DNA from: [Leptolyngbya] sp. PCC 7376
GTDB taxonomy: Bacteria > Cyanobacteriota > Cyanobacteriia > Cyanobacteriales > MRBY01
Length of the DNA stretch: 64,000 nucleotides
Assembly: GCF_000316605.1 (NCBI RefSeq)
Contig: NC_019683.1
Location: forward strand, 1,534,036 to 1,598,035
Direction of reading: 5' to 3'
Shown here: positions 1 through 64,000 of the stretch, piece by piece
Layout: each line of letters opens with the position of its first letter
Numbering within the stretch: the stretch's first letter is position 1
Position numbers and translations under genes: made by a program
Notes under the pieces: model-generated
Seen by the model: the letters and a program-made list of their open reading frames with translations, nothing else
Database searches by the model: none
What the model was told of the DNA's origin: nothing

Positions 1-220
1 CTGAAAAGATAGCAATTTCATGAATTATAAAGTCCACAGAAATATAGCAAAAGCAACCTAATTATCTCATAGGACTACTTTCAGATATCGTTGCTAAGGA
101 ACTGAATAATGGGTTCTTCGTACTTGTAAAAACTTGTATTCGATGATTGGGCGATCGCCGCAACTCTTGATCCAGCGACTAAATTTAAAGAGAGAACTTA
201 AATGAGAGCGTGACGGAGCT

Positions 221-1660
221 GTGAAATCTGAAGAGATTTATCAACTGGCCCAACAAGGGAATCCAAGGGCGATCGCCGAAATTCTGAAGGCTGAACTTCG
301 CAATCAAGGTATTCGGGTGATGGTCAAGATGCCAGCGGAAAAACATCTCAAGATTATTTTTGAAGGTGCCATAACTCCAGACCAACAAAAAATCGAAGCG
401 CAACTACAATCTTTGCAATCCTATTGGCAAAAGCATTTAACTTTGACGATTACAGCCGTTGGATGTCGATTTGGAGAACTAGAGCCGGATTGGGAATGGA
501 CGATCGCCAAAGGATTACTTTCATCAGAGGAACGCCAACAATCTTCCGCAGACATCGCAAAAATCAAAAAATCGCCTGAAGCTAAACAGCAGCGTACAGA
601 TTTAGCGAGGCAACTACAAAAAATTTTGGCACCGCATCTCTGGCATAGTCAGATCACCCAAACCAGTAATGCCTTGGTGATTAAACTCAATGTCATAGAA
701 ACTGTTGACCGTCACCACTGCCGTCAGGTTATCCAAACCTCTGTTCAATCCTTGAATGCTGACGAGATTCGTAAGGTTTATCTCAACGTCTATCATCGCC
801 AACAACAAAAATATCTCTGGAAAGAAGTCTTTGCACCTCAAGATGCTTTCAATGCAAATATTGCCATCGCTCGCTCACCTCAAAAACAATGGCGATCGCC
901 CACTAAAGAAACCATTCAGGCGATCGCCATTGGGTTAGGCATAGGTGTTGCAATCTTTGTGATTCCCTTCAGCCGGTTCATCTTGAATACTTTTTTGACC
1001 TTTGTGCATGAGTTGGGACATGCAGTAGCATTTTGGGCATTTGGCTATCCTGCAGTACCGAGCTTCGATTTTATTTTTGGTGGAGGTATCACCCTCGCCC
1101 TCAATCAAGTCGGCATCCTCGTCGCAGTAGTTTATATCTTGCTGGGATACATTGCTTTCCTCTATCGGCGCAATTCACGCACATTAATTCTGTTGGGCGG
1201 TTTAGCAGTGCTGCATCTTCTCTGTTTAATCAGTCCTTGGCATCAAGCAGCTATCACCATGATGGGTCATGTCGCCGAGATTTTGGCGGTCTTCATTTGT
1301 GGCTATTTCGCCCTCGGTAGATATTTTTGCTATGTTGGCGGCGAACAAACAATGTATGCAATGTTGTCCGGATTTAGTTTCCTCGAAAATTGCTCATTCT
1401 TCGGCAAGCTTATGTTTAGCGACACCTTTCGGATTACCTACCGTGTCGGCAAAGGCGGCTTACTCGACAATGACTTGGTTCTACTGTCTAATGTCCATTT
1501 TCCCCTTGGATTAGAAGGAACTGCCTCTCTCTTTTTTCTCTGCACCATAGCCATGCCCATTTTGGCTTGGTGCACATTCCGTTATGAACCCTTATGGATA
1601 AGAGGTTTTTATAATCTGTGTCAGCGATATCCAGAATCAGATTTGCCTACATCACGGTAG
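221..1660 (+). CDS. Membrane protein with M50-like HELGH zinc-metalloprotease motif
   Basis: This is a 479-residue protein starting with GTG, chosen because GGAG lies 4 bases upstream and the nearby ATG at 202 runs straight into a stop. Residues 1 to about 215 are soluble and hydrophilic. A run of membrane segments follows from about residue 234. The motif HELGH (residues 263-267) sits just after the first segment, followed by a G-rich hydrophobic stretch, as in site-2-protease (M50) enzymes, where the two His and the Glu bind zinc and activate water. A peptidase acting inside or at the membrane is therefore inferred; the substrate is unknown. I did not locate the third zinc ligand with confidence, so it could be a non-peptidase relative. 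It stands alone, with convergent STAS genes downstream. Confidence 0.7.
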   Translation: MKSEEIYQLAQQGNPRAIAEILKAELRNQGIRVMVKMPAEKHLKIIFEGAITPDQQKIEAQLQSLQSYWQKHLTLTITAVGCRFGELEPDWEWTIAKGLLSSEERQQSSADIAKIKKSPEAKQQRTDLARQLQKILAPHLWHSQITQTSNALVIKLNVIETVDRHHCRQVIQTSVQSLNADEIRKVYLNVYHRQQQKYLWKEVFAPQDAFNANIAIARSPQKQWRSPTKETIQAIAIGLGIGVAIFVIPFSRFILNTFLTFVHELGHAVAFWAFGYPAVPSFDFIFGGGITLALNQVGILVAVVYILLGYIAFLYRRNSRTLILLGGLAVLHLLCLISPWHQAAITMMGHVAEILAVFICGYFALGRYFCYVGGEQTMYAMLSGFSFLENCSFFGKLMFSDTFRITYRVGKGGLLDNDLVLLSNVHFPLGLEGTASLFFLCTIAMPILAWCTFRYEPLWIRGFYNLCQRYPESDLPTSR

Positions 1661-1739
1661 AAGGAATTTTTCTGAGAGATTTTTAATGTCATTCAATCGG
1701 GCGATCGCCATAACCGACCCATTACAAAATAATGAGGCT

Positions 1740-2060
1740 TTAGCCTTGAGCGTGCTCTAAAAACTCTTCTTGTGAGCTGAAAATCTCGAAAATACTATCC
1801 ATATTGGTTAGCTCAAACAGCATCTTAATTTGCTGATTGACGCTGCAGAGATACATTTTGCAGCCATGCGCTCGCACTGTTTTGAGGAGTAGTACTAGAG
1901 AGCCAAGACCAGCACTGTCCATAAACGTAATCCCTGAGAAATCCAGGAGGATTCGCTTTGCTCCTTCATCGGTCACGCTCTTGAGCAAATCATCTCGAAA
2001 CTCTAGAACCTTAATGTTGTCAAAGATTCCAGTCGGGTGAAATGTTTTAAGTTGATCCAT
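1740..2060 (-). CDS. STAS-domain protein (anti-sigma factor antagonist type)
   Basis: A 106-residue protein that is essentially one STAS domain. The hallmark FMDSAGLG (residues 46-53) places Ser49 at the position phosphorylated in SpoIIAA-type anti-anti-sigma factors. Such proteins are switched by a serine kinase (RsbW/SpoIIAB type) and a PP2C phosphatase to release a partner. No kinase or phosphatase gene is nearby, so the partner is unknown. It lies 20 bp downstream of a second STAS gene on the same strand, most likely cotranscribed, and the two are clear paralogues (both carry LYLCSxNxQxxMLFELTxMD). Tandem duplication with separate partners is the simplest reading. Confidence 0.85.
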   Translation of the reverse strand: MDQLKTFHPTGIFDNIKVLEFRDDLLKSVTDEGAKRILLDFSGITFMDSAGLGSLVLLLKTVRAHGCKMYLCSVNQQIKMLFELTNMDSIFEIFSSQEEFLEHAQG

Positions 2061-2080
2061 AGCCTTGCGGAGTCAAAAAA

Positions 2081-2407
2081 TTAACCAAGGGGGTCTAAGT
2101 ATTGACGCTTAAATTCTTCTTGATCCGTAAAAATGTCAAAAATTTGATCCATACTCGTTAACTCAAACAGCATTTGTAACTGGTGGTTAAGGGAGCAGAG
2201 GTAGAGCTGAGATCCCGCATTGCGAACTTCTTTACGGGCGAGCACCAAAGCCCCAAGACCTGAGCTATCCATAAATGTCACTTGACTAAAGTCTACCAAC
2301 ACCATCGAGGCTTGTTTGGCTCCTTCAATGATTTGGCGGCGAAAGCTTACAGCTTTGTTGTTATCCAAAATATCGGCTGGCTTAACTACAGTGACATTCG
2401 GAGACAT
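2081..2407 (-). CDS. STAS-domain protein (anti-sigma factor antagonist type), first of pair
   Basis: A 108-residue STAS protein, first gene of a leftward two-gene unit. It has FMDSSGLG at residues 45-52, so Ser48 is the predicted phosphorylation site. Its C-terminal half matches the neighbouring 106-residue paralogue closely, while the N-terminus differs (VTVVKPADILDNN against LKTFHPTGIFDNI). The domain is known to regulate partner-switching modules. Here the output (sigma factor, cyclase or transporter) cannot be told from the sequence. The gene diverges from the dehydrogenase-like gene starting at 2479; the 71-bp gap must hold both promoters. Confidence 0.85.
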   Translation of the reverse strand: MSPNVTVVKPADILDNNKAVSFRRQIIEGAKQASMVLVDFSQVTFMDSSGLGALVLARKEVRNAGSQLYLCSLNHQLQMLFELTSMDQIFDIFTDQEEFKRQYLDPLG

Positions 2408-2478
2408 AAAGTGCTAGGTAAGAGTTGATGCGCTAACTTTTTAACGATACCAAAACTTGGGCAACTCAGGGCGGTGTA

Positions 2479-3585
2479 ATGGTACAAAAAATCTTAATCT
2501 TGGGCGGAACTGGACAGATTGGTCAGCGAGTTGCAGCTGATCTTGCCAAACAAGGTTCGGTGTCTATTACGGTGACAGGGAGACGTGCAGGGTCTGACCC
2601 TCTCTCTACCTCTACACCAAAGGTTGGATTTTTACAGCTTGATCTAGGTTGGCAAGGGAAGTTACGACAGGCGATCGCCGACCATGACCTTGTGATTCAC
2701 TGTGCGGGGCCATTCCATCGGCGTGATGGACGAGTATTGCGAGCATGCATTGCTGAGCGTACAAACTATATTGATGTGAGCGACCATCGTTGTCTCTACG
2801 AAAAGATAAAACCTCTATGCGCAGAGGCTAAAGCGGCAGGGATTACAGCGATTTGTAATGTGGGTGTGTTTCCGGGTATTTCCAATAGCATGGTGCGCTT
2901 TGGGGTCGAGCAGTTAGATAAATCGGAAAAGATCGAATTGTATTACGGTGTAGCAGGTTCTGGAGGCGCTGGCGAAACGGTAATGACCACGACCTTCTTG
3001 GGCTTATTGGAACCTTTTTCTGTGTGGCAGGATGGCCAATGGATGAAGAAACAACCTTATTCCGAGCCCCAGCAAATCGATTTCCCAGTTCCTATTAGCA
3101 AAGCGACTGTTTATTGGTTTGATGTGGCGGAAACTTTTACGTTTGCAGAATCTTTCCCTGTTAAAACGGTCATTACAAAGTTCGGGTCTATCCCGCATAT
3201 TTATAATCAGCTCACACGCACCATGACGCTTTTGCCCTCTGGTCTGCTCAAAAATTCTAGGGTGATCAAAAGTTTATCGAAAATTAGTTATGGCATGACG
3301 CAAGTGAGCGATCGCCTTACTGGTGTAGGAGTGGCCATGCGAGCGATTGTCACAGGAGTAAAAGATGGTAAACCGACACAAGTGACTATTGATATGGTGC
3401 ATGAGCATACGGCGATCGCCGCAGGACAGGGCGTTGGCTTAGTCGCAGAATTACTACTCACTCAGCGACTCAGTAAAAAAGGCTTATATCCAGTCGAACA
3501 AATTATTCCCAGCGATTTATTTCTGGAATTGGCGACAAAGCGAGATATTCAAATTTTTATAAAATCTCAACAGATCTCCAACTAA
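2479..3585 (+). CDS. Saccharopine dehydrogenase-like NAD(P)-binding oxidoreductase
   Basis: A 368-residue protein with an N-terminal Rossmann fold: ILILGGTGQIGQRVAADL (residues 5-22) is a GGxGxxG dinucleotide-binding loop. It is followed by VIHCAGPF, which is typical of the saccharopine-dehydrogenase-like (Sacchrp_dh_NADP) superfamily. That family contains lysine-pathway enzymes, carboxynorspermidine synthases and many uncharacterised trans-acting enoyl-reductase-like proteins. The C-terminal half carries no motif I can assign to a substrate. Its stop codon overlaps the stop codon of the convergent alpha/beta-hydrolase gene by 3 bases (3583-3585 against 3582-3584). The family call is firm, the reaction is not. 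Confidence 0.75.
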   Translation: MVQKILILGGTGQIGQRVAADLAKQGSVSITVTGRRAGSDPLSTSTPKVGFLQLDLGWQGKLRQAIADHDLVIHCAGPFHRRDGRVLRACIAERTNYIDVSDHRCLYEKIKPLCAEAKAAGITAICNVGVFPGISNSMVRFGVEQLDKSEKIELYYGVAGSGGAGETVMTTTFLGLLEPFSVWQDGQWMKKQPYSEPQQIDFPVPISKATVYWFDVAETFTFAESFPVKTVITKFGSIPHIYNQLTRTMTLLPSGLLKNSRVIKSLSKISYGMTQVSDRLTGVGVAMRAIVTGVKDGKPTQVTIDMVHEHTAIAAGQGVGLVAELLLTQRLSKKGLYPVEQIIPSDLFLELATKRDIQIFIKSQQISN

Positions 3586-4331
3586 GCAGAGATTGAGAAA
3601 AAGTCATAAACTTCTTGCTGTGCAACGAATTTAGCTGTTGCCTCAGCTGTTTTTTGAGGATAAAAATAATGGAAAAAGTAGCGACCTTCAGGACATTGCC
3701 AAAAATGATCTGTTTGCTTCATCCAAGGTCGCCAATCTTTTTGTAATTTAGGATCGATAATGACATCATCTTCGCTACAGCAAACCATTAGCGGGACAGT
3801 TATCCCCTTCGGCGTTAATCTCAGGGTTTGATACAGCGTATGCAAAGACAGAGCTGTCTGTAGATCCTGCTCTAAAAGATTGATGAGATTCAGAACCGTG
3901 TCATTACTCTGTATCCCAAACAAGTTGTAAACGGTCTGCTTTAAAAGGACTGTACGCGGACAAGGTAGTAGCCTGAGTTGAGCATAGTAATGGGCTTGCC
4001 AGTCAATAGCTGGGTATGCGCCAACAGAAAATAGTGTTAGGGACTTAATTTTTTTCGGGTAGTTATAAGCGTATAACAGAGCAAGTAAGCCACCTGTACC
4101 ATGGCCCATGAGATGAAGTGGGCGATCGCTTTGACTTAAGTATTCATGGAGAAGCTGAATCGTATTATCAAGGGAAGCTCCTTCATCAAGAGATTGAGTA
4201 TAATCCCACGTTGCAACTTTATAAGACTTCGATAATTCTCTTAAAAAAGGCTGATTAAAAACTTTTAATGCTGGACTTACATTAATCCACAAAATATCTA
4301 CTGCATCCAACAAAGAGAATTTGTCCATCAT
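3582..4331 (-). CDS. Alpha/beta-hydrolase-fold protein downstream of isiB, IsiC-like, nucleophile Ser replaced
   Basis: A 249-residue alpha/beta-hydrolase-fold protein, third in the leftward isiA-isiB cluster. The nucleophile elbow reads LMGHGTGG (residues 74-81): in active members this is GxSxG, so Gly78 stands where the Ser should be. A possible acid (SEDDVIIDP) and a late His (GRYFFHYF) remain. From memory, some cyanobacteria have an iron-regulated isiC gene after isiAB encoding a hydrolase-fold protein; position and fold agree, but the assignment is inference. A hairpin with a T-rich tail lies between isiB and this gene, so expression is probably by read-through. If the missing Ser is real, a binding or scaffolding role is more likely than hydrolysis. 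Confidence 0.7.
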   Translation of the reverse strand: MMDKFSLLDAVDILWINVSPALKVFNQPFLRELSKSYKVATWDYTQSLDEGASLDNTIQLLHEYLSQSDRPLHLMGHGTGGLLALLYAYNYPKKIKSLTLFSVGAYPAIDWQAHYYAQLRLLPCPRTVLLKQTVYNLFGIQSNDTVLNLINLLEQDLQTALSLHTLYQTLRLTPKGITVPLMVCCSEDDVIIDPKLQKDWRPWMKQTDHFWQCPEGRYFFHYFYPQKTAEATAKFVAQQEVYDFFSISA

Positions 4332-4457
4332 TAAAAATAAACCTTAAATTGATTTTGTCTATCTGAATTGTCTACTTCTTTTAAAATCAACTTCTAAAAA
4401 ACTAGATTGCTGAAAAAGATTGAGGTGAAAAATCTAAACCTAGTAAAGACAGTTACT

Positions 4458-4491
4458 AAAAAAAGAAATGAGGAGTCAGTATCGCGACTCC
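4458..4491 (-). terminator. Hairpin terminator/attenuator after isiB
   Basis: Read leftward, GGAGTC (4486-4491) pairs with GACTCC (4472-4477) around an 8-base loop. A seven-T run (4458-4464) follows after a 7-base spacer. It starts about 25 bp after the isiB stop and precedes the isiC-like gene by about 130 bp. The spacer makes it a weaker terminator than the one after isiA. Confidence 0.55.
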
Positions 4492-4515
4492 CCACACATG
4501 AGGAAAATTTAAACT

Positions 4516-5028
4516 TTAAAGGCCAAATGCTGGCTTGATTTGAGCGACCCATGCAGAGATACGATCAGCTGTCATTTCGGATTGATTATCTTCATCCAGA
4601 GCAAGGCCAACGAACTTACCACCGCGATCCGCTTTTGATGCAGTGTGCTCATATCCATCAGTAGACCATTGGCCAACTGTTTTACCACCAAGGCCAGAAA
4701 TTTTCTCTTCTAGCATCCCCATGGCATCTTGGAAATTGTCGCCATAACCGATCTGATCACCAGCGCCAAAATAGGCGACTGTTTTACCGCTAAAATCAAC
4801 ATCATCAAGATCTTCATATAGTCCGCCCCAATCGGATTGCAGCTCTCCGATATCCCATGTGGGACAACCAATAATTAAATATTCATAGTTACTGAGATCG
4901 CTAGCATCGATGTCAGCTGCATCAAAAAGATCAACAACACTTTCGCCACCAAGTTCTGTGCGAATCGTTTCTGCAATCTCTTCAGTATTGCCTGTTTGAG
5001 TACCAAAAAATAGACCAATTTTTGCCAT
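4516..5028 (-). CDS. isiB: Flavodoxin IsiB
   Basis: A 170-residue long-chain flavodoxin. The FMN-phosphate loop is FGTQTGNTEEIAETI (residues 8-22), the first isoalloxazine-stacking region is GCPTWDIGEL with Trp58, and the second loop is GAGDQIGYGDNF. It carries electrons from photosystem I to FNR in place of ferredoxin when iron is scarce, in the cytoplasm at the thylakoid surface. Length and motifs match the cyanobacterial family. It lies 220 bp downstream of isiA, separated by a strong terminator-like hairpin. Iron-starvation induction through the isiA promoter with read-through is established for other cyanobacteria and inferred here. Confidence 0.97.
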   Translation of the reverse strand: MAKIGLFFGTQTGNTEEIAETIRTELGGESVVDLFDAADIDASDLSNYEYLIIGCPTWDIGELQSDWGGLYEDLDDVDFSGKTVAYFGAGDQIGYGDNFQDAMGMLEEKISGLGGKTVGQWSTDGYEHTASKADRGGKFVGLALDEDNQSEMTADRISAWVAQIKPAFGL

Positions 5029-5148
5029 GATAAATTCCGTTGAAGTGAATGTAAATTAAGAGGAAAACAAATCGGCATCTCTAATCAAAAGATTTTCAAA
5101 GAGGGATACAAATCTTTCGATGTCAGATTTGTATATCGAGAAAAGAAG

Positions 5149-5181
5149 AAAAAAAGGGTTCCAAATCACTGGAAGGAACCC
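5149..5181 (-). terminator. Rho-independent terminator-like hairpin between isiA and isiB
   Basis: On the minus strand GGGTTCC (5175-5181) and GGAACCC (5156-5162) form a perfect 7-bp stem with a 12-base loop. They are followed at once by seven T and a pyrimidine-rich tail (5141-5155). It stands 68 bp after the isiA stop and 120 bp before the isiB start. It should end most transcripts after isiA and pass a minority into isiB. Confidence 0.85.
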
Positions 5182-5248
5182 GATTATCGTTGAGAGGAAA
5201 AACTTTCTTGTAAGAGTAACAACCAATGTCTAAGTCAATGTCTAAAAC

Positions 5249-6274
5249 TTAAGCATCAATCGTAGAGAGGGCTTTCTCTACACGACGGAAATCAAAACCC
5301 ATTGCCCTGAGAGCATGCCATAGGTGACCTTGTAGGAAGAAGAAGGCAAAGAAGAAGTGCATATTTGCTAGCCATGCCCGTGAAGTATGGTGATTTAATC
5401 CCAGGTCGACAGTGTCGGTGAAATAAGGAACAATGCTTAATTTCACATCAAGGACTGGCCCATAAAATTCAACGGGATAAGCTGCTGTATTAACTGCACA
5501 GAAGTACGCCGCAACGAAACCAGCAAGAGCGATACCACCGAGAGAATAGGACAAAATTGCCTCGCCAGAAAAAAGGAGTACTTTTTTCGCCCAGCTGAGT
5601 GGGGGGACAATAATGTGCCAGATTCCACCACCAATGAGGAGAGCGCCAACATAGATATGTCCACCAACGATATCTTCGAGGTTATCTACGGTTGCAAAGT
5701 GAGTTTGGTAACCGTAAATGCTTGCAGGGTTTAGTGTTGGTTCGGTGACAATTCGCACAGTTTCGGTTGCAGCGTCATACAACCCACCGAAATACATTGC
5801 TTTTGCAACGAGAAGAAGTGCTCCTAGTCCTAATAAGAGCAAGTGATGGCCTAGGATCATGCCCAATTGTTTTGGCTCTTCCCACTCGAAATGGAATTTT
5901 TTTGCAGTTCCATCTGTGATCTTGAGATCTTCTGGTGCTTTGAGAGTGTGGAAAAGTCCACCTGCACCGAGTACGGCAGAAGAAATAAGGTGTATTGCTC
6001 CGATAACAAAATAGGGATAGGTGTTAATTGCCCCATCTTGACCGACGCCCAAACCTAGTGTGGCTAGGTGTGGTAACAAAATGAGATTTTGCTCACCCAT
6101 TGCAATAGTTGGGTCGAAGGAAGAAATCTCAAAGAGTGTAAAGGCTCCTGCCCAAAACACGATAAGCGCAGTGTGAGCGACGTGTGCCCCAATAAATTTG
6201 CCAGACAAATCTACGAACCGGGCATTGCCTGCCCACCAATCGTATTTAACGCCTGGATTGTCATAAGTCTGCAT
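5249..6274 (-). CDS. isiA: Iron-stress chlorophyll-binding protein IsiA (CP43')
   Basis: A 341-residue six-helix chlorophyll a-binding antenna protein, homologous to PSII CP43 but without its large lumenal loop. The start [20 protein letters not shown], the histidines in membrane segments ([47 protein letters not shown]) and the full length all fit IsiA. Under iron limitation it forms rings around photosystem I and also dissipates excess energy. It is first in a leftward cluster followed by isiB and an isiC-like gene. In other cyanobacteria Fur represses it and the antisense RNA IsrR limits it. Whether an IsrR equivalent lies opposite this gene cannot be judged by eye. Confidence 0.97.
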
Positions 6275-6673
6275 AGTTATAAGCTCACGAGTAAAACTCG
6301 ATGCTAAATATTTTATTGATTATCTTTTGCAATAATCTTTCTGGAGCTATTCTACAAAGATTCGCAATAAGATCAAGTTAAGTTATGTAAACAAAGAGAT
6401 TCTAGGAGAGAAGGCTTTGACTGAAAGTCTTGGTTTGTATCGTTTAGAAAGGGCTTCGAGTATTTTGATTCTTGCTCTACACGTATCTATAGAGATGCTG
6501 TTTGAGCTATTTTTAGCTTTTGGGAGACAATAATTGAGAAATATTCTTGCTTTTGGGTCTTGTGAAATTAGAATGCTATTGCTTTAGTGATTTGATGAGA
6601 GGTTTGGGTCTATATGAGGAGGGATGTTGGAGATTGGGCGATCGCCTAATCGAGATAGTTCGCGGCGTCAGCA
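6275..6673 (-). promoter_or_regulatory. isiA upstream region with a candidate Fur-like inverted repeat
   Basis: This is the 5' region of isiA and has no gene. The only structured element I see is GATTAT (6318-6323) and ATAATC (6332-6337) in inverted orientation, 8 bases apart, about 44-57 bp upstream of the isiA start. AT-rich inverted repeats of this kind resemble Fur boxes, but this one does not match the 19-bp consensus well. The rest, up to the transposon scar, holds a HIP1 octamer and nothing else I can name. Confidence 0.3.
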
Positions 6674-6842
6674 ACAAGCAACATAGCGTTGGATATTGAA
6701 AAAAAATGAGCAACCAATAATTCTAAAGGAGAAACTCGCTAGGTCGAACATCTTCGTAGCGTAGGATATTCAAGTTTTCCGGCAGAGTCGGTAGGGTTTC
6801 TTTCGAGGGCGACGCAATCAGCACACCTCGATCGTCATACAT

Positions 6843-6881
6843 GGGATAATGCAAGCGTAGCTGCAACGAAGTGCCATAAGC
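6843..6881 (+). repeat. Tn3-family left terminal inverted repeat
   Basis: A 39-bp sequence starting GGGATAATGCAAGCGTAG and ending GTGCCATAAGC. It matches the reverse complement of 10109-10147 at 37 of 39 positions, differing at positions 4 and 22. TACAT lies immediately outside. Confidence 0.93.
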
Positions 6882-7041
6882 ATGGTGCAAGCTTTCACAT
6901 GCAGCAAATAGGGTGTATTTCCATAAGTTAAACTTATGTCTCCAAAGATGGTTTTTTCCGTCTCAGAGATGCAAAAGAGATGGTCACAAAAATCTAGTCA
7001 TCAGCTTGCAATATCCTCAATCAGCAATCGTTCAGTCATGA

Positions 7042-9968
7042 CTAAGCGAAAATGCCATAGGGATTGACATGAGAATAAATCAGCGGTGTTAATGCTCTTA
7101 GCTCATCCACACCCATTTGTTGCATCCATTGCGGGTCAGAGAGAACCTCCTGAATCAGCAGTGTGTTTATGTAAACTAAACTGATCTGGAGCAGATGTAG
7201 GCAGAGCATGGAGATCTCTTGTAGTGCGACTCTGCTGGCGGTGAGGTCACCATTTTTGGCATAGAAGATAAAATCATTGGCACTGTTCCAGTTCTCAACA
7301 ACATTCAAACCTTCCTGAATCTCTTGCCTAACTCGCTCATCATGTAGATACCGACACAAGAAGACGGTTTTCACTGCTCTACCCAGCTCAGCTAAAGCGA
7401 GATAAACTGGGTGTTTGGCATGATTGCGCGTAAAGCGAGCAAGAATCACTTCTGGCTCGGCAGTGTCTTGTTTTAAGAGCAGTGGCAAACTTGACCATGG
7501 CATCATACTGCGCTCGAATCAGCTGCCAGCGGATAGGTCGCTTGATGATTGATGCGAGATTCTCCAATTGCTGTTTTTGTCCCTTTTCTGATAGATAGAG
7601 CTTCTGCTTCTGAATGTTCCTAATCCGAGGCATTAACTGAAAACCTAAGAGATGAGCAAAGGCAAAGCCGACCTCACTTTGGCCATGGGTATCAACATAG
7701 CTTTTGTTGATGGACATTTGAGAGCAATGTCTGAGCACCCCCTTAATCATGGAAGCGACTTCTGAGGAGGAGCAACGCTTGAGCTGGGAATGAATGCAGA
7801 CAGCCTTTTTTTCTACATGCCAGTAGATCATGACCCCTCGCGCCCTTTGTAGCGAGCGTGCCATTCCGTCATCAAATTCTGGTCCCAAGTGCCAAACTGC
7901 TTGGAGTCAGAAGCGCAGGCAGTAGTGGCTTCGCCCCAGATGTGAGGTAATCTGACGCGGAAGATGGCATTGGCCACATCACCAATTGCCTGAGACAATG
8001 CCGTTTTCGAGACAAACTTGCGTTGGATATAGCGAAGCTCAGAGGCACTGACCCCATGTTCACCGTGGGCAATCCTCTGAATACCGAGGTTAGTCCCTGC
8101 TGCATAGAGACAGAGTAACAGCCGTTTGCGTAACTCCCCTGGAGCCAGTGCTTCACGACTCCCTATACTTTTGAAGTGCCCAGTGAACTGAAGCCGCATT
8201 TCTGTCTCTTTCAGCACATCGAGCAATGGCACTATTGACCAGCGATTGGTAATCTCTTTCTTCAATGCCATCAAACGCTCTGGTTCCGGCTGTTTGGGAA
8301 CCGGTATCAGATGAATCCACCCTCCTCGATTGTTCAGGAGTTTCACTTTTGGATTGTTTGACAGTCCTTGGTTGAACTCGGTGAGTGCTTCTGTCATTTC
8401 CGACTGAAGGTCCTCAATAAAAGTCGCAGCATCTAGTGGCTGCTGAAGGTCTTGATAATACTGCTTTCGCTTGCTTTCAAAGTCTCGAGGCAAGTCATCA
8501 TCGGGATTGCAATAGCGTTTAGCTCCCTTCACCCATAATTCCTTACAGCTAATTCCTTACAGCGCAGTTTTTCGCGGATAGTGCGTAAGACTCCTAGCTC
8601 ATAATGAGCACGGTCAACCCTAGGTTCACCTCCCTTTCCAGTGACCATTACAGTTTCCTGCCAATCCATGCTCAGTACTCCATCCATCGGCACATCTATC
8701 TCTGCTGCATAAGGTTCAGCACTGGGAAATTCAGCAGAGATTTTTAGCACCTTGATAGCCTTTAGTAATGGCTGCAAATTGAGACTATCAGAGCGAAACT
8801 CCAGAGCCTTGAGAATCAGCGGTAATAGGCGACGATAGTAGCGGGTATAAGCAAGGCGCATCTTACTATGGAGGCGTTCTCTAAAGCTTTGGCCACCTTC
8901 ACCTAAATGCTCCACAATAGTCTCTAGCTGGGTCTCGTGCGCTACTGGATAGATTACTTCTTGGACTGTGCCTTCTGGCTGAGCAAGCGCTGCCATTGCA
9001 ATCTGATAAAGCAGTTGGTCATGGTTTTCTGTTGTCTGGGCTGTTGCAATGAGCTCTGAAGAGGCTCGCTTGCGGCTACGGCTTTCTAGCCGGTGCACCA
9101 ACAGAATAAACAATTCAATGATGTTATCCACTATCTCCTGCGAGCGCTGAGAACAGAACGCCGATAACAACAGGTAGCGAATTGCTATTGGGTGTCGACG
9201 AATCTCTGTGAGTGACTCGGTTTCGACCCGCTGCCGATAGCGCTCTACCAGACGACTATTTAGGTCTTTGAACAGCTCTATGGGTAGCACTAACTCTTCG
9301 ATTGTTGAGAGTTTTGATAACTCTGCCTTCAAGCTGTTGAGACCTACTCTCCCCACCTCTTCCTTGAGTTGGTTCAGCGGAATTTTATCGGGGTCTAAAA
9401 CCCAGGAATCTGACTGTGGTCCAGTGAGTTTATCCAATCCTTTGCGGCATTTCACTGGCAATTGTTTCATTATCGAATCGCATAGCTGGAGCTCAAACTG
9501 GTGATGAGCTGAATTAATCAGTCGTTCGATTTGCGCATAGGTCGGCGGTTCCAGCTTGCGGCTTCTTAGCTCTTCATAGAGCGATGCCTTCAGTTGTCTA
9601 TCATTAATTACCCGTGGCACAACCTCTTCAATTAGCCACTGACGTAGATTATCAAGCTCTTTTTTGCCCGTACGCCGAAAGCTGTATCGCTGGCGAATTT
9701 CGACTCGGTGGCGCTTGATGCCTCTTCCTTTCCAGTCATACTGGCCATAGCCTTCTACATCTACTGACAGCTGCTCTGCAATAAAAGTACGAACCATACG
9801 AGGAATCTCATATTGCTTTTCCGGAAATCGTCCTTTCCACTGAAAAAATTTCAGTAAGAGGGCAAAACCTAGACGATTAACCCCACGCTTTTGCAAGACA
9901 AGGAGTCGGTCATCTTGGTCAATTGTCCAATGCTCAACTAGCTCTTGATTTTCCCATTTTCGTTTCAT
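7042..9968 (-). pseudogene. Tn3-family transposase (TnpA), three frameshifts
   Basis: A Tn3-type DDE transposase of about 975 residues, read in four pieces: 9968-8529, 8532-7828, 7888-7388 and 7506-7042. The N-terminal DUF4158-like domain and the C-terminal catalytic domain are recognisable. The catalytic residues sit in ASDSKQF (D), YVDTHGQSE (D) and GLNVVENWN (E) and are intact across the pieces. The breaks are: a 14-bp tandem duplication at 8536-8563, whose removal restores CKELWVKGAKRYCNP; about 2 extra bases near 7830, where removal restores [14 protein letters not shown]; and one extra A in an A-run near 7465, where removal restores [10 protein letters not shown]. No in-frame stops appear otherwise, so inactivation looks recent. 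Confidence 0.92.
8536..8563 (+). repeat. 14-bp perfect tandem duplication inside tnpA
   Basis: TAATTCCTTACAGC occurs twice in direct succession (8536-8549, 8550-8563). Fourteen is not a multiple of three, and the second copy shifts the transposase frame. Deleting one copy rejoins the frames and restores the expected protein sequence. Confidence 0.95.
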
Positions 9969-10108
9969 TCCAGGCCTTTAGAATCACGTCTCTGGCGAGC
10001 GTCAGGTCACACCAGTCAATATAAGTGAAACTTATCATTTAACCGATTGCTAGTTTTTTACGGTGGCGGAAAACATGGGCTGGAACCCATACAGGACAAA
10101 TGTTTTAA

Positions 10109-10147
10109 GCTTATGGCACTTCGTTACAGCTACGCTTGCATTACCCC
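10109..10147 (-). repeat. Tn3-family right terminal inverted repeat
   Basis: The reverse complement begins GGGGTAATGCAAGCGTAG and matches the left end at 37 of 39 bases. The TACAT target duplication follows at 10148-10152. Confidence 0.93.
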
Positions 10148-10168
10148 TACATGAAATAGACTAATTCC

Positions 10169-10841
10169 GGCATTGCAGAATAGAGGTATGAATGGATGAT
10201 GCTGACCCAATGCAATGTCCGGAATGTCAATCTACTCATATCCGTAAGAACGAAAAAAAGAGGCAAACACAATCACATCTGTGTAGATTGTGGCCGTCAG
10301 TTTATCGACCACTACAGTAAGCTCGGCTACTCCAATGCCTTCAAACGTGAATGCCTCAAAATGTATGTCAATGGCATGGGCTTTCGGGCCATTGAACGGG
10401 TGAAAGGAGTACACCACACTCGTCATCACTTGGGTCAAACAAGTCAGTGAGTTACTATCGGATGCTTATGAACCTGAGCAAGTTTCTCAGGTTGGTGAAC
10501 TCGATGAACTTCAAACCTTTGTCGGTGCAAAAAAACAAGGTCTGGCTCTGGACAGCAGTAGAGCATTTTCAACCGGGTATTCTCGCCTGGACTGTTGGTG
10601 ATAGAGGTGCAGAGGCATTCCAGCCACTATGGGGCATCGTTAGTCTCTGGAAATGTTTCTTCTACATCACAGATGGCTGGAAAGTGTATCCCATGTTTAT
10701 ACCGGATAGTGACTAGGTTGTCAGTAAGACCTACATGACTCATGTTGAAGGGGAGAATATTCGATTGCGGCACTATCTCGCTCGACTTCATCGAAAGACT
10801 TGATGTTATTCAAAGTCTCTGGAAATGTTAGAGCATCTCAA
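10169..10841 (+). mobile_element. IS1-family relic with one end left
   Basis: The left end is the inverted repeat GGCATTGCAGAATAGAGGTATGAAT at 10169-10193, the same sequence that forms both arms of the palindrome at 37987-38052. It is followed by a decayed IS1-type transposase gene (10210-10841). No right inverted end is present: the sequence passes straight into the 3' end of the glycosyltransferase gene. The left end cuts into the DUF3885 gene copy. Confidence 0.8.
10210..10841 (+). pseudogene. IS1-family transposase, decayed
   Basis: Pieces in different frames align with the intact IS1 transposase at 37059-37760. They are a zinc ribbon CPECQSTHIRKN; then ICVDCGRQFIDHY to KMYVNGMGFRAIERV; then GELDELQTFVG-like and TVGDRGAEAFQPLWGIVSLWKCFFYITDGWKVYPM; and finally MTHVEGENIRLRHYLARLHRKT. 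At least two frameshifts (near 10260 and 10440) and in-frame stops near 10717 and 10801 interrupt it. The last 25 or so codons are absent. It is not functional. Confidence 0.85.
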
Positions 10842-11791
10842 AACTTTTTTTTCTCCTCTATATAGAAAAGATTTTTGAATTGAGAGAAAAATGAATAAAT
10901 ATATAGGAGAGGAATAAACAATAAATATTTGATCTTAATAGGATTTCCAAACCATGACCAAAACAAAAAAAATGCAGCTTTTATAGGTTTCTTTTTATAT
11001 ACATTTTTTGCGACAATCAAATGAGAATAAGACAAAGCATCCATCCTAATGGATCGAGGAACTCTATTTATCGAACGATGTTTTCTTAATGCAAGCGCAT
11101 GATATTCTGCGAGTAAAGAAATACTAGAAACAGAAGAGATATGCCCTCTTCTTAGATTAGATGTGATATCAGAAATATAATAAAAAGAATAGCCAGCACC
11201 TACAATATTTAAAAAATATTCAAAGTCTTGTGATCTTCTAAATGAGGCATCGAACCCTCCAACATCCTCATAGACTCCTCGCTTCATGACGACAGCAGAT
11301 GGCTGAATAAAATTATAGGGAGACCAAAATAAGCTATTGGGAAAATCATTAATATGCTCTTCACTAGGGCCTTGCATACCAATCTTTTCGCCTGTTTGGT
11401 CATCTACGACATTCATTGTCGAGTAAACAATATCAGCTTGTTCTTTTTCGATATATTTCAGCGCGACTTCAAGGTGATTGCTTTCCCATAAGTCGTCGGC
11501 ATCGCAAAAAGCAAACAATGAGCCTTTTGCTATTTTCATTGCTTCGTTTCTTGCCACTGCAGCATTAGAGTTTTGGCTGAGTTTCTCGTAGACAATACTT
11601 CTACTTGGATGCTCTTTTATATATTCTTGAATAACTAATTCTGTATTATCTTCGGATGCATCATCAACAATAACAAGTTCCCAATTTTCTATTGATTGTT
11701 TCCGAATAGACTCCAAAGTTTCAACAATATATTTTTCAGCATTATATACTGGAATAATAATACTAATTAGTTTGTTTTTTGAACTATTCAT
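10838..11791 (-). CDS. Family 2 glycosyltransferase
   Basis: A 317-residue GT-A-fold glycosyltransferase. The nucleotide-sugar-binding start is ISIIIPVYNAEKYIVETLES (residues 9-28), then LVIVDDASEDNT, and the metal-binding motif is FCDADDLW, a variant DxD. A C-terminal hydrophobic stretch near residue 280 may anchor it to the membrane. Family members transfer sugars to lipid-linked or surface polysaccharides; donor and acceptor cannot be predicted. The gene and its upstream region are noticeably AT-rich and lack HIP1 octamers, unlike the neighbours, which suggests acquisition. It is a lone gene wedged between an IS1 relic and nagA. Its stop overlaps the IS relic. Confidence 0.88.
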   Translation of the reverse strand: MNSSKNKLISIIIPVYNAEKYIVETLESIRKQSIENWELVIVDDASEDNTELVIQEYIKEHPSRSIVYEKLSQNSNAAVARNEAMKIAKGSLFAFCDADDLWESNHLEVALKYIEKEQADIVYSTMNVVDDQTGEKIGMQGPSEEHINDFPNSLFWSPYNFIQPSAVVMKRGVYEDVGGFDASFRRSQDFEYFLNIVGAGYSFYYISDITSNLRRGHISSVSSISLLAEYHALALRKHRSINRVPRSIRMDALSYSHLIVAKNVYKKKPIKAAFFLFWSWFGNPIKIKYLLFIPLLYIYSFFSQFKNLFYIEEKKKF

Positions 11792-12118
11792 AGGTTGGAT
11801 TTATGCAATTCAAATTAATATTGAATTCCAATAGTTGTGGCTATACCAAAAGTTTTCGAGATAGGTTGAAGAGTTTTATGACAATCACTTAATATCTTCA
11901 CAAATATAAGTCAAGCCTCAGAAAAAATCAAATTACTATAGTATCAAATACACAATAAAGAAAGTCAGATCAAAGATAAAATTATGATTGATGATTTTAA
12001 TCTTTAGAACAGCTAAGTTTTATCGTTATGCTATGTTTACGACTTCCAGATATATTGTAAAAATCTTTCGAAGAACTATAGTCGAAAACTTCGCTGTACT
12101 ACTTATAGGTATTTACTC
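11792..12118. other. AT-rich gap without a gene
   Basis: A 327-bp interval between the divergent glycosyltransferase and nagA genes. It must contain their promoters. No convincing ORF, repeat or RNA was seen. Base composition matches the AT-rich glycosyltransferase gene rather than nagA. Confidence 0.5.
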
Positions 12119-13291
12119 GTGTACGTCACACCGACTACCAATCATAAACAAACTGAGAACACCACACAAACTTTAATCAATGCTCAAGTGGTGGGACTTC
12201 CAGATAAGTATTGGCTACGACTGGATGACAATCGGTGTTTAATGCATCTTGAACCGCTGATATCGCCGATTCCACCAGAATTTCAGGATGAAATGCTCGA
12301 TATAGAAGGGGATTGGCTCTCGCTGGGTGGCATAGATTTACAGATTAATGGGGGTTTAGGGCTAGCATTCCCTGAGGTCACTCAAGATGATTTACCCAAA
12401 CTACGAGAGATTTGTGATTATCTTTGGGCGCAAGGGGTTGATGGGTTTTGTCCAACAATCGTAACTACGTCCCTCGAAAATATTCGGCGATCGCTCTCTG
12501 TTTTTGCGGAGCTATGGGGCAATCCTCAACCCAATACAGCAGAAATTTTAGGGGTACATCTTGAGGGGCCTTTTCTAAATCACGCTAAACGTGGGGCACA
12601 CCCTGAACAATATTTACAGCCACTAACCCTTGAGAACTTAAAGCAGGCGATCGCCGATTTTGCACCCATTATCAAAATCATCACCCTCGCTCCCGAACTC
12701 GACCCGAGCAATGAGTGCATTGAATACTTGCATTCTCAAAATATTACCGTTAGCCTCGGTCATTCCCTCGCTACTGAATCCCAAGCAAATCAAGCCTTCG
12801 CCTATGGTGCTTCAATGATTACCCACGCATTTAATGCAATGCCTAGTTTGCATCACCGTGAGGCGGGAATGTTAGGTGCAGCAATGGTTTATCCCGATGT
12901 TTATTGTGGATTTATCGCGGATGGTCAACACGTCAATCGCACCATGCTCGAAGTATTTTTACGCGCTGCGAAGCATCCATTTCTTGTGAGTGATGCCCTT
13001 GCACCCATCGGTTTGCCAGACGGTGTTTATCCTTGGGACGATCGCCAAATTACCGTGACTAATGGAACAGCTCGCTTAGAAAATGACACATTATCTGGCA
13101 CGACTCTCCCACTACTTGAAGGTGTTAAAAATCTCGTCAAATGGGGAATTTGTGATCTCGAAGAGGCGATCGCCCTTGCGACAGTCGCACCGAGACAAGC
13201 CTTAAATCTCCCCACTCTAACCACAGGTCAACCCATGAATCTTTTACGCTGGCAGCAGAAAGGCAAGAGAGTGACATTCAGCAGACTGTAA
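12119..13291 (+). CDS. nagA: N-acetylglucosamine-6-phosphate deacetylase
   Basis: A 390-residue amidohydrolase-fold protein. Signature segments are GGIDLQINGG (the metal-site strand), HLEGPFLNHAKRGAHP (His and Glu metal ligands), VSLGHSLA (His), THAFNAMPSLHHREAGMLGA and VSDALAPIG (catalytic Asp). NagA removes acetate from GlcNAc-6-phosphate, feeding amino-sugar recycling in the cytoplasm. The GTG start at 12119 is the only one that leaves room for the first beta-strand (LINAQVVGL); the next in-frame Met is at about residue 42. There is no nagB neighbour. The 18-bp gap to the convergent AraC gene leaves little room for a terminator. Confidence 0.9.
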   Translation: MYVTPTTNHKQTENTTQTLINAQVVGLPDKYWLRLDDNRCLMHLEPLISPIPPEFQDEMLDIEGDWLSLGGIDLQINGGLGLAFPEVTQDDLPKLREICDYLWAQGVDGFCPTIVTTSLENIRRSLSVFAELWGNPQPNTAEILGVHLEGPFLNHAKRGAHPEQYLQPLTLENLKQAIADFAPIIKIITLAPELDPSNECIEYLHSQNITVSLGHSLATESQANQAFAYGASMITHAFNAMPSLHHREAGMLGAAMVYPDVYCGFIADGQHVNRTMLEVFLRAAKHPFLVSDALAPIGLPDGVYPWDDRQITVTNGTARLENDTLSGTTLPLLEGVKNLVKWGICDLEEAIALATVAPRQALNLPTLTTGQPMNLLRWQQKGKRVTFSRL

Positions 13292-13309
13292 AAAACACGA
13301 GTAAAAAAT

Positions 13310-14359
13310 TCAGACCAAAGCTTTGCGATATTGCGAAGGGGATTTACCTGTCCAACGTTTAAAGGCACGACGAAAAGAACGATTTTCTGAATAGCCCACC
13401 AGATAAGCAATCTCTTCAACACTCAACTGGCGATCGCCCAATAACTCTTTTGCATTTTCTTCTCTAGTCGTTTCGAGAAGCCTCTGGATTGTTGTGCCAT
13501 GCTCTTGAGCGCGACGTTGCAACACCCGCAAACTCACATTCATCTTTTTCGCCAAACCATCTGCACTATATTCCCCCCGTTCCGCATTTTCACAAATCAC
13601 TCGCCGAATATCTGCCAGTGGATCATCTCGTTGTGTTTGGAGGCGATCGCTGGCTAATTTGAGATGATTTTGAATAAATTGAAATAACTGTGGATCACAT
13701 TTTGGGATCGGTTTATCCAAAGCTGCCATCGCAAACACAAACGCATTTTTCGGCTGCTGAAACAACACAGGTATCCCAAAAAACTTTTCATATTCCTGCT
13801 GAGCACCAAACGGAGAATGGGAATATTCGATTTGCAGCAGCGCCTCATTTACACTGAGCACCTCCCGCAAAAAACGAGTCCCTAAAGCTAACGCAAATTC
13901 CCCTGCTCGCCCGCCATCTAGCTCATCCATTGGGTGATATATCTGTAAGCGCGCTGTCTCAGCTGTTTCGACCAGTTCCAATTGCACCCGCTCTGATAAA
14001 ACAAACCGATATTGAATCAAACATTGCAAGGCTTCCCGCAAATTTTGGGCATATTGCGCCCCATAAGCCAGCGTCCCAAAACAAGAAAATGGTGTTGCGC
14101 TAGCCATATGCAGAGACAAAATTTCGTCGGGATAAACCTTGCTCAATAACTGCCAAATTTTTGGTACAAAGTATTGCGATAATCGCGCTTCTGGATCAAT
14201 TAAATCCTCAAGACGCAGCCCAGTCATCGCCGTAATTTTCTCCATCGAAATGCTGCGGGCGATCGCATAATTCACCGTACTTCCCACCACACTCCCCAAC
14301 ATCGTCGGTGCATTGTCGTGAAATGTCCGGTTTTGGTCGTCCATCGTCCTCGTCGCCAT
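13310..14359 (-). CDS. AraC-family transcriptional regulator
   Basis: A regulator of about 349 residues. The N-terminal 200 residues match the arabinose-binding-like ligand domain found in OruR/ArgR-type AraC proteins. The C-terminal 100 residues hold two helix-turn-helix motifs (YSADGLAKKMNVSLRVLQRR, then LSVEEIAYLVGYSENRSFRRAFKRWTGKSPSQYR). The ATG at 14359 is preferred to an upstream TTG at 14365; ATG 14344 is also possible. It diverges from the cupin gene at 14498. Single AraC regulators usually control the divergent neighbour, so the cupin gene is the likely target. The inducer is unknown. Confidence 0.88.
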   Translation of the reverse strand: MATRTMDDQNRTFHDNAPTMLGSVVGSTVNYAIARSISMEKITAMTGLRLEDLIDPEARLSQYFVPKIWQLLSKVYPDEILSLHMASATPFSCFGTLAYGAQYAQNLREALQCLIQYRFVLSERVQLELVETAETARLQIYHPMDELDGGRAGEFALALGTRFLREVLSVNEALLQIEYSHSPFGAQQEYEKFFGIPVLFQQPKNAFVFAMAALDKPIPKCDPQLFQFIQNHLKLASDRLQTQRDDPLADIRRVICENAERGEYSADGLAKKMNVSLRVLQRRAQEHGTTIQRLLETTREENAKELLGDRQLSVEEIAYLVGYSENRSFRRAFKRWTGKSPSQYRKALV

Positions 14360-14497
14360 CAGCAATATCAGCGAAATTAGAGATAACAGCTACAGAGCAA
14401 GGTTTGTAAGCCTTTCCTCACAGCTGCCGAGCATCTTCCTCCAGTGTAAGAAATGCTCAATATCGACAACAATAACTTTTCTTTTTGGAGTTTCCCC

Positions 14498-15085
14498 ATG
14501 ACCACGGCAACACAAATCCGCGACCGTTACACCGTTAGCAACCTGCTCAAAAAACCTGGCGAAGGCGAAAGAACATCCACTGATATGGTCATCAAAGCCC
14601 GCGCGAGAGATATGGGTGGTGATTTCTCAGTGATGGAAGGCGTGATTAACCCTAAAGAACTACTAGCTCCCCATTTCCATAAGTATGAAGATCAACTTGT
14701 GTATGTCATCACCAGTGAATTGGAATTCGAAGTTGGCGGCAAAGATGGCTTCCACTTTACGGCTCCTGCGGGTAGCTATGTGCAGAAACCACGCGGCATT
14801 CTACATGCTTTCTGGAATGCAACGAATGAACCTTGCCGCTATATCGAATTATCTGGTCGCGAAGGTTTTGAGGGATTTGTCGATGGCGTCGCCCAAGGTC
14901 AACTCAAAAGTGCTTTAACAGCAGAGACAGATTGGGGTCTCAAGTTCGACTTGGATGATATTTTACGGTTGATGAAAGAGAACAATCTCACAAGCTTGGC
15001 GATGTCCGAAATGCCAGAACTCCCTAATTTCCCTGATTTGCCAGCCCCCTTGGCTAAGCTCTTCAATATTGCTCAAAAAAAATAG
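14498..15085 (+). CDS. Cupin-domain protein
   Basis: A 195-residue protein with a single cupin barrel. Motif 1 is HFHKYEDQLVYVITSELEFEV (two His plus acidic ligands) and motif 2 is PRGILHAFWN. Start chosen at ATG 14498 because GGAG lies 14 bases upstream; an in-frame ATG at 14453 would add 15 unlikely residues. Small cupins of this kind are dioxygenases, isomerases or sugar/ligand binders, and the substrate cannot be deduced. The gene diverges from an AraC regulator, which is its probable controller. A hairpin with a T-run lies 25 bp downstream. Confidence 0.82.
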   Translation: MTTATQIRDRYTVSNLLKKPGEGERTSTDMVIKARARDMGGDFSVMEGVINPKELLAPHFHKYEDQLVYVITSELEFEVGGKDGFHFTAPAGSYVQKPRGILHAFWNATNEPCRYIELSGREGFEGFVDGVAQGQLKSALTAETDWGLKFDLDDILRLMKENNLTSLAMSEMPELPNFPDLPAPLAKLFNIAQKK

Positions 15086-15109
15086 CACATAATCTTTTCG
15101 GAGTTATCT

Positions 15110-15155
15110 CTGTAATCTTCAGCTTGCGCAAAAGTTGGGGATTACAGTGTTTTTC
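15110..15155 (+). terminator. Probable terminator after the cupin gene
   Basis: CTGTAATC (15110-15117) pairs with GATTACAG (15140-15147). TGTTTTT follows. The loop is long (22 bases), so strength is uncertain. Confidence 0.5.
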
Positions 15156-15194
15156 TATAAATCAGAAAGAGGGCGATCGCCGCCAAAAATAGAA

Positions 15195-15560
15195 CTATTG
15201 AAGCCGTTCTGAAAAAGTAAGGCGATTCCCAAAAGGATCCGAAATTGCCATTTCGAGAGTACCCCATTCCGTTTTTTCAAATCCTGGACGAGCATATTTG
15301 TATTCTTTGCTCAACAATGTTTGTTGATAAGCTTCCAGCCCTTTCATATCAATGATTAACGAACTGCCAGGACAACCATCTCCATGGTGTTCCGTGAGAT
15401 GAAGATGACAATCACCTTTTGCAATTTGCATATAAATCGGAAAATCATCCTCAAATTTGTGTTCCCAATCGACGGTGAACTCTAAAAATTCGATATAAAA
15501 TTCCCGCGCTTTTTGTTCGTCAAATATTCTGAGACAAGGAATAACTTCGATTAGCTTCAT
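15195..15560 (-). CDS. Glyoxalase/bleomycin-resistance-superfamily protein
   Basis: A 121-residue vicinal-oxygen-chelate (VOC) protein. It has the paired beta-alpha-beta-beta-beta pattern: VIPCLRIFDEQKAREFYIEFL with VDWEHKFEDDFPIYMQIAKG, and the C-terminal EMAISDPFGNRLTF. HLHLTEHHGDGCPGS is a shared segment of the bleomycin-resistance-like subgroup. The ATG at 15560 (MKLIEVIP) starts exactly at the first strand and is preferred to an upstream in-frame start at 15581. Members bind metals, drugs or thiol adducts; the role here is not predictable. It is a single gene with a bidirectional-looking hairpin upstream. Confidence 0.85.
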   Translation of the reverse strand: MKLIEVIPCLRIFDEQKAREFYIEFLEFTVDWEHKFEDDFPIYMQIAKGDCHLHLTEHHGDGCPGSSLIIDMKGLEAYQQTLLSKEYKYARPGFEKTEWGTLEMAISDPFGNRLTFSERLQ

Positions 15561-15617
15561 AGTATTGATTGCCTTTTCCACTCTTACAATTTGTCTCGGG
15601 TTTTATTTATTGGCAAT

Positions 15618-15646
15618 AAAAAAGGAGAAATTACTTTCTCCTTTTT
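15618..15646 (-). terminator. Terminator after the M23 peptidase gene
   Basis: AAAAAGGAGAAA (15619-15630) and TTTCTCCTTTTT (15635-15646) form a 12-bp inverted repeat with a 4-base loop. Read leftward it ends in a T-run, 50 bp beyond the stop at 15696. The symmetry would let it work on both strands. Confidence 0.8.
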
Positions 15647-15695
15647 CTCGATAATTAATCAAAAGTAGTGGCCACTCCTAGTCCAAATGCGAACT

Positions 15696-16358
15696 TTAGG
15701 AAGGCTGCACCAAACTGTCTAAATCTTCAATTGATGCAGTGCGTTGGTTGTACATCGCCTGCAAAACAAGGGCAGGATCAACATACTGACCAGAATACTT
15801 AAGACCCCAATGGAGGTGCGGCCCAGTGGTGCGTCCTGTCATGCCGATACGACCAATACGCGTCCCAGCAGGAATTTCTTGTCCTAACCACAATTGAATA
15901 CCACCATTGCGATCCATGAGATAGGTGCCCTGTTCTGAGCTCGCAACATAACCGCTGAGATGACAGTAGATATGCTCCCATTCACCAGATTTGACCCAAA
16001 TCATCGTGCCACAAGCGGTGTTGTCAGATAGCTTTGTCACTTTGCCACCCCACCAATTGCGGATGTAGCTGCCTAACGGTGCTGCGATGTCGATGCCTCG
16101 GTGAAATTGTCGTTGTCCACTGACCGGGGAACTGCGATATCCAAATCCAGAGGTATAACTTTGAAAATTCTCGACAGGGAAAGAAGCTTGCTTCCAGGTA
16201 TTACTCGCTTGTAAGGATTCTCCGGCGATCGCCACAGGATTTGTGGTGCGATGGGGCACACTATTTAGACCGAGGACCAACGAAAAAGTAACAACGGCAA
16301 GGGCGATGGACTTGAGCCAATGATGACGCCAGATGAGGAAAGAACGTTGATTTAGCAT
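15696..16358 (-). CDS. M23-family (lysostaphin-type) metallopeptidase
   Basis: A 220-residue exported protein. Residues 15-32 form a hydrophobic N-terminal segment, either a signal peptide or an anchor. The peptidase domain contains HRGIDIAAP (His86, Asp90) and GPHLHWG (His181, His183), the LytM zinc ligands and catalytic His. It should cut or remodel peptidoglycan cross-bridges in the periplasm. No LysM or SH3 wall-binding domain is attached. If all motifs are used as in LytM it is active. It is a single gene, terminated by the hairpin at 15618-15646. Confidence 0.9.
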   Translation of the reverse strand: MLNQRSFLIWRHHWLKSIALAVVTFSLVLGLNSVPHRTTNPVAIAGESLQASNTWKQASFPVENFQSYTSGFGYRSSPVSGQRQFHRGIDIAAPLGSYIRNWWGGKVTKLSDNTACGTMIWVKSGEWEHIYCHLSGYVASSEQGTYLMDRNGGIQLWLGQEIPAGTRIGRIGMTGRTTGPHLHWGLKYSGQYVDPALVLQAMYNQRTASIEDLDSLVQPS

Positions 16359-16639
16359 AAATATCGAGAATCTAAAGGATTGACATACCTTGGTTTTGGG
16401 AAAAAATCCAGTTTGACCATTTATTGTAGTGGCTTCGTGGCTTTATGAGTAATGAGTAGCATTACCTGTTTGTCAAGATTAATCATTGCTTTAGGGTTTA
16501 TTTTCCTGTTCAGACAGCGATCGCCTACCAAAATGTTCCGATCCCCAAGCGATTCACCAAGATGGAATCTCGCCATATATTTCGGCAATCACCCATTAAA
16601 CTCAGGATTTTTTCTTGATCTGTTGTCTGCTGAAATTAT

Positions 16640-17569
16640 TTATTCCAAGTGAGTTTCCGATGCAGATTCCGCCGCCGAAATTGTTTGAAGTTTATTCGGT
16701 AAATCAAAAATATCAATGCCTTGTTTCGCTAAATAAAACCGCAATCGCAAACCCAAGGTAATTTGTTTCATCACCCAATACAGTACCGCCAAAATCAAAA
16801 ACGTCACCCCAATCACTGCCAAAGGACGCTTAGAGGTCAAAGTATTGAGAGTACTCGCCACCACACTTGTCGGATCAACAACCACATCCCAGCTATTAAA
16901 TCGCAAAAATCGCCCTAAATAAATACCGATAGCACTAAGGAGATGAATGGTTAACTCCGTTGGCAAAATCCACAATTTTCCAGCTCGTTCTCGCAAATAA
17001 TCATTGAGATTCAAAATTGAGAGGACATAGGCTTCAAACGCAACGGCGATCGCCGTGACATGGAGCGGAATAAAGACTAGCGCCACCACCCAAGTCGGAA
17101 TTAGCCCAGAACTTGTCCCGCGAATTAGATGGATAATGTCCGTCAATACATAGGGCGCGTTCGGTAAAAAACAGATAAAACAAACAAACCCAATCCACCA
17201 CAAACCTGATTTAAGCGTTTTCTCTTTTCGGAAGAGCCAGAAATTCAAGGTGAGTGTGAATACAATAATCGCCCCAAACCACAACGCATTTAATAACATC
17301 GCTGGATTCGTGGCGATCGCCCTATCCACTTTATTTAAAACAAGATCAATAACCCACGGTGTGCGGAGTTGCGTCCCGACAATCCCGATGAATCCCAGCC
17401 CAAAACACGCTCCAAACAACTTCCATTTAGTTAACGTTTGCCGCCGAAATAAAACAACACTCATTAACAACGGCAGAAATGCCAAAAACAAATTCCATAA
17501 AATCCAGCCGCTATACACATTATTGAGCGCAGCATAGATCGAAAAAAACAAAGACTTCAGCGTAGCCAT
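16640..17569 (-). CDS. DUF1361-type polytopic membrane protein
   Basis: A 309-residue protein with about eight hydrophobic segments. The segment VCFICFLPNAPYVLTDIIHL (near residues 132-151) is the hallmark of the DUF1361 family, whose function is unknown. Length is greater than the usual core because of an added C-terminal pair of segments. The short charged tail ends SAAESASETHLE. It sits alone; rpmF lies about 215 bp upstream on the same strand. The family call rests on the LPNAPY motif and topology. Confidence 0.75.
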   Translation of the reverse strand: MATLKSLFFSIYAALNNVYSGWILWNLFLAFLPLLMSVVLFRRQTLTKWKLFGACFGLGFIGIVGTQLRTPWVIDLVLNKVDRAIATNPAMLLNALWFGAIIVFTLTLNFWLFRKEKTLKSGLWWIGFVCFICFLPNAPYVLTDIIHLIRGTSSGLIPTWVVALVFIPLHVTAIAVAFEAYVLSILNLNDYLRERAGKLWILPTELTIHLLSAIGIYLGRFLRFNSWDVVVDPTSVVASTLNTLTSKRPLAVIGVTFLILAVLYWVMKQITLGLRLRFYLAKQGIDIFDLPNKLQTISAAESASETHLE

Positions 17570-17785
17570 TGGTATTGGGTGCCCAGAACAAAACGTGACG
17601 ACATTTTTCTACTGTAGGTCGCAAATTTCAGAGTTGGTGTCCCAATCCGCAAAAACAGATCGATCGCAAGCTGGCTAAATATAGCCAAATAAAAAAGGCA
17701 GACATTTTGCAATGACTACCTAAAAGCATAAATATACAAATTTTGAATAAGAGATAAAGGCTTAAAAATAAAACGAAATTTACTT

Positions 17786-17956
17786 TTACTCTTCGTCGTC
17801 ATCTTCAGGGGAAGGATAAACGAAGGTGGAACGACCAGTGAGCACAGACTTACCCTGAGAGAGGGCTTTCTGAGCGGCGAGGGCTGCCTTGCGGTTCCAG
17901 TGGGCACGACGTTGATCGCGCTTTGTCTTGGAGGTTTTCTTCTTAGGAGCTGCCAT
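17786..17956 (-). CDS. rpmF: 50S ribosomal protein L32
   Basis: A 56-residue gene, short but unambiguous. The protein begins [20 protein letters not shown] and continues [20 protein letters not shown], ending in an acidic tail EDDDEE. The Lys/Arg-rich N-terminus with the RRAHW motif is typical of cyanobacterial and chloroplast L32. It lacks the CxxC zinc pair of many bacterial L32 proteins, as usual in cyanobacteria. It is part of the large ribosomal subunit near the peptidyl-transferase exit region. It is a single-gene unit, and the 266-bp gap upstream shared with the divergent caspase-like gene must hold its promoter. Confidence 0.96.
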
Positions 17957-18222
17957 AGTACTTTGCTGTACGATTTTTTACAGAACTTCAAGTATAAAGT
18001 CTCTGCTCTCAAATCGTAACCCCCTAGAGAAACTTTTACGCGAATAATAGCCTGATTTATCCCTATTTTTTGCGTGCAACGAGAAAATTTTGGACTGACA
18101 AAATATTGTGATTCGGCTTATTGCGTAAACTGTGGTTGCGATCGCATGAGCGGAATGAAAAGAGGTTGCTATACTGAGCGACAAACGGGGACAAAACAAT
18201 CGGCTCTAAATTCTCTACGACC

Positions 18223-20886
18223 ATGACAAACTACAACTTCATCGGCATTGGTATAAATAGTTACCGAAATCTGCAGCCGCTCTCCTATGCCCAAGCAGAT
18301 ATCGAAGGTTTAGAGCAATTTTTCTGTGAAGAAGCACGTATACACCCCGACCAAACTCTAACTTTCACAGACAACTCCCCTTGGGTAAATGAAGAACCCA
18401 CATACCCAACGAAAAAGAATTTATTAGATTGGCTCGCTCGCGGCCTCAACAATGGTTCCCCCAATAGCACTCGCAGCGGTTCCTCTATTCTCTGGTTCGC
18501 GTTTAGTGGCTATGCGGTAAATCACCTCGGTGAAGATTATTTATTGCCCATCGATGCACAGCTAGATAATCCAGCAGCCACAGGGATTCCCGTCAAACAA
18601 GTTTTTAATGCATTACGGCAACAAGGAGCCAGCAAAATTATTGCGCTTCTCGACATGAACCGCTCTACTGCCGTAGTCGGCAATGGCGAAGTAGGTGAAC
18701 AAACCCTCGATCTCGCCGGACAAATGGGAATTGCCGCGATTTTATCCTGTAAGCCAGATCAGTTTTCTCATGAAACTGCAGCGTTACGTCATGGCATGTT
18801 TACGGCTTCAGTTCTTGAAGCGCTCCGCTATCACCGCAGCAATCTGACGCTCGATCTACTCAATAACTATTTGGGTGATCGCCTCAAAGAATTGAGCGAA
18901 CATCACTGGCGACCTGTCCAAACTCCAGTGATGGTGCTGCCTTCCCTTGCAGCAAGTCGGGAATTAATCGTACCTTCCGGTGATTCAACCAGAATCCATT
19001 GGCAAGCCGCTGTCCCCATTGGCGCAAGTTTAGTTGGCCAGGCAAATGGAAAAGATATTGAATTGCCACCCTTCACCAATGGCCATGGGAATTCCAGCCA
19101 CATCAATATGGGCATTAACGATGAAGGAAAAATCCCCGCAGATCAACCAGCAGAAGTTGTTATCGACGATTTAGAGGGATATCCCTACGCAGAAGATACT
19201 GATGCGAACCATGATTTTGATGCAGCAGCCATTAATGAAAATGATTTGTTTGTAGGTGAAACAGACATTGACCCTACCGAACCCGCGATGATGCCCTCAA
19301 ATTTTGCGTCGTCACCACGCAAGAAAAAGCAACCTTGGTATCTAGCTGGTTGGCGCTGGCTCATGCTCTTACTGTTGCTATTACTTGGTGGTTTGGCTTG
19401 GCAACTCTTTCAGGGCAAAGGCTTTAACCTGAATAATATTTTGCAGCCCATCGGCATCGAGTTGCCGGGCAACGATAACACGACCGATGGCAACGGCAAC
19501 AACACAGCAACCTCTGGGAATAACGGCGAAACAAATCTGGATGGTAGCCCAGCAAACTCTGGCAACGACACAACAGCAGATGGCTCTGAAGCAAATGGCG
19601 GCAACCCAGTCAATGGTTCCGATGCTAACGGCAATAATGGTAATGCTACAAGCTCCGGAGATGGCACTGGGGTTAACGGCGCGGCAGGAAATGATGGTAA
19701 TGCCGCAGCTCCAAGCAATGCTTCTAATCCAGATGGCGCAGATGGATCAGCAGACAACGGCACAGAAAATAACAACGGCAATGTAGCCGCAAACCCTGGT
19801 AACAGCTCTGGCGTTAATGGTGCAGCAACAGGCGATGGTAGCAATGCGACTAATTCTGGCAATGCTGGCACAAACAATGCCTCCGCAGGGAATGGTAATA
19901 ACGCCGCCAATGCTGATAATGATGCCGCTTCTGGGGCAAACGGTGTTAATACAGCAACGCCTGGCAATAATGGTGCTGGAGCAAATGCTGGAACTGGTAC
20001 AGCAGCAAATACTAGCGGTAATGGCTCTGGGGCATCGGGTACGGGTTCAACAGCATCCAATGGAAATGGTTCAGCTTCTTCTACAGCGACAGGTAACCAA
20101 GCCGCAAATAGTGCTGGTGATGATGCCAATGCGAATAATGGCAGTGGCAACAGCCAAGGCCATGCCACTGGGACGAATGGTTCAACTGATAATGCAGCAA
20201 CAGGAACGAATACAGCTGGTGGAACTAATGCAGCAGGGCAAACAACGAACCCAAGTGTGCTTGTTCCTAATGGTCAGGAAGTGCAAGCGAAAAATGCAGC
20301 AATTCTCCTTGAAGCCAATCAAGTCCTTCGTTCGAGCCAAGCATCTAGTTTTAATCAGGCGATCGCCGCGACCCGCAACATTAAACAAGGAACACCACTC
20401 TATAACGAAGCCCGTACTCAGATTAACCGTTGGAGCCGTGTAATCCTCGACATCGCCGAAGCAAGAGCGATTAAGGGAGATCTCAAAGGGGCGATCGCCG
20501 CCGCGCGTTTAGTGCCACCCGATGTACCGCAGGTTCATGGCTTAGCGCAAAATGCCATTAAAAAATGGGAACAGCAAGTTGGAAAAACAGATATTAATCG
20601 CCAAATTATTATTAACGCTCAAGAGGAAATCATTCCGAACCAAGCATCTTCCTACAACCGAGCGATTAGTATCCTGAAAACGATTAAACCGAATGATCCT
20701 ATTTTTGCGGAAGGTCAGTCACTGCAAGCTCAATGGAGTCGCACCATTTATCTCCTCGCTAATTCCCGCGCAGCCCAAGGAAACTTCAAACTTGCCGTCG
20801 AAACAGCAAAATTAGTCCCTGCTGATAGCCCATCCCACACTTCCGCAAAAGGGGCGATCGCCCGCTGGCAGCAAGGCATTCGATAA
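18223..20886 (+). CDS. Membrane-anchored caspase-like (orthocaspase/C14) protein with both catalytic residues replaced
   Basis: An 887-residue protein. Residues 1-250 form a caspase-like p20 domain. The usual FSGHG reads FSGYA, so Tyr97 replaces the catalytic His. The usual LLDxCRS reads LLDMNRS, so Asn146 replaces the catalytic Cys. A single membrane segment (about 371-395, WYLAGWRWLMLLLLLLLGG) follows. Then comes a 270-residue stretch almost wholly Asn, Gly, Ala, Ser and Thr (about 417-685). The C-terminal 200 residues hold two copies of an alpha-helical repeat of about 100 residues with QASSxNxAI and RxxQ/KGxxxxAxxxAxLVPxD. Pseudo-orthocaspases with Y/N or Y/S pairs are known in cyanobacteria. 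The architecture suggests the inert domain faces the cytoplasm and the repeats lie across the membrane. Function unknown. Confidence 0.88.
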   Translation: MTNYNFIGIGINSYRNLQPLSYAQADIEGLEQFFCEEARIHPDQTLTFTDNSPWVNEEPTYPTKKNLLDWLARGLNNGSPNSTRSGSSILWFAFSGYAVNHLGEDYLLPIDAQLDNPAATGIPVKQVFNALRQQGASKIIALLDMNRSTAVVGNGEVGEQTLDLAGQMGIAAILSCKPDQFSHETAALRHGMFTASVLEALRYHRSNLTLDLLNNYLGDRLKELSEHHWRPVQTPVMVLPSLAASRELIVPSGDSTRIHWQAAVPIGASLVGQANGKDIELPPFTNGHGNSSHINMGINDEGKIPADQPAEVVIDDLEGYPYAEDTDANHDFDAAAINENDLFVGETDIDPTEPAMMPSNFASSPRKKKQPWYLAGWRWLMLLLLLLLGGLAWQLFQGKGFNLNNILQPIGIELPGNDNTTDGNGNNTATSGNNGETNLDGSPANSGNDTTADGSEANGGNPVNGSDANGNNGNATSSGDGTGVNGAAGNDGNAAAPSNASNPDGADGSADNGTENNNGNVAANPGNSSGVNGAATGDGSNATNSGNAGTNNASAGNGNNAANADNDAASGANGVNTATPGNNGAGANAGTGTAANTSGNGSGASGTGSTASNGNGSASSTATGNQAANSAGDDANANNGSGNSQGHATGTNGSTDNAATGTNTAGGTNAAGQTTNPSVLVPNGQEVQAKNAAILLEANQVLRSSQASSFNQAIAATRNIKQGTPLYNEARTQINRWSRVILDIAEARAIKGDLKGAIAAARLVPPDVPQVHGLAQNAIKKWEQQVGKTDINRQIIINAQEEIIPNQASSYNRAISILKTIKPNDPIFAEGQSLQAQWSRTIYLLANSRAAQGNFKLAVETAKLVPADSPSHTSAKGAIARWQQGIR

Positions 20887-20921
20887 AAAACGCAGTACAA
20901 ACAATACTTTGGGATCATGAT

Positions 20922-20965
20922 GGGACTTATTGATTAAGATCGAATAATCCTAATCAATAAGTCCC
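20922..20965. repeat. 44-bp element with perfect 15-bp inverted arms before the DUF389 gene
   Basis: GGGACTTATTGATTA (20922-20936) and TAATCAATAAGTCCC (20951-20965) are perfect inverted repeats with a 14-base loop. The element lies 36 bp after the caspase-like gene and ends 6 bases before the ATG at 20972. It has no T-run on the plus strand, so it is not a standard terminator. It occupies the position of the ribosome-binding site. Confidence 0.85.
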
Positions 20966-20971
20966 AAACCT

Positions 20972-22060
20972 ATGTGGTACAAGCGCTTACTGCGTCGGCG
21001 ATCGCCGAGTCTTGGCCGGACAATCGAATGGTGGTTGCAATGCTGTGACCTTGTGGAAGGGTTTATTCCTCGCCCAGTAACAGGTCGTAAAACTCGCCGC
21101 CTCTATCGACAGCTTTTAGTGGAAGCAAGTTGGCGACTAAATTTTATTGTGTTGACGGTCAGCTCTTGTATGATCGCCACTTTTGGCCTGATTACAAATA
21201 GTACCGCTGTGATTATTGGGGCAATGCTTGTCGCACCATTAATGTTGCCTTTGCGAGGTTTAGCATTTGCAGCTCTAGAAGGTGAACTAAAATTATTTTG
21301 GCGATCGCTCTATTCGATTTCGGGGGCAACGGCGTTATCGTTGGCATTGTCTTGGATGATGGGCACAATTGTCGGGATCCCAGATTTTGGTTCAGAGTTG
21401 GTGGCACGCACTCAGCCAAATTTAATTGATTTGGGCATTGCGGTGGCAGCAGGCGGCATTAGTGGTTTTGCGAAGGTACGCCGAGGGATCAGCGATGCTT
21501 TGGCCGGGACGGCGATCGCCGTGGCTTTAATGCCTCCCTTATGCGTGGTGGGTTTATCTCTATCACAAGGCTTTTTCAACTTCGCCAAGGGCGCATTTTT
21601 GCTCTATCTAACAAACCTTCTAGGCATTACCCTCGCCTGTATGGTGGTCTACATCATTGCGGGTTATGCAGAAGCCAATCACACCCTCGGATGGGCGATC
21701 GCCTTAACCATGACTTTGTTTGTTCCTCTCGGTGCGCGCTTCCTTGAACTTGTCCAACAAATGCAGTTACAGCGGGCCATCACCTCCCAGCTCACCACTG
21801 AAACTGTTACGGTTGGTCAAGATGTCGAAAATGTCAGAATTCGGGTGGATTGGACAGACTCACCACCAATTATTTACGTCAGTTTACAGTCAAAAAAAGA
21901 AATCACGGCCAAGCAAGTTCTTCTCGTCGAGGCCTTTTTGCGCAGGCGAACCAAACAAAATTTCAAAGTAATTTTTCGTGTCAGTCCGATCCAAGAGGTG
22001 AAATCAGAGGATATTAATCCCGGAAACTTAGATTTGCCCATCATGCAAGAGCAACAATAA
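20972..22060 (+). CDS. DUF389 (TIGR00341-like) integral membrane protein
   Basis: A 362-residue protein. The conserved membrane core begins TNSTAVIIGAMLVAPLMLPL and continues through GGISGFAKVRRGISDALAGTAIAVALMPPLCVVGLS, which is diagnostic of DUF389. There are about six membrane segments, with a basic N-terminus (LLRRRSPSLGRT) and a soluble C-terminal domain of about 100 residues. The family is widespread in bacteria and has no settled function; transport has been suggested. A strong inverted repeat ends 6 bases before the start and replaces any Shine-Dalgarno sequence. The gene is convergent with ndhF. Confidence 0.88.
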   Translation: MWYKRLLRRRSPSLGRTIEWWLQCCDLVEGFIPRPVTGRKTRRLYRQLLVEASWRLNFIVLTVSSCMIATFGLITNSTAVIIGAMLVAPLMLPLRGLAFAALEGELKLFWRSLYSISGATALSLALSWMMGTIVGIPDFGSELVARTQPNLIDLGIAVAAGGISGFAKVRRGISDALAGTAIAVALMPPLCVVGLSLSQGFFNFAKGAFLLYLTNLLGITLACMVVYIIAGYAEANHTLGWAIALTMTLFVPLGARFLELVQQMQLQRAITSQLTTETVTVGQDVENVRIRVDWTDSPPIIYVSLQSKKEITAKQVLLVEAFLRRRTKQNFKVIFRVSPIQEVKSEDINPGNLDLPIMQEQQ

Positions 22061-22105
22061 AGAAACTAATCACAGACACCAGAATTTTTTTCAATTTCAA
22101 TTCAT

Positions 22106-22142
22106 AAAAAAAGCTCTCCCCTACGAGTTGTAAAGGAGAACT
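22106..22142 (-). terminator. Terminator after ndhF
   Basis: Read leftward, AGTTCTCC (22135-22142) pairs with GGAGAGCT (22112-22119) with one G-T pair, and seven A's on the plus strand (22106-22112) give the T-run. It lies about 55-90 bp beyond the ndhF stop. Confidence 0.7.
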
Positions 22143-22194
22143 GGAGGTTTAAGTCTGTTAAAACTCAAGCTTTTTAATTTCAAAAGATTGTGAT

Positions 22195-24198
22195 TTAGAC
22201 GACGCTAAACACCACGACAAAACCGAGAAGCGCTCCGAAAACAACCAATGCGTAGAACTGCACTCGACCATTTTCAAAGTATTTCAAGCCTTCGCCACTG
22301 AGGAGCGTCGCAATACCGGTTAAGTTCACTGCACCGTCAACCACACGATAGTCAACCTCAAGAATTTGACGGGCAATACGACGGGTTCCCATGACGAAAA
22401 CACTGTCATAAATTTCGTCGAAATACCATTTGTTGAGGGATAGACGATACAACGCAGGAATTTTGTTGGCGATCGCCCCAGCATCCACCTTTCTCTGGAG
22501 ATACATCAGTGATGCCACTGTGATCCCGATGAGCGCAATACCTACAGAGTTTCCACCCATAATCAAAAATTCATTCAGATTAAAGTGCTCTGCATGTTCC
22601 GCAGCTTCCGCAACTTCATTAGGTGAAAATACAAAACTTTCAAAACGATTTGCCCAAGGCATCCCCAACAAACCAATAAAGGTTGAAGGTACAGCCAAAG
22701 CCATTAGTGGAAACGTCATCGTCAGAGGAGACTCATGGGGCTTAGAACCATGATGGTCGCCACCTTTTAATTCTTTACCAGCTGCTACTAGCAACTCCGC
22801 TTGAAGCTTTTCATCCGTCCCGCGAAACTCTCCTTCAAAGGTCATAAAGTACATACGGAACATATAGAACGCGGTTAAACCAGCTGTTGCCCAGCCAATC
22901 AACCACAGCGCTGGATTCGCCTCAAACGCTAAACCAAGAATTTCATCCTTAGACCAAAAACCAGCAAACGGCGGAATACCACAAATCGCTAACGTACCAA
23001 TCAAAAACGTGGTGGAAGTGATCGGCATATATTTCCGTAGACCACCCATCAAACGCATATCCTGCGCCAAGATAGGTTCGTGACCAACTACTTCTTCCAT
23101 ACCATGAATCACAGAGCCAGAGCCAAGGAAGAGCATCGCTTTAAAGTAAGCATGAGTCACAAGGTGGAAAAGACCAGCAGTGTAAGCACCCATGCCCATG
23201 GCCATCACCATGTAGCCCAATTGGGACATCGTGGAATAGGCAAGACCTTTTTTAATATCGTTCTGGGTTACCGCAATTGTTGCGCCTAGGAAGGCGGTTG
23301 TTGCGCCTGTCCAAGCGATAACGCTCATTGCTTCGGGAATCGGCTCGAACACAGGATACATCCGTGCCACGAGGAAAACACCAGCTGCCACCATCGTTGC
23401 TGCGTGAATGAGGGCAGAAATTGGGGTTGGGCCTTCCATTGCATCAGGTAACCACACATGAAGCGGGAATTGTGCGGACTTTGCGACGGGGCCAAGGAAT
23501 ACTAGTACGGCAAAAACGATGGCCAATAGACTGCTAATCTGGCCAGTCGTGACCAAATCTACAAGGCGATCGCCAGCGACATCAAACTCAAAACTGCCTG
23601 TCGCCCAGTAGAGACCGAGCATCCCAAGCAGGAGACCAAAGTCACCCACACGGTTTGTGACAAAAGCCTTTTGGCAAGCATCTGCGGCCGCCTTACGGTC
23701 ATACCAGAAGCCAATGAGGAGGTAGGAACACATCCCGACCAATTCCCAGAAAATATAGACTTGTACGAGGTTTGGACTGAAAACAAGCCCCAACATCGAC
23801 GAGCTAAAAATACTGAGATAGGCATAAAAGCGAACATAGCCTGGATCATGGGCCATATAGCCGTCGGTATAGATCATCACCAGCAACGCCACCGTCGTCA
23901 CAATGACCGACATTAACGAGCTGAGGTGATCTACGGTGTAACCCATCCGGAGATGGAAATCACCAGCCGCCGCCCATTCGAGAGTGTAGGTAAATGCCTC
24001 ATGACCTTGCCACTGACTCCAGAGCAGAGCAAATGACATCGTCATGGACGCACCAATTAGACTCAGAATCAGTACCGCGTTCAGCTGCCGCAGATTATTT
24101 GTAAATTTATTAAAAGAAATAAGTCCAATCCCGATGATCATTGCTCCGAGTAGAGGGAGCACCGGAATTAGCCACGCATATTGATAGAGCGGTTCCAT
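22195..24198 (-). CDS. ndhF: NAD(P)H-quinone oxidoreductase subunit 5 (NdhF1 type)
   Basis: A 667-residue membrane subunit of the photosynthetic NDH-1 complex, one of the antiporter-like proton-pumping subunits. Conserved stretches include LVQVYIFWELVGMCSYLLIGFWY (the Glu-containing helix), FVTNRVGDFGLLLG, FLGPVAKSAQFPLHVWLPDAMEGPTPISALIHAATMVAAGVFL and NDIKKGLAYSTMSQLGYM. Length and the VAGDRL region suggest the NdhF1 form used in respiration and cyclic electron flow rather than the CO2-uptake NdhF3/F4 forms, though that distinction is inference. No ndhD gene follows. It is a single gene with its own terminator, and 209 bp separate it from the small broken gene upstream. Confidence 0.94.
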   Translation of the reverse strand: MEPLYQYAWLIPVLPLLGAMIIGIGLISFNKFTNNLRQLNAVLILSLIGASMTMSFALLWSQWQGHEAFTYTLEWAAAGDFHLRMGYTVDHLSSLMSVIVTTVALLVMIYTDGYMAHDPGYVRFYAYLSIFSSSMLGLVFSPNLVQVYIFWELVGMCSYLLIGFWYDRKAAADACQKAFVTNRVGDFGLLLGMLGLYWATGSFEFDVAGDRLVDLVTTGQISSLLAIVFAVLVFLGPVAKSAQFPLHVWLPDAMEGPTPISALIHAATMVAAGVFLVARMYPVFEPIPEAMSVIAWTGATTAFLGATIAVTQNDIKKGLAYSTMSQLGYMVMAMGMGAYTAGLFHLVTHAYFKAMLFLGSGSVIHGMEEVVGHEPILAQDMRLMGGLRKYMPITSTTFLIGTLAICGIPPFAGFWSKDEILGLAFEANPALWLIGWATAGLTAFYMFRMYFMTFEGEFRGTDEKLQAELLVAAGKELKGGDHHGSKPHESPLTMTFPLMALAVPSTFIGLLGMPWANRFESFVFSPNEVAEAAEHAEHFNLNEFLIMGGNSVGIALIGITVASLMYLQRKVDAGAIANKIPALYRLSLNKWYFDEIYDSVFVMGTRRIARQILEVDYRVVDGAVNLTGIATLLSGEGLKYFENGRVQFYALVVFGALLGFVVVFSVV

Positions 24199-24406
24199 TA
24201 CGAATGCCTAGGATTTTTGACTTCTACAAGTTCATAGTTATTGACGCCACACGACTAGATAAATCCGGGTTTTCTCTTTAGAAAAGGAAAGGTTTAACCC
24301 TTGTTTACGCGCTGCCACTAAGACCGATTAAAGTGATGGCAATAGGCTTCAATAAGTTATAGAATTTGCCCCTCATTGTGACATATCCACCAGGGAATTC
24401 AAGCTC

Positions 24407-24633
24407 ATGTCTTATCCGATGGGTATTGCCATTATTTCCGGTATCGTTTCCAACGATCTAGACGAATCAACCCAGACAAATCAAGTCTTGTGGCGATCGC
24501 CAAACGCACCTCTACAAAAGCTTTAGAAAATCTTAAAAATCTGGAGCAACGAATAAAACGTTTAGAGTGCCCAACCCCTTATCCAATAAGAAATATGACT
24601 TACTCTCTAGAAGACCAAGTTTTGCAACACTAA
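24407..24633 (+). pseudogene. Short frameshifted ORF, possible remnant of a small coiled-coil protein
   Basis: The interval 24199-24864 has no intact gene. An ATG at 24407 opens MSYPMGIAIISGIVS and then runs out of frame. A second frame continues with RRINPDKSSLVAIAKRTSTKALENLKNLEQRIKRLE and ends at TAA 24631-24633. Together they look like a small membrane/coiled-coil protein broken by a 1-base indel near 24465. I do not recognise the family, and coding status is not certain. The rest of the gap holds only the petH promoter region. Confidence 0.35.
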
Positions 24634-24774
24634 TAAGTAAAACGTATTTAATAGCTCAAAACTTGTCAGGATCGCCCCATAGTAGGAATAAATGCCCACC
24701 TTAAGACCCATTTAAGATGAACCGCTCAATGCTAGTCTATATACCACAAAGCACATATAATCTTGACTCTATAA

Positions 24775-26040
<1,266 letters not shown>

Positions 26041-26097
26041 GCGATCGCCTGGTAAGATATTTCAACAGATCAGTTGTTTGACTTCTAAATTTTGAAT

Positions 26098-26140
26098 AAA
26101 AAAGGGCTACTGTCGTTACGGCGATCGCGAGCCCTTTTTT
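26098..26140 (+). terminator. Rho-independent terminator after petH
   Basis: AAAAAAGGGCT (26098-26108) and AGCCCTTTTTT (26130-26140) form an 11-bp stem with a 21-base loop containing a HIP1 core, followed by the T-run. It lies 58 bp after the petH stop. Confidence 0.85.
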
Positions 26141-26324
26141 ATTGCTAAATATTTTGGACTACTGATATTCTTTGCCCAAAATCAAAAGTATCTCTTTGAA
26201 AATCATGGTTCTCATAAATTTTGAGGGATAGTAAGGTCAAGATCACAGCATCAATACAAAATTGCCTTGATCAGATCCATGGTTATTAATCATTTCGTAC
26301 CCCAGCATTTGCTTGAGCAAAATA

Positions 26325-26837
26325 ATGTTTGATCGTAGTTTGAATCGTATAAATGAGCGTTTAAACAAAACCCTTACTCGCGATCGCCTATTGCAAGATG
26401 TGACCAGTAACCTGCGGCAACAGTTAAAGGTTAATCGTGTCGTGCTCTATTACTTTTACCGTGAATGGAAAGGACAAGTCGTCGTTGAGTCTTTAAGCAA
26501 TTCCAAATCTTCTATTCTGGGTTCGACGGGAGCGGATGATTGCTTTAATGGCGACTATGCTCAGTTTTACCTAGATGGTCGCGTTGCCCAGGTGGATGAT
26601 GTCGAGGAGGCAGGCTATGAGGAATGTCACCTTGAGTTTTTACGTTCGATTCATGTGCGAGCAAATTTAGTGGTGCCTGTGATTGTTCATCAGCGTCTCT
26701 GGGGTTTGCTTATTGCCCAACATAATGAAGTGCGTTCCTGGACAGCAGGCGATCGCCAAGCAATTGTGCTCCAAGCTGAACATTTGGCAGAAGCACCAGT
26801 CCTCACCGAGCCAGCCAACCAAAGAAAAAGTGTATAG
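26325..26837 (+). CDS. Stand-alone GAF-domain protein with DXCF and Cys-His motifs
   Basis: A 170-residue protein that is a single GAF domain. ATG 26325 (MFDRSLNRINERL) is preferred to a TTG at 26313. It carries DDCF at residues 71-74 and ECHLEFL with Cys101-His102. These occupy the positions of the second Cys (DXCF) and the bilin-attaching Cys-His of DXCF-type cyanobacteriochromes. The VRANLVVPVI and LWGLLIAQH segments are the usual core. Many non-photoreceptor GAF domains look similar, so bilin binding is a hypothesis. There is no output domain. A response regulator starts 74 bp downstream in the same direction and could be cotranscribed. Confidence 0.75.
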   Translation: MFDRSLNRINERLNKTLTRDRLLQDVTSNLRQQLKVNRVVLYYFYREWKGQVVVESLSNSKSSILGSTGADDCFNGDYAQFYLDGRVAQVDDVEEAGYEECHLEFLRSIHVRANLVVPVIVHQRLWGLLIAQHNEVRSWTAGDRQAIVLQAEHLAEAPVLTEPANQRKSV

Positions 26838-26911
26838 CAGGCTACACAACACTAGCCAGATTCACTCCTTTTGATGTATATGTTTGCGTAACCTTGTACA
26901 TTAGAAAACAT

Positions 26912-27667
26912 ATGCTTTCCCTTGATTTAATGTCACATACTTTAGACGCTGAATTATCGACTAAGGCTCGCATTTTAGTAGTCGAGGACGAAGAAGTAAT
27001 TCGTGACATGATTGTCATGGGTTTGCAAGAAGAAGGTTACGAAGTTTTCTTTGCCGATGATGGTCGTACAGGATTAAATATGCTCCAAAATCCGGAGTTC
27101 AATGCACCGGATATGCCCTTAGATTTATTGATTCTCGATATTATGTTGCCGGAAGTGAATGGCTTGGATCTCTGCCGTTTCCTTCGTTACCAAGGCAATA
27201 CAATTCCCATTTTGATTTTGAGCGCAAAAGCCAGTGAAACAGATCGCGTTTTAGGGCTAGAAGTCGGTGCGGATGACTATTTAACGAAGCCGTTTAGTTT
27301 GCGAGAGTTGGTGGCACGTTGTCGAGCATTGTTACGTCGCCAGCAATTTATCAAGAGCACACCCCAGCAAACGGTGCGTCAGTTTAAAGACATTTCTTTA
27401 TTCCCAGAAGAATGTCGAGTGATGGTACGGGGTGAAGAGGCAAATTTATCCCCCAAGGAATACCGTCTACTGGAATTGTTTATGAGCTATCCACGGCGGG
27501 TGTGGTCACGGGATCAGCTGATTGATCAGATTTGGGGTGCAGATTTTCTAGGCGATACAAAGACGGTTGATGTGCATATCCGTTGGTTGCGCGAGAAATT
27601 GGAAATGGATCCGAGTCAACCAGAATATTTAATTACAGTGCGTGGTTTTGGCTATCGTTTCGGCTAG
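26912..27667 (+). CDS. OmpR/PhoB-family response regulator
   Basis: A 251-residue two-domain regulator. The receiver has acidic residues in VVEDEEV, the phosphorylated Asp in LLILDIMLPEVNG, the Thr/Ser position in ILSAKA and the Lys in YLTKPFS. The C-terminal winged helix ends VDVHIRWLREKLE and LITVRGFGYRFG. The ATG at 26912 is taken; MSHTL at 26930 is a possible alternative, and a TTG at 26894 is less likely. It resembles SphR/PhoB-type regulators, but I could not settle the subfamily, and no histidine kinase is adjacent. The GAF gene 74 bp upstream may be its partner. Confidence 0.9.
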   Translation: MLSLDLMSHTLDAELSTKARILVVEDEEVIRDMIVMGLQEEGYEVFFADDGRTGLNMLQNPEFNAPDMPLDLLILDIMLPEVNGLDLCRFLRYQGNTIPILILSAKASETDRVLGLEVGADDYLTKPFSLRELVARCRALLRRQQFIKSTPQQTVRQFKDISLFPEECRVMVRGEEANLSPKEYRLLELFMSYPRRVWSRDQLIDQIWGADFLGDTKTVDVHIRWLREKLEMDPSQPEYLITVRGFGYRFG

Positions 27668-27727
27668 GATTGTGACTCCAAAATCCGATACAATCAGCGA
27701 TATTTAACGTCGTTGCATTGTAAGGAT

Positions 27728-29074
27728 ATGGGTCAGGCTTTAATTATTGGTGTTGGTCGTTCTGGCATTGCCGCAGCGAAGTTGTTGCGGCATCAGGGCT
27801 GGGATGTTGTGCTGGGCGATCGCCAAGAAAATGAAGCATTGGCTCAGTTGCAATCAGAACTCAAACTCCAAGGCATCACTGTCAAACTTGGTCACACGCC
27901 AGATCTCGATAGTGACCAGCCGGATTTGGTGGTCGCGAGTCCGGGTGTTCCTTGGGATGTTCCTTTTCTAAAAGCAGCCAGAGAAAAGAAGGTCGATACC
28001 ATCGGTGAGATGGAATTAGCCTGGCGATCGCTGAACAATATCCCTTGGGTCGGCATTACCGGCACCAACGGAAAGACAACCACCACCGCTCTCATTGCAG
28101 CGATTTTTAAAACGGCGGGTTTGGATGCACCAGCTTGCGGCAATATCGGTAATGCGGCCTGTGAAGTGGCGATGCGTGAGAAAACTCCAGAGTGGGCGAT
28201 CGCCGAAGTAAGTAGTTATCAGATCGAATCTTCCGCAGAATTAGCGCCACAGATCGGCATCTGGACAACCTTTACGCCAGACCATTTGGCACGCCACAAA
28301 ACACTCGAAAATTATTACGACATCAAAGCCTCTCTTCTAAAACGTAGTCGGCGACAAATTTTGAATGGCGATGATTCCTATCTCCGCTCAAAAGCCAGTG
28401 AATGGCCGAATGCCTACTGGACATCGGTTAAAGGTGAAGCAGATTTGCCCTGCGATAAATCAAAAGGGGTCTGCATCGAAGACGCTTGGGTGAAAGCGTT
28501 TGGGGAATTGATTATGCCAATTTCGCTCCTGAAAATGGTGGGCGATCATAATCTCCAAAATCTGCTCATGGCGATCGCCGCCGCACGGTTAGCGGGAATT
28601 GAGAAAGGGGCGATCGCCGAGGCTATTGCGACTTTTCCTGGGGTGCCTCACCGTCTAGAAATTATTCGCTCTTATCAAGGTGTGCAGTTTATTAATGACA
28701 GCAAGGCCACAAATTACGATGCGGCGGAAGTTGGTTTAGCGGCGGTTGATGCACCGGCAATTTTGATTGCTGGCGGTGACCCGAAGAAAGGAGATGCCAG
28801 TCAGTGGATTGAAAAAATCAAAACCCAGGCAAGCAAAGTTCTTTTAATTGGAGCAGCGGCCAATCAGTTTTCCGAGTCATTTGATGCGGCTGATTTCAAA
28901 GCCTATGAAGTGTTGGAAACTTTAGATCAGGCGATCGCCCGAAGTGTTGAATTAATCCCTCAGCTAAGTCCAAAAGTGGTATTACTTTCGCCAGCCTGCG
29001 CGAGCTTCGACCAATACAGCAGCTTCGAGGAACGGGGTGAACATTTCCGAAAGCTCTGCCAAGATCTCGCCTAA
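27728..29074 (+). CDS. murD: UDP-N-acetylmuramoylalanine--D-glutamate ligase
   Basis: A 448-residue Mur ligase that adds D-Glu to UDP-MurNAc-L-Ala in the cytoplasm during peptidoglycan synthesis. The N-terminal Rossmann domain starts ALIIGVGRSGIAAAKLL. The ATP loop is GITGTNGKTTTTALIAAIF (residues 109-127), followed by EVSSYQIE, and the C-terminal domain has FPGVPHRLE, FINDSKATN and LLSPACASFDQY. ATG 27728 matches the start of the first strand; the TTG at 27713 would add five residues. It follows the response regulator by 60 bp and precedes an SDR gene by 78 bp. Confidence 0.96.
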   Translation: MGQALIIGVGRSGIAAAKLLRHQGWDVVLGDRQENEALAQLQSELKLQGITVKLGHTPDLDSDQPDLVVASPGVPWDVPFLKAAREKKVDTIGEMELAWRSLNNIPWVGITGTNGKTTTTALIAAIFKTAGLDAPACGNIGNAACEVAMREKTPEWAIAEVSSYQIESSAELAPQIGIWTTFTPDHLARHKTLENYYDIKASLLKRSRRQILNGDDSYLRSKASEWPNAYWTSVKGEADLPCDKSKGVCIEDAWVKAFGELIMPISLLKMVGDHNLQNLLMAIAAARLAGIEKGAIAEAIATFPGVPHRLEIIRSYQGVQFINDSKATNYDAAEVGLAAVDAPAILIAGGDPKKGDASQWIEKIKTQASKVLLIGAAANQFSESFDAADFKAYEVLETLDQAIARSVELIPQLSPKVVLLSPACASFDQYSSFEERGEHFRKLCQDLA

Positions 29075-29152
29075 GTCAGCTAATCCACAGCACAAATTTT
29101 TGTCTTGCGGCACAATCTAAAACAGTCAAGATTTACCGCGAGGAATAACCCC

Positions 29153-30064
29153 ATGAGTTTCAGTGTAGAGAATGCCCCCAGTCAACAAGGGAAAACGGCG
29201 ATCGTCACCGGCTCAAATACAGGGTTAGGTTACGAAACGGCATTGGGTCTCGCTAAACTTGGCGCAACGGTGATACTAGCTTGCCGCAATTTAGAGAAGG
29301 CGGAAGCGGCTAAAACCAAAATTCTCAGTGAAGTCCCCAGTGCCGCAGTAAGCGTGATGGCATTGGATTTGAATAGCCTAGATTCCGTGCGTCAGTTTGC
29401 AGCAGATTTTCGCACTCAGCATCAGCAATTGGATTTGTTGATTAATAACGCGGGCATCATGTTTCCGCCCTACACCCAGACAGCAGAGGGCTTCGAAAGT
29501 CAGATTGGGGTCAATTATCTCGGCCATTTTCTGCTCACACAGCTCTTGATTGATTTAATGCCTGACACGCCTGATTCGCGGATTGTGTCCCTCAGCAGCA
29601 ACGCCCATAAGTTCGGCAAACTCAATTTTGATGACTTGCAATCGGAGAAAAATTATTCTGCAACGGCAGCCTATGGTCAAAGTAAACTTGCGTGCTTGAT
29701 GTTTGCGGATGAGTTGCAACGACGTTTGGCAGCGAGTGGGAAACAAAAAATTTCTGTGGCGGCTCACCCCGGCGTTGCGCAAACAGAATTAGCTCGCCAT
29801 ATGCCTGGCTGGTTGGTTTGGATTATGGGCTTTACCGTTGCGCCATTTATTACCCATCCCGTTGACCAGGCAGCTTTGCCCACATTAATGGCGGCGATCG
29901 CCTCAGATGTGAAAGGCGGCGAATATTTTGGGCCCCAAGGCACTGCTGAAATGACAGGCAAACCCGGCCGAGCGGAAAAGGCTAGCCATGCCCTCGATCA
30001 AGACGCTGCGACGAAATTATGGCAAGTTTCTGAACAGCTCACAGGGGAAAAATTTATCGTTTAA
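29153..30064 (+). CDS. Short-chain dehydrogenase/reductase
   Basis: A 303-residue classical SDR. ATG 29153 is preceded by GAGGA, and the Rossmann start KTAIVTGSNTGLGYETALGL follows at residue 13; the upstream in-frame TTG is not needed. Other hallmarks are LINNAG, the catalytic Ser in RIVSLSSNAH, and YGQSKLA with the catalytic Tyr and Lys. The family resemblance is to retinol-dehydrogenase or protochlorophyllide-reductase-like SDRs, which reduce carbonyls or double bonds with NADPH. The substrate is not predictable. It is convergent with the hypothetical gene at 30075, 10 bp away. Confidence 0.9.
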   Translation: MSFSVENAPSQQGKTAIVTGSNTGLGYETALGLAKLGATVILACRNLEKAEAAKTKILSEVPSAAVSVMALDLNSLDSVRQFAADFRTQHQQLDLLINNAGIMFPPYTQTAEGFESQIGVNYLGHFLLTQLLIDLMPDTPDSRIVSLSSNAHKFGKLNFDDLQSEKNYSATAAYGQSKLACLMFADELQRRLAASGKQKISVAAHPGVAQTELARHMPGWLVWIMGFTVAPFITHPVDQAALPTLMAAIASDVKGGEYFGPQGTAEMTGKPGRAEKASHALDQDAATKLWQVSEQLTGEKFIV

Positions 30065-30074
30065 AGAATTAGAT

Positions 30075-30593
30075 TCAATAGCCAATCAAAAGTATTCCTT
30101 TCAACGGTAATTGAAGTCTATTACTGGCGTACATAGCGTCAAAAAACTTAGAAACCGTCTCAAAGTGATTCTTCGAATTGTTCTTGTAACGATATTGATT
30201 ACAGACTCCAATGCCTAAATACTCGACGTCTGTCATCATACAGGCTTGAAATAAGTCTTTAAGAAATTGGTTATTTTCTACTCCCCTACCAGCTTCAACT
30301 TCTAAAACAAATCCTTCTGTTTCATGGTAAGCATCTGCATAGAATGATTTTTCAACAATCCCATTCTTTCCGAATAAAACTGGAACAGGTATTTTTTTGT
30401 CTACCTTTTTTCCTGTCTCCACAGCAAAACCTTCTTGTTGAAGAGGGCGACACAAATGAGCCAGAACTTCATTACTTTTTAATCCATGGACATCTGAGGC
30501 AATAGCACTTTCAGTAAGCTCAAAGCACTTGACTACGTCATACACAATTTGAGGAGGCTTTTTGCTGAGCGGATAGAAGAGCCAGTTAATCAT
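30075..30593 (-). CDS. Hypothetical protein, possible nuclease-like fold
   Basis: A 172-residue protein I do not recognise. The segment KSFYADAYHETEGFVLEVEAGRG has an Asp followed by a beta-strand ending in ExE. That loosely recalls PD-(D/E)XK-type folds in which D and ExE bind metal, but the catalytic Lys is missing, so this is only a suggestion. There is no signal peptide or membrane segment. AT-richer than its neighbours and lacking HIP1 octamers, it may be a recent arrival. It is single, between the SDR and a small membrane protein on the other strand. Confidence 0.65.
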   Translation of the reverse strand: MINWLFYPLSKKPPQIVYDVVKCFELTESAIASDVHGLKSNEVLAHLCRPLQQEGFAVETGKKVDKKIPVPVLFGKNGIVEKSFYADAYHETEGFVLEVEAGRGVENNQFLKDLFQACMMTDVEYLGIGVCNQYRYKNNSKNHFETVSKFFDAMYASNRLQLPLKGILLIGY

Positions 30594-30680
30594 ATGAATT
30601 GAATTGAATATGGCAATATTTCATTCTAGGCGTAAAAATAATCCTCAATCATCTACAAACTCACTGGAGAAACAACCACA

Positions 30681-31106
30681 ATGTTTAGAGCCTTTAACCA
30701 AGCATTCGACATAGCTCTCAAACAATCGTGGACAAAAGCCTACGCGAGAATAGTGGCCTTTGTTTTGATCTATGGCGGGTTTGCTCATATCGGCAACATC
30801 GCCGGGTGGACAGGTACACCTTGGTTAGAAACACCTGTCCTCTGGCGAGGTATGGACATTGCATTATTAGTCTTTGATGTCAGCACGGCGATCGCCCTCT
30901 GGATGGGAATCGCGTGGTCAATATGGTTACTATTCGGCGGAATTATTTGTTTGCAGATTTTGCCTTACACCATCTGGCGATCGCAGTTCATCGCGAAACC
31001 AGAAGATGGCGCTGTTTTAAATCAGTTAATCGGCACAGAACTAATCATTCTCAGCATTTTTTGCATCTTGCTAGTTCTCCCAAAAGAGGAAGTCGCAGAA
31101 AAGTAA
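30681..31106 (+). CDS. Small four-helix membrane protein
   Basis: A 141-residue protein of unknown function with four hydrophobic segments, at about residues 22-42, 60-80, 82-100 and 116-135. The start ATG 30681 opens MFRAFNQAFDIALKQ, an amphipathic N-terminus. No residues point to catalysis or cofactor binding. It contains the usual HIP1 octamers and so looks native. It precedes the Fe-S/EF-hand gene by 107 bp on the same strand, but no link is evident. Confidence 0.7.
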   Translation: MFRAFNQAFDIALKQSWTKAYARIVAFVLIYGGFAHIGNIAGWTGTPWLETPVLWRGMDIALLVFDVSTAIALWMGIAWSIWLLFGGIICLQILPYTIWRSQFIAKPEDGAVLNQLIGTELIILSIFCILLVLPKEEVAEK

Positions 31107-31213
31107 TCAGGCGATCGCCCAATCACCTACTTTGAGACATACGCTCGAAAAAACATGACGTAATTGGGTAGGCATTATTGTATTTTGGGAGAAATTAATT
31201 TCCTCAAAAGATC

Positions 31214-33397
31214 ATGCTTGCCAAGGTTGCAGAACGCCAAATGCATTGGGTGCGGTGGGGACTAACAATCGGTTGGTTTCTGTTGATTATGTCACTCTTT
31301 TTTGATCCCGTTTCCAGCCAGTTCACTGCGCCAGATCATCCATGGAGTCCCATGCGCCTCGATCCTAGCCAATGCATTTTGGTGCAGGGTGAATGTCTCC
31401 CTGAACAATCCTATGCCCTTGGTGCACCCATCTTTTGGGGATTAATTGTCCCCAGTGCAATTTTTATTTTGCTGGTTTTTGGGCACGAATTTTGGCGACG
31501 CATTTGTCCGCTATCGTTTATTTCCCAAATTCCCCGCGCGATGGGTTGGGAGCGTAAAAATAAGCGTGAAAACAAAAAAACAGGAAAAGTTCGATATGAG
31601 CTCGTCAAGGTCAAAAAAGATTCTTGGTTAGCCAAAAATCATCTGCCTCTGCAATTGGGTTTGTTTTACGTTGGTCTCAATTGCCGCATTCTCTTTGTGA
31701 ACTCAAATCGCTGGGCGCTGGGTTCATTTTTGCTATTCACTATTGCGGCGGCTCTAACAGTTGGTTTTCTGTATGGCGGTAAGTCTTGGTGCCAATATTT
31801 CTGTCCGATGGCACCTGTTCAACAAATTTATGCTGAACCGAGAGGTCTTCTTGCCAGTACAGCTCACGAGGGCGATCGCCAAACCATTAGTCAGTCAATG
31901 TGCCGCACCGTCAGCCCCGAAGGTAAAGAGATGACTGCTTGTGTGGCTTGCAACAGTCCTTGCATTGATATTGATGCCGAGCGCTCCTACTGGCAGAAAC
32001 TCACTGATCCTCAGCAACAATGGCTTTATTACGGATATGTTGGCGTGGTTGTCGGCTATTTTCTGTTCTATTTTTTGTATTCCGGCAGTTGGGATTATTA
32101 CCTTTCTGGCACTTGGAGCCACGACGAAACGCAATTAAATACCCTCTTAAAACCTGGCTTATATCTCTTTAATCAAGCCATTCCCATCCCCAAAATTGTT
32201 GCAGCACCAATCGTTTTGGCGGCCTTTGGATTTGCGGGTTATGGTATCGGTCGCCAAATTGAATCACGCTACAAAGTTTATCAACGCAAAAAACATCGCC
32301 CTCTCAGTTCGGAAGAAGTGCGTCACCGTGTTTTCAGTGTGAGCACCTTTTTTGTCTTCAATTTCTTCTTCCTCTTTGCAGGCCGAAACTACATTGATTT
32401 ATTGCCCGCACCATTGCCTTACCTATTCCCGACCTTAATCGCGGTTTGCAGTACTCTTTGGCTATATCGCACTTGGCAGCGGAGCAATAACCGTTACAAC
32501 CGTGAAAGTCTGGCGGGTCGCCTCCGTAAACAATTACGCAAACTAAATCTCGACACTGCGCAATTTCTGGAAGGTAAATCCCTAGATGAACTCAACGCAG
32601 ATGAGATTTATGTCTTAGCGAAAGTGTTGCCAGGCTTCTCGAAAGAAAAGCGCCTGCAAACATACAAGAGCATTATGCGTGAGTCTATTGAGGAGGGCTA
32701 TGTGGCGGTAGATCAAGTCCTTGAAGGGTTACAACAAATGCGAAAGGAGTTGGATATTTCCGAGAAGGAGCATGAGCAAATTCTCGATGAACTGATGGCT
32801 GAAAATCCGGAACTCTTCCGCAGCGATCGCCTAAACAGCAGAGAAGATTCATTGCGTTTAGAAAGTTTCCGGGAGACCTTCCTCGAAACTGTTTTGGAGT
32901 CTTGGAAAGATCACCCAGAGGAATCCCATATTCAGGAGTTGGCACAGGTTTTCCAAAAACATGGCTCGCCTGAAGACCTGAAAAAGCTCATGGCTTATCT
33001 CTCTAAGAGCGATCAGAACATGGTGGCTTATCTCCGACAGGAATATGGCATTTCCGATGATGATGAGATGATCGCCCTCAGACGCACTGAACCCGATGAA
33101 CTCTGGCAGGTGATCGCCCTAAATATTGACGTCATCAATACTTTGGTGAGCGATAGTACCGAATCCGAAAATTCCGCCCTACGGAAACTCTTCTCTGAAA
33201 TCGATACCGATGGCTCTGGTGGCATTGATATTGACGAATTAAAAACGTATATCAAAAACATCACTCCCGATTTCACTGATGATCAGATTGAAATGATGTT
33301 TAATCGCGCCGATATTATCGGTAATAACATGATCACCTATGAAGAGTTTTGTGTACTGTTCAAAAAAATTGGCCAACAACGCATAGCCTTAAAATAG
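31214..33397 (+). CDS. Polytopic 4Fe-4S membrane protein with C-terminal EF-hand domain
   Basis: A 727-residue fusion. The first 420 residues hold about seven membrane segments in a NapH/CcoG-like arrangement. SWCQYFCPMAP (CxxxCP) follows a segment near residue 190, and TACVACNSPCID (CxxCxxxC) near residue 240 completes a ferredoxin-type cluster. RRICPLSF near residue 98 is a further CP motif. Residues 450-640 are charged and helical. An EF-hand loop DTDGSGGIDIDE (664-675) matches the Ca-binding consensus. A second, DIIGNNMITYEE (700-711), lacks the position-3 acid and is probably weak. Calcium control of membrane electron transfer is inferred. Donor and acceptor are unknown. Confidence 0.85.
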   Translation: MLAKVAERQMHWVRWGLTIGWFLLIMSLFFDPVSSQFTAPDHPWSPMRLDPSQCILVQGECLPEQSYALGAPIFWGLIVPSAIFILLVFGHEFWRRICPLSFISQIPRAMGWERKNKRENKKTGKVRYELVKVKKDSWLAKNHLPLQLGLFYVGLNCRILFVNSNRWALGSFLLFTIAAALTVGFLYGGKSWCQYFCPMAPVQQIYAEPRGLLASTAHEGDRQTISQSMCRTVSPEGKEMTACVACNSPCIDIDAERSYWQKLTDPQQQWLYYGYVGVVVGYFLFYFLYSGSWDYYLSGTWSHDETQLNTLLKPGLYLFNQAIPIPKIVAAPIVLAAFGFAGYGIGRQIESRYKVYQRKKHRPLSSEEVRHRVFSVSTFFVFNFFFLFAGRNYIDLLPAPLPYLFPTLIAVCSTLWLYRTWQRSNNRYNRESLAGRLRKQLRKLNLDTAQFLEGKSLDELNADEIYVLAKVLPGFSKEKRLQTYKSIMRESIEEGYVAVDQVLEGLQQMRKELDISEKEHEQILDELMAENPELFRSDRLNSREDSLRLESFRETFLETVLESWKDHPEESHIQELAQVFQKHGSPEDLKKLMAYLSKSDQNMVAYLRQEYGISDDDEMIALRRTEPDELWQVIALNIDVINTLVSDSTESENSALRKLFSEIDTDGSGGIDIDELKTYIKNITPDFTDDQIEMMFNRADIIGNNMITYEEFCVLFKKIGQQRIALK

Positions 33398-33575
33398 TCT
33401 GAAAAAGAGAGGAAATTGCAGGTATACCCTTGGATATCCACTCTTTTGTGGCGATTAACTCCTTTAAACAGTGATTAACATAACAAATCACAACTATCAA
33501 GATTCTCAGATGGCTTCTATACCGTGCCGAGTACAATAGAGTCACTAAAATTTAGAATAAGTTATCTTTGTCTCT

Positions 33576-36173
33576 ATGCTAGAAGCCTACCGTAAACATG
33601 CTGAAGAGCGCGCTGCACTTGGGATTCCTCCCCTTCCCCTCGATGCAGAACAGACCTCTGCGTTATGTGAACTCCTAAAGACTTCTCCCACCGATGAACT
33701 CCTTAGTCTTCTTAGAGATCGCGTCCCACCCGGCGTAGACGAAGCAGCTTATGTAAAAGCTGGATTTTTGACGGCGATCGCCAAAAAAGAGATCACTTGC
33801 GATTTGATCACACCGAAGTATGCAGTAGAACTACTCGGCACCATGATCGGTGGTTATAACGTTCAGTCTTTGGTCGACTTGCTCAGTTCTGATGACGCAG
33901 ACTTAGCAAAAGCAGCGGTGGATGCTCTCAGCAAAACCCTCCTCGTTTTTGATGCTTTCAATGACGTACTCGAACTGTCCAAGAACAACGACTACGCGAA
34001 AAAAGTAATCAACTCTTGGGCAGAAGGTGAATGGTTTACGAACAAGCCTGAAGTAGCAAAAGAAATCACTGTCACAGTCTTTAAGGTTCCCGGCGAAACC
34101 AATACCGATGACCTTTCTCCCGCACCCCACGCCACAACTCGTCCTGACATTCCCCTCCACTCCTTGGCAATGTTGGAGTCAAAAATGCCAGAAGGTCTCG
34201 ACACTATCGCTGACCTCAAGAAAAAAGGACATCCCGTTGCTTATGTGGGTGATGTAGTTGGAACTGGTTCTTCCCGTAAATCTGCGATCAACTCTGTCCT
34301 ATGGCAGCTCGGCGAAGAAATTCCTTTCGTTCCCAATAAAAAAGCTGGCGGCTATATTTTCGGCGGTAAAATTGCACCTATCTTTTTCAACACTGGCGAA
34401 GATTCTGGAGCATTACCGATCGAATGTGACGTTAACGGCCTGAACACTGGCGATGTCGTTACTATTCATCCCTACGATGGCAAGATCACCAACGAAGCAG
34501 GTGAAACTGTTTCAACTTTTGATCTAAAACCCGACACCATTCTCGATGAAGTTCGTGCTGGTGGCCGCATTCCTCTCCTCATCGGTCGTGCCCTCACTGA
34601 CAAAACCCGCGAAGCCCTCGGACTTGAAGCAACAACTTTATTTACCCGTCCTTCCATGCCGGAAAATACAGGTAAAGGCTTTACCCTCGCTCAGAAGATG
34701 GTTGGTAAAGCATGTGGCTTAGAAGGTGTTCGTGCGGGTACTTCGTGCGAACCGATTATGACCACAGTGGGTTCCCAAGATACCACTGGCCCAATGACTC
34801 GCGATGAGCTGAAAGAGTTAGCATGCCTTGGTTTTAATGCCGACCTCACTCTCCAAACTTTCTGTCACACAGCAGCATATCCAAAACCCGTTGACATTAA
34901 TACCCACAAAAATCTCCCTGACTTCTTCTCCACCCGTGGCGGTGTTGCCCTGAAGCCTGGTGACGGTATTATTCACTCTTGGCTAAACCGGATGTTGATG
35001 CCCGATACCGTTGGTACTGGTGGTGACTCCCATACCCGTTTTCCTCTCGGTATTTCCTTCCCCGCAGGTTCTGGCCTCGTGGCGTTTGCGGCGGCGCTCG
35101 GTGTGATGCCTCTCGATATGCCTGAGTCTGTGCTTGTTCGTTTCACTGGCGAACTTCAACCCGGTGTAACTCTCCGCGACATTGTGAATGCTATTCCTTG
35201 GGTCGCAATGCAACAAGGTAAACTCACTGCTGGCAAAGGCGACAAAATCAATGTCTTTAACGGTCGGATTATGGAGATGGAAGGTCTTCCTGATCTAAAG
35301 GTTGAGCAAGCATTCGAGCTTACTGATGCTACTGCGGAACGGTCTTGTTCTGGTTCAACAATCAAGCTTAGCGAAGAAACTGTTGCTGAATACTTGCGCT
35401 CAAACGTCGTACTCATGAAGAACATGATTGCGCGGGGTTATTCCGATGCTCGGACATTACTCCGTCGTATTGCAAAGATGGAAGAATGGCTCGCAAATCC
35501 TTCTCTGATGTCTGCTGATGCTGATGCCGAATATGCTGATGTGATTGAGGTGAACCTCAGTGAAATCAAAGAGCCTATCGTTGCGGCTCCAAACGATCCT
35601 GACAACGTCAAACTGATGTCTGAATGTGCAGGCGACAAAGTTGATGAAGTATTTATCGGCTCCTGTATGACCAACATCGGTCACTATCGTGCAGCAGCGA
35701 AAATCCTTGAAGGAGCGGGCACGGTGAAAGGTCGTCTCTGGGTTTGTCCTCCCACTCGCATGGATGAACAGCAGCTTAAAGAAGAAGGTGTGTATGCAAC
35801 TTTTGCTGGTGCTGGTGCACGGACTGAAATGCCCGGTTGTTCTCTCTGCATGGGTAACCAAGCTCGTGTTGAAGATGGCGCGACAGTCTTCTCCACCTCT
35901 ACCCGCAACTTCAACAACCGCATGGGTAAAGGCGCTCAAGTTTATCTCGGCTCCGCTGAACTTGCGGCTGTTTGTGCCCTCCTCGGTAAGATCCCAACCG
36001 TGGAAGAATATCAGGCGATCGTGGCAGAAAAAGTTGCTCCATTCGAGGGTGAACTTTACCGTTACCTCAACTTCAACGAGATTGATGGCTTTGAAGATGA
36101 AGGCCGTGTCATTCCTCTAGAAGCAATGCCTAAGATTGAAGATCTTCTCGGTATGCCTGTTGCTTCGAAATAA
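33576..36173 (+). CDS. acnB: Aconitate hydratase B
   Basis: An 865-residue enzyme, the same length as E. coli AcnB, interconverting citrate and isocitrate in the incomplete-to-closed TCA cycle of cyanobacteria. It has the AcnB order: N-terminal HEAT-like domain ([20 protein letters not shown]), the swivelling domain ([33 protein letters not shown]), then the catalytic domains. [13 protein letters not shown] and [10 protein letters not shown] supply the three cluster Cys. It is a single gene followed by a perfect terminator at 36198-36226. Confidence 0.97.
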
Positions 36174-36197
36174 TCTTTATTCCTAAATAAAATTCGA

Positions 36198-36226
36198 GGT
36201 GAACTTCAGCGAAGTTCACCTTTTTT
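36198..36226 (+). terminator. Rho-independent terminator after acnB
   Basis: GGTGAACTTC (36198-36207) and GAAGTTCACC (36211-36220) form a perfect 10-bp stem with a 3-base loop and six T. It starts 25 bp after the stop. Confidence 0.95.
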
Positions 36227-36270
36227 GTTGAAAAATCAACTCAAACATTAGTAATGAGTTCAGAAAGAAC

Positions 36271-36858
36271 ATGTGGAATGAAGTGAAGTCTTGTTTGAAA
36301 AATACTCAGTTTGCGGTGAGGTTAGAGCTACGCCCCACTGATCGCAATCTGGATGAGTATGACTATATCCAAGCGGTAAAGCCGAATTATTTTCCGACGG
36401 TGATTGATGCTGCGAGTCTAGTTTTTGAATCTACCTTTGCACCGGATGAGGCGATCGCCATGCTTTGTCGGCGATGGGGTTCCAAACGAACGCATATACG
36501 AACTAGTGGTTTTGGATTAAAGCAAGTTCAGTTTGACCAAGATGTTTCCCTAAGTTTCAAGAAGCGGAAAACGAAAGAACGAGGTATTTGGATTAGGGAG
36601 GCTCTAGTGTTGGGCGATCGCCGCAAGTTTAACCACAGAAATATATTTCTTGGCATTGCCCATGCTGACTTTAATATTCAGCCGATGATTAGAGAGTGGG
36701 TTGTATTTGTCAGTCTTCAGAAGGAATTAGTCTATTTCATGTATGACGATCGAGGTGTGCTGATTGCGTCGCCCTCGAAAGAAACCCTACCGACTCTGCC
36801 GGAAAACCTAAATATCCTACGCTACGAAGATATTCGACCTAGCGAGTTTCTCCTTTAG
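36271..36858 (+). CDS. DUF3885-like protein
   Basis: A 195-residue soluble protein. The C-terminal pattern VYFMYDDRGVLIAS, followed by a Leu/Pro stretch and a Tyr-Glu-Asp tail, fits DUF3885, a family of unknown function often near toxin-immunity or accessory loci. That family name is my recognition, not a search. The 3' end and its flank (36722-36903) are duplicated in a broken copy at 6674-10168. An IS1-family element lies 155 bp downstream, so the gene sits at the edge of an accessory zone. Confidence 0.7.
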   Translation: MWNEVKSCLKNTQFAVRLELRPTDRNLDEYDYIQAVKPNYFPTVIDAASLVFESTFAPDEAIAMLCRRWGSKRTHIRTSGFGLKQVQFDQDVSLSFKKRKTKERGIWIREALVLGDRRKFNHRNIFLGIAHADFNIQPMIREWVVFVSLQKELVYFMYDDRGVLIASPSKETLPTLPENLNILRYEDIRPSEFLL

Positions 36859-37013
36859 GATTTTTGGTTGCTCATTTTTTCAATGTCTAACGCTATGTTG
36901 CTGGGCAACCGCCATTTTCCTCCAGAGCCTTTTGGCGAAACTCAACGATCTTATTCTGCAGAGGAGGTTGGCAGTAAGAGAAAGTTTTCACCTCAAATGA
37001 AGACTCAGAATAG

Positions 37014-37772
37014 GGCGTTGGTGAAATGAGAGAGGAGGAGTAAGCTGTCAAATAAAAAATGAACTGTCCTGAATGCCATTCAGAGCATATCTGCAAAAAC
37101 GGCTTTCGTCATGGCAAGCAAAACCATAAGTGTAAAGATTGTGGTCGCCAATTCGTTGCTCATCCCCAAACTCACCGTGGTTATAGTGACGATGTCCGCC
37201 GCCTCTGCCTCAAAATGTATGGCAATGGCATGGGATTAAGAGCAATTGCGCGAGTCACTGATATTCACCACACCACGATTCTTCATTGGGTGAAACAAGT
37301 TAGTACTATTTTGCCTGATGCCTATGACCCGGAATCGACACCGCAAGTAGGCGAGATAGATGAATTACAAACATTCGTCGGCTCGAAAAAAACAGTCTGC
37401 ATATGGATAGCCGTAGACCATTGCAAACCCGGTATTTTGGCATGGAGCATCGGAGATAGAAGTGCTCTGACCTTCAAACTATTGTGGCAAATAGTGAGCT
37501 GTTGGCAATGTTATTTTTACGTGATTGATGGTTATCCTGTTTACGCTATGTACATTCCTGAGGAAGACCGAATTATCAGCAAGACATATATGACCAGAGT
37601 AGAAGGAGAAAACGGTCGTTTAAGAAACTATCTAGCTCGTTTACATCGCAAAACACTTTGCTATTCAAAGTCGGTGGAAATGTTAGCTAACTCTCTCAAG
37701 TTACTGATTCACTACCTCAAGTTTCAGGATGTACCTGTGCCGTTGAGAAACATCCCTTAACTCACCAACGCC
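37014..37772 (+). mobile_element. IS1-family element with intact transposase
   Basis: The 759-bp element is bounded by imperfect inverted ends. GGCGTTGGTGA at 37014-37024 matches the reverse complement of 37762-37772. It carries one full-length transposase ORF. I see no target duplication next to these ends (left CAGAATAG, right ATTTTTTG), so the boundaries may be off by some bases or the flanks rearranged. Confidence 0.8.
37059..37760 (+). CDS. IS1-family transposase, single reading frame
   Basis: A 233-residue transposase. The zinc ribbon is CPECHSEHICKNGFRHGKQN followed by CKDCGRQF. A helix-turn-helix (GMGLRAIARVTDIHHTTILHWV) comes next, and the DDE-type catalytic core has acidic residues in GEIDELQTF, YFYVIDGYP and RVEGENGRLR. 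Classical IS1 makes InsAB' by a frameshift; here the two parts are already one frame, as in several cyanobacterial IS1 relatives. It looks functional. It is related to, but distinct from, the broken IS1 copies at 10169 and 38114. Confidence 0.92.
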   Translation: MNCPECHSEHICKNGFRHGKQNHKCKDCGRQFVAHPQTHRGYSDDVRRLCLKMYGNGMGLRAIARVTDIHHTTILHWVKQVSTILPDAYDPESTPQVGEIDELQTFVGSKKTVCIWIAVDHCKPGILAWSIGDRSALTFKLLWQIVSCWQCYFYVIDGYPVYAMYIPEEDRIISKTYMTRVEGENGRLRNYLARLHRKTLCYSKSVEMLANSLKLLIHYLKFQDVPVPLRNIP

Positions 37773-38113
37773 ATTTTTTGAATGCTGTGATTATAGAAAC
37801 TGAGGTCTGAAGCTTTCTGCTCAATGATTATGATGCCTTTAGCAGTGATATCACTCACGTTCGACTGTCCAAGTTAAGGTCTTTCGATGACGAGACTGGC
37901 TGTTGTAGAAAACGGAAATTGCATCAAGCTTCTTAACTGACTTATCAGACTTGTTTAATTGAGTTGAAATGGCCGCTTTATTATATGGCATTGCAGAATA
38001 GAGGTATGAATTGAGTCCACATCCTCAATTCATACCTCTATTCTGCAATGCCGGAAATGTTTTTTTACCTAAGTAACTTTTTTGTCTCTCTGATTTTTGC
38101 TATTTCACCATTC
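37773..38113. other. Gap between two IS1 elements, with a palindrome
   Basis: A 341-bp interval without a gene. Its one feature is the 66-bp palindrome at 37987-38052. The rest, including the stretch from 37790 to 37980, shows nothing I recognise. It may be debris from older insertions. Confidence 0.5.
37987..38052. repeat. 66-bp perfect palindrome made of two IS1 ends (MITE-like)
   Basis: Two 29-base arms (37987-38015 and 38024-38052) are exact reverse complements around the 8-base centre TCCACATC. The outer 25 bases of each arm are identical to the left end of the IS1 relic at 10169-10193 (GGCATTGCAGAATAGAGGTA and onward). It is an internally deleted element reduced to its ends, or a MITE mobilised by that IS. 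No target duplication is evident. Confidence 0.9.
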
Positions 38114-38888
38114 GGTAGTCCTAAAGAGGTAAGGATAATAAGAAGGGAAGTTAAGTCACCAGTCTCCCTCAAATGCTTCGTTGTCCCAACTGTCAATCCA
38201 CAAAAGTTGTAAAAAATGCTCGTATCCATAACGGCAAACAAAACCATAGATTTCGAGACTGCGGTAGACAATTTGTAGAAAATTCTCAACAGAAAATCAT
38301 CTCTTCTGACACCACGGAGTTAATTGATAAGTACTCCTCGAAAAGATTCCTCTGGCTGGAATTGCTCGAGTTTGTGATGTCTCAGAACCCTGGTTACAAA
38401 GTTATGTCAACCAGAAATACGAAGCCATACCGCAGCAAGTGCACATATGCTCGAAACAAAAGGACAATTGACGATTCAATGCGATGAGATGTGGTCTTTT
38501 GTCGGCAATAAACATCAGAAATATTGGATTTGGCTGGCCTTAGATGTCGATAGTCGCGAGATTGTGGGAGTCTACGTGGGAGACCGTTCTGAGGCAGGAG
38601 CATTAGGGCTATGGCAATCTTTACCCGGAGTTTATCGCCAATGCGCAGTAGCTTACAGTAATTTTTGGTCTGCTTATGGCCTCATCTTCCCTAGCAAACT
38701 TCATCAATTCGTAAGCAAAGAGACAGGAAAGACAAGTTATATTGAGCGATTCAACTGTACTTTGAGGCAAAGAGTTTCGCGCTTGGTGAGAAAGACTTTA
38801 TCCTTTTCTAAGAAAGTCGCAAACCACATTGGAGCTATTTGGCTTTTTGTTCATCACTACAAATCATCCTTACCTCTTTAGGACTACC
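38114..38888 (+). mobile_element. IS1-family element with 8-bp target duplication
   Basis: The 775-bp element has inverted ends GGTAGTCCTAAAGAGGTAAG (38114-38133 and, inverted, 38869-38888). It is flanked by perfect 8-bp direct repeats CACCATTC (38106-38113, 38889-38896), a duplication length typical of IS1. The transposase gene inside has two frameshifts. Confidence 0.95.
38173..38881 (+). pseudogene. IS1-family transposase with two frameshifts
   Basis: It reads in three frames. The zinc ribbon CPNCQSTKVVKNARIHNGKQN and CGRQFVENSQ lead up to ELIDKYSS. After a shift near 38330 it continues LLEKIPLAGIARVCDVSEPWLQSYVNQ to PQQVH. After a second shift near 38447 it continues MLETKGQLTIQCDEMWSF to the end, with acidic residues in CDEMWSF and IERFNCTL. 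One shift could be the programmed IS1 frameshift, but two indicate decay. Confidence 0.85.
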
Positions 38889-38965
38889 CACCATTCTATA
38901 AATGGCTTGGATTTTTCGATTGATAACAATACTAAATTATGGGTTGATTGAGATGTATTGTTTTT

Positions 38966-39000
38966 CTTCAAATAGTATATAGATATAATACTATTTGAAG
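38966..39000. repeat. AT-rich hairpin upstream of purE
   Basis: CTTCAAATAGTAT (38966-38978) and ATACTATTTGAAG (38988-39000) are perfect 13-bp inverted repeats with a 9-base loop, 109 bp before purE. The role is unknown. It could be a regulatory hairpin or the relic of an insertion. Confidence 0.75.
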
Positions 39001-39108
39001 TCTGAAATATTATTTATATTGCAATAAAATCTATAAATAATTATCTGATTTGATTGATGTTTATTTCTGCAAAATGTATATTTTGGGCAGTATATCTATT
39101 GGAATTTT

Positions 39109-39633
39109 ATGAGTTTCCCTAATTCTCTTGTCGGCATTATTATGGGGAGCGATTCTGATCTTCCCACAATGCAAGCGGCGATCGCCATCTGTGAGCAATT
39201 TAATGTATCTCATGAAGTTGGGATTGTGTCTGCCCACCGTACGCCAGAACGCATGGTGGAATATGCCGAAACTGCCCATGAACGTGGCATCAAAGTAATT
39301 ATTGCTGGAGCAGGCGGCGCAGCCCATCTTCCCGGCATGGTTGCAGCGCTAACAGCTTTGCCTGTGATTGGTGTTCCAGTGAAAACCCGTACTCTCAGCG
39401 GTGTAGATTCTCTTTATTCCATCGTCCAAATGCCTCGCGGAATCCCCGTCGCAACAGTGGCGATCGGAAACGCTATGAATGCTGGTTTACTAGCCGTTCA
39501 AATTCTTGGAGCATTCAACCCCGACCTTCTCAAGCAAGTCCAAAATTATCGCCAAGGTCTAAAAGATATGGTGATGGATAAGCAAACTAATCTAGAAAAA
39601 ATGGGCTACCAAAATTATCTTGAAACAATGTGA
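39109..39633 (+). CDS. purE: N5-carboxyaminoimidazole ribonucleotide mutase (class I PurE)
   Basis: A 174-residue enzyme converting N5-CAIR to CAIR in purine synthesis. [12 protein letters not shown] (residues 10-21), [10 protein letters not shown] with the catalytic His, and [12 protein letters not shown] are the class I signature. Later comes [32 protein letters not shown]. Length is normal. It is a single gene; purK is not nearby. Its AT-rich upstream region carries the hairpin at 38966-39000 and the flank of an IS1 insertion at 38888, so the insertion lies about 220 bp from its start. Confidence 0.97.
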
Positions 39634-39655
39634 TTCTCTAAACAGAATTAAGCAA

Positions 39656-40264
39656 TCAAAAAACCTTTAACGAATTCACAATTTCTTCAAAAATGGGTTG
39701 ATATTCAGTCATATCATTATCCAGAGTGATAATAATAACTTGATTTGAATCTGGTACAGAAATAACAACTGAAGTGTAACTCCACATTCCCGACCATTGG
39801 AATCTAACTGTATCTAGACCTGATACTGTTTGTTCTGTAATTTCTGTTTCAAGAAGAAAACCACTTTCTTTTACCCATTCTGTCAAAGATAAGTTAATTG
39901 GATTTTCGGCATAGGATAGGGTGAGAGGAGTTGCCTCGACGAAAGTTTCTATCTGTTCATAATCCTGCTTAGTCCAGATAGTAATACCCTCATCTGATTC
40001 TTGAAATTTATATTTTCCTGAATATAAAAAACTAAACCCTAATTCTTGATTTTGATAGGTAGAGTTTTCTGAAACATCCAACTCATCCGTAGTTTGTTGA
40101 TCCTTTGATATGATTTCTTCTTCCTGAGCTGAGGTTGAGGAAGATGTTTGGGTGTTTGTGTTTTGGGGAGTTGAAAATAGTTCTTCTTCAACACTGTTGT
40201 TATTACATCCGGCCATAATCCCAGAGAAAGAAAGAATTAGACTCAAAAATAGAAACTTTTTCAC
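39656..40264 (-). CDS. Putative lipoprotein
   Basis: A 202-residue protein with a lipoprotein signal: MKKFLFLSLILSFSGIMAGC, lipobox Cys20. A Ser/Thr/Gln-rich linker (residues 25-65) precedes a globular domain of about 130 residues with alternating strands (YQNQELGFSFLYSGKYKF, then LDTVRFQWSGMWSYTSVVIS). The domain order resembles PsbP-like or LpqN-like lipoproteins, but I cannot assign it. It should be anchored on the periplasmic face of a membrane. It is convergent with purE and 43 bp downstream of the DUF4079-like gene on the same strand, possibly one unit. Confidence 0.75.
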   Translation of the reverse strand: MKKFLFLSLILSFSGIMAGCNNNSVEEELFSTPQNTNTQTSSSTSAQEEEIISKDQQTTDELDVSENSTYQNQELGFSFLYSGKYKFQESDEGITIWTKQDYEQIETFVEATPLTLSYAENPINLSLTEWVKESGFLLETEITEQTVSGLDTVRFQWSGMWSYTSVVISVPDSNQVIIITLDNDMTEYQPIFEEIVNSLKVF

Positions 40265-40307
40265 TGGACAATACCGAGATAATCAATCTGAAATTAAGCT
40301 TTGTTTA

Positions 40308-40964
40308 TTATTTGGCTGCGTAGAAAGCAATCTCTGCAATATCCCTAACGCCAGTAAAACCTTGGCCGATGAATAGAAGAGTTGCAATTATATTTAAGAT
40401 GATGTGGGCTTTTCGCCATTTCTGGGATTTGTCTTTGTAGATTTCTTGAACAATTGCGAGAGAAATTATCATCAAAATGGTTGCAATTAAACCATAGTAA
40501 TAGTGGGAGATGTACCACTCATTTGTACGTCGAAAAATCCAATTTTGGCCACCAAGAATGATGACTCCCATACTTGTGAGTGTTGCAAAAGTCCCTCGCC
40601 ATACTTTTGTTTTGGCGCGGTAGAGAAATACTAGAGAAGCTGCTGTTAGAACAAACATCATAATGACAAAAAATCCAAGAAAAAGATTCTCTGTCATCAG
40701 ATTTTGTTTGATAAAACCTTTGGTGATTGTTGGGTGTAAAAGGCCAACTAAAGATAATGCCACCACACTTCCTGCTAGCCAACGACCAATATTGACATGC
40801 TCAACGCCTACTTTGGGAGGAATTTTGCTTTTATTACCTGCGGCGATCGCCAAACGCCTTTGCCGCACTTGCCAAGAGAAATAGCAAACAATTCCGATGA
40901 GTGGGAATACCCAAATTACTGCCAAAATGGGATGGATCCAAGTCGTGATGAGGTTAATATCCAT
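40308..40964 (-). CDS. DUF4079-like membrane protein
   Basis: A 218-residue protein with about six hydrophobic segments. His residues lie near membrane ends (TTWIHPILAVIW, SLVGLLHPTI, YISHYYYGLI, KWRKAHIILNII). Their spacing recalls di-heme cytochrome b561-like four-helix cores, and DUF4079 of cyanobacteria and plants has this look. Heme binding is inference. It is likely cotranscribed with the lipoprotein gene downstream and the small membrane gene 31 bp upstream. Confidence 0.7.
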   Translation of the reverse strand: MDINLITTWIHPILAVIWVFPLIGIVCYFSWQVRQRRLAIAAGNKSKIPPKVGVEHVNIGRWLAGSVVALSLVGLLHPTITKGFIKQNLMTENLFLGFFVIMMFVLTAASLVFLYRAKTKVWRGTFATLTSMGVIILGGQNWIFRRTNEWYISHYYYGLIATILMIISLAIVQEIYKDKSQKWRKAHIILNIIATLLFIGQGFTGVRDIAEIAFYAAK

Positions 40965-40995
40965 GGCTTGATTATTAATGGATTAAATGGTGTTT

Positions 40996-41211
40996 TTATT
41001 GAGTGAAAAAGTCCCAAAGTATTCCAGGTAAGGAAATAAGTTGCTCGACGAGTTGCTCAGAGCGAATTCCAAAAGAAATTTGGAGGATTAGAGCGATCGC
41101 CGCGATGGTGACAGCAGTTTTGATACTGGTTTTAACGATATTAACGAACGCCGTAAAAATGAGCCAAGAGATAATTACAGCAGCAATGATGACAACAACT
41201 TCGATAGGCAT
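40996..41211 (-). CDS. Small membrane protein
   Basis: A 71-residue protein from ATG 41211 (MPIEVVVIIAAVIISWLIFT). A TTG at 41259 would give 87 residues. Two hydrophobic segments flank a short basic turn (VKTSIKTAVT), and the C-terminus is IRSEQLVEQLISLPGILWDF. Function unknown. It lies 31 bp upstream of the DUF4079-like gene on the same strand. Confidence 0.6.
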   Translation of the reverse strand: MPIEVVVIIAAVIISWLIFTAFVNIVKTSIKTAVTIAAIALILQISFGIRSEQLVEQLISLPGILWDFFTQ

Positions 41212-41331
41212 AGACGGCAGAGAGAACTTTACAGGGTAACTGGCGATCGCCAAGGTCAATTTTCAGGATACAGGATGCAGACTAGAGCAATACCCTTGAA
41301 TAACTTATGGATTGAGAGCACTTAAATTGCC

Positions 41332-42105
41332 TTAGGAACTGGACTCTCGCAACCATTTGTCCTCATCGGAACTACCCTTAACAATGGCCAGGTAGCTATG
41401 TTCCCTGTGCTCAATAATGAGGATTTTTTGACCTCTTGTCGGCATGATTGAAGCCCAGGGCGGACTGCTGGCATTGACCGTCACCATATTACGGGCGGCA
41501 TCATAAACATCCACTTGACCGACTTTGCCATCGATATATGAAGGGAGAATTTTTGAAGAGACTGTACCTTCGCAACCGACTAAACGCTCACTACTGACAT
41601 CTTCCCCGAAGGACGCAAAGATTTTACCGAGGGGATAAGCCAATAGTTTACCTGTCCATAGGGCGATCGCCCCACTTACCCAAAAGACGCCGATTCCTAA
41701 TAAACCTGTTGGAATTTCTCCTATGCCTACGGCAATCCAAACATTAAAAATCCAGCCGAGTAATCCCCATAAGCTGCAATCAATGGCGAGCAAAATCATT
41801 AGGGGAGCTTGCCCAAACCCGAACCAAGACAAAATCGAGAGGATACCAAAATTACCGTTGGCTTCAACATCGCCATCGATATCGCCGTCAACATCAGCAT
41901 CGATATCCGCATCAACGTCTATGTCTGCGTCTATGTCTGCATCTACATCCACATCCACATCCACATCAACGTCAATATCCACATCAGCATCGATATCCGC
42001 GTCTAGATCATCGTCGCCACCGCCAGAAAATATAACAAATAGGAAGAGCAGTACGCCTGTGCCCAGCAATACCCAATACCCTAGATTGGCGGTGTCAAAA
42101 ATCAT
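41332..42105 (-). CDS. Membrane protein with Asp-rich dipeptide repeat and OB-fold-like C-terminus (YqiJ/DUF1449-like)
   Basis: A 257-residue protein. An N-terminal membrane segment (residues 9-27) is followed by an extraordinary stretch, residues 31-79, in which almost every second residue is Asp alternating with Val, Ile or Ala. Three further membrane segments follow (about 83-160), and the C-terminal 90 residues have the pattern GCEGTVSSKILPS, QVDVYDAARNMVTVNAS, GQKILIIEHREHSYLAIV, as in the OB-fold of YqiJ/NfeD-type partners of flotillins. The family link is by eye. The repeat is coded by hexamers and is probably length-variable. It may bind Ca or Mg outside the membrane. Confidence 0.75.
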   Translation of the reverse strand: MIFDTANLGYWVLLGTGVLLFLFVIFSGGGDDDLDADIDADVDIDVDVDVDVDVDADIDADIDVDADIDADVDGDIDGDVEANGNFGILSILSWFGFGQAPLMILLAIDCSLWGLLGWIFNVWIAVGIGEIPTGLLGIGVFWVSGAIALWTGKLLAYPLGKIFASFGEDVSSERLVGCEGTVSSKILPSYIDGKVGQVDVYDAARNMVTVNASSPPWASIMPTRGQKILIIEHREHSYLAIVKGSSDEDKWLRESSS

Positions 42106-42254
42106 TAGTGTTTTGGACTCAATAACGGTGAACTAGTCTGCCTTTCAGGATAATCTGCATGAAGTGTGATGGCGTTTCTCGCAAAGTTTAGAGTGTTGTA
42201 TTTGAGAGAGCGTCACTAAACAGACAATACCGATGTAAACATCGATAATGTTAA

Positions 42255-42440
42255 CTACTTGCCGAAATGTTCTTGGGCACGGATCACGAGTTCAGCAGTA
42301 ATCTCTTCGACTTCCTCTTTACGAGCTAATTCCTCAATGGTTTGGCGAGCTTGGGAACGCGCATAAAAAGGAATATTTTTGAACTTAATCTTGGCATCTT
42401 CTGTCCAAGGAATTTCTTCGAGAAAGTTGGGGTAATTCAT
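42255..42440 (-). CDS. PCP-reductase-domain small protein
   Basis: A 61-residue protein matching the small PCP_red domain, which is otherwise the C-terminal domain of the ChlB subunit of light-independent protochlorophyllide reductase. The pattern is WTEDAKIKFKNIPFYARSQA (residues 12-31), then TIEELARKEEVEEIT and LVIRAQEHF. Stand-alone copies are common in cyanobacteria and have no proven role. A binding or regulatory role in pigment metabolism is speculation. It is a single gene. Confidence 0.85.
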   Translation of the reverse strand: MNYPNFLEEIPWTEDAKIKFKNIPFYARSQARQTIEELARKEEVEEITAELVIRAQEHFGK

Positions 42441-42632
42441 AGCACATTGAATATTAGAAGGATATTTTTGATCATAGCAGGGATTTATAGAGACAGAAGA
42501 GCGACAAGCCTTGTCGTATCAAGTTTTCATCAATCCTTCCCAGCATAATGGTGATTACCTATTTTCACTATGTTAATTGTTTGAATAAGCTGTTACTGAG
42601 TCAACCCATATTAGAAATTACACTTCCAACCA

Positions 42633-43424
42633 ATGAAAAAACATATTTATATATCCCTTGGTGCAGCCTGTGATGCTGCCCAAAATCTAAACTTTTTAGG
42701 ACTACGTCACTGTAGCTACCCGTTTGATTGGTTATGGAATTTAGACTTAGGCTTAACTGCTGTCACACAAATTATTGAGCAAGATTTTGAAAAAATAACA
42801 TTCCAAGATTGTTATATTGAGCTGCCCCATTACCGTTTTCCTGATCCAATGGTTGTGTACAAAGCCTATCCGACTATTGCCCATCTCCATACAAACCCTT
42901 TAGAAGATTCCGATGCTCATCAAACCCTCTGCCGTCGTATTGAGCGTTTCCAAAAAGAATTAAATAGTGACACTATTAAACACTTTATTTACTACCGAAA
43001 CTTTAATAATGATCTCTTTGATCAGCATGCCACATTGGAAGATACTTTAAAAAAACTTTTGAATGAAGGGGAAATCTTTATTGAAATGTTGCAAAAGAAG
43101 TATCCAGAAGCTGCTAAGAGAGCTTCTCTTCTTCTTGTTTTACAAACGCGACCTCTTGATCAAAATCAAGCACAAAAACTCACTAGTCATTATCGCCAAA
43201 AAATCAGAAAAAAGGCTAGATTTGACAAAATTATTTTAGCTTGTAGCTTAAATAGAAATGATAACGAGATTGCTTTAAAAGAGCAATGGAAAAGACAATG
43301 GGAAACACTTCTCTTTACTCAAACCCGCATGCCGTTGGGGATGATTTTCCAATATCGTTTTAAATTATTTATGATGCGGTCACGTATATTTTTGGGAGGA
43401 ATAAAGCAGAAAATAACAAGATAG
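42633..43424 (+). CDS. DUF1796-type putative papain-like cysteine peptidase
   Basis: A 263-residue protein. The N-terminal ISLGAACDAAQNLNFLGLRH followed by SYPFDWLW is the signature of DUF1796, annotated as putative papain-like cysteine peptidases, with Cys13 the proposed nucleophile. Later residues H67-H80-like and Asn candidates (PTIAHLHTN, HFIYYRNFNND) could complete a triad, but I cannot fix them. The basic C-terminus has no membrane segment. The gene is AT-rich and lacks HIP1 octamers, suggesting transfer. Family members are often found near surface-polysaccharide or exopolysaccharide genes, and none is adjacent here. Confidence 0.75.
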   Translation: MKKHIYISLGAACDAAQNLNFLGLRHCSYPFDWLWNLDLGLTAVTQIIEQDFEKITFQDCYIELPHYRFPDPMVVYKAYPTIAHLHTNPLEDSDAHQTLCRRIERFQKELNSDTIKHFIYYRNFNNDLFDQHATLEDTLKKLLNEGEIFIEMLQKKYPEAAKRASLLLVLQTRPLDQNQAQKLTSHYRQKIRKKARFDKIILACSLNRNDNEIALKEQWKRQWETLLFTQTRMPLGMIFQYRFKLFMMRSRIFLGGIKQKITR

Positions 43425-43660
43425 ATTCTTGCTATTTCTGCTTTGAAGCTCGGAGGCTTTGGGAAAATAATTTGCCAACTATATTTTATTGATTTTGATA
43501 GGATATGTTTCTTTTAAATCTTATAGATTGAGTTGATTTGAAAAGAAATATATGTCGTCTTTTGAAAGATGAGAAAAGTATAACAATTTCGATAAGATTC
43601 TGTTACTAGGCATTAAGGATTTTCTACAATAAATTAAAAGCCCTTCTCTTCATCGTGGTT

Positions 43661-46600
43661 ATGCAACCTCCAGTCAGTTACGAATCTCAGATTCAGGCGA
43701 TCGCCAAAGAGTTAATCTCTGCAACACGGGACAAGCGGTCATTTTTCTCGAAATTACAAGATCAAATGCGCTTGGACGATAAATTGCTGGGCTGGACAAT
43801 GGAAAACCCCTTCTTACGGGTGCAATTATTCCGCTTCATTGATGCGTTGCCAGCTCTAAAAGAGAATAGTGATATTGCGCGCCACCTCCAGCAATATTTA
43901 GGTGATGACACTGTTGAGTTGCCTTCTGCTCTTAAGAAAATTTTGAACTTCACGGAGCCTAATACCCCCCCAGCACAGCTTGCTGCGGCAACGATCAGTA
44001 AATCGGTGGAAACCCTAGCGTTTAAGTACATTTTGGGTGAAAACATAAAGCAACTTCTGAAAACCGTCGAACGTCTGCGCAAGGACAAAATGGCGTTTAC
44101 GATCGACCTCCTCGGAGAAGCGGTTATTACAGAATCAGAAGCGCAAAGATATCAGCAAACCTATCTTGATTTGATGGCGGATCTTGCGGCAGAAGCGAAG
44201 CGGTGGTCAAAGGTAAATGCCATTGACGAAGCGGATGGGGAAGCACTGGCAAAGGTGCAAGTGTCGGTGAAGTTAACGGCATTTTATTCACAATTTGACC
44301 CTCTCGATCCGACTGGCAGTAAAGAAAATGTGGCTGAACGAGTTCGTCTGTTATTACGCCATGCTAAAGACTTAGGTGTGGCTGTGCACTTCGATATGGA
44401 GCACTACGAATATAAGACTCTGACGCTGCAAATTTTGAAAGAAGTGTTGATGGAAGAGGAGTTCCGCGAGCGCCGTGATATTGGCGTGACGATGCAAGGT
44501 TATCTGCGGGATTCCTATGCTGATTTGGAAGGGCTTGTGGCTTGGGCAAAGGAACGAGGAACGCCGGTTACTGTGCGCCTTGTGAAGGGGGCTTACTGGG
44601 ATCAGGAAACTATTACTGCACTGCAAAATCATTGGAAACAGCCCGTTTTTAATGAGAAAGGCGCAACGGATATTAACTATGAAAAAATGACCCGCTTGCT
44701 GCTGGAAAATCATCAGTATCTTTACGGGGCGATCGCCAGCCATAATGTGCGGTCTCAGGCCGTTGCCTGTGCGATCGCCAAGGAACTGAATATTCCGCGC
44801 CGAAACTTTGAATGTCAGGTGCTGTACGGCATGGGCGACCAATTGGCGAAAGCTTTGATGAAAAAAGGGTATCGCGTGCGAGTGTATTGTCCCTACGGCA
44901 AATTGTTGCCGGGTATGGCCTATCTAATTCGCCGTTTGCTGGAGAATACTGCCAATAGTTCTTTTCTCCGCCAAAACCTTGAGGAGCGTCCCGTCGAAGA
45001 ATTAATTGCGCCGCCCACCGGAGATTTAAACGCAACCATCCACGACCTCGACAGCAGCCATCTGCAATTTATGGGTGCTGCTGATACCGATTATGCGGAA
45101 CCAGATTTGCGCGATAAATCTCAATTTGCTCTGTCCGAAGTGAAAAAGCAGCTCGGCAAACGCTATCTACCCTATATCAATGGCGAATATGTGCAAACAG
45201 AAAATTGGGTGGATTCGGTAAATCCTTCCCGGTCGGCGGAACTTGTCGGTAAAGTTGGGCAAATTTCCCAAGACCAAGCAACTGAGGCGATCGCCGCGGC
45301 TAAAGCTGCCTTTCCAGCATGGAAGAAAACCCCGGTTTCGGAACGGGCAAACATTCTCCGTAAGGCTGCTGAAATCATGGAAATTCGCCGCCATGAATTG
45401 AATGCTTGGATTTGTTTGGAGACTGGCAAAACCTTGCGGGAAGCTGATCCAGAGGTTTCCGAAGCGATTGATTTTTGCTTATTCTACGCCGACGAAATGG
45501 AGCGTTTGCACAATGGCTACACCGTCAAACCCGATGATTTGTCCCAGGTGCGAGGCTTCAAAAAGTATGATATTTCCGGCGAAACCAACCGTTACCATTA
45601 CCAACCGCGCGGTATTGCTGTGGTCATTTCCCCTTGGAATTTCCCCTTTGCGATCGCCACTGGGATGACCGTTGCTGCTTTGATCACAGGCAACTGCACA
45701 TTACTAAAACCTGCCGCAACATCCAGTGTTATTGGTGCAAAAATCGCCGAAATCCTCATCGAAGCCGGAATGCCGAAAGGCGTGTTCCAGTTTGTGCCGG
45801 GGCGTGGCTCCACCGTCGGTAACTATATGGTGAAACACCCTGACGTTCATCTGATTGCTTTCACTGGTTCCCGCGAAGTCGGTTGTGATATCTATGCGAA
45901 TGCGGCGATCGTCCAGCCCGGCCAAAAGCACCTCAAACGGGTCATTGCAGAGATGGGTGGCAAAAATGGCATTATCGTCGATGACAGTGCCGACCTCGAT
46001 CAAGCCGTTGCTGGAGTACTCCATTCCGCCTTTGGGTATAGCGGTCAAAAATGTTCAGCTTGTTCCCGGGCGATCGTGATAGATACTGTCCATGATGCTT
46101 TTGTGGAGCGTCTTGTCGAAGCAGTGAAATCAATCAATGTCGGTGAAACTGATAACCCCAGCGTCAAGATGGGGCCAGTGATTGACGGGTCTGCCCAATC
46201 AAAAATCAAAGACTACATTCTGAAGGGTAAAGAGCAATCCACTGTCGCTTATGAAACAGCAGTTCCTGACAATGGTTTCTATGTTTCACCGATTATTTTC
46301 AAAGATGTAAAAGCGAATCATAGTATTGCCCAAGAAGAGATTTTTGGCCCCGTTCTCGCCGTAATTAAAGTGGCATCTTTTGATGAAGCTTTAGATGTTG
46401 CAAACGGCACAGATTACGCTTTGACGGGTGGCATTTATTCCCGCACACCGCAATCCATTGAGCGGGCAACGGAGGAGTTTGAAGTTGGTAATCTCTATAT
46501 CAACCGGGGAATTACGGGGGCGATCGTGGCGCGTCAACCCTTTGGTGGCTTCAAGATGTCCGGGGTGGGTTCCAAAGCTGGTGGCCCTGATTATCTCCTC

Positions 46601-46675
46601 CAATTCCTTGAACCTCGTCACATCACTGAAAATGTTCAACGGCAAGGCTTTGCTCCCATTGAAGGAGTTGATTAA
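43661..46675 (+). CDS. putA: Bifunctional proline dehydrogenase / L-glutamate gamma-semialdehyde dehydrogenase
   Basis: A 1004-residue PutA oxidising proline to glutamate in two steps with FAD and NAD. The proline-dehydrogenase barrel spans about residues 90-460 ([34 protein letters not shown]). The aldehyde dehydrogenase domain spans about 510-985 ([15 protein letters not shown], the Glu in [10 protein letters not shown] near 763, the catalytic Cys in [11 protein letters not shown] near 796, EEIFGPVL). There is no N-terminal DNA-binding domain, so it is not a self-repressor of the E. coli type. ATG 43661 is preferred to GTG 43655. It is a single gene. Confidence 0.95.
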
Positions 46676-46681
46676 TCGATA

Positions 46682-46731
46682 CAAAAGGCGATCGCTTCTT
46701 TATGGGAATACAGGGGGGTGATCGCTTTTTT
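46682..46731 (+). terminator. Probable terminator after putA
   Basis: GCGATC (46689-46694) can pair with GATCGC (46721-46726), flanked by A-run and T-run (TTTTTT to 46732). The stem is built on HIP1 halves and the loop is long, so it is only probable. The following 46733-47023 holds no gene and nothing else I can name. Confidence 0.5.
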
Positions 46732-47347
46732 GATAGGAGGTGGAGAGGAGCATCCAATAATAATTAACAGTGATTTTTATAATGTATTTTTCTAGTTACA
46801 AATAACTTGAATAATCATAAAAATCATCAATCTTAAAGCTAAGTATTTTTCCGGATGTCAACGTTCTATTCATGTGAGTATATTTAATAAGCTGAAAATA
46901 TGCACAGCACAATTATGATATTCAGCTTTTCTAAAGCTTGCTGTGTTGTAGATATTAATTTAATTGCTTGTTGCTATCTTGAAGAGCTTTGAGTGTATTC
47001 AGAAAAAAATAGGAGAGTGACAAATGAATGTTGATATTTATTCGGATTTGCCTGGTGATGATATTAATGCTGAAGAACTGAAGTTATTAAACTTAATTAA
47101 TCAATATCGTAATCAAAATAATCTTTCTTCTATACCTGTATCTAAAGCCTTAAGCACCGTAGCAAATCGTCATGTTTGGGATTTAGCAGAAAATATTGGT
47201 TCGTTAACTCACGGTTGGAGTGACGCTCCTTATGATAGAGGAAATCCGGCCACATATTCTTCAATGTGGCGAGCCCCACAGCGATTCAATACAGGTTACC
47301 TTGGTACTGGTTATGAAAATGCTCATGGTGGATCTGGTGGCTATATA

Positions 47348-47613
47348 TAGCAGGCAAGGAGTGGGTTAAGACAGAATAGGATAGAAGCAATAAACATAGA
47401 TGCCATGCCTGCTCCCCATAGTCTTGATTTACGCCTAAAAGCTGTTGCCGCCTTCGATAAAGGTGAACGAAAAAGTGATATAGCAGGCAAGGAGTGGGTT
47501 AAGACAGAATAGGATAGAAGCAATAAACATAGATGCCATGCCTGCTCCCCATAGTCTTGATTTACGCCTAAAAGCTGTTGCCGCCTTCGATAAAGGTGAA
47601 CGAAAAAGTGATA
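47348..47613 (+). repeat. 133-bp tandem direct repeat of the IS630 left end
   Basis: 47348-47480 and 47481-47613 appear identical. The first copy ends at GTGATA, where the second continues TCTGTCGC. The junction is TA followed by TAGCAG, an IS630 target plus IS end. Confidence 0.95.
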
Positions 47614-48410
47614 TCTGTCGCTTCTTTGGTATTAGCCGAAATACGCTAGACCTGTGGCTGAAACGACGAGAGAAAATCGGTTCAGTCGCTCCGAAGACAG
47701 ATTACCGTCGAGGCCCTCAACCGAAGATTAATGATCTAGATGCTTTTCGTGCTTTTGCAGAGGAATATGGGCATCTAACCCAGAAGGAAATGGCGGAGAA
47801 ATGGCCAGAGTCTATTAGTGATGCATCCAGACGTGAAGCTCTACGGAAAATTGAATTTACTCGAAAAAAAAGACCTATCGATATCAAGAGAGAGATAAAG
47901 AATTAGAAAAAGCATTTGTGGCACAACTGAAGCAGTATGGCCAAGAACGACTCGTATATATCGATGAAAGTGGATTTGATAATACCTTAGATTATGGGTA
48001 TGGCTACTGCCATAAGTCAGAGAGGTTTATCGCAGAGAAGTTAGGTCATCGTACAGAACGAGTTAGCGTGATTGGAGGATGGCGAGAGGGAGAGGCAGAT
48101 AGCACCGATGGTATTTGAGGGCTATGCCAACAGCGCCTTAGTTTGCCAATGAGTAGAGGATTGCTTAGTGCCAGAGTTGATTCCGGGTCAAATTATTATT
48201 CTGGATAATGCCAGTGTTCATCCAAAGGAAAGAATACAAACATTGGTGGCGAAGGCAGGATGTGAAGTGATATTTTTGCCACCCTACTCACCACACCTGA
48301 ACAAGATAGAGAAGTTTTGGGGGAGGTTAAAGAAGGAGGTAAGTAAGCTCATCAAGAAGACTGAGGATTTGTTCGATGCCATCAGAATAGCCTTCTGTTC
48401 TATGTCCTAA
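47538..48410 (+). pseudogene. IS630-family transposase, inactive
   Basis: The N-terminal part (MPAPHSLDLRLKAVAAFDKG, two helix-turn-helix units) ends at 47906. At an A8 run (47864-47871) a -1 shift would continue KKTYRYQERDKELEKAFVAQL with the first catalytic Asp in VYIDESGFD. A further frameshift near 48085 leads to APMVFEGYANSALVCQ and a stop near 48150. Then ILDNASVHP and PHLNKIEKFWGRLK supply the other acidic residues. The extra frameshift and stop make it dead. Confidence 0.88.
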
Positions 48411-49137
48411 CCTTCTCCTTCGCTGCTATAGCAACTGCAGAAAAGGCATTTGATGGGTGGAGAAACAGTACTGGGCATAATGCTGTAATTCTCAATTTAA
48501 ATAATTGGCAAGATAATCAATGGAATGCTTTAGGGGTTGCTATATACAAAGGATATGCCGTGATGTGGGTTGGAGAAGAAGTGGATCCGACAGGGGAACC
48601 ACTCGGCTTGCCTATTGATACATTGCAGTATGCTGCATCTTACTCTGATTTACTTATTATATTTGGCAGTGATGCCACGCTTTTAAATCAGCACTACAAT
48701 ACCTCTGGTTATTATGAGGGACGCTCTAAAGATTTATTTGATGAGCTGAGATATATTGCCTCAAATCCTGATCTCATTAATGTATTTGGAGTTGATGGAA
48801 ATGCAGCAACACAGCATTATGTCACGCATGGATATTTTGAAGAGCGCTCCAAAAGTAGTTTTGATCCAGCTCAATATTTAGCCTCACATGATGACTTACT
48901 TAATGCTTTTCGGAATGACTATGGTGTGCAGCGACTAAACATTACGTCACTAATGGATATTTTGAAGGACGTCTAATAGATCGCTTTAGCCCTGCCCAAT
49001 ATTTGGCATCTTATGATGATCTACTCGGTGTTTTTAGTTCAAACTATGGTGCTGCTACAGAACATTACATCAATCATGGTTATTCAGAAAACCGTTCAAA
49101 AGATAGTTTTTCTGAAGATATATATATATAGCAATTT

Positions 49138-49710
49138 CTAGTCGAGTGAGGTGCAATAGCAGCAATGTGTAAACCAGCATCGAATATCATCAAGGGTAAT
49201 CTTGGAAAAAGCTACCTCAATTGCCTTGTCTAGAGCTAGATAAGTTCTTGCCCCGATACTTTTCAAGGTACTTTTCAACTTTGACCAGCAATTTTCAATG
49301 GGTGAAAAATCTGGAGAATAGGGAGGAAGGTAAATCAACTTAGCTCCCACGGCCTCAATCATTGTGCGTACTGACTCTCCTAAATGAATCGAACAGTTAT
49401 CCATCACCACACATGCTCCCGCCCATAAGTTTGGTATTAACTTCTGGCTGATGAATGCTTCAAAGGTTAATCCATCCGTACTCCCCAGCAGATGATAATT
49501 AGCGACCATTCCCTTGAAGCCTAATGCTCCAATCAAAGAAACATTCTTGCCTCGTTTACTGGATTTCGGACTATAAGCTCGTTTCCCTTTCTCAGAACGT
49601 GCCCTCAGTCTTGTCATGGCTAAGTTCACGCCCGATTCATCGATAAAAATCAAGTTTTTCGCTAGAGTCGCTTGCATTTTCTGCCAAAAATCATATCTGG
49701 CTTGTTGCAC
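49138..49710 (-). CDS. IS630-family transposase, catalytic part (OrfB)
   Basis: A 190-residue ORF holding the DDE catalytic core: NLIFIDESGVN, CVVMDNCSIHLGE and PDFSPIENCWSKLKSTLK. Its frame extends upstream to meet OrfA at the A8 run at 49743-49750, where a +1 change gives SLKKTFYPDLK. All catalytic residues are present, so the enzyme could be made by ribosomal or transcriptional slippage. Otherwise the A8 run reflects a recent one-base insertion. Confidence 0.88.
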   Translation of the reverse strand: MQQARYDFWQKMQATLAKNLIFIDESGVNLAMTRLRARSEKGKRAYSPKSSKRGKNVSLIGALGFKGMVANYHLLGSTDGLTFEAFISQKLIPNLWAGACVVMDNCSIHLGESVRTMIEAVGAKLIYLPPYSPDFSPIENCWSKLKSTLKSIGARTYLALDKAIEVAFSKITLDDIRCWFTHCCYCTSLD

Positions 49711-49723
49711 TCGTTTTGTCGCC

Positions 49724-50122
49724 TTAAGGTCTGGATAGAATGTTTTTTTTGAGGCTATATCCCATTCTTCTTAAGGTGCGATGCATGGTGCTATTGGCCA
49801 CACGGAGACCAGTGCGTTTCTCCATCTCATCACATAGTTCCGCTAGCGTCGTATCGTTTTTCTTGGTGAGCAACTGGCGCAATATTGTTTGATGCTCTTC
49901 GTTTAATTTGGGAGGTGTTTGTTGGCTTCGTTTTTTCGGAGCAATCGACCCTGTCAGTCGTTTTTGGTCGAGGAGCTTTTGTACAAAACTTTTCGCCACT
50001 CCAAATTGTCGGGCAAGACTACTTTGACTCACACCACCCCTTTCGTAGGCATCCACTATTTTCTGTCTTAAGTCTAATGAGTAGGCTTTCGGCAAGATGC
50101 TACTTTCTTCCTCACCAGTCAA
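49724..50122 (-). CDS. IS630-family transposase, DNA-binding part (OrfA)
   Basis: A 132-residue ORF with paired helix-turn-helix domains: AYSLDLRQKIVDAYERGGVS then SSLARQFGVAKSFVQKLLDQ, and LAELCDEMEKRTGLRVANST. It ends just past the A8 run with NILSRP. It reads as the N-terminal half of an IS630/Tc1-type transposase. It belongs with OrfB at 49138-49710 and lies wholly inside the insertion in the CAP pseudogene. Confidence 0.88.
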   Translation of the reverse strand: MTGEEESSILPKAYSLDLRQKIVDAYERGGVSQSSLARQFGVAKSFVQKLLDQKRLTGSIAPKKRSQQTPPKLNEEHQTILRQLLTKKNDTTLAELCDEMEKRTGLRVANSTMHRTLRRMGYSLKKNILSRP

Positions 50123-50415
50123 CTCACCTATACTACTTCATACACCTTGCTAGGCTGAAATTTGCTGTAGCTTCTAATTATGATTTGATTGTAGCTTTTG
50201 GGTATAACTTACAGGGAGCTACGAATCACTATATCAGTTATGGATGGAATGAACAAAGAATCATCGATTCATTCGATGCCGCTACTTATCTTGGCACATA
50301 TTCAGATTTACAAAATGCTTTTGGAAATAATCTTGAGCTAGCAACTAAACACTATATTGAATATGGCTATTTTGAAGGTAGATCAGATTCCTCTATTGAA
50401 GTTACTTGGGGATGA

Positions 50416-51102
50416 GGTTAAAGGACTACTTCTTTTTCGGTAAAGCTTTAGAAGTGCTCTGCAAAAGGTCTGGCTGCTTTTTTTGCTATCAAGCTCATAA
50501 AATCACTTATAAATTCATCATGAAAATGGATTTTTTAGATATTCGTTTAGATATTATTTTGAATCAATCATAAAAATTACTAATGTTTGTACTCCGTATT
50601 TTCCCGGATCTTTTTTGTTTTTCCGGATCTTCTCAGTGAGCTTAAGTACTTGTTGTTAAATCACTTGAGTTTGGAGTTGAAGTAATGTTGTTGTTCTATT
50701 AACCGTTTCGAAAAATCAAATAAATATTGAGAGTCTAGTATTATCGCAATCCTGAATTAAAAGTGATGTTATTTTATCACTTAAATAAAGTTTTACTACT
50801 TACTTTTTGCTTTGTTTAGAGGATGTCTGAAAAGTCTTTATGTTCGATAAATACTGCGTAAATTCCGCCAGGTTGATCGCCTGAAGTGCTTATTGTTACG
50901 TGCAACTCATTTCGACAAAAGTTACGGTCAGACCCTTTTCAGACATCCTCTTAGTTCTGGAGCAATTTTTTCTTGGAAATTGATTCATCAAAAAATCAAA
51001 GTGAAAATCTATAAATACCAAAAATAGAACTTATAAAAAAGAATTCGAAATTCGACATGATTTAAGTTTGCAAGATAAAAATATAAAAGTTGAGAAATCA
51101 AA
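50416..51102. other. Gap upstream of the intact CAP-repeat gene
   Basis: This 687-bp AT-rich interval has no gene. It contains the MITE at 50819-50950 and presumably the promoter of the gene at 51103. The parts 50416-50815 and 50954-51102 show no other structure I can support. Confidence 0.5.
50819..50950. mobile_element. MITE with IS5-type ends and TTA duplication
   Basis: The 132-bp element has perfect 16-bp inverted ends GAGGATGTCTGAAAAG (50819-50834 and, inverted, 50935-50950). It is flanked by TTA on both sides (50816-50818, 50951-50953). A 3-bp TNA duplication is characteristic of the IS1031 group of the IS5 family. It contains no ORF. Confidence 0.88.
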
Positions 51103-52269
51103 ATGCAAAATTATACTTTTGTGTTAGAAGTTGTTCGCTTGACAAATGAATATAGAGCCGCGAATGGACTCTCTGAGTTATCAATTGATTTAGATTTACA
51201 AGAATCAGCTCAAAATCATTCGCAAAATATGGCGTATCAAGATTTTTTCGATCATATTGACCTAGATGGAAATAGATCAAGTGATAGGGCTATTAATGCA
51301 GGCTATGAATCAGGATTTGTTGGAGAAAATATTGGTGCGGGATATATAACTCCACAAGATGTTGTGAATGGTTGGATTAATAGTCCAGGGCATCGCGCAA
51401 ATATCTTAAATTCTCGTTATAACGAAATTGGAGTTGGATATTTCTTTCTAGAGAATGATACTGGTAATGAAAACTGGAATTCTTATTGGACTCAGGTCTT
51501 CGGAAGAGGTGAAATTGAACCACCATTTGATGCTTTTCAATATGGAGCTTCTCATGCTGATTTACTTCAAGTCTTTGGTTTGAATTCAGATGCTTTGGTA
51601 CAGCATTATATTGGAAGTGGCCAGTCTGAAGGTAGAGCAATTGATTTATTTGATGAGTTTCGTTACATTGCATCGAACTCAGACTTAATTGTCGCATTTG
51701 GAACCAATGGCGATGTAGCGACACAACATTATATTCAGAATGGTTATTATGAAGGTCGTTCACAAGATAGTTTTAATCCAGTTAAATACTTGGCTTCACA
51801 TGAGGATTTACTAAATGCTCTGGGCAATAACTATGAATTGGCTACTCAGCATTATATTCAGAATGGTTATTATGAAGGTCGTTCACAAGATAGTTTTAAC
51901 TCATCCCAATACTTGGCCTCACACAATGATTTACTGAATGCTTTTGGGAATAATCATGATTTGGCTACTCAACACTATGTTGATTATGGCTATTCGGAAA
52001 ACCGTTTAAAAGATAGTTTTTTTGAAGATATATACATTGCATCGAATCATGACTTGATTTTAGCGTTTGGTTACAATTTAAGCCTAGCTACAGAGCACTA
52101 TTTAAATTATGGATGGCGTGAGCAAAGAATTATAGATTCTTTCGATGCTGCTACCTATCTTGGCTCATATTCGGATTTGCAAAATGCTTTTGGAAGTAAT
52201 CTTGAGCTAGCAACAAAACATTATATTGAACATGGTTATTTTGAAGGTAGATCAGATTCTCTCATTTGA
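51103..52269 (+). CDS. CAP-domain (SCP/PR1-like) protein with six 41-residue C-terminal repeats
   Basis: A 388-residue protein. Residues 1-140 form a CAP domain with NHSQNMAYQDFFDHID, GENIGAGY and WINSPGHRANILNSRYNEIGVGYF, keeping the His and Glu residues of the conserved cavity. Six repeats of about 41 residues follow (about 145-388), with consensus SFDxxxYLASHxDLLxAFGxNxxLATxHYIxxGYxEGRSxD. Similar repeats occur in secreted, RTX-like proteins of alphaproteobacteria and cyanobacteria. There is no signal peptide, so export by type I secretion is possible. Repeats 2-4 are near-identical in DNA around their junctions, showing recent expansion. The gene is AT-rich. The broken paralogue lies just upstream. 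Confidence 0.88.
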   Translation: MQNYTFVLEVVRLTNEYRAANGLSELSIDLDLQESAQNHSQNMAYQDFFDHIDLDGNRSSDRAINAGYESGFVGENIGAGYITPQDVVNGWINSPGHRANILNSRYNEIGVGYFFLENDTGNENWNSYWTQVFGRGEIEPPFDAFQYGASHADLLQVFGLNSDALVQHYIGSGQSEGRAIDLFDEFRYIASNSDLIVAFGTNGDVATQHYIQNGYYEGRSQDSFNPVKYLASHEDLLNALGNNYELATQHYIQNGYYEGRSQDSFNSSQYLASHNDLLNAFGNNHDLATQHYVDYGYSENRLKDSFFEDIYIASNHDLILAFGYNLSLATEHYLNYGWREQRIIDSFDAATYLGSYSDLQNAFGSNLELATKHYIEHGYFEGRSDSLI

Positions 52270-52329
52270 ACTGCTGAGAGCGATCACCCCTCCCACTTTA
52301 ACTCCTACTAAGTAAACAATATAGATAAA

Positions 52330-52626
52330 GTCGTTATTGAGTAACCATTTGATTTGATTTGAGTTTTGGGAGCACAAGCTCAAGAGTTTTCATGGTTCGA
52401 TGTCCTCTTTCTCCTGCCTCGCCGCTGTCATGTAATACCATAATTGACCTCGGATGAACATTCTATAAAATGTGCTTTACGGCGAAACTGATAGAAAAAA
52501 TATGAGTGTCATAGGGAAACACATTCCCAAAGGCGATCGCCCTTGGGAATGTGTTTTTAGCGGTTTCAAGCATCTGTTGACTGTACTAATGATGGCCGAG
52601 TTCATGGCCTGCAGAGGCGATCGCCC
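52330..52626 (-). pseudogene. Decayed copy of the polysaccharide deacetylase gene
   Basis: This stretch matches the 3' part of the deacetylase gene at 53600-54313 (for example AGCTCAAGAGTTTTCA and GATGTCCTCTTTCTCCTGCC occur in both). There are many substitutions, stops and an internal deletion of about 100 bp before TGATGGCCGAGTTCATGG. It has no usable frame. It is a truncated duplicate about 1.3 kb from its parent and contains a 40-bp palindrome absent from the parent. Confidence 0.88.
52517..52556. repeat. 40-bp near-perfect palindrome with HIP1-like core
   Basis: AAACACATTCCCAAAGGCGA is followed by its reverse complement with one mismatch, giving a cruciform-capable palindrome centred on GGCGATCGCC and ending in a T-run. 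The parental gene has only a rough version (53810-53850). Confidence 0.85.
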
Positions 52627-52758
52627 CTCTACATTTCCAGATATTTTCAGACTTCCCTAGCTTCAGTCGTTGCAAAAAAGCGAATCAGAATTTATTGAGA
52701 GATTTTTTAGGTATCGTGAAGATCAAGACATCAATTGATCTCACTTTTATCAAATTCT

Positions 52759-53430
52759 ATGACATTTACAAAATTTAAAAACTGTACGCTATTGCTCCTG
52801 ACACTGACCACTGTTCAACTATCTTTGGTTGCCTGTGGCGGCGGTGAGCGAACTGCTACAGATACAAGTACCACGTCCACAGAAACCACTGCCACAACAA
52901 CTGAGACTGAACCATCAACTGCTGAAGATACACCAACATCTACTGTCGTAGATACGGAAAATTGGGTGGATTTCACAACAGAGAACGATGCCATTTCTGT
53001 CAAATTTCCGGGGGAGCCAACAACTGAAAAACAGGTAGCACCGAGTGATATAGGTGATGTTGAATTTACAATGACGACCTATGCAGATGATAGTGACAAA
53101 CAATTTTTTATGGTGAGTAGTCTCGATTATCCAGTTAATCCAGAAGAGTATGACGTGGAGCAAGGTCTAGAGGGAGCGAAGAATGGAGCGTTGCAAAATT
53201 CTGGTTCGACGCTGATCAGTGAGGAGCCTAGTGATCGCTTTGGGATTCCGGGGAAAAAATTACTCATGAAGAATACCGAACAAGGCGGGGAGCTCACTAT
53301 CCGCGCAGAACTATATATTGATCCAAAAGGCCCCACACTTCATCAAATTATGATGGTTGGGGAAGGGGATGCGGTGGATACACCAGAAGTAAATGCATTC
53401 TTTGATTCGGCGCAAATTACTAAGCTCTAG
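52759..53430 (+). CDS. Putative lipoprotein
   Basis: A 223-residue protein. ATG 52759 (MTFTKFKNCTLLLLTLTTVQ) gives a proper lipoprotein signal with lipobox LVAC, Cys26; the in-frame TTG at 52735 is less likely. A Thr/Ser/Glu-rich linker covers about residues 30-65. The globular domain of about 150 residues begins WVDFTTENDAISVKFPGEPT and ends IMMVGEGDAVDTPEVNAFFD. Its layout resembles other cyanobacterial lipoproteins of unknown function (compare 39656-40264). It is anchored at the periplasmic face. Single gene. Confidence 0.78.
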   Translation: MTFTKFKNCTLLLLTLTTVQLSLVACGGGERTATDTSTTSTETTATTTETEPSTAEDTPTSTVVDTENWVDFTTENDAISVKFPGEPTTEKQVAPSDIGDVEFTMTTYADDSDKQFFMVSSLDYPVNPEEYDVEQGLEGAKNGALQNSGSTLISEEPSDRFGIPGKKLLMKNTEQGGELTIRAELYIDPKGPTLHQIMMVGEGDAVDTPEVNAFFDSAQITKL

Positions 53431-53599
53431 ATGATTCGAGGCGATCGCCAAACTTTTACATGCGAAACCTAGTCCAGTGACCAAGCAAACATTTCGCCGA
53501 GAGTTAACTTGAAATCTGGGAGAAAACTAGGAGATGGTAAAACCTATTCCGGTTTGTCACAAAATACTGGGCAGTGATCGCCACCCAGTATTTTCGTGA

Positions 53600-54313
53600 T
53601 TATTCAGCAAAGAGTGTAGACAAAGTCGTAATTTTATAGCCTTGTGATTTTAATTTTGGGAGTACAAGCTCAAGAGTTTTCACTGTTCGATGTCCTCTTT
53701 CTCCTGCCTCGCCACTGTCATGCAACACCACAATTGACCCCGGACGGACATTCCACAAGATATGTTTTACGGCGAAATTAACTGAAAGAATATGTGTGTC
53801 GTAGGGAAACACATCCCCAAGGGCGATCGCCAAATTATGTTTTTTAGCGGTTTCGATTATCTGTCGACTGTACCAACCGGATGCAGGACGGAACCATTTC
53901 ACTGGAGCAAACTTGGTGATGATTTGCTGAGCCGCTAATAAATCGTATTCAAACTCTTCCGCACTAAGCGAAATACTTGGCTTGTCTTCTGTCATATGAT
54001 TGCCGAGCTCATGACCCACACTGGTGATCGCCTCAACAATGTCTTCATTCCCTTCAATTTGATTGGCGATGAGAAAAAATGTGGCTTTCACATCGTGTTT
54101 TGCCAAGATATCAAGAATTAGTGGTGTCGTTTCCCTGTCCGGCGCATCATCAATCGAAAAGGCGATCGCCTTTTCGTCAGTATCCGCAAAATAGACAACA
54201 CCCCATGAGACAGACTGAATTATTCGTAACAGCCAGCGAGGTTGCGCCCACAAAATTCCTGCGACGAGCAAAAAAATACTAAAGCTACCAGATATCAAAA
54301 ATGTCCAATTCAC
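53600..54313 (-). CDS. Polysaccharide deacetylase (NodB/CE4) family protein
   Basis: A 237-residue protein with an N-terminal membrane anchor (residues 5-23). The NodB domain starts AIAFSIDDAPDRETTPLILD, where Asp55-Asp56 correspond to the catalytic and metal Asp. The usual HxxxH metal motif reads HMTED, so His106 is kept but Asp110 replaces the second His. Later motifs KWFRPASGWYS and VVLHDSGE are standard. It should remove acetyl groups from a surface or wall polysaccharide; the altered ligand might change the metal or activity. A decayed partial copy is at 52330-52626. Confidence 0.88.
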   Translation of the reverse strand: MNWTFLISGSFSIFLLVAGILWAQPRWLLRIIQSVSWGVVYFADTDEKAIAFSIDDAPDRETTPLILDILAKHDVKATFFLIANQIEGNEDIVEAITSVGHELGNHMTEDKPSISLSAEEFEYDLLAAQQIITKFAPVKWFRPASGWYSRQIIETAKKHNLAIALGDVFPYDTHILSVNFAVKHILWNVRPGSIVVLHDSGEAGERGHRTVKTLELVLPKLKSQGYKITTLSTLFAE

Positions 54314-54494
54314 TAAATTAGCCTGTCTATCCCAAGAATACTTTTAATTGTAGAAATGTTGTGGTGATCGCCTTTTTTTATTAGTGACTCAAAAACGATT
54401 TTTAACGACAGTTTGATAAGATTTCTAGGGCGTAATGAGAAGCCCTGTTCCTCGTATTCGCTTCATAGAAAATTAGACACACTAATATTTGCAG

Positions 54495-56252
54495 CTACAT
54501 GGCGACCTGATTGCACTTATACGTGTTTAGCCTTTCCTGGAACTTAGTTGGTGACCAGTTCTGAACCCACAATAAATAGTCAGCTTCGGACATTGGCTTT
54601 GCAAAAGCATAACCTTGTCCACTAGCACAGCCGAGATTCTTGAGAATGCTTGCAACCCCATACGACTCTACCCCCTCTGCAACAACATTGATTTTGTGGG
54701 CTTGGGCGATCGCCAAGATGCTTTTAACCAGCGCCAAACTTTTGGCATCAGAATTGAGATGTTTGATAAAGCGTTTATCTATTTTCAACACATCAATGGG
54801 AAGTGCATGAAAATGCGTCAGTGAAGAATATCCGGTGCCAAAATCATCGAGTGATACCCTTATGCCTAAAGCCTTACATTGCTGGAGGAGGTCATTAGTG
54901 CGCTCGAAATTTTTGATCGATGAAACCTCTAAAATTTCGAGCTCCAAAGTCTTGCCTGAAACACCTGCGTCAGCGAACAAAGAACGTAGTTGATTTGGAA
55001 AGTTCTGAGCCTCAATAGTTTTCGGATTGATGTTCACACTAAAAGGACCCTCGATGCTGCACTCACGAAAAATCTTGCTTTGTCTAAGAGCCTTTTTAAT
55101 GACCCAGTTATCTAGTTCCCATTCCAGATCTGTATCTTGAATAGCAGTTATCACATCCATCGGAGAATATGGATGACCATCCCTGAACCAACGAAGTAGT
55201 GCCTCTGCTCCGGCTAATATGCCGTCACTAAGGTTGATTTTCGGCTGATAATAAAGAACGAATTCGTCATTTCTAATTGCAGTGGCGATCGCCCTTTGTA
55301 AATCTCGTTTTGACAATCTTCGCTGACGCTTCTCGGTATCGAAGAAACGCATCTGTGATTTTCCATGTTCTTTGGCTTGATACATCGCCTGATCTGAATG
55401 ACGCAGTAGGACTTCTGGGTCAACGTTATCTTTTGGGTACATTGTCACGCCAATGCTAGCTGTGATCTCAAATGTACTCACTTGGGTAACATATAAACCC
55501 TCAATCGCACGTTTCACGTGGTGTACAGCTTCATTTATTTCAGCATCTTGAATATTGACCAATACTCCAGCAAACTCGTCGCCGCCGATTCTCGCAAAGA
55601 AATCGTTTGGCCCAACAATGCTCTGTAATCGATGCGCAACACTGATAAGTACCTCATCACCTACAGCATGCCCATGGCGATCATTGATTAGCTTAAAATC
55701 ATCCAGATCAATAAACATAACCGCGATATTGGTGCGATCGCGACTCGCCAATTCAACAGCCGCATTCAATCTATCTGAAAAGAATTTGCGATTGGGAAGG
55801 TCAGTGAGGGCATCATGGTATGCCAAATGTTCTATTTGTTGTTGTGCGTCGACAATCTCCGTAATATCTTTTGCAGTACCGATAGATCGCTCTGCTTGAT
55901 CTTGTTCATCGTAGAGCGTGACACCCTTCGCCTCTATCCATTTCACTGAGCCTGCTGCCTTGATGCGATACCGGAGAGAATACTCGGTTTTGAATTTGAC
56001 TGAGTCTTGATAGGTTTTATGAACCAGATCACGATCCTCGTCATAAATCAGATTTAAAAAAATTTCATAATCTGGACTTAAGGCCTCACTATTTAATCCA
56101 TAGATGGTAAAAATCTCTTCAGACCAATAAAGAGCTCCAGTCATATGGTCGAGTTCCCAGAATCCTACCCCAGACAAGCGCTGGGTTTCTTTGCGTCGGC
56201 GTTCAGCCACGGCGAGGGAATTTGATAACTCACGAATCCGATCCTTATCCAT
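54495..56252 (-). CDS. PAS-GGDEF-EAL cyclic-di-GMP signalling protein
   Basis: A 585-residue soluble protein. A PAS/PAC sensor (about residues 15-135, GVGFWELDHMTGALYWSEEI) precedes a GGDEF domain with an intact RIGGDEFAG, and the RxxD inhibitory site is replaced (GPND). An EAL domain follows with GAEALLRW, LELEILEVSS and DDFGTGYSSLTHFHALPID. Both active sites look competent, so it may make and break c-di-GMP. Net direction cannot be predicted. ATG 56252 (MDKDRIREL) is preferred; GTG 56273 would add seven residues. The ligand of the PAS domain is unknown. Single gene. Confidence 0.92.
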   Translation of the reverse strand: MDKDRIRELSNSLAVAERRRKETQRLSGVGFWELDHMTGALYWSEEIFTIYGLNSEALSPDYEIFLNLIYDEDRDLVHKTYQDSVKFKTEYSLRYRIKAAGSVKWIEAKGVTLYDEQDQAERSIGTAKDITEIVDAQQQIEHLAYHDALTDLPNRKFFSDRLNAAVELASRDRTNIAVMFIDLDDFKLINDRHGHAVGDEVLISVAHRLQSIVGPNDFFARIGGDEFAGVLVNIQDAEINEAVHHVKRAIEGLYVTQVSTFEITASIGVTMYPKDNVDPEVLLRHSDQAMYQAKEHGKSQMRFFDTEKRQRRLSKRDLQRAIATAIRNDEFVLYYQPKINLSDGILAGAEALLRWFRDGHPYSPMDVITAIQDTDLEWELDNWVIKKALRQSKIFRECSIEGPFSVNINPKTIEAQNFPNQLRSLFADAGVSGKTLELEILEVSSIKNFERTNDLLQQCKALGIRVSLDDFGTGYSSLTHFHALPIDVLKIDKRFIKHLNSDAKSLALVKSILAIAQAHKINVVAEGVESYGVASILKNLGCASGQGYAFAKPMSEADYLLWVQNWSPTKFQERLNTYKCNQVAM

Positions 56253-56553
56253 TACCGACCGCGTGATACCCACAAAAAATAAAAGTTTGAATTGTACTCT
56301 TTAAAAGTCTAGCGCGCCAAATTCGATGCTAGGCGCCTCAGGGTAAACAGATACCTTAATTTGTTTGTATGGCCTGATACTTGAGAATTAACTGCTTGAC
56401 CTCTGAAACTTCTCCAAATAAGCTGAAGCAATATTTTTAGCCTCTGAACAGAAAGCCAATTTACGATGATATCTCTACTATCATAAATCTTTCGTAGAGG
56501 AGACTCAGTAACCAGAGTTCGGAATATAAAATCGATGATCGCCATTTGACAAA

Positions 56554-57243
56554 ATGAATGCAACCATCCAGCAGCTGAAGACGATTCATATATTCTCAGA
56601 TCTTAATGCCGAAGTTTTAGCCGAACTTGCCCGCTCGTCCGAAATAGACATATATCAACAAGGCGAAGTATTGATCCATGAAGGAGAAAAATTTCCCGCT
56701 AAACTCCATGTGATTTTTTGCGGTCGTTTTCTCGTTAGCAAAATAGCTCTATCTGGTAAAGAATCGAACCTACGCGCCTTATCCAGTGGTGAAATGTTTG
56801 CGGCACCTGCTCTCTTCGGTGATGGTATTGCACCTGCCACGGTTACAGCTTTACAAGATTCTCAGATTATCACCATCGACAAATCAGCCTTAATAAAAAC
56901 GATTCAAACTGCCCCAGAAGTTGCTTTGCATATCCTGCATTATTTCAACCAGCGTTTACAGGAAATGCACCAAACGATTCATGGCCTCATTTCAGAAAAG
57001 GCAGTCATTCGATTAGCGCGTCTGATCCAATATACTGCCCGTCAATATGGCGTTCAAGAAACAAAAAAAGGAGCTTGCCTTAAGGCAAGACTCCCTCATC
57101 AACAAATGGCTCGTATGGTTGGTATTACCTATGAGGAATCTGTACGCATTGTAAAAAAAGAATTAGCTACAATCATTCTTTACGAAAGAGGTGGAATTAT
57201 AACCATCCAAGACTCTTCGGCTTTTGAATCGTTGTTATTCTAA
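56554..57243 (+). CDS. Crp/Fnr-family transcriptional regulator
   Basis: A 229-residue regulator. The N-terminal cyclic-nucleotide-binding-type barrel spans about residues 5-125 (IYQQGEVLIHEGEKFPAKLH, then FGDGIAPATVTAL), a long dimer helix follows, and the C-terminal winged helix reads RLPHQQMARMVGITYEESVRIVKKEL. The cAMP phosphate-cassette motif is not clear, and the FNR cluster Cys residues are absent. It faces the nrtS-globin pair, its stop 11 bp from the nrtS stop. Control of that pair by this protein is possible but unproven. Confidence 0.9.
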   Translation: MNATIQQLKTIHIFSDLNAEVLAELARSSEIDIYQQGEVLIHEGEKFPAKLHVIFCGRFLVSKIALSGKESNLRALSSGEMFAAPALFGDGIAPATVTALQDSQIITIDKSALIKTIQTAPEVALHILHYFNQRLQEMHQTIHGLISEKAVIRLARLIQYTARQYGVQETKKGACLKARLPHQQMARMVGITYEESVRIVKKELATIILYERGGIITIQDSSAFESLLF

Positions 57244-57253
57244 GCTCTGTTTA

Positions 57254-57484
57254 CTAGCCTTTGTTTTCGTGATCTGTGCCTTGATATTGGCCATGCAGAC
57301 TCACCAGATAAGGGACACAATAGGTAAGTAATCCAGAAAACCAACGATTGCGAGTCATCTTATTTGTCGCTAGGGCATGGCCGTGGTTAATCGCAAATAG
57401 TGTGGAGCCAACTACTATGGCAACACGAAGAGATATTGCACGGGCACGGCGATCAGCGAGCATCGAGACAAATTTTCCCATCAT
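57254..57484 (-). CDS. nrtS: NrtS-type nitrate/nitrite transporter subunit
   Basis: A 76-residue membrane protein with two hydrophobic segments: ISLRVAIVVGSTLFAINHGH and GLLTYCVPYLVSLHGQYQ. The pattern AxxVGxxLFAINHG plus LLTYxVPYxVS is that of NrtS, a small nitrate/nitrite transporter first described in Synechococcus PCC 7002 that also occurs fused or next to globins. It lies 11 bp after the globin gene in one operon. The second Met (57481) is an alternative start. Import of nitrate or nitrite across the plasma membrane is inferred from the family. Confidence 0.85.
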   Translation of the reverse strand: MMGKFVSMLADRRARAISLRVAIVVGSTLFAINHGHALATNKMTRNRWFSGLLTYCVPYLVSLHGQYQGTDHENKG

Positions 57485-57495
57485 TGTTTTTGAGC

Positions 57496-57951
57496 TTACG
57501 AAGGTGAATTGGCCAAAGCACTCTCTGGATCGAGGATAACAGCTGGATATTCTAGTCCGTCCAGCATTATTTCTGTAATGGTGGCATAGGCTTCCGCCCA
57601 GGCTTCAGAAAATTCGGTTGTCCATTGTTCATCGAGGGCGATCGCCATTGCCTTGAGGAGAGTACGACCTACCATTGGATAATGTTCAGGCAAAACGCCG
57701 TATTTTACATGTCTGGTACCCAGCCCTTGTAACGCATGGGTTAATGTGTCTGTTTTTTTGAGATTGTCCACGACAAGTACGAGGGATGCAAACAATTTTG
57801 CAGCCTGCTTGTCCATTTGAGTTTCTTTAAACAATGGCTTTACTTGTGGGTAGTCTGCGAAGAGATGGTGATAAAAATGCTGGGTGAATTCGGTTTTGTG
57901 ATCACGCAGTAAAGCAAAGCTTGTTTCTAGGAGTTCAGTATTTAAAGACAT
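57496..57951 (-). CDS. Single-domain globin
   Basis: A 151-residue globin of the flavohaemoglobin-type lineage. FYHHLFADYPQVKPLF carries the distal Tyr (about residue 27), and GTRHVKYGVLPEHYPMVG holds the proximal His81. There is no reductase domain. Globins of this type bind O2 or NO and often detoxify NO formed from nitrite. It is the first gene of a two-gene operon with nrtS (11-bp gap), so a role in coping with nitrogen-oxide by-products of nitrate/nitrite uptake is a reasonable inference. The Ser/Pro tail after VILDPESA is unstructured. Confidence 0.92.
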   Translation of the reverse strand: MSLNTELLETSFALLRDHKTEFTQHFYHHLFADYPQVKPLFKETQMDKQAAKLFASLVLVVDNLKKTDTLTHALQGLGTRHVKYGVLPEHYPMVGRTLLKAMAIALDEQWTTEFSEAWAEAYATITEIMLDGLEYPAVILDPESALANSPS

Positions 57952-58069
57952 TCGAGTTCAAAGCTCTACGACTTGTACAGGAACTATCTTTTCAAGATGT
58001 TTGTTTGGTTTCTATGAGCTACCTCAGTTAATGGAAAAGATTTTTTAGGGCGATCGCCGTTCGTAATTG

Positions 58070-58618
58070 CTAACGATAATCCACTACGATTCCCTGCTTT
58101 TTGCGGGCAGCCATATAAATAGGCTCTATCCATTCATCTTCGATGTAGCCCAAAAAACCTCGACGAAAGCTTTTCTCTGCATTCTCACAATTTGTATAAG
58201 TCGCAATCGTTTTGCGGGTCGAATCAGAGCAAAATTCATAATATGCCTCTTGCAATGCACCCCAATCGATTTCATCCGCGAGCAGAGCATATTTAATGAC
58301 TGATTGAGGATTAAGACTTTGGATTAAACTCGTAAGATTCGCGTGGTCGAGATCTTGGTGGTATCCCTCAAAGGTAATCAGCGGCAGCATAAAGCTATCA
58401 GCATCCTGTCGCAGTTTCTCTGGAAGACCTGTTCGCAATGTTTCATAGGCTGTAGCCACCGCATTATAAAGATGATCACTGATGGGGAGATCATGGTAAA
58501 CCTCAGCCCAATTGGGTGTATCTTCACTATCCAAAAGAGCCCTAACGAGAGTTTCTTTCTTGTAATGCTCTAAAAGAATTTTCCAATCAACGAAATAGAT
58601 GGTGCGCCACATCGACAT
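58070..58618 (-). CDS. Hypothetical protein
   Basis: A 182-residue soluble protein, rich in aromatic and acidic residues, with no signal peptide or membrane segment. I do not recognise a family. Visible segments: an N-terminal MSMWRTIYFVDWKILLEHYK, a central Leu-rich region and a conserved-looking AEKSFRRGFLGYIEDEW near the C-terminus. The composition is like that of its HIP1-bearing neighbours. Single gene, 118 bp upstream-to-downstream from the globin. Confidence 0.65.
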   Translation of the reverse strand: MSMWRTIYFVDWKILLEHYKKETLVRALLDSEDTPNWAEVYHDLPISDHLYNAVATAYETLRTGLPEKLRQDADSFMLPLITFEGYHQDLDHANLTSLIQSLNPQSVIKYALLADEIDWGALQEAYYEFCSDSTRKTIATYTNCENAEKSFRRGFLGYIEDEWIEPIYMAARKKQGIVVDYR

Positions 58619-58981
58619 CGGTTTGTCTCACTTCCCAAGCTGCTTAAGGCTAATTGTAAAGGCTGTCACTGTGACAAATATGCGGACGTTATTGTTGTTG
58701 TCTTTTGTCACCTAATTGGGAAAATTAGATGTCTGAACTGTTGACTGATACTGTCATGAAAGTTTGACTTTAAGCTTGTGTTTTGATTGAAAAATCATAA
58801 TGTTCGTCTATCTGTTTAATAGTGACCAAAAGTCTATGAACATACTGTTATGTTTGATAACATGACGGGACGAGACGCGGAATATTGACCCTCATTTAGG
58901 TCAAAAGGTCTGATATTTTTCAGTCTTGACGAGCTCTTACCGCGGCTAGAATGTGCGATCGCCTAACCCATTATCTTTTTT
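58619..58981. other. Gap without a gene
   Basis: A 363-bp interval between the divergent hypothetical gene and the gene at 58982. It must hold two promoters. No ORF, RNA, hairpin or repeat stands out except a HIP1-like octamer near the right end. Confidence 0.5.
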
Positions 58982-59758
58982 ATGAGCAATGTTACAGACA
59001 CTCTAATCAAAGCAGGGCTACTCAATGAAGTCCAAGTGCAAGTTGCTCTCCATGACCAGACATTGAATCCAGAGATGCGGCTTGGTGAGATTTTGTCGTT
59101 GCGGGGTTGGATCGCAGAAGAAACAGTGGATTTCTTTGATCTTGTCTGGGAGATGCGCGTTAAACAAGCTGACCGTCAAAGTATTGGTAGTTATTTTGTT
59201 GAAGCACGATTAATGACGGATGCGCAGGTAGAAGATGTCTTGGTGGAGCAGAAGGTGAGCAACATGCGTTTCGGTGAAGTTGCTGTGCTGAAAGGCTATC
59301 TCAAGCAAGAAACCGTAAGATTTTTTGTGGAACATTTATTTCCAGAACAGCTTCGCGTTAAAGAGGTTTCTCCTTTCTCACGCATTACTCAGTCAACCGA
59401 GAGTCAAGCGCAGCGACGCACCATGACGAATGATTCAACAGTGCAGCAGACAGAAGAAACGGTTGATGAAACAAACCGTCAATACCAGAAAGGACAAGCT
59501 CGCCCAAAGCCATTTCCACCGAAGCCTGCTGCGCAACGAAAAAATTTACTGGATCGACTGAAAAAGCAAGTCCAAAATAAAATTACGGAAGTTAATCGAG
59601 CTGCAAATTCTCCAGATTCTCCCGCTGCCAAGCGAAAAAAAAATCAGCCTTCTCCACCACCTCGCAAACGCAATGTTTTGCCAAAAGAAAGTATTTCCAC
59701 ATCTCCTGATTTGTCTACATTGGAAGATGAAGATTTTGATTTCTTAAATGATTTATAA
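58982..59758 (+). CDS. Protein with two MshEN-like repeats
   Basis: A 258-residue protein. The first 125 residues contain two related units: LIKAGLLNEVQVQVALHDQT with MRLGEILSLRGWI, and EARLMTDAQVEDVLVEQKVS with MRFGEVAVLKGYL. These look like the N-terminal (MshEN/GspE-N-like) units of type II secretion and type IV pilus ATPases, some of which bind c-di-GMP. There is no ATPase domain. The C-terminal half is disordered, rich in Lys, Gln and Pro, and ends in an acidic tail (STLEDEDFDFLNDL). An adaptor role in pilus or secretion control is speculation. Confidence 0.7.
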   Translation: MSNVTDTLIKAGLLNEVQVQVALHDQTLNPEMRLGEILSLRGWIAEETVDFFDLVWEMRVKQADRQSIGSYFVEARLMTDAQVEDVLVEQKVSNMRFGEVAVLKGYLKQETVRFFVEHLFPEQLRVKEVSPFSRITQSTESQAQRRTMTNDSTVQQTEETVDETNRQYQKGQARPKPFPPKPAAQRKNLLDRLKKQVQNKITEVNRAANSPDSPAAKRKKNQPSPPPRKRNVLPKESISTSPDLSTLEDEDFDFLNDL

Positions 59759-59828
59759 ATTCAAATCCCAGACTAAACGTTGAATGGCGTAGTTAATCTG
59801 AGATTGAGTTGAATTCATCGCTAACTCT

Positions 59829-60590
59829 TTAGAAGAAGAGTCGGAAGAGCATTGAAGTGATTGTGCCAACAACGTTTCCGAAGCTATTGCCGGAGCCACT
59901 GTCAGGGTTTACTGCTAAGTCAATTTGGGCAAGGAGGCGATCGCTCGCATCTATGCCTACTTGTGATCCTCTGGCTTCAAATAAGGAGCGTGCAAAAGTA
60001 ACATCTTGCTGGGCGCTGTAATAGTCTTTTAGCTTAAAACTGGCGATCGCCCGTGAAAGATAAATGGCACCATTATCAGGATCAATATCTGCGGCGTAGT
60101 TGTAATAGGTAATCGCCATACGATGGTTATTACTTTCCGATTCGATAAAGCCCCATTGATAAAGTCGCTCAGCCGAAACATTGGCCTCCAGCAACCCTAC
60201 GGCACGTGTGACGTAATAGGTATTGAGAGATGTATTCGTAAAATTGGCGCCGGATAAATAAGTTCCTCGTAAATCTGCACCATCAAGGATTGCTCCTTCA
60301 AGGTTTGCCCCTGCCATGTTGGCACCAGCTAAGGATGCACCGGTTAAGTCTGCGCCACTGAGATTGGCCAAGCTGAGATCTGCACCACTGAGATTAGCTT
60401 GCCGGAGATCTGAACCTGTCAGATCTACTCGTCCTAATTTTGCATTGACGAGTCCTGTGGCAGTGAGGTCACAATTTTGGCAGCTCCGAGTCGAAAAAAG
60501 CTGGCTCAGATGACTGAGATTTTCTGCACGCGTCACAGGGGCGATCGCCAAGATACCGACAAAACAGGAGAGAAATAAAGACTTTTTCAT
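59829..60590 (-). CDS. Exported pentapeptide-repeat protein with TPR-like C-terminus
   Basis: A 253-residue protein from ATG 60590, which gives a signal peptide (MKKSLFLSCFVGILAIAPVTRA); an upstream in-frame ATG at 60680 would bury it. Pentapeptide repeats A(D/N)LxG cover about residues 45-115 (LTGSDLRQANLSGADLSLAN and onward). A helical segment with TPR character follows (YYNYAADIDPDNGAIYLSRA, FKLKDYYSAQQDV). A CQNCDLTATG element at the start of the repeats is common in cyanobacteria. Probably periplasmic. Function unknown. Confidence 0.82.
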   Translation of the reverse strand: MKKSLFLSCFVGILAIAPVTRAENLSHLSQLFSTRSCQNCDLTATGLVNAKLGRVDLTGSDLRQANLSGADLSLANLSGADLTGASLAGANMAGANLEGAILDGADLRGTYLSGANFTNTSLNTYYVTRAVGLLEANVSAERLYQWGFIESESNNHRMAITYYNYAADIDPDNGAIYLSRAIASFKLKDYYSAQQDVTFARSLFEARGSQVGIDASDRLLAQIDLAVNPDSGSGNSFGNVVGTITSMLFRLFF

Positions 60591-60824
60591 AGCAATCTCA
60601 GGGGAGGGTGACCTAGGGATGAAGACTGTGCCGCCGCAAAAAACGTTTCCAAAAACATCAAAAATTCTTTCGCTCATCATAGCAGTCCTTTTCGTGACCC
60701 ATCTTAAATCCCTTAAAAGTCCTTAGATTGCAGTGCATTACAGACGACAGAGTAAACGAAAGATCGAGATAACATGGGGATTTGAGAGCCGCTTCTCAGT
60801 GCAACGCTACAGGCAACCGCTTCA

Positions 60825-63800
60825 ATGACTCCCCTCAAACTGACCTTACAAAATTTTTTGAGCTATCGCGACGCAACGCTCGATTTTACGGGATTTCACA
60901 CAGCTTGTATTTGTGGGGTGAATGGTGCAGGAAAATCCTCTCTGCTTGAAGCTGTCACTTGGGCAATTTGGGGAGAAAGTCGGACGGCAGCAGCGGATGA
61001 TGTGATCCACAGTGGCGAAACAGATGTTCGGGTTGATTTCGAGTTTGAAAATAACCAGCAGATTTACAAAATTATTCGGATGCGATCACGCGGTAAGGCT
61101 GCTGCATTGCAATTTCAAGTGCGTTCGGATGCGGGTGAGTTTAAGGCTCTGTCTACAAAAGGCATCAAGGATACGCAAAATTACATCGTGCGGGAACTGA
61201 AACTGGATTACGACACGTTCATTAATTCGGCTTATTTGCGGCAAGGGCGAGCAGACGAATTTATGTTGGCAAAACCCGCTAAACGTAAGGAAATCCTTGG
61301 TAATCTCCTTAAGCTTGAACAATATGAAATTCTTGCCCAGCAAGCAAAAGAACGGGCAAAAGAATTCAAAATTCAAGGGGATGCGCTTGAACAAAGTTTA
61401 GAACCCAAACAAATACAGCTGGATACGCGACCTTCAGTAGAAGCAGAACTCGAAAACGCCAACCAGGCGATCGCCCAACTCAAAACGCAACAGGAAAAAA
61501 CCCGTACTAATCTCAAAGAACTCCAAAAAATTGCGAATCAACGCCAAGCTTGGGAGCAACAATTATCGTTGCAACAACAGGATTTGCAACGCCGACAAGA
61601 TGAACTTGCAAGGTTGGGTCAGGATTTGGGGCGATCGCAAGCCGAATTAGCGAATAATCAAGCATTACTCGATCAAACAGAAACCATTAACCAGCAATTT
61701 GAGCACTGGCAGGCGTTGCAAAAAGCTGAGGATGCTTTTGCCGAGAAATTTCGGCAATATCAGGAGCTTCAGCAGCAGTACCAACAAGCAGAGCAACAAC
61801 TTCAGCAGCAGGAAGGTACGTTGCAAATCAGTATCCGGCGGACACAAGCACGGTTAGAGGATTTGGCGCAGCGACAAATTGAAGAAGAAAAGATTATTGC
61901 TGAAGCACCAAAGATCGAAAAAGCTTTAGTTTCTCTCGAAAAAGCCCGCATCGAATTAAATCGTCTCGATAGTTTGCAACATCAGGTTTCGCCGCTACTC
62001 CAGCGCCGCTTCACCCTCGAAAATCAGATTGTGCAAGCTTCAGAAAAACTAAAAGTTCGATTGGAATCTCTCTCGAATGATCGGGAAAACCTCAGTCAGC
62101 AAATTGCCCAAATCCCTGAGCAGCGTGAAAAGTTGCAACATTTAGATGCGCAACTGGTGACGTTGGATAAGAAAAAGACCTATCAGGATCGGGTGCGTAA
62201 TAAACGATTAGAGCAAGCTCAACTGAAGGAAAGGTTGCAGGCAAGCCAACAAAATTGTCATCAACAGCTTGAAGAATTACAGCAGAAACTCAGTCTGTTA
62301 CAAACACCAGATGCCACTTGTCCGTTGTGCGATCAAGATCTTGACCATGACCACCGTGAACATGTAATTCAAAAGACTCAGGACAGGCAAACGGCAACTG
62401 AGGCAGAAATTTGGCGACTGAAGGAACAGCTTTTACGGTGTGACCAAGATTTGGGCAAATTTGAGTCAGAACTTGGCGAGCTGAAACTTGAGCTGGATAA
62501 TTATGCGGCTTGTGAACAGCAATTTTTCAAAATTGAGGCAGAACTGGAACGTAATAACAATATTCAAAAAACGCTGCAAAGTTTAGAAATAGAAATAGAT
62601 CAACTTGGGCGATCGCTGAACCTCGAAGCCTATGCAGAAGATTTGCGAGCAGAATTGGGTGAAGTAAAAACGCAATTAGAAACGCTGCGGTATGACGAAC
62701 GAAGCCATGCGATCGCCCGTGAAGATGAAAAAAAATGGCGATGGGCAGAAATCCGCAAAAGCAAAATCGATGATGCCACCCACCGTCTCGAAAAGATTCA
62801 ACGGCAACAACCGGAATTGCAATGGCAACTCCAGCAAACGGAACAAGAATTAGCTCAATTGCGCGATCATTCACCTCTGCAAACACAGCTTGAACAAATT
62901 GCGGCGAATATTACTGCTCTCGATTACAACTCGGAACAGCACCAAGCTTTAACTCAGCAAATTCGTACAGCTCAGGTGTGGCAACTGCGTCATCAGGAAT
63001 TACAACAGGCGATCGCCCGCCATCCCCAACTAGAAACTCGCCTTCAAGAACTTCAGCAAGCCCAGCAATCTTGTCAAAAAGATTTTGAGCAGATCGAAAC
63101 GCAAATGCAAACCACGCGCGAGGCGATCGCCCAATTTGCGGATCATGGCAGTGAGATTGAACAACTCGAAGCCCAAATTCAACATCGTCGCCAAGAACTC
63201 GATCATTTATTGGCGCACCAAGGGCAACTGCAACAATCTCTGCAACAATTGCAAACCCTCGCCGATGAATACGAAGACAGCAAACTTGAACTTACTGAAA
63301 TCCGTCGCCAACATCGCATCTATAAGGAATTGGGAAGTGCTTTCGGGAAAAATGGCATTCAAACATTGCTGATCGAAAATGCCTTACCCCAACTCGAAGC
63401 TGAAACGAATCAAATCTTGTCGCGGCTGACCGGGAACCAATTTCATGTGCAATTTCTTACCCAAAAAGCTCGCAAGGGCAATCGCAAAAAAATCACTTCA
63501 AAAATGATCGATACCCTTGATATCGTGATCGCCGATGCGCGGGGAACCCGTTCCTACGAAACCTATTCTGGTGGTGAAGCCTTTCGGATTAATTTTTCGA
63601 TTCGCCTTGCCCTTGCAAAACTCCTGGCCCAGCGATCGGGGATGGCGTTACAAATGCTGGTGATTGATGAAGGGTTTGGGACGCAGGATGCCGAAGGTTG
63701 TGCTCGACTGATTGCCGCTATTAATGCGATCGCCGATGATTTTGCCTGTATCCTTGCCGTGACTCATATTCCTCAATTTAAAGAGGCTTTTCAGAGTCGC

Positions 63801-63851
63801 ATCGAAGTTTATAAGAGTAAACAAGGCTCCCAAATTCGTATTAGCAATTAA
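60825..63851 (+). CDS. sbcC: SMC-type exonuclease subunit SbcC (Rad50-like)
   Basis: A 1008-residue ATPase. Walker A is GVNGAGKSS (residues 31-39). Two long Gln-rich coiled-coil arms flank a zinc hook CPLC (about 499-502). The signature YSGGEAFRINFSIRLALA (near 914) and Walker B MLVIDEGFGTQD (near 945) close the head. With SbcD it opens DNA hairpins and processes ends. No sbcD is seen within the window. The palindrome-rich accessory zones here are just the sort of substrate it attacks. Start ATG 60825 directly begins the first strand. Confidence 0.94.
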   Translation: MTPLKLTLQNFLSYRDATLDFTGFHTACICGVNGAGKSSLLEAVTWAIWGESRTAAADDVIHSGETDVRVDFEFENNQQIYKIIRMRSRGKAAALQFQVRSDAGEFKALSTKGIKDTQNYIVRELKLDYDTFINSAYLRQGRADEFMLAKPAKRKEILGNLLKLEQYEILAQQAKERAKEFKIQGDALEQSLEPKQIQLDTRPSVEAELENANQAIAQLKTQQEKTRTNLKELQKIANQRQAWEQQLSLQQQDLQRRQDELARLGQDLGRSQAELANNQALLDQTETINQQFEHWQALQKAEDAFAEKFRQYQELQQQYQQAEQQLQQQEGTLQISIRRTQARLEDLAQRQIEEEKIIAEAPKIEKALVSLEKARIELNRLDSLQHQVSPLLQRRFTLENQIVQASEKLKVRLESLSNDRENLSQQIAQIPEQREKLQHLDAQLVTLDKKKTYQDRVRNKRLEQAQLKERLQASQQNCHQQLEELQQKLSLLQTPDATCPLCDQDLDHDHREHVIQKTQDRQTATEAEIWRLKEQLLRCDQDLGKFESELGELKLELDNYAACEQQFFKIEAELERNNNIQKTLQSLEIEIDQLGRSLNLEAYAEDLRAELGEVKTQLETLRYDERSHAIAREDEKKWRWAEIRKSKIDDATHRLEKIQRQQPELQWQLQQTEQELAQLRDHSPLQTQLEQIAANITALDYNSEQHQALTQQIRTAQVWQLRHQELQQAIARHPQLETRLQELQQAQQSCQKDFEQIETQMQTTREAIAQFADHGSEIEQLEAQIQHRRQELDHLLAHQGQLQQSLQQLQTLADEYEDSKLELTEIRRQHRIYKELGSAFGKNGIQTLLIENALPQLEAETNQILSRLTGNQFHVQFLTQKARKGNRKKITSKMIDTLDIVIADARGTRSYETYSGGEAFRINFSIRLALAKLLAQRSGMALQMLVIDEGFGTQDAEGCARLIAAINAIADDFACILAVTHIPQFKEAFQSRIEVYKSKQGSQIRISN

Positions 63852-63853
63852 CG

Positions 63854-64000
63854 TTAATGGGCAATTCTGAGCCACAGCGTAAACGTGCTACCCGGGCATT
63901 TTTTTGTAGTTGGCAATCCAACACAGGGACTATCCACTTCTAAATCACCGTCCATTTTTTCTACCAATTCATGGGCGATCGCCAACCCAAGACCTGTCCC
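63854..64000 (-). CDS. Histidine kinase, C-terminal end only (runs off the window)
   Basis: The last 48 codons of a leftward gene that continues past the right edge. They begin at GTGLGLAIAHELVEKMDGDL, the G2 box and last helix of the HATPase domain, and end GSTFTLWLRIAH and a stop 2 bp after the sbcC stop. This is the ATP-binding end of a sensor histidine kinase. The sensor domain and identity lie outside the window. Confidence 0.88.
   Translation of the reverse strand, partial: GTGLGLAIAHELVEKMDGDLEVDSPCVGLPTTKKCPGSTFTLWLRIAH

Follow-up and report, generated by a model that had tools for sequence, protein, structure and literature searches.

The gene at 31214-33397 (+ strand, ATG start, 727 aa) of the window, as we call the whole 64,000-nucleotide stretch of DNA that was analysed, encodes a membrane protein with Fe-S-type cysteines and a C-terminal pair of EF-hands. 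We suggest that, within a modular family of membrane Fe-S electron transfer proteins, it is the form that senses calcium, with the EF lobe gating electron entry. Gating, donor and acceptor are all things that we infer, and for this reason we hold our confidence in this reading at about even. The protein most likely forms a calcium-tuned electron entry point at the cyanobacterial membrane.

Architecture of the fusion protein

The gene is present in a single copy in its 5,125,950-base genome, and its start methionine is aligned and invariant across 18 EF-type sequences. AlphaFold models of the protein, with mean pLDDT of 86.3 (71 aligned sequences) and 83.0 (48 aligned sequences), have eight long helices within residues 1-421, followed by a helical region and a C-terminal EF lobe in the form of a helix-loop-helix pair. 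In brief, an eight-helix membrane redox core (residues 1-441, 31214-32536, conserved in 71 sequences) is followed by a predicted cytosolic helical domain between core and sensor (residues 442-645, 32537-33148) and then by the EF lobe, all on the + strand. Many of the cNMP-binding and short relatives described below align to about residue 540-630 of the helical domain. The helices are moderately hydrophobic: three of the eight reach a best 19-residue mean hydropathy of 1.88-2.34, and the other five only 1.44-1.57. If the N-terminus is placed inside, 15 and 7 Lys/Arg fall in the two long inner loops, against at most one in each outer loop. Based on this positive-inside count we place the C-terminus in the cytosol, so that both termini are proposed to be cytosolic.

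Six cysteines of the core, C98, C193, C197, C230, C246 and C250, are invariant in 71 sequences and remain so when rhizobial relatives are added (52 sequences), and C243, C54 and C61 are conserved in at least 90%. C98 sits after the second helix in a C-P pair that is also invariant. C193 and C197 are part of a W-C193-x3-C197-P motif within a Fer4_5 match (PF12801, residues 172-208, 31727-31837, + strand), which scores 26 bits against a gathering cut-off of 22; the match is weak in the family, seven of eight scanned relatives and one of five cores in a further set being below the cut-off. We read C230-x12-C243-x2-C246-x3-C250 (31901-31963, + strand), on the cytosolic side, as a single putative [4Fe-4S] site and C98/C193/C197 as a second candidate redox site. 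It should be noted that model pLDDT falls below 50 at residues 244-252, which overlap the proposed [4Fe-4S] region. The nearly invariant C54-x6-C61 in the first outer loop (31373-31396, + strand) may form a disulfide. Comparison of the window gene with that of a 90% identical congener gave an omega of 0.047 in the core (residues 1-440).

We did not find a convincing PDB match for the core fold by sequence profile, Foldseek (best E 0.18) or VIA (best Z 3.9), and a search with the whole protein returned mostly calmodulins and other EF-hand proteins. The protein scores 15.7 bits against the NapH model (TIGR02163, curated cut-off 213.05) and 11.1 bits against the CcoG/RdxA/FixG model (TIGR02745, curated cut-off 316.7), and was not assigned to either family. 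No protein of the window genome matches TIGR02745 above its cut-off. These scores bear on the possibility, which we place well below even, that the core works as a reductase of metals or quinones, as CcoG does with Cu(II), its sensor tuning metal reduction and not the electron supply of photosynthesis or nitrogenase. Such an enzyme would agree with our preferred reading apart from the acceptor. The CxxxCP motif in common with NapH-type proteins speaks for it, as does CcoG itself, called a cupric reductase in the available part of PMC8456105, whereas the missed CcoG and NapH cut-offs speak against it.

The EF lobe matches EF-hand_7 (EF-hand pair, PF13499) at residues 654-716 with an E-value of 2.5e-12 and 47.4 bits (cut-off 30), and calmodulin chains match residues 649-715 with an E-value of about 1e-13. 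E-values and conservation together confirm an EF-hand pair beyond chance. Loop A (residues 664-675, 33203-33238, + strand) reads D-T-D-G-S-G-G-I-D-I-D-E and is canonical; an alignment of 18 EF-type proteins shows no change at D664, D666, S668 or E675. Loop B (residues 700-711, 33311-33346, + strand) reads D-I-I-G-N-N-M-I-T-Y-E-E, with an Ile, which is not a ligand, at position 3. The comparison of both loops covered 36 different EF-type proteins (37 rows, with the window gene counted twice), a set picked by BLAST similarity to residues 641-727 of the window protein, which would miss any relative with an EF lobe too decayed to be recognised. In this set loop A has D1, D3 and S5 in 36/36 and E12 in 35/36, the remaining protein having D12. 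Loop B has D1 in 34/36 (Phe in L006 and L019), D5 in 33/36 and E12 in 36/36; at its position 3, 28 proteins have Ser or Asn, six have Gly and two, both from the genus of the window, have Ile. The window gene and its congener differ in residues 650-720 at 17.2 of 170.8 nonsynonymous sites and, with dS saturated, at 32.8 of 42.2 synonymous ones, which points to purifying selection on the EF region too, looser than that on the core. A group of 812-819-residue proteins carries two EF pairs.

An earlier note on this DNA had described a polytopic Fe-S-type membrane protein joined to an EF-hand pair with one consensus and one degenerate loop. The eight-helix model, the conserved cysteines and the Pfam matches bear this out, and the loops are as described: loop B has no ligand at position 3 in the window protein and its congener and is altered in some other genera, and the loop A ligands are kept in orthologues, with the one change of E12 to D12.

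Sensor domains and distribution of the family

Homologues with an E-value of 1e-50 or lower were found in 169/388 genomes of the class and 156/388 of the order. At least 35 of the 388 genomes have a match that covers loop A, ending at residue 697 or later. A further EF genome, G430, has a locus with the same EF form as L019, its match ending at residue 654. Searches of phages gave no match. Besides EF-hands, the core may carry at its C-terminus a cNMP-binding domain, an FHA domain together with a cNMP-binding domain, an FHA domain alone, or no module. The form with a cNMP-binding domain is the commonest without EF-hands, and the one that was scanned also has HEAT-like repeats. The relatives on rhizobial plasmids have a C-terminal FHA domain or end after the core. 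Judged from the sequences, the fusion is real and conserved, with its loop A ligands preserved. The earlier note expected it to be conserved across cyanobacteria, and it is present in several genera and families, but the EF-hand is not a fixed part of the protein: it belongs to a set of C-terminal sensors that replace one another.

In a tree of 116 cores, made by a quick method with SH-aLRT support only, the 21 EF rows fall together; two changes are needed, one of which is forced by well supported branches. L010, an EF-less Adonisia protein of 628 residues, falls among the EF rows and has probably lost the lobe. Two more EF-less proteins, L011 and L205, adjoin these rows. Five other genomes of the genus of the window hold one EF form, one cNMP form and, in three cases, no match at an E-value of 0.001 or lower; the gene is therefore dispensable. 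The Crocosphaera genome G670 encodes the EF form and a second member, whose open frame of 964 codons is as long as those of cNMP forms. In a Crocosphaera MAG, one cNMP-type relative (L025, 3077-5980) is split into two ORFs of 286 and 681 aa, and is either a broken gene or an assembly error.

The absence of the lobe from most relatives and from L010, and the single canonical loop of the proteins in the genus of the window, would fit an EF-hand that is a structural or docking module, its loop A binding calcium or magnesium constitutively and keeping the lobe folded with no switching. We find this doubtful, since most EF-type proteins retain a second ligand-bearing loop, a two-pair, calmodulin-like form exists, and the C-termini of the relatives hold known signal-sensing domains. 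A calcium-sensing lobe remains our preferred reading.

Literature searches gave no account of this membrane-core family in titles or abstract openings among the matches listed. The product of slr0593, a 'cAMP binding membrane protein' that may belong to the cNMP form, is given as decreased under iron deprivation, at 3 and 12 h, in the accessible part of PMC3516471.

Two genomes of one contig each, G600 (1,443,806 bases) and G612 (1,491,611 bases), have nifH above the curated cut-off and gave no psbA match, whereas four comparison genomes each have one. Both encode one member of the core family in an open frame of 818 codons. In the two EF pairs of the G600 member, loops 1, 3 and 4 are canonical; the G612 member is known by its length and match extent alone. 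We take both genomes to be UCYN-A. They appear to be nitrogen-fixing organelle genomes, and their size and content fit the UCYN-A MAG of 1.44 Mbp in the available part of PMC11637426, which cites a title on the lack of photosystem II. The calcium form is thus kept in presumed UCYN-A genomes with no psbA match, which makes a role in the ferredoxin and nitrogenase economy worth testing. We speculate, tentatively, that the proteins form an undescribed family of second-messenger-gated electron valves, in which one Fe-S core is combined with swapped readers of calcium, cyclic nucleotides or phosphothreonine, and that the calcium form outlasted the extreme reduction of UCYN-A, a nitrogen-fixing organelle in which calcium could then govern the passage of electrons between the membrane and a pool of ferredoxin that supplies nitrogenase.

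Gene neighbours and the proposed electron route

On a plasmid of Leptolyngbya boryana, a sensorless core has a Ser/Thr kinase gene on one side and, on the other, a gene that encodes an FHA-FAD-NAD-2Fe-2S reductase. The order of kinase, sensorless core and FHA reductase recurs in cyanobacteria (L190, 4094-9207; L195, L196, L198 and L200-L204), and suggests phosphothreonine-dependent assembly. On plasmids of Rhizobium etli 8C-3 and Agrobacterium fabrum, the gene for a core with FHA is followed by a reductase gene annotated as 'hybrid-cluster NAD(P)-dependent oxidoreductase', and the genes opposite the core bear the annotations cytochrome c peroxidase, ATP-binding protein and response regulator. 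In the R. etli set, Pfam found domains of the FAD/NAD/2Fe-2S, di-haem CCP/MauG, histidine kinase and receiver kinds. This rhizobial cluster (L187, 4872-14276, and L188, 4966-14011) of a two-component system, a CCP/MauG di-haem protein, an FHA-tipped core and an FAD/NAD/2Fe-2S reductase resembles a redox system under regulation.

We surveyed the neighbours of 170 distinct cores, 137 of which have at least 800 bases downstream; the other 33, with shorter flanks, show no reductase. Within 4 kb and on the same strand, 28 cores have an FAD/NAD/2Fe-2S reductase gene (10/13 with FHA and cNMP, 16/31 sensorless, 2/2 with FHA), and none does among the 38 EF-type, 52 cNMP-only and one ferredoxin-fusion cores, all counted where the downstream flank is 800 bases or longer. 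The fractions do not come from a random sample, since many genomes have flanks of only about 1.5 kb, contig ends truncate some 'sensorless' forms, and 20 extra regions, with short and long forms, were hand-picked. The Pfam domains were confirmed on four of the neighbour reductases, and FHA is N-terminal in the three cyanobacterial ones scanned. The protein of L105 (1336-3246), on the longest end branch of the core tree, has a 2Fe-2S ferredoxin domain fused to the C-terminus of its core (E 1.3e-12). Reductase neighbours and this fusion, both in sister subfamilies, are the best evidence we have from sequence, and support the view that the core moves electrons. The same neighbours and fusion make it unlikely that the core is itself a sensor, its Fe-S site reading redox state in a signalling complex of C-terminal modules, kinase and FHA partners that transfers no electrons in bulk, even though 11 of the 28 distinct cores with a reductase nearby also have Ser/Thr kinase genes within 4 kb and FHA, cNMP and EF modules are signalling domains.

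For the EF clade the redox role is borrowed from these relatives, because no reductase lies near the 38 EF-type genes surveyed. Nor did we find an operon partner for the EF-type genes: across 27 loci, which include copies of one sequence, no neighbour family occurs in more than three and no position is common to most. A few neighbour clusters (1, 3, 4, 5, 7 and 8) recur across genera, and these include ORFs that we take to be ClpC-like and squalene/phytoene-synthase-like. An ORF of 865/868 aa downstream of the EF-type gene, presumably aconitase, is common only to the window and its congener. The ORF at 24847-26040 of the window, some 5 kb upstream of the EF-hand gene, is presumably petH-like, a ferredoxin-NADP reductase with a CpcD-like N-terminus. 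A conserved link to petH was rejected, as a BLAST search with this ORF against the flanks found a 170-aa ORF and nothing else, in a single Crocosphaera sequence that stands under three locus ids. Two ORF clusters at 37059-38881 of the window, with a zinc-finger start and the second copy split, are presumably small IS transposases.

The window genome gave FHA-only and ferredoxin-only matches and no full dedicated reductase. A reductase search of 10 further genomes (E<=1e-10) gave a full or near-full match in G132, G195 and G670, ferredoxin pieces in G600, G612 and G040, an FHA piece in G005, and no match in G311, G610 or G113. The window genome, G005, G311, G600, G610, G612 and G113 carry the EF form with no full reductase match, and the EF-carrying G670 has one elsewhere in its genome. 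Matches to 2Fe-2S ferredoxin are present in the window genome, G600 and G612, and as a nearby or full reductase match is missing, we propose ferredoxin as donor of the EF form.

We suggest that electrons would enter the core on the cytosolic side via the proposed [4Fe-4S] at C230/C243/C246/C250, and would then move to the C98/C193/C197 site and on to an acceptor in the membrane or outside it. In the sister subfamilies the donor would be the dedicated NAD(P)H-FAD-[2Fe-2S] reductase; in the EF and cNMP clade it would act in trans and is probably a soluble [2Fe-2S] ferredoxin. Calcium bound to the C-terminal EF lobe may alter its contact with the helical domain or the core, and so raise or lower the entry of electrons, by analogy with the EF domain of NOX5. 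If this is true, swapped calcium, cyclic nucleotide and FHA sensors link signals directly to electron flow, without transcription, and the swapping of sensors on one redox core offers a clean comparative test. To our knowledge, few direct effectors of calcium or cAMP have been described in cyanobacteria. Both are second messengers there, according to the accessible part of PMC10117731.

Comparison with known systems

The window protein resembles NapH/MauN and CcoG/RdxA/FixG in being polytopic and in its Fer4_5 motif WCxxxCPxxP. The profile of the window protein aligns with that of E. coli NapH over 28 columns around WCxxxCP (hhalign probability 27.6, E 6.5e-4). E. coli NapH has Fer4 diclusters, whereas Pfam finds none in the window protein, which has one four-cysteine set; it also differs from NapH and CcoG by the eight helices of its model, its C-terminal helical domain and its sensor. 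The NapH/CcoG likeness claimed in the earlier note thus holds for the short CxxxCP motif and does not extend to the ferredoxin diclusters or to the curated families.

The reductases next to two sister cores match oxygenase-type reductases (GbcB, the PRK10684 NADH oxidoreductase and PaaE), but score below the cut-offs, and the three cyanobacterial ones differ in having an N-terminal FHA domain. CSE, which the accessible part of PMC10117731 describes as a small EF-hand sensor of multicellular cyanobacteria, likewise has two EF-hands, but is small and lacks a fused membrane core.

A likeness in principle is offered by NOX5 of Cylindrospermum stagnale, and here the earlier note, which knew of no established cyanobacterial pathway for calcium-gated electron transfer at a membrane, has to be corrected. 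According to the available part of PMC7317449, NOX5 has a calmodulin-like EF domain on a cyanobacterial membrane electron transfer protein, and electron flow is activated when its EF-hands 3 and 4, with calcium bound, attach to the dehydrogenase domain. The window protein, in contrast, has Fe-S-type cysteines and its EF lobe at the C-terminus, and Pfam (E up to 1) finds in it no ferric-reductase-like haem or FAD/NADPH dehydrogenase family. The principle has a precedent in cyanobacteria, in NOX5, on a different scaffold.
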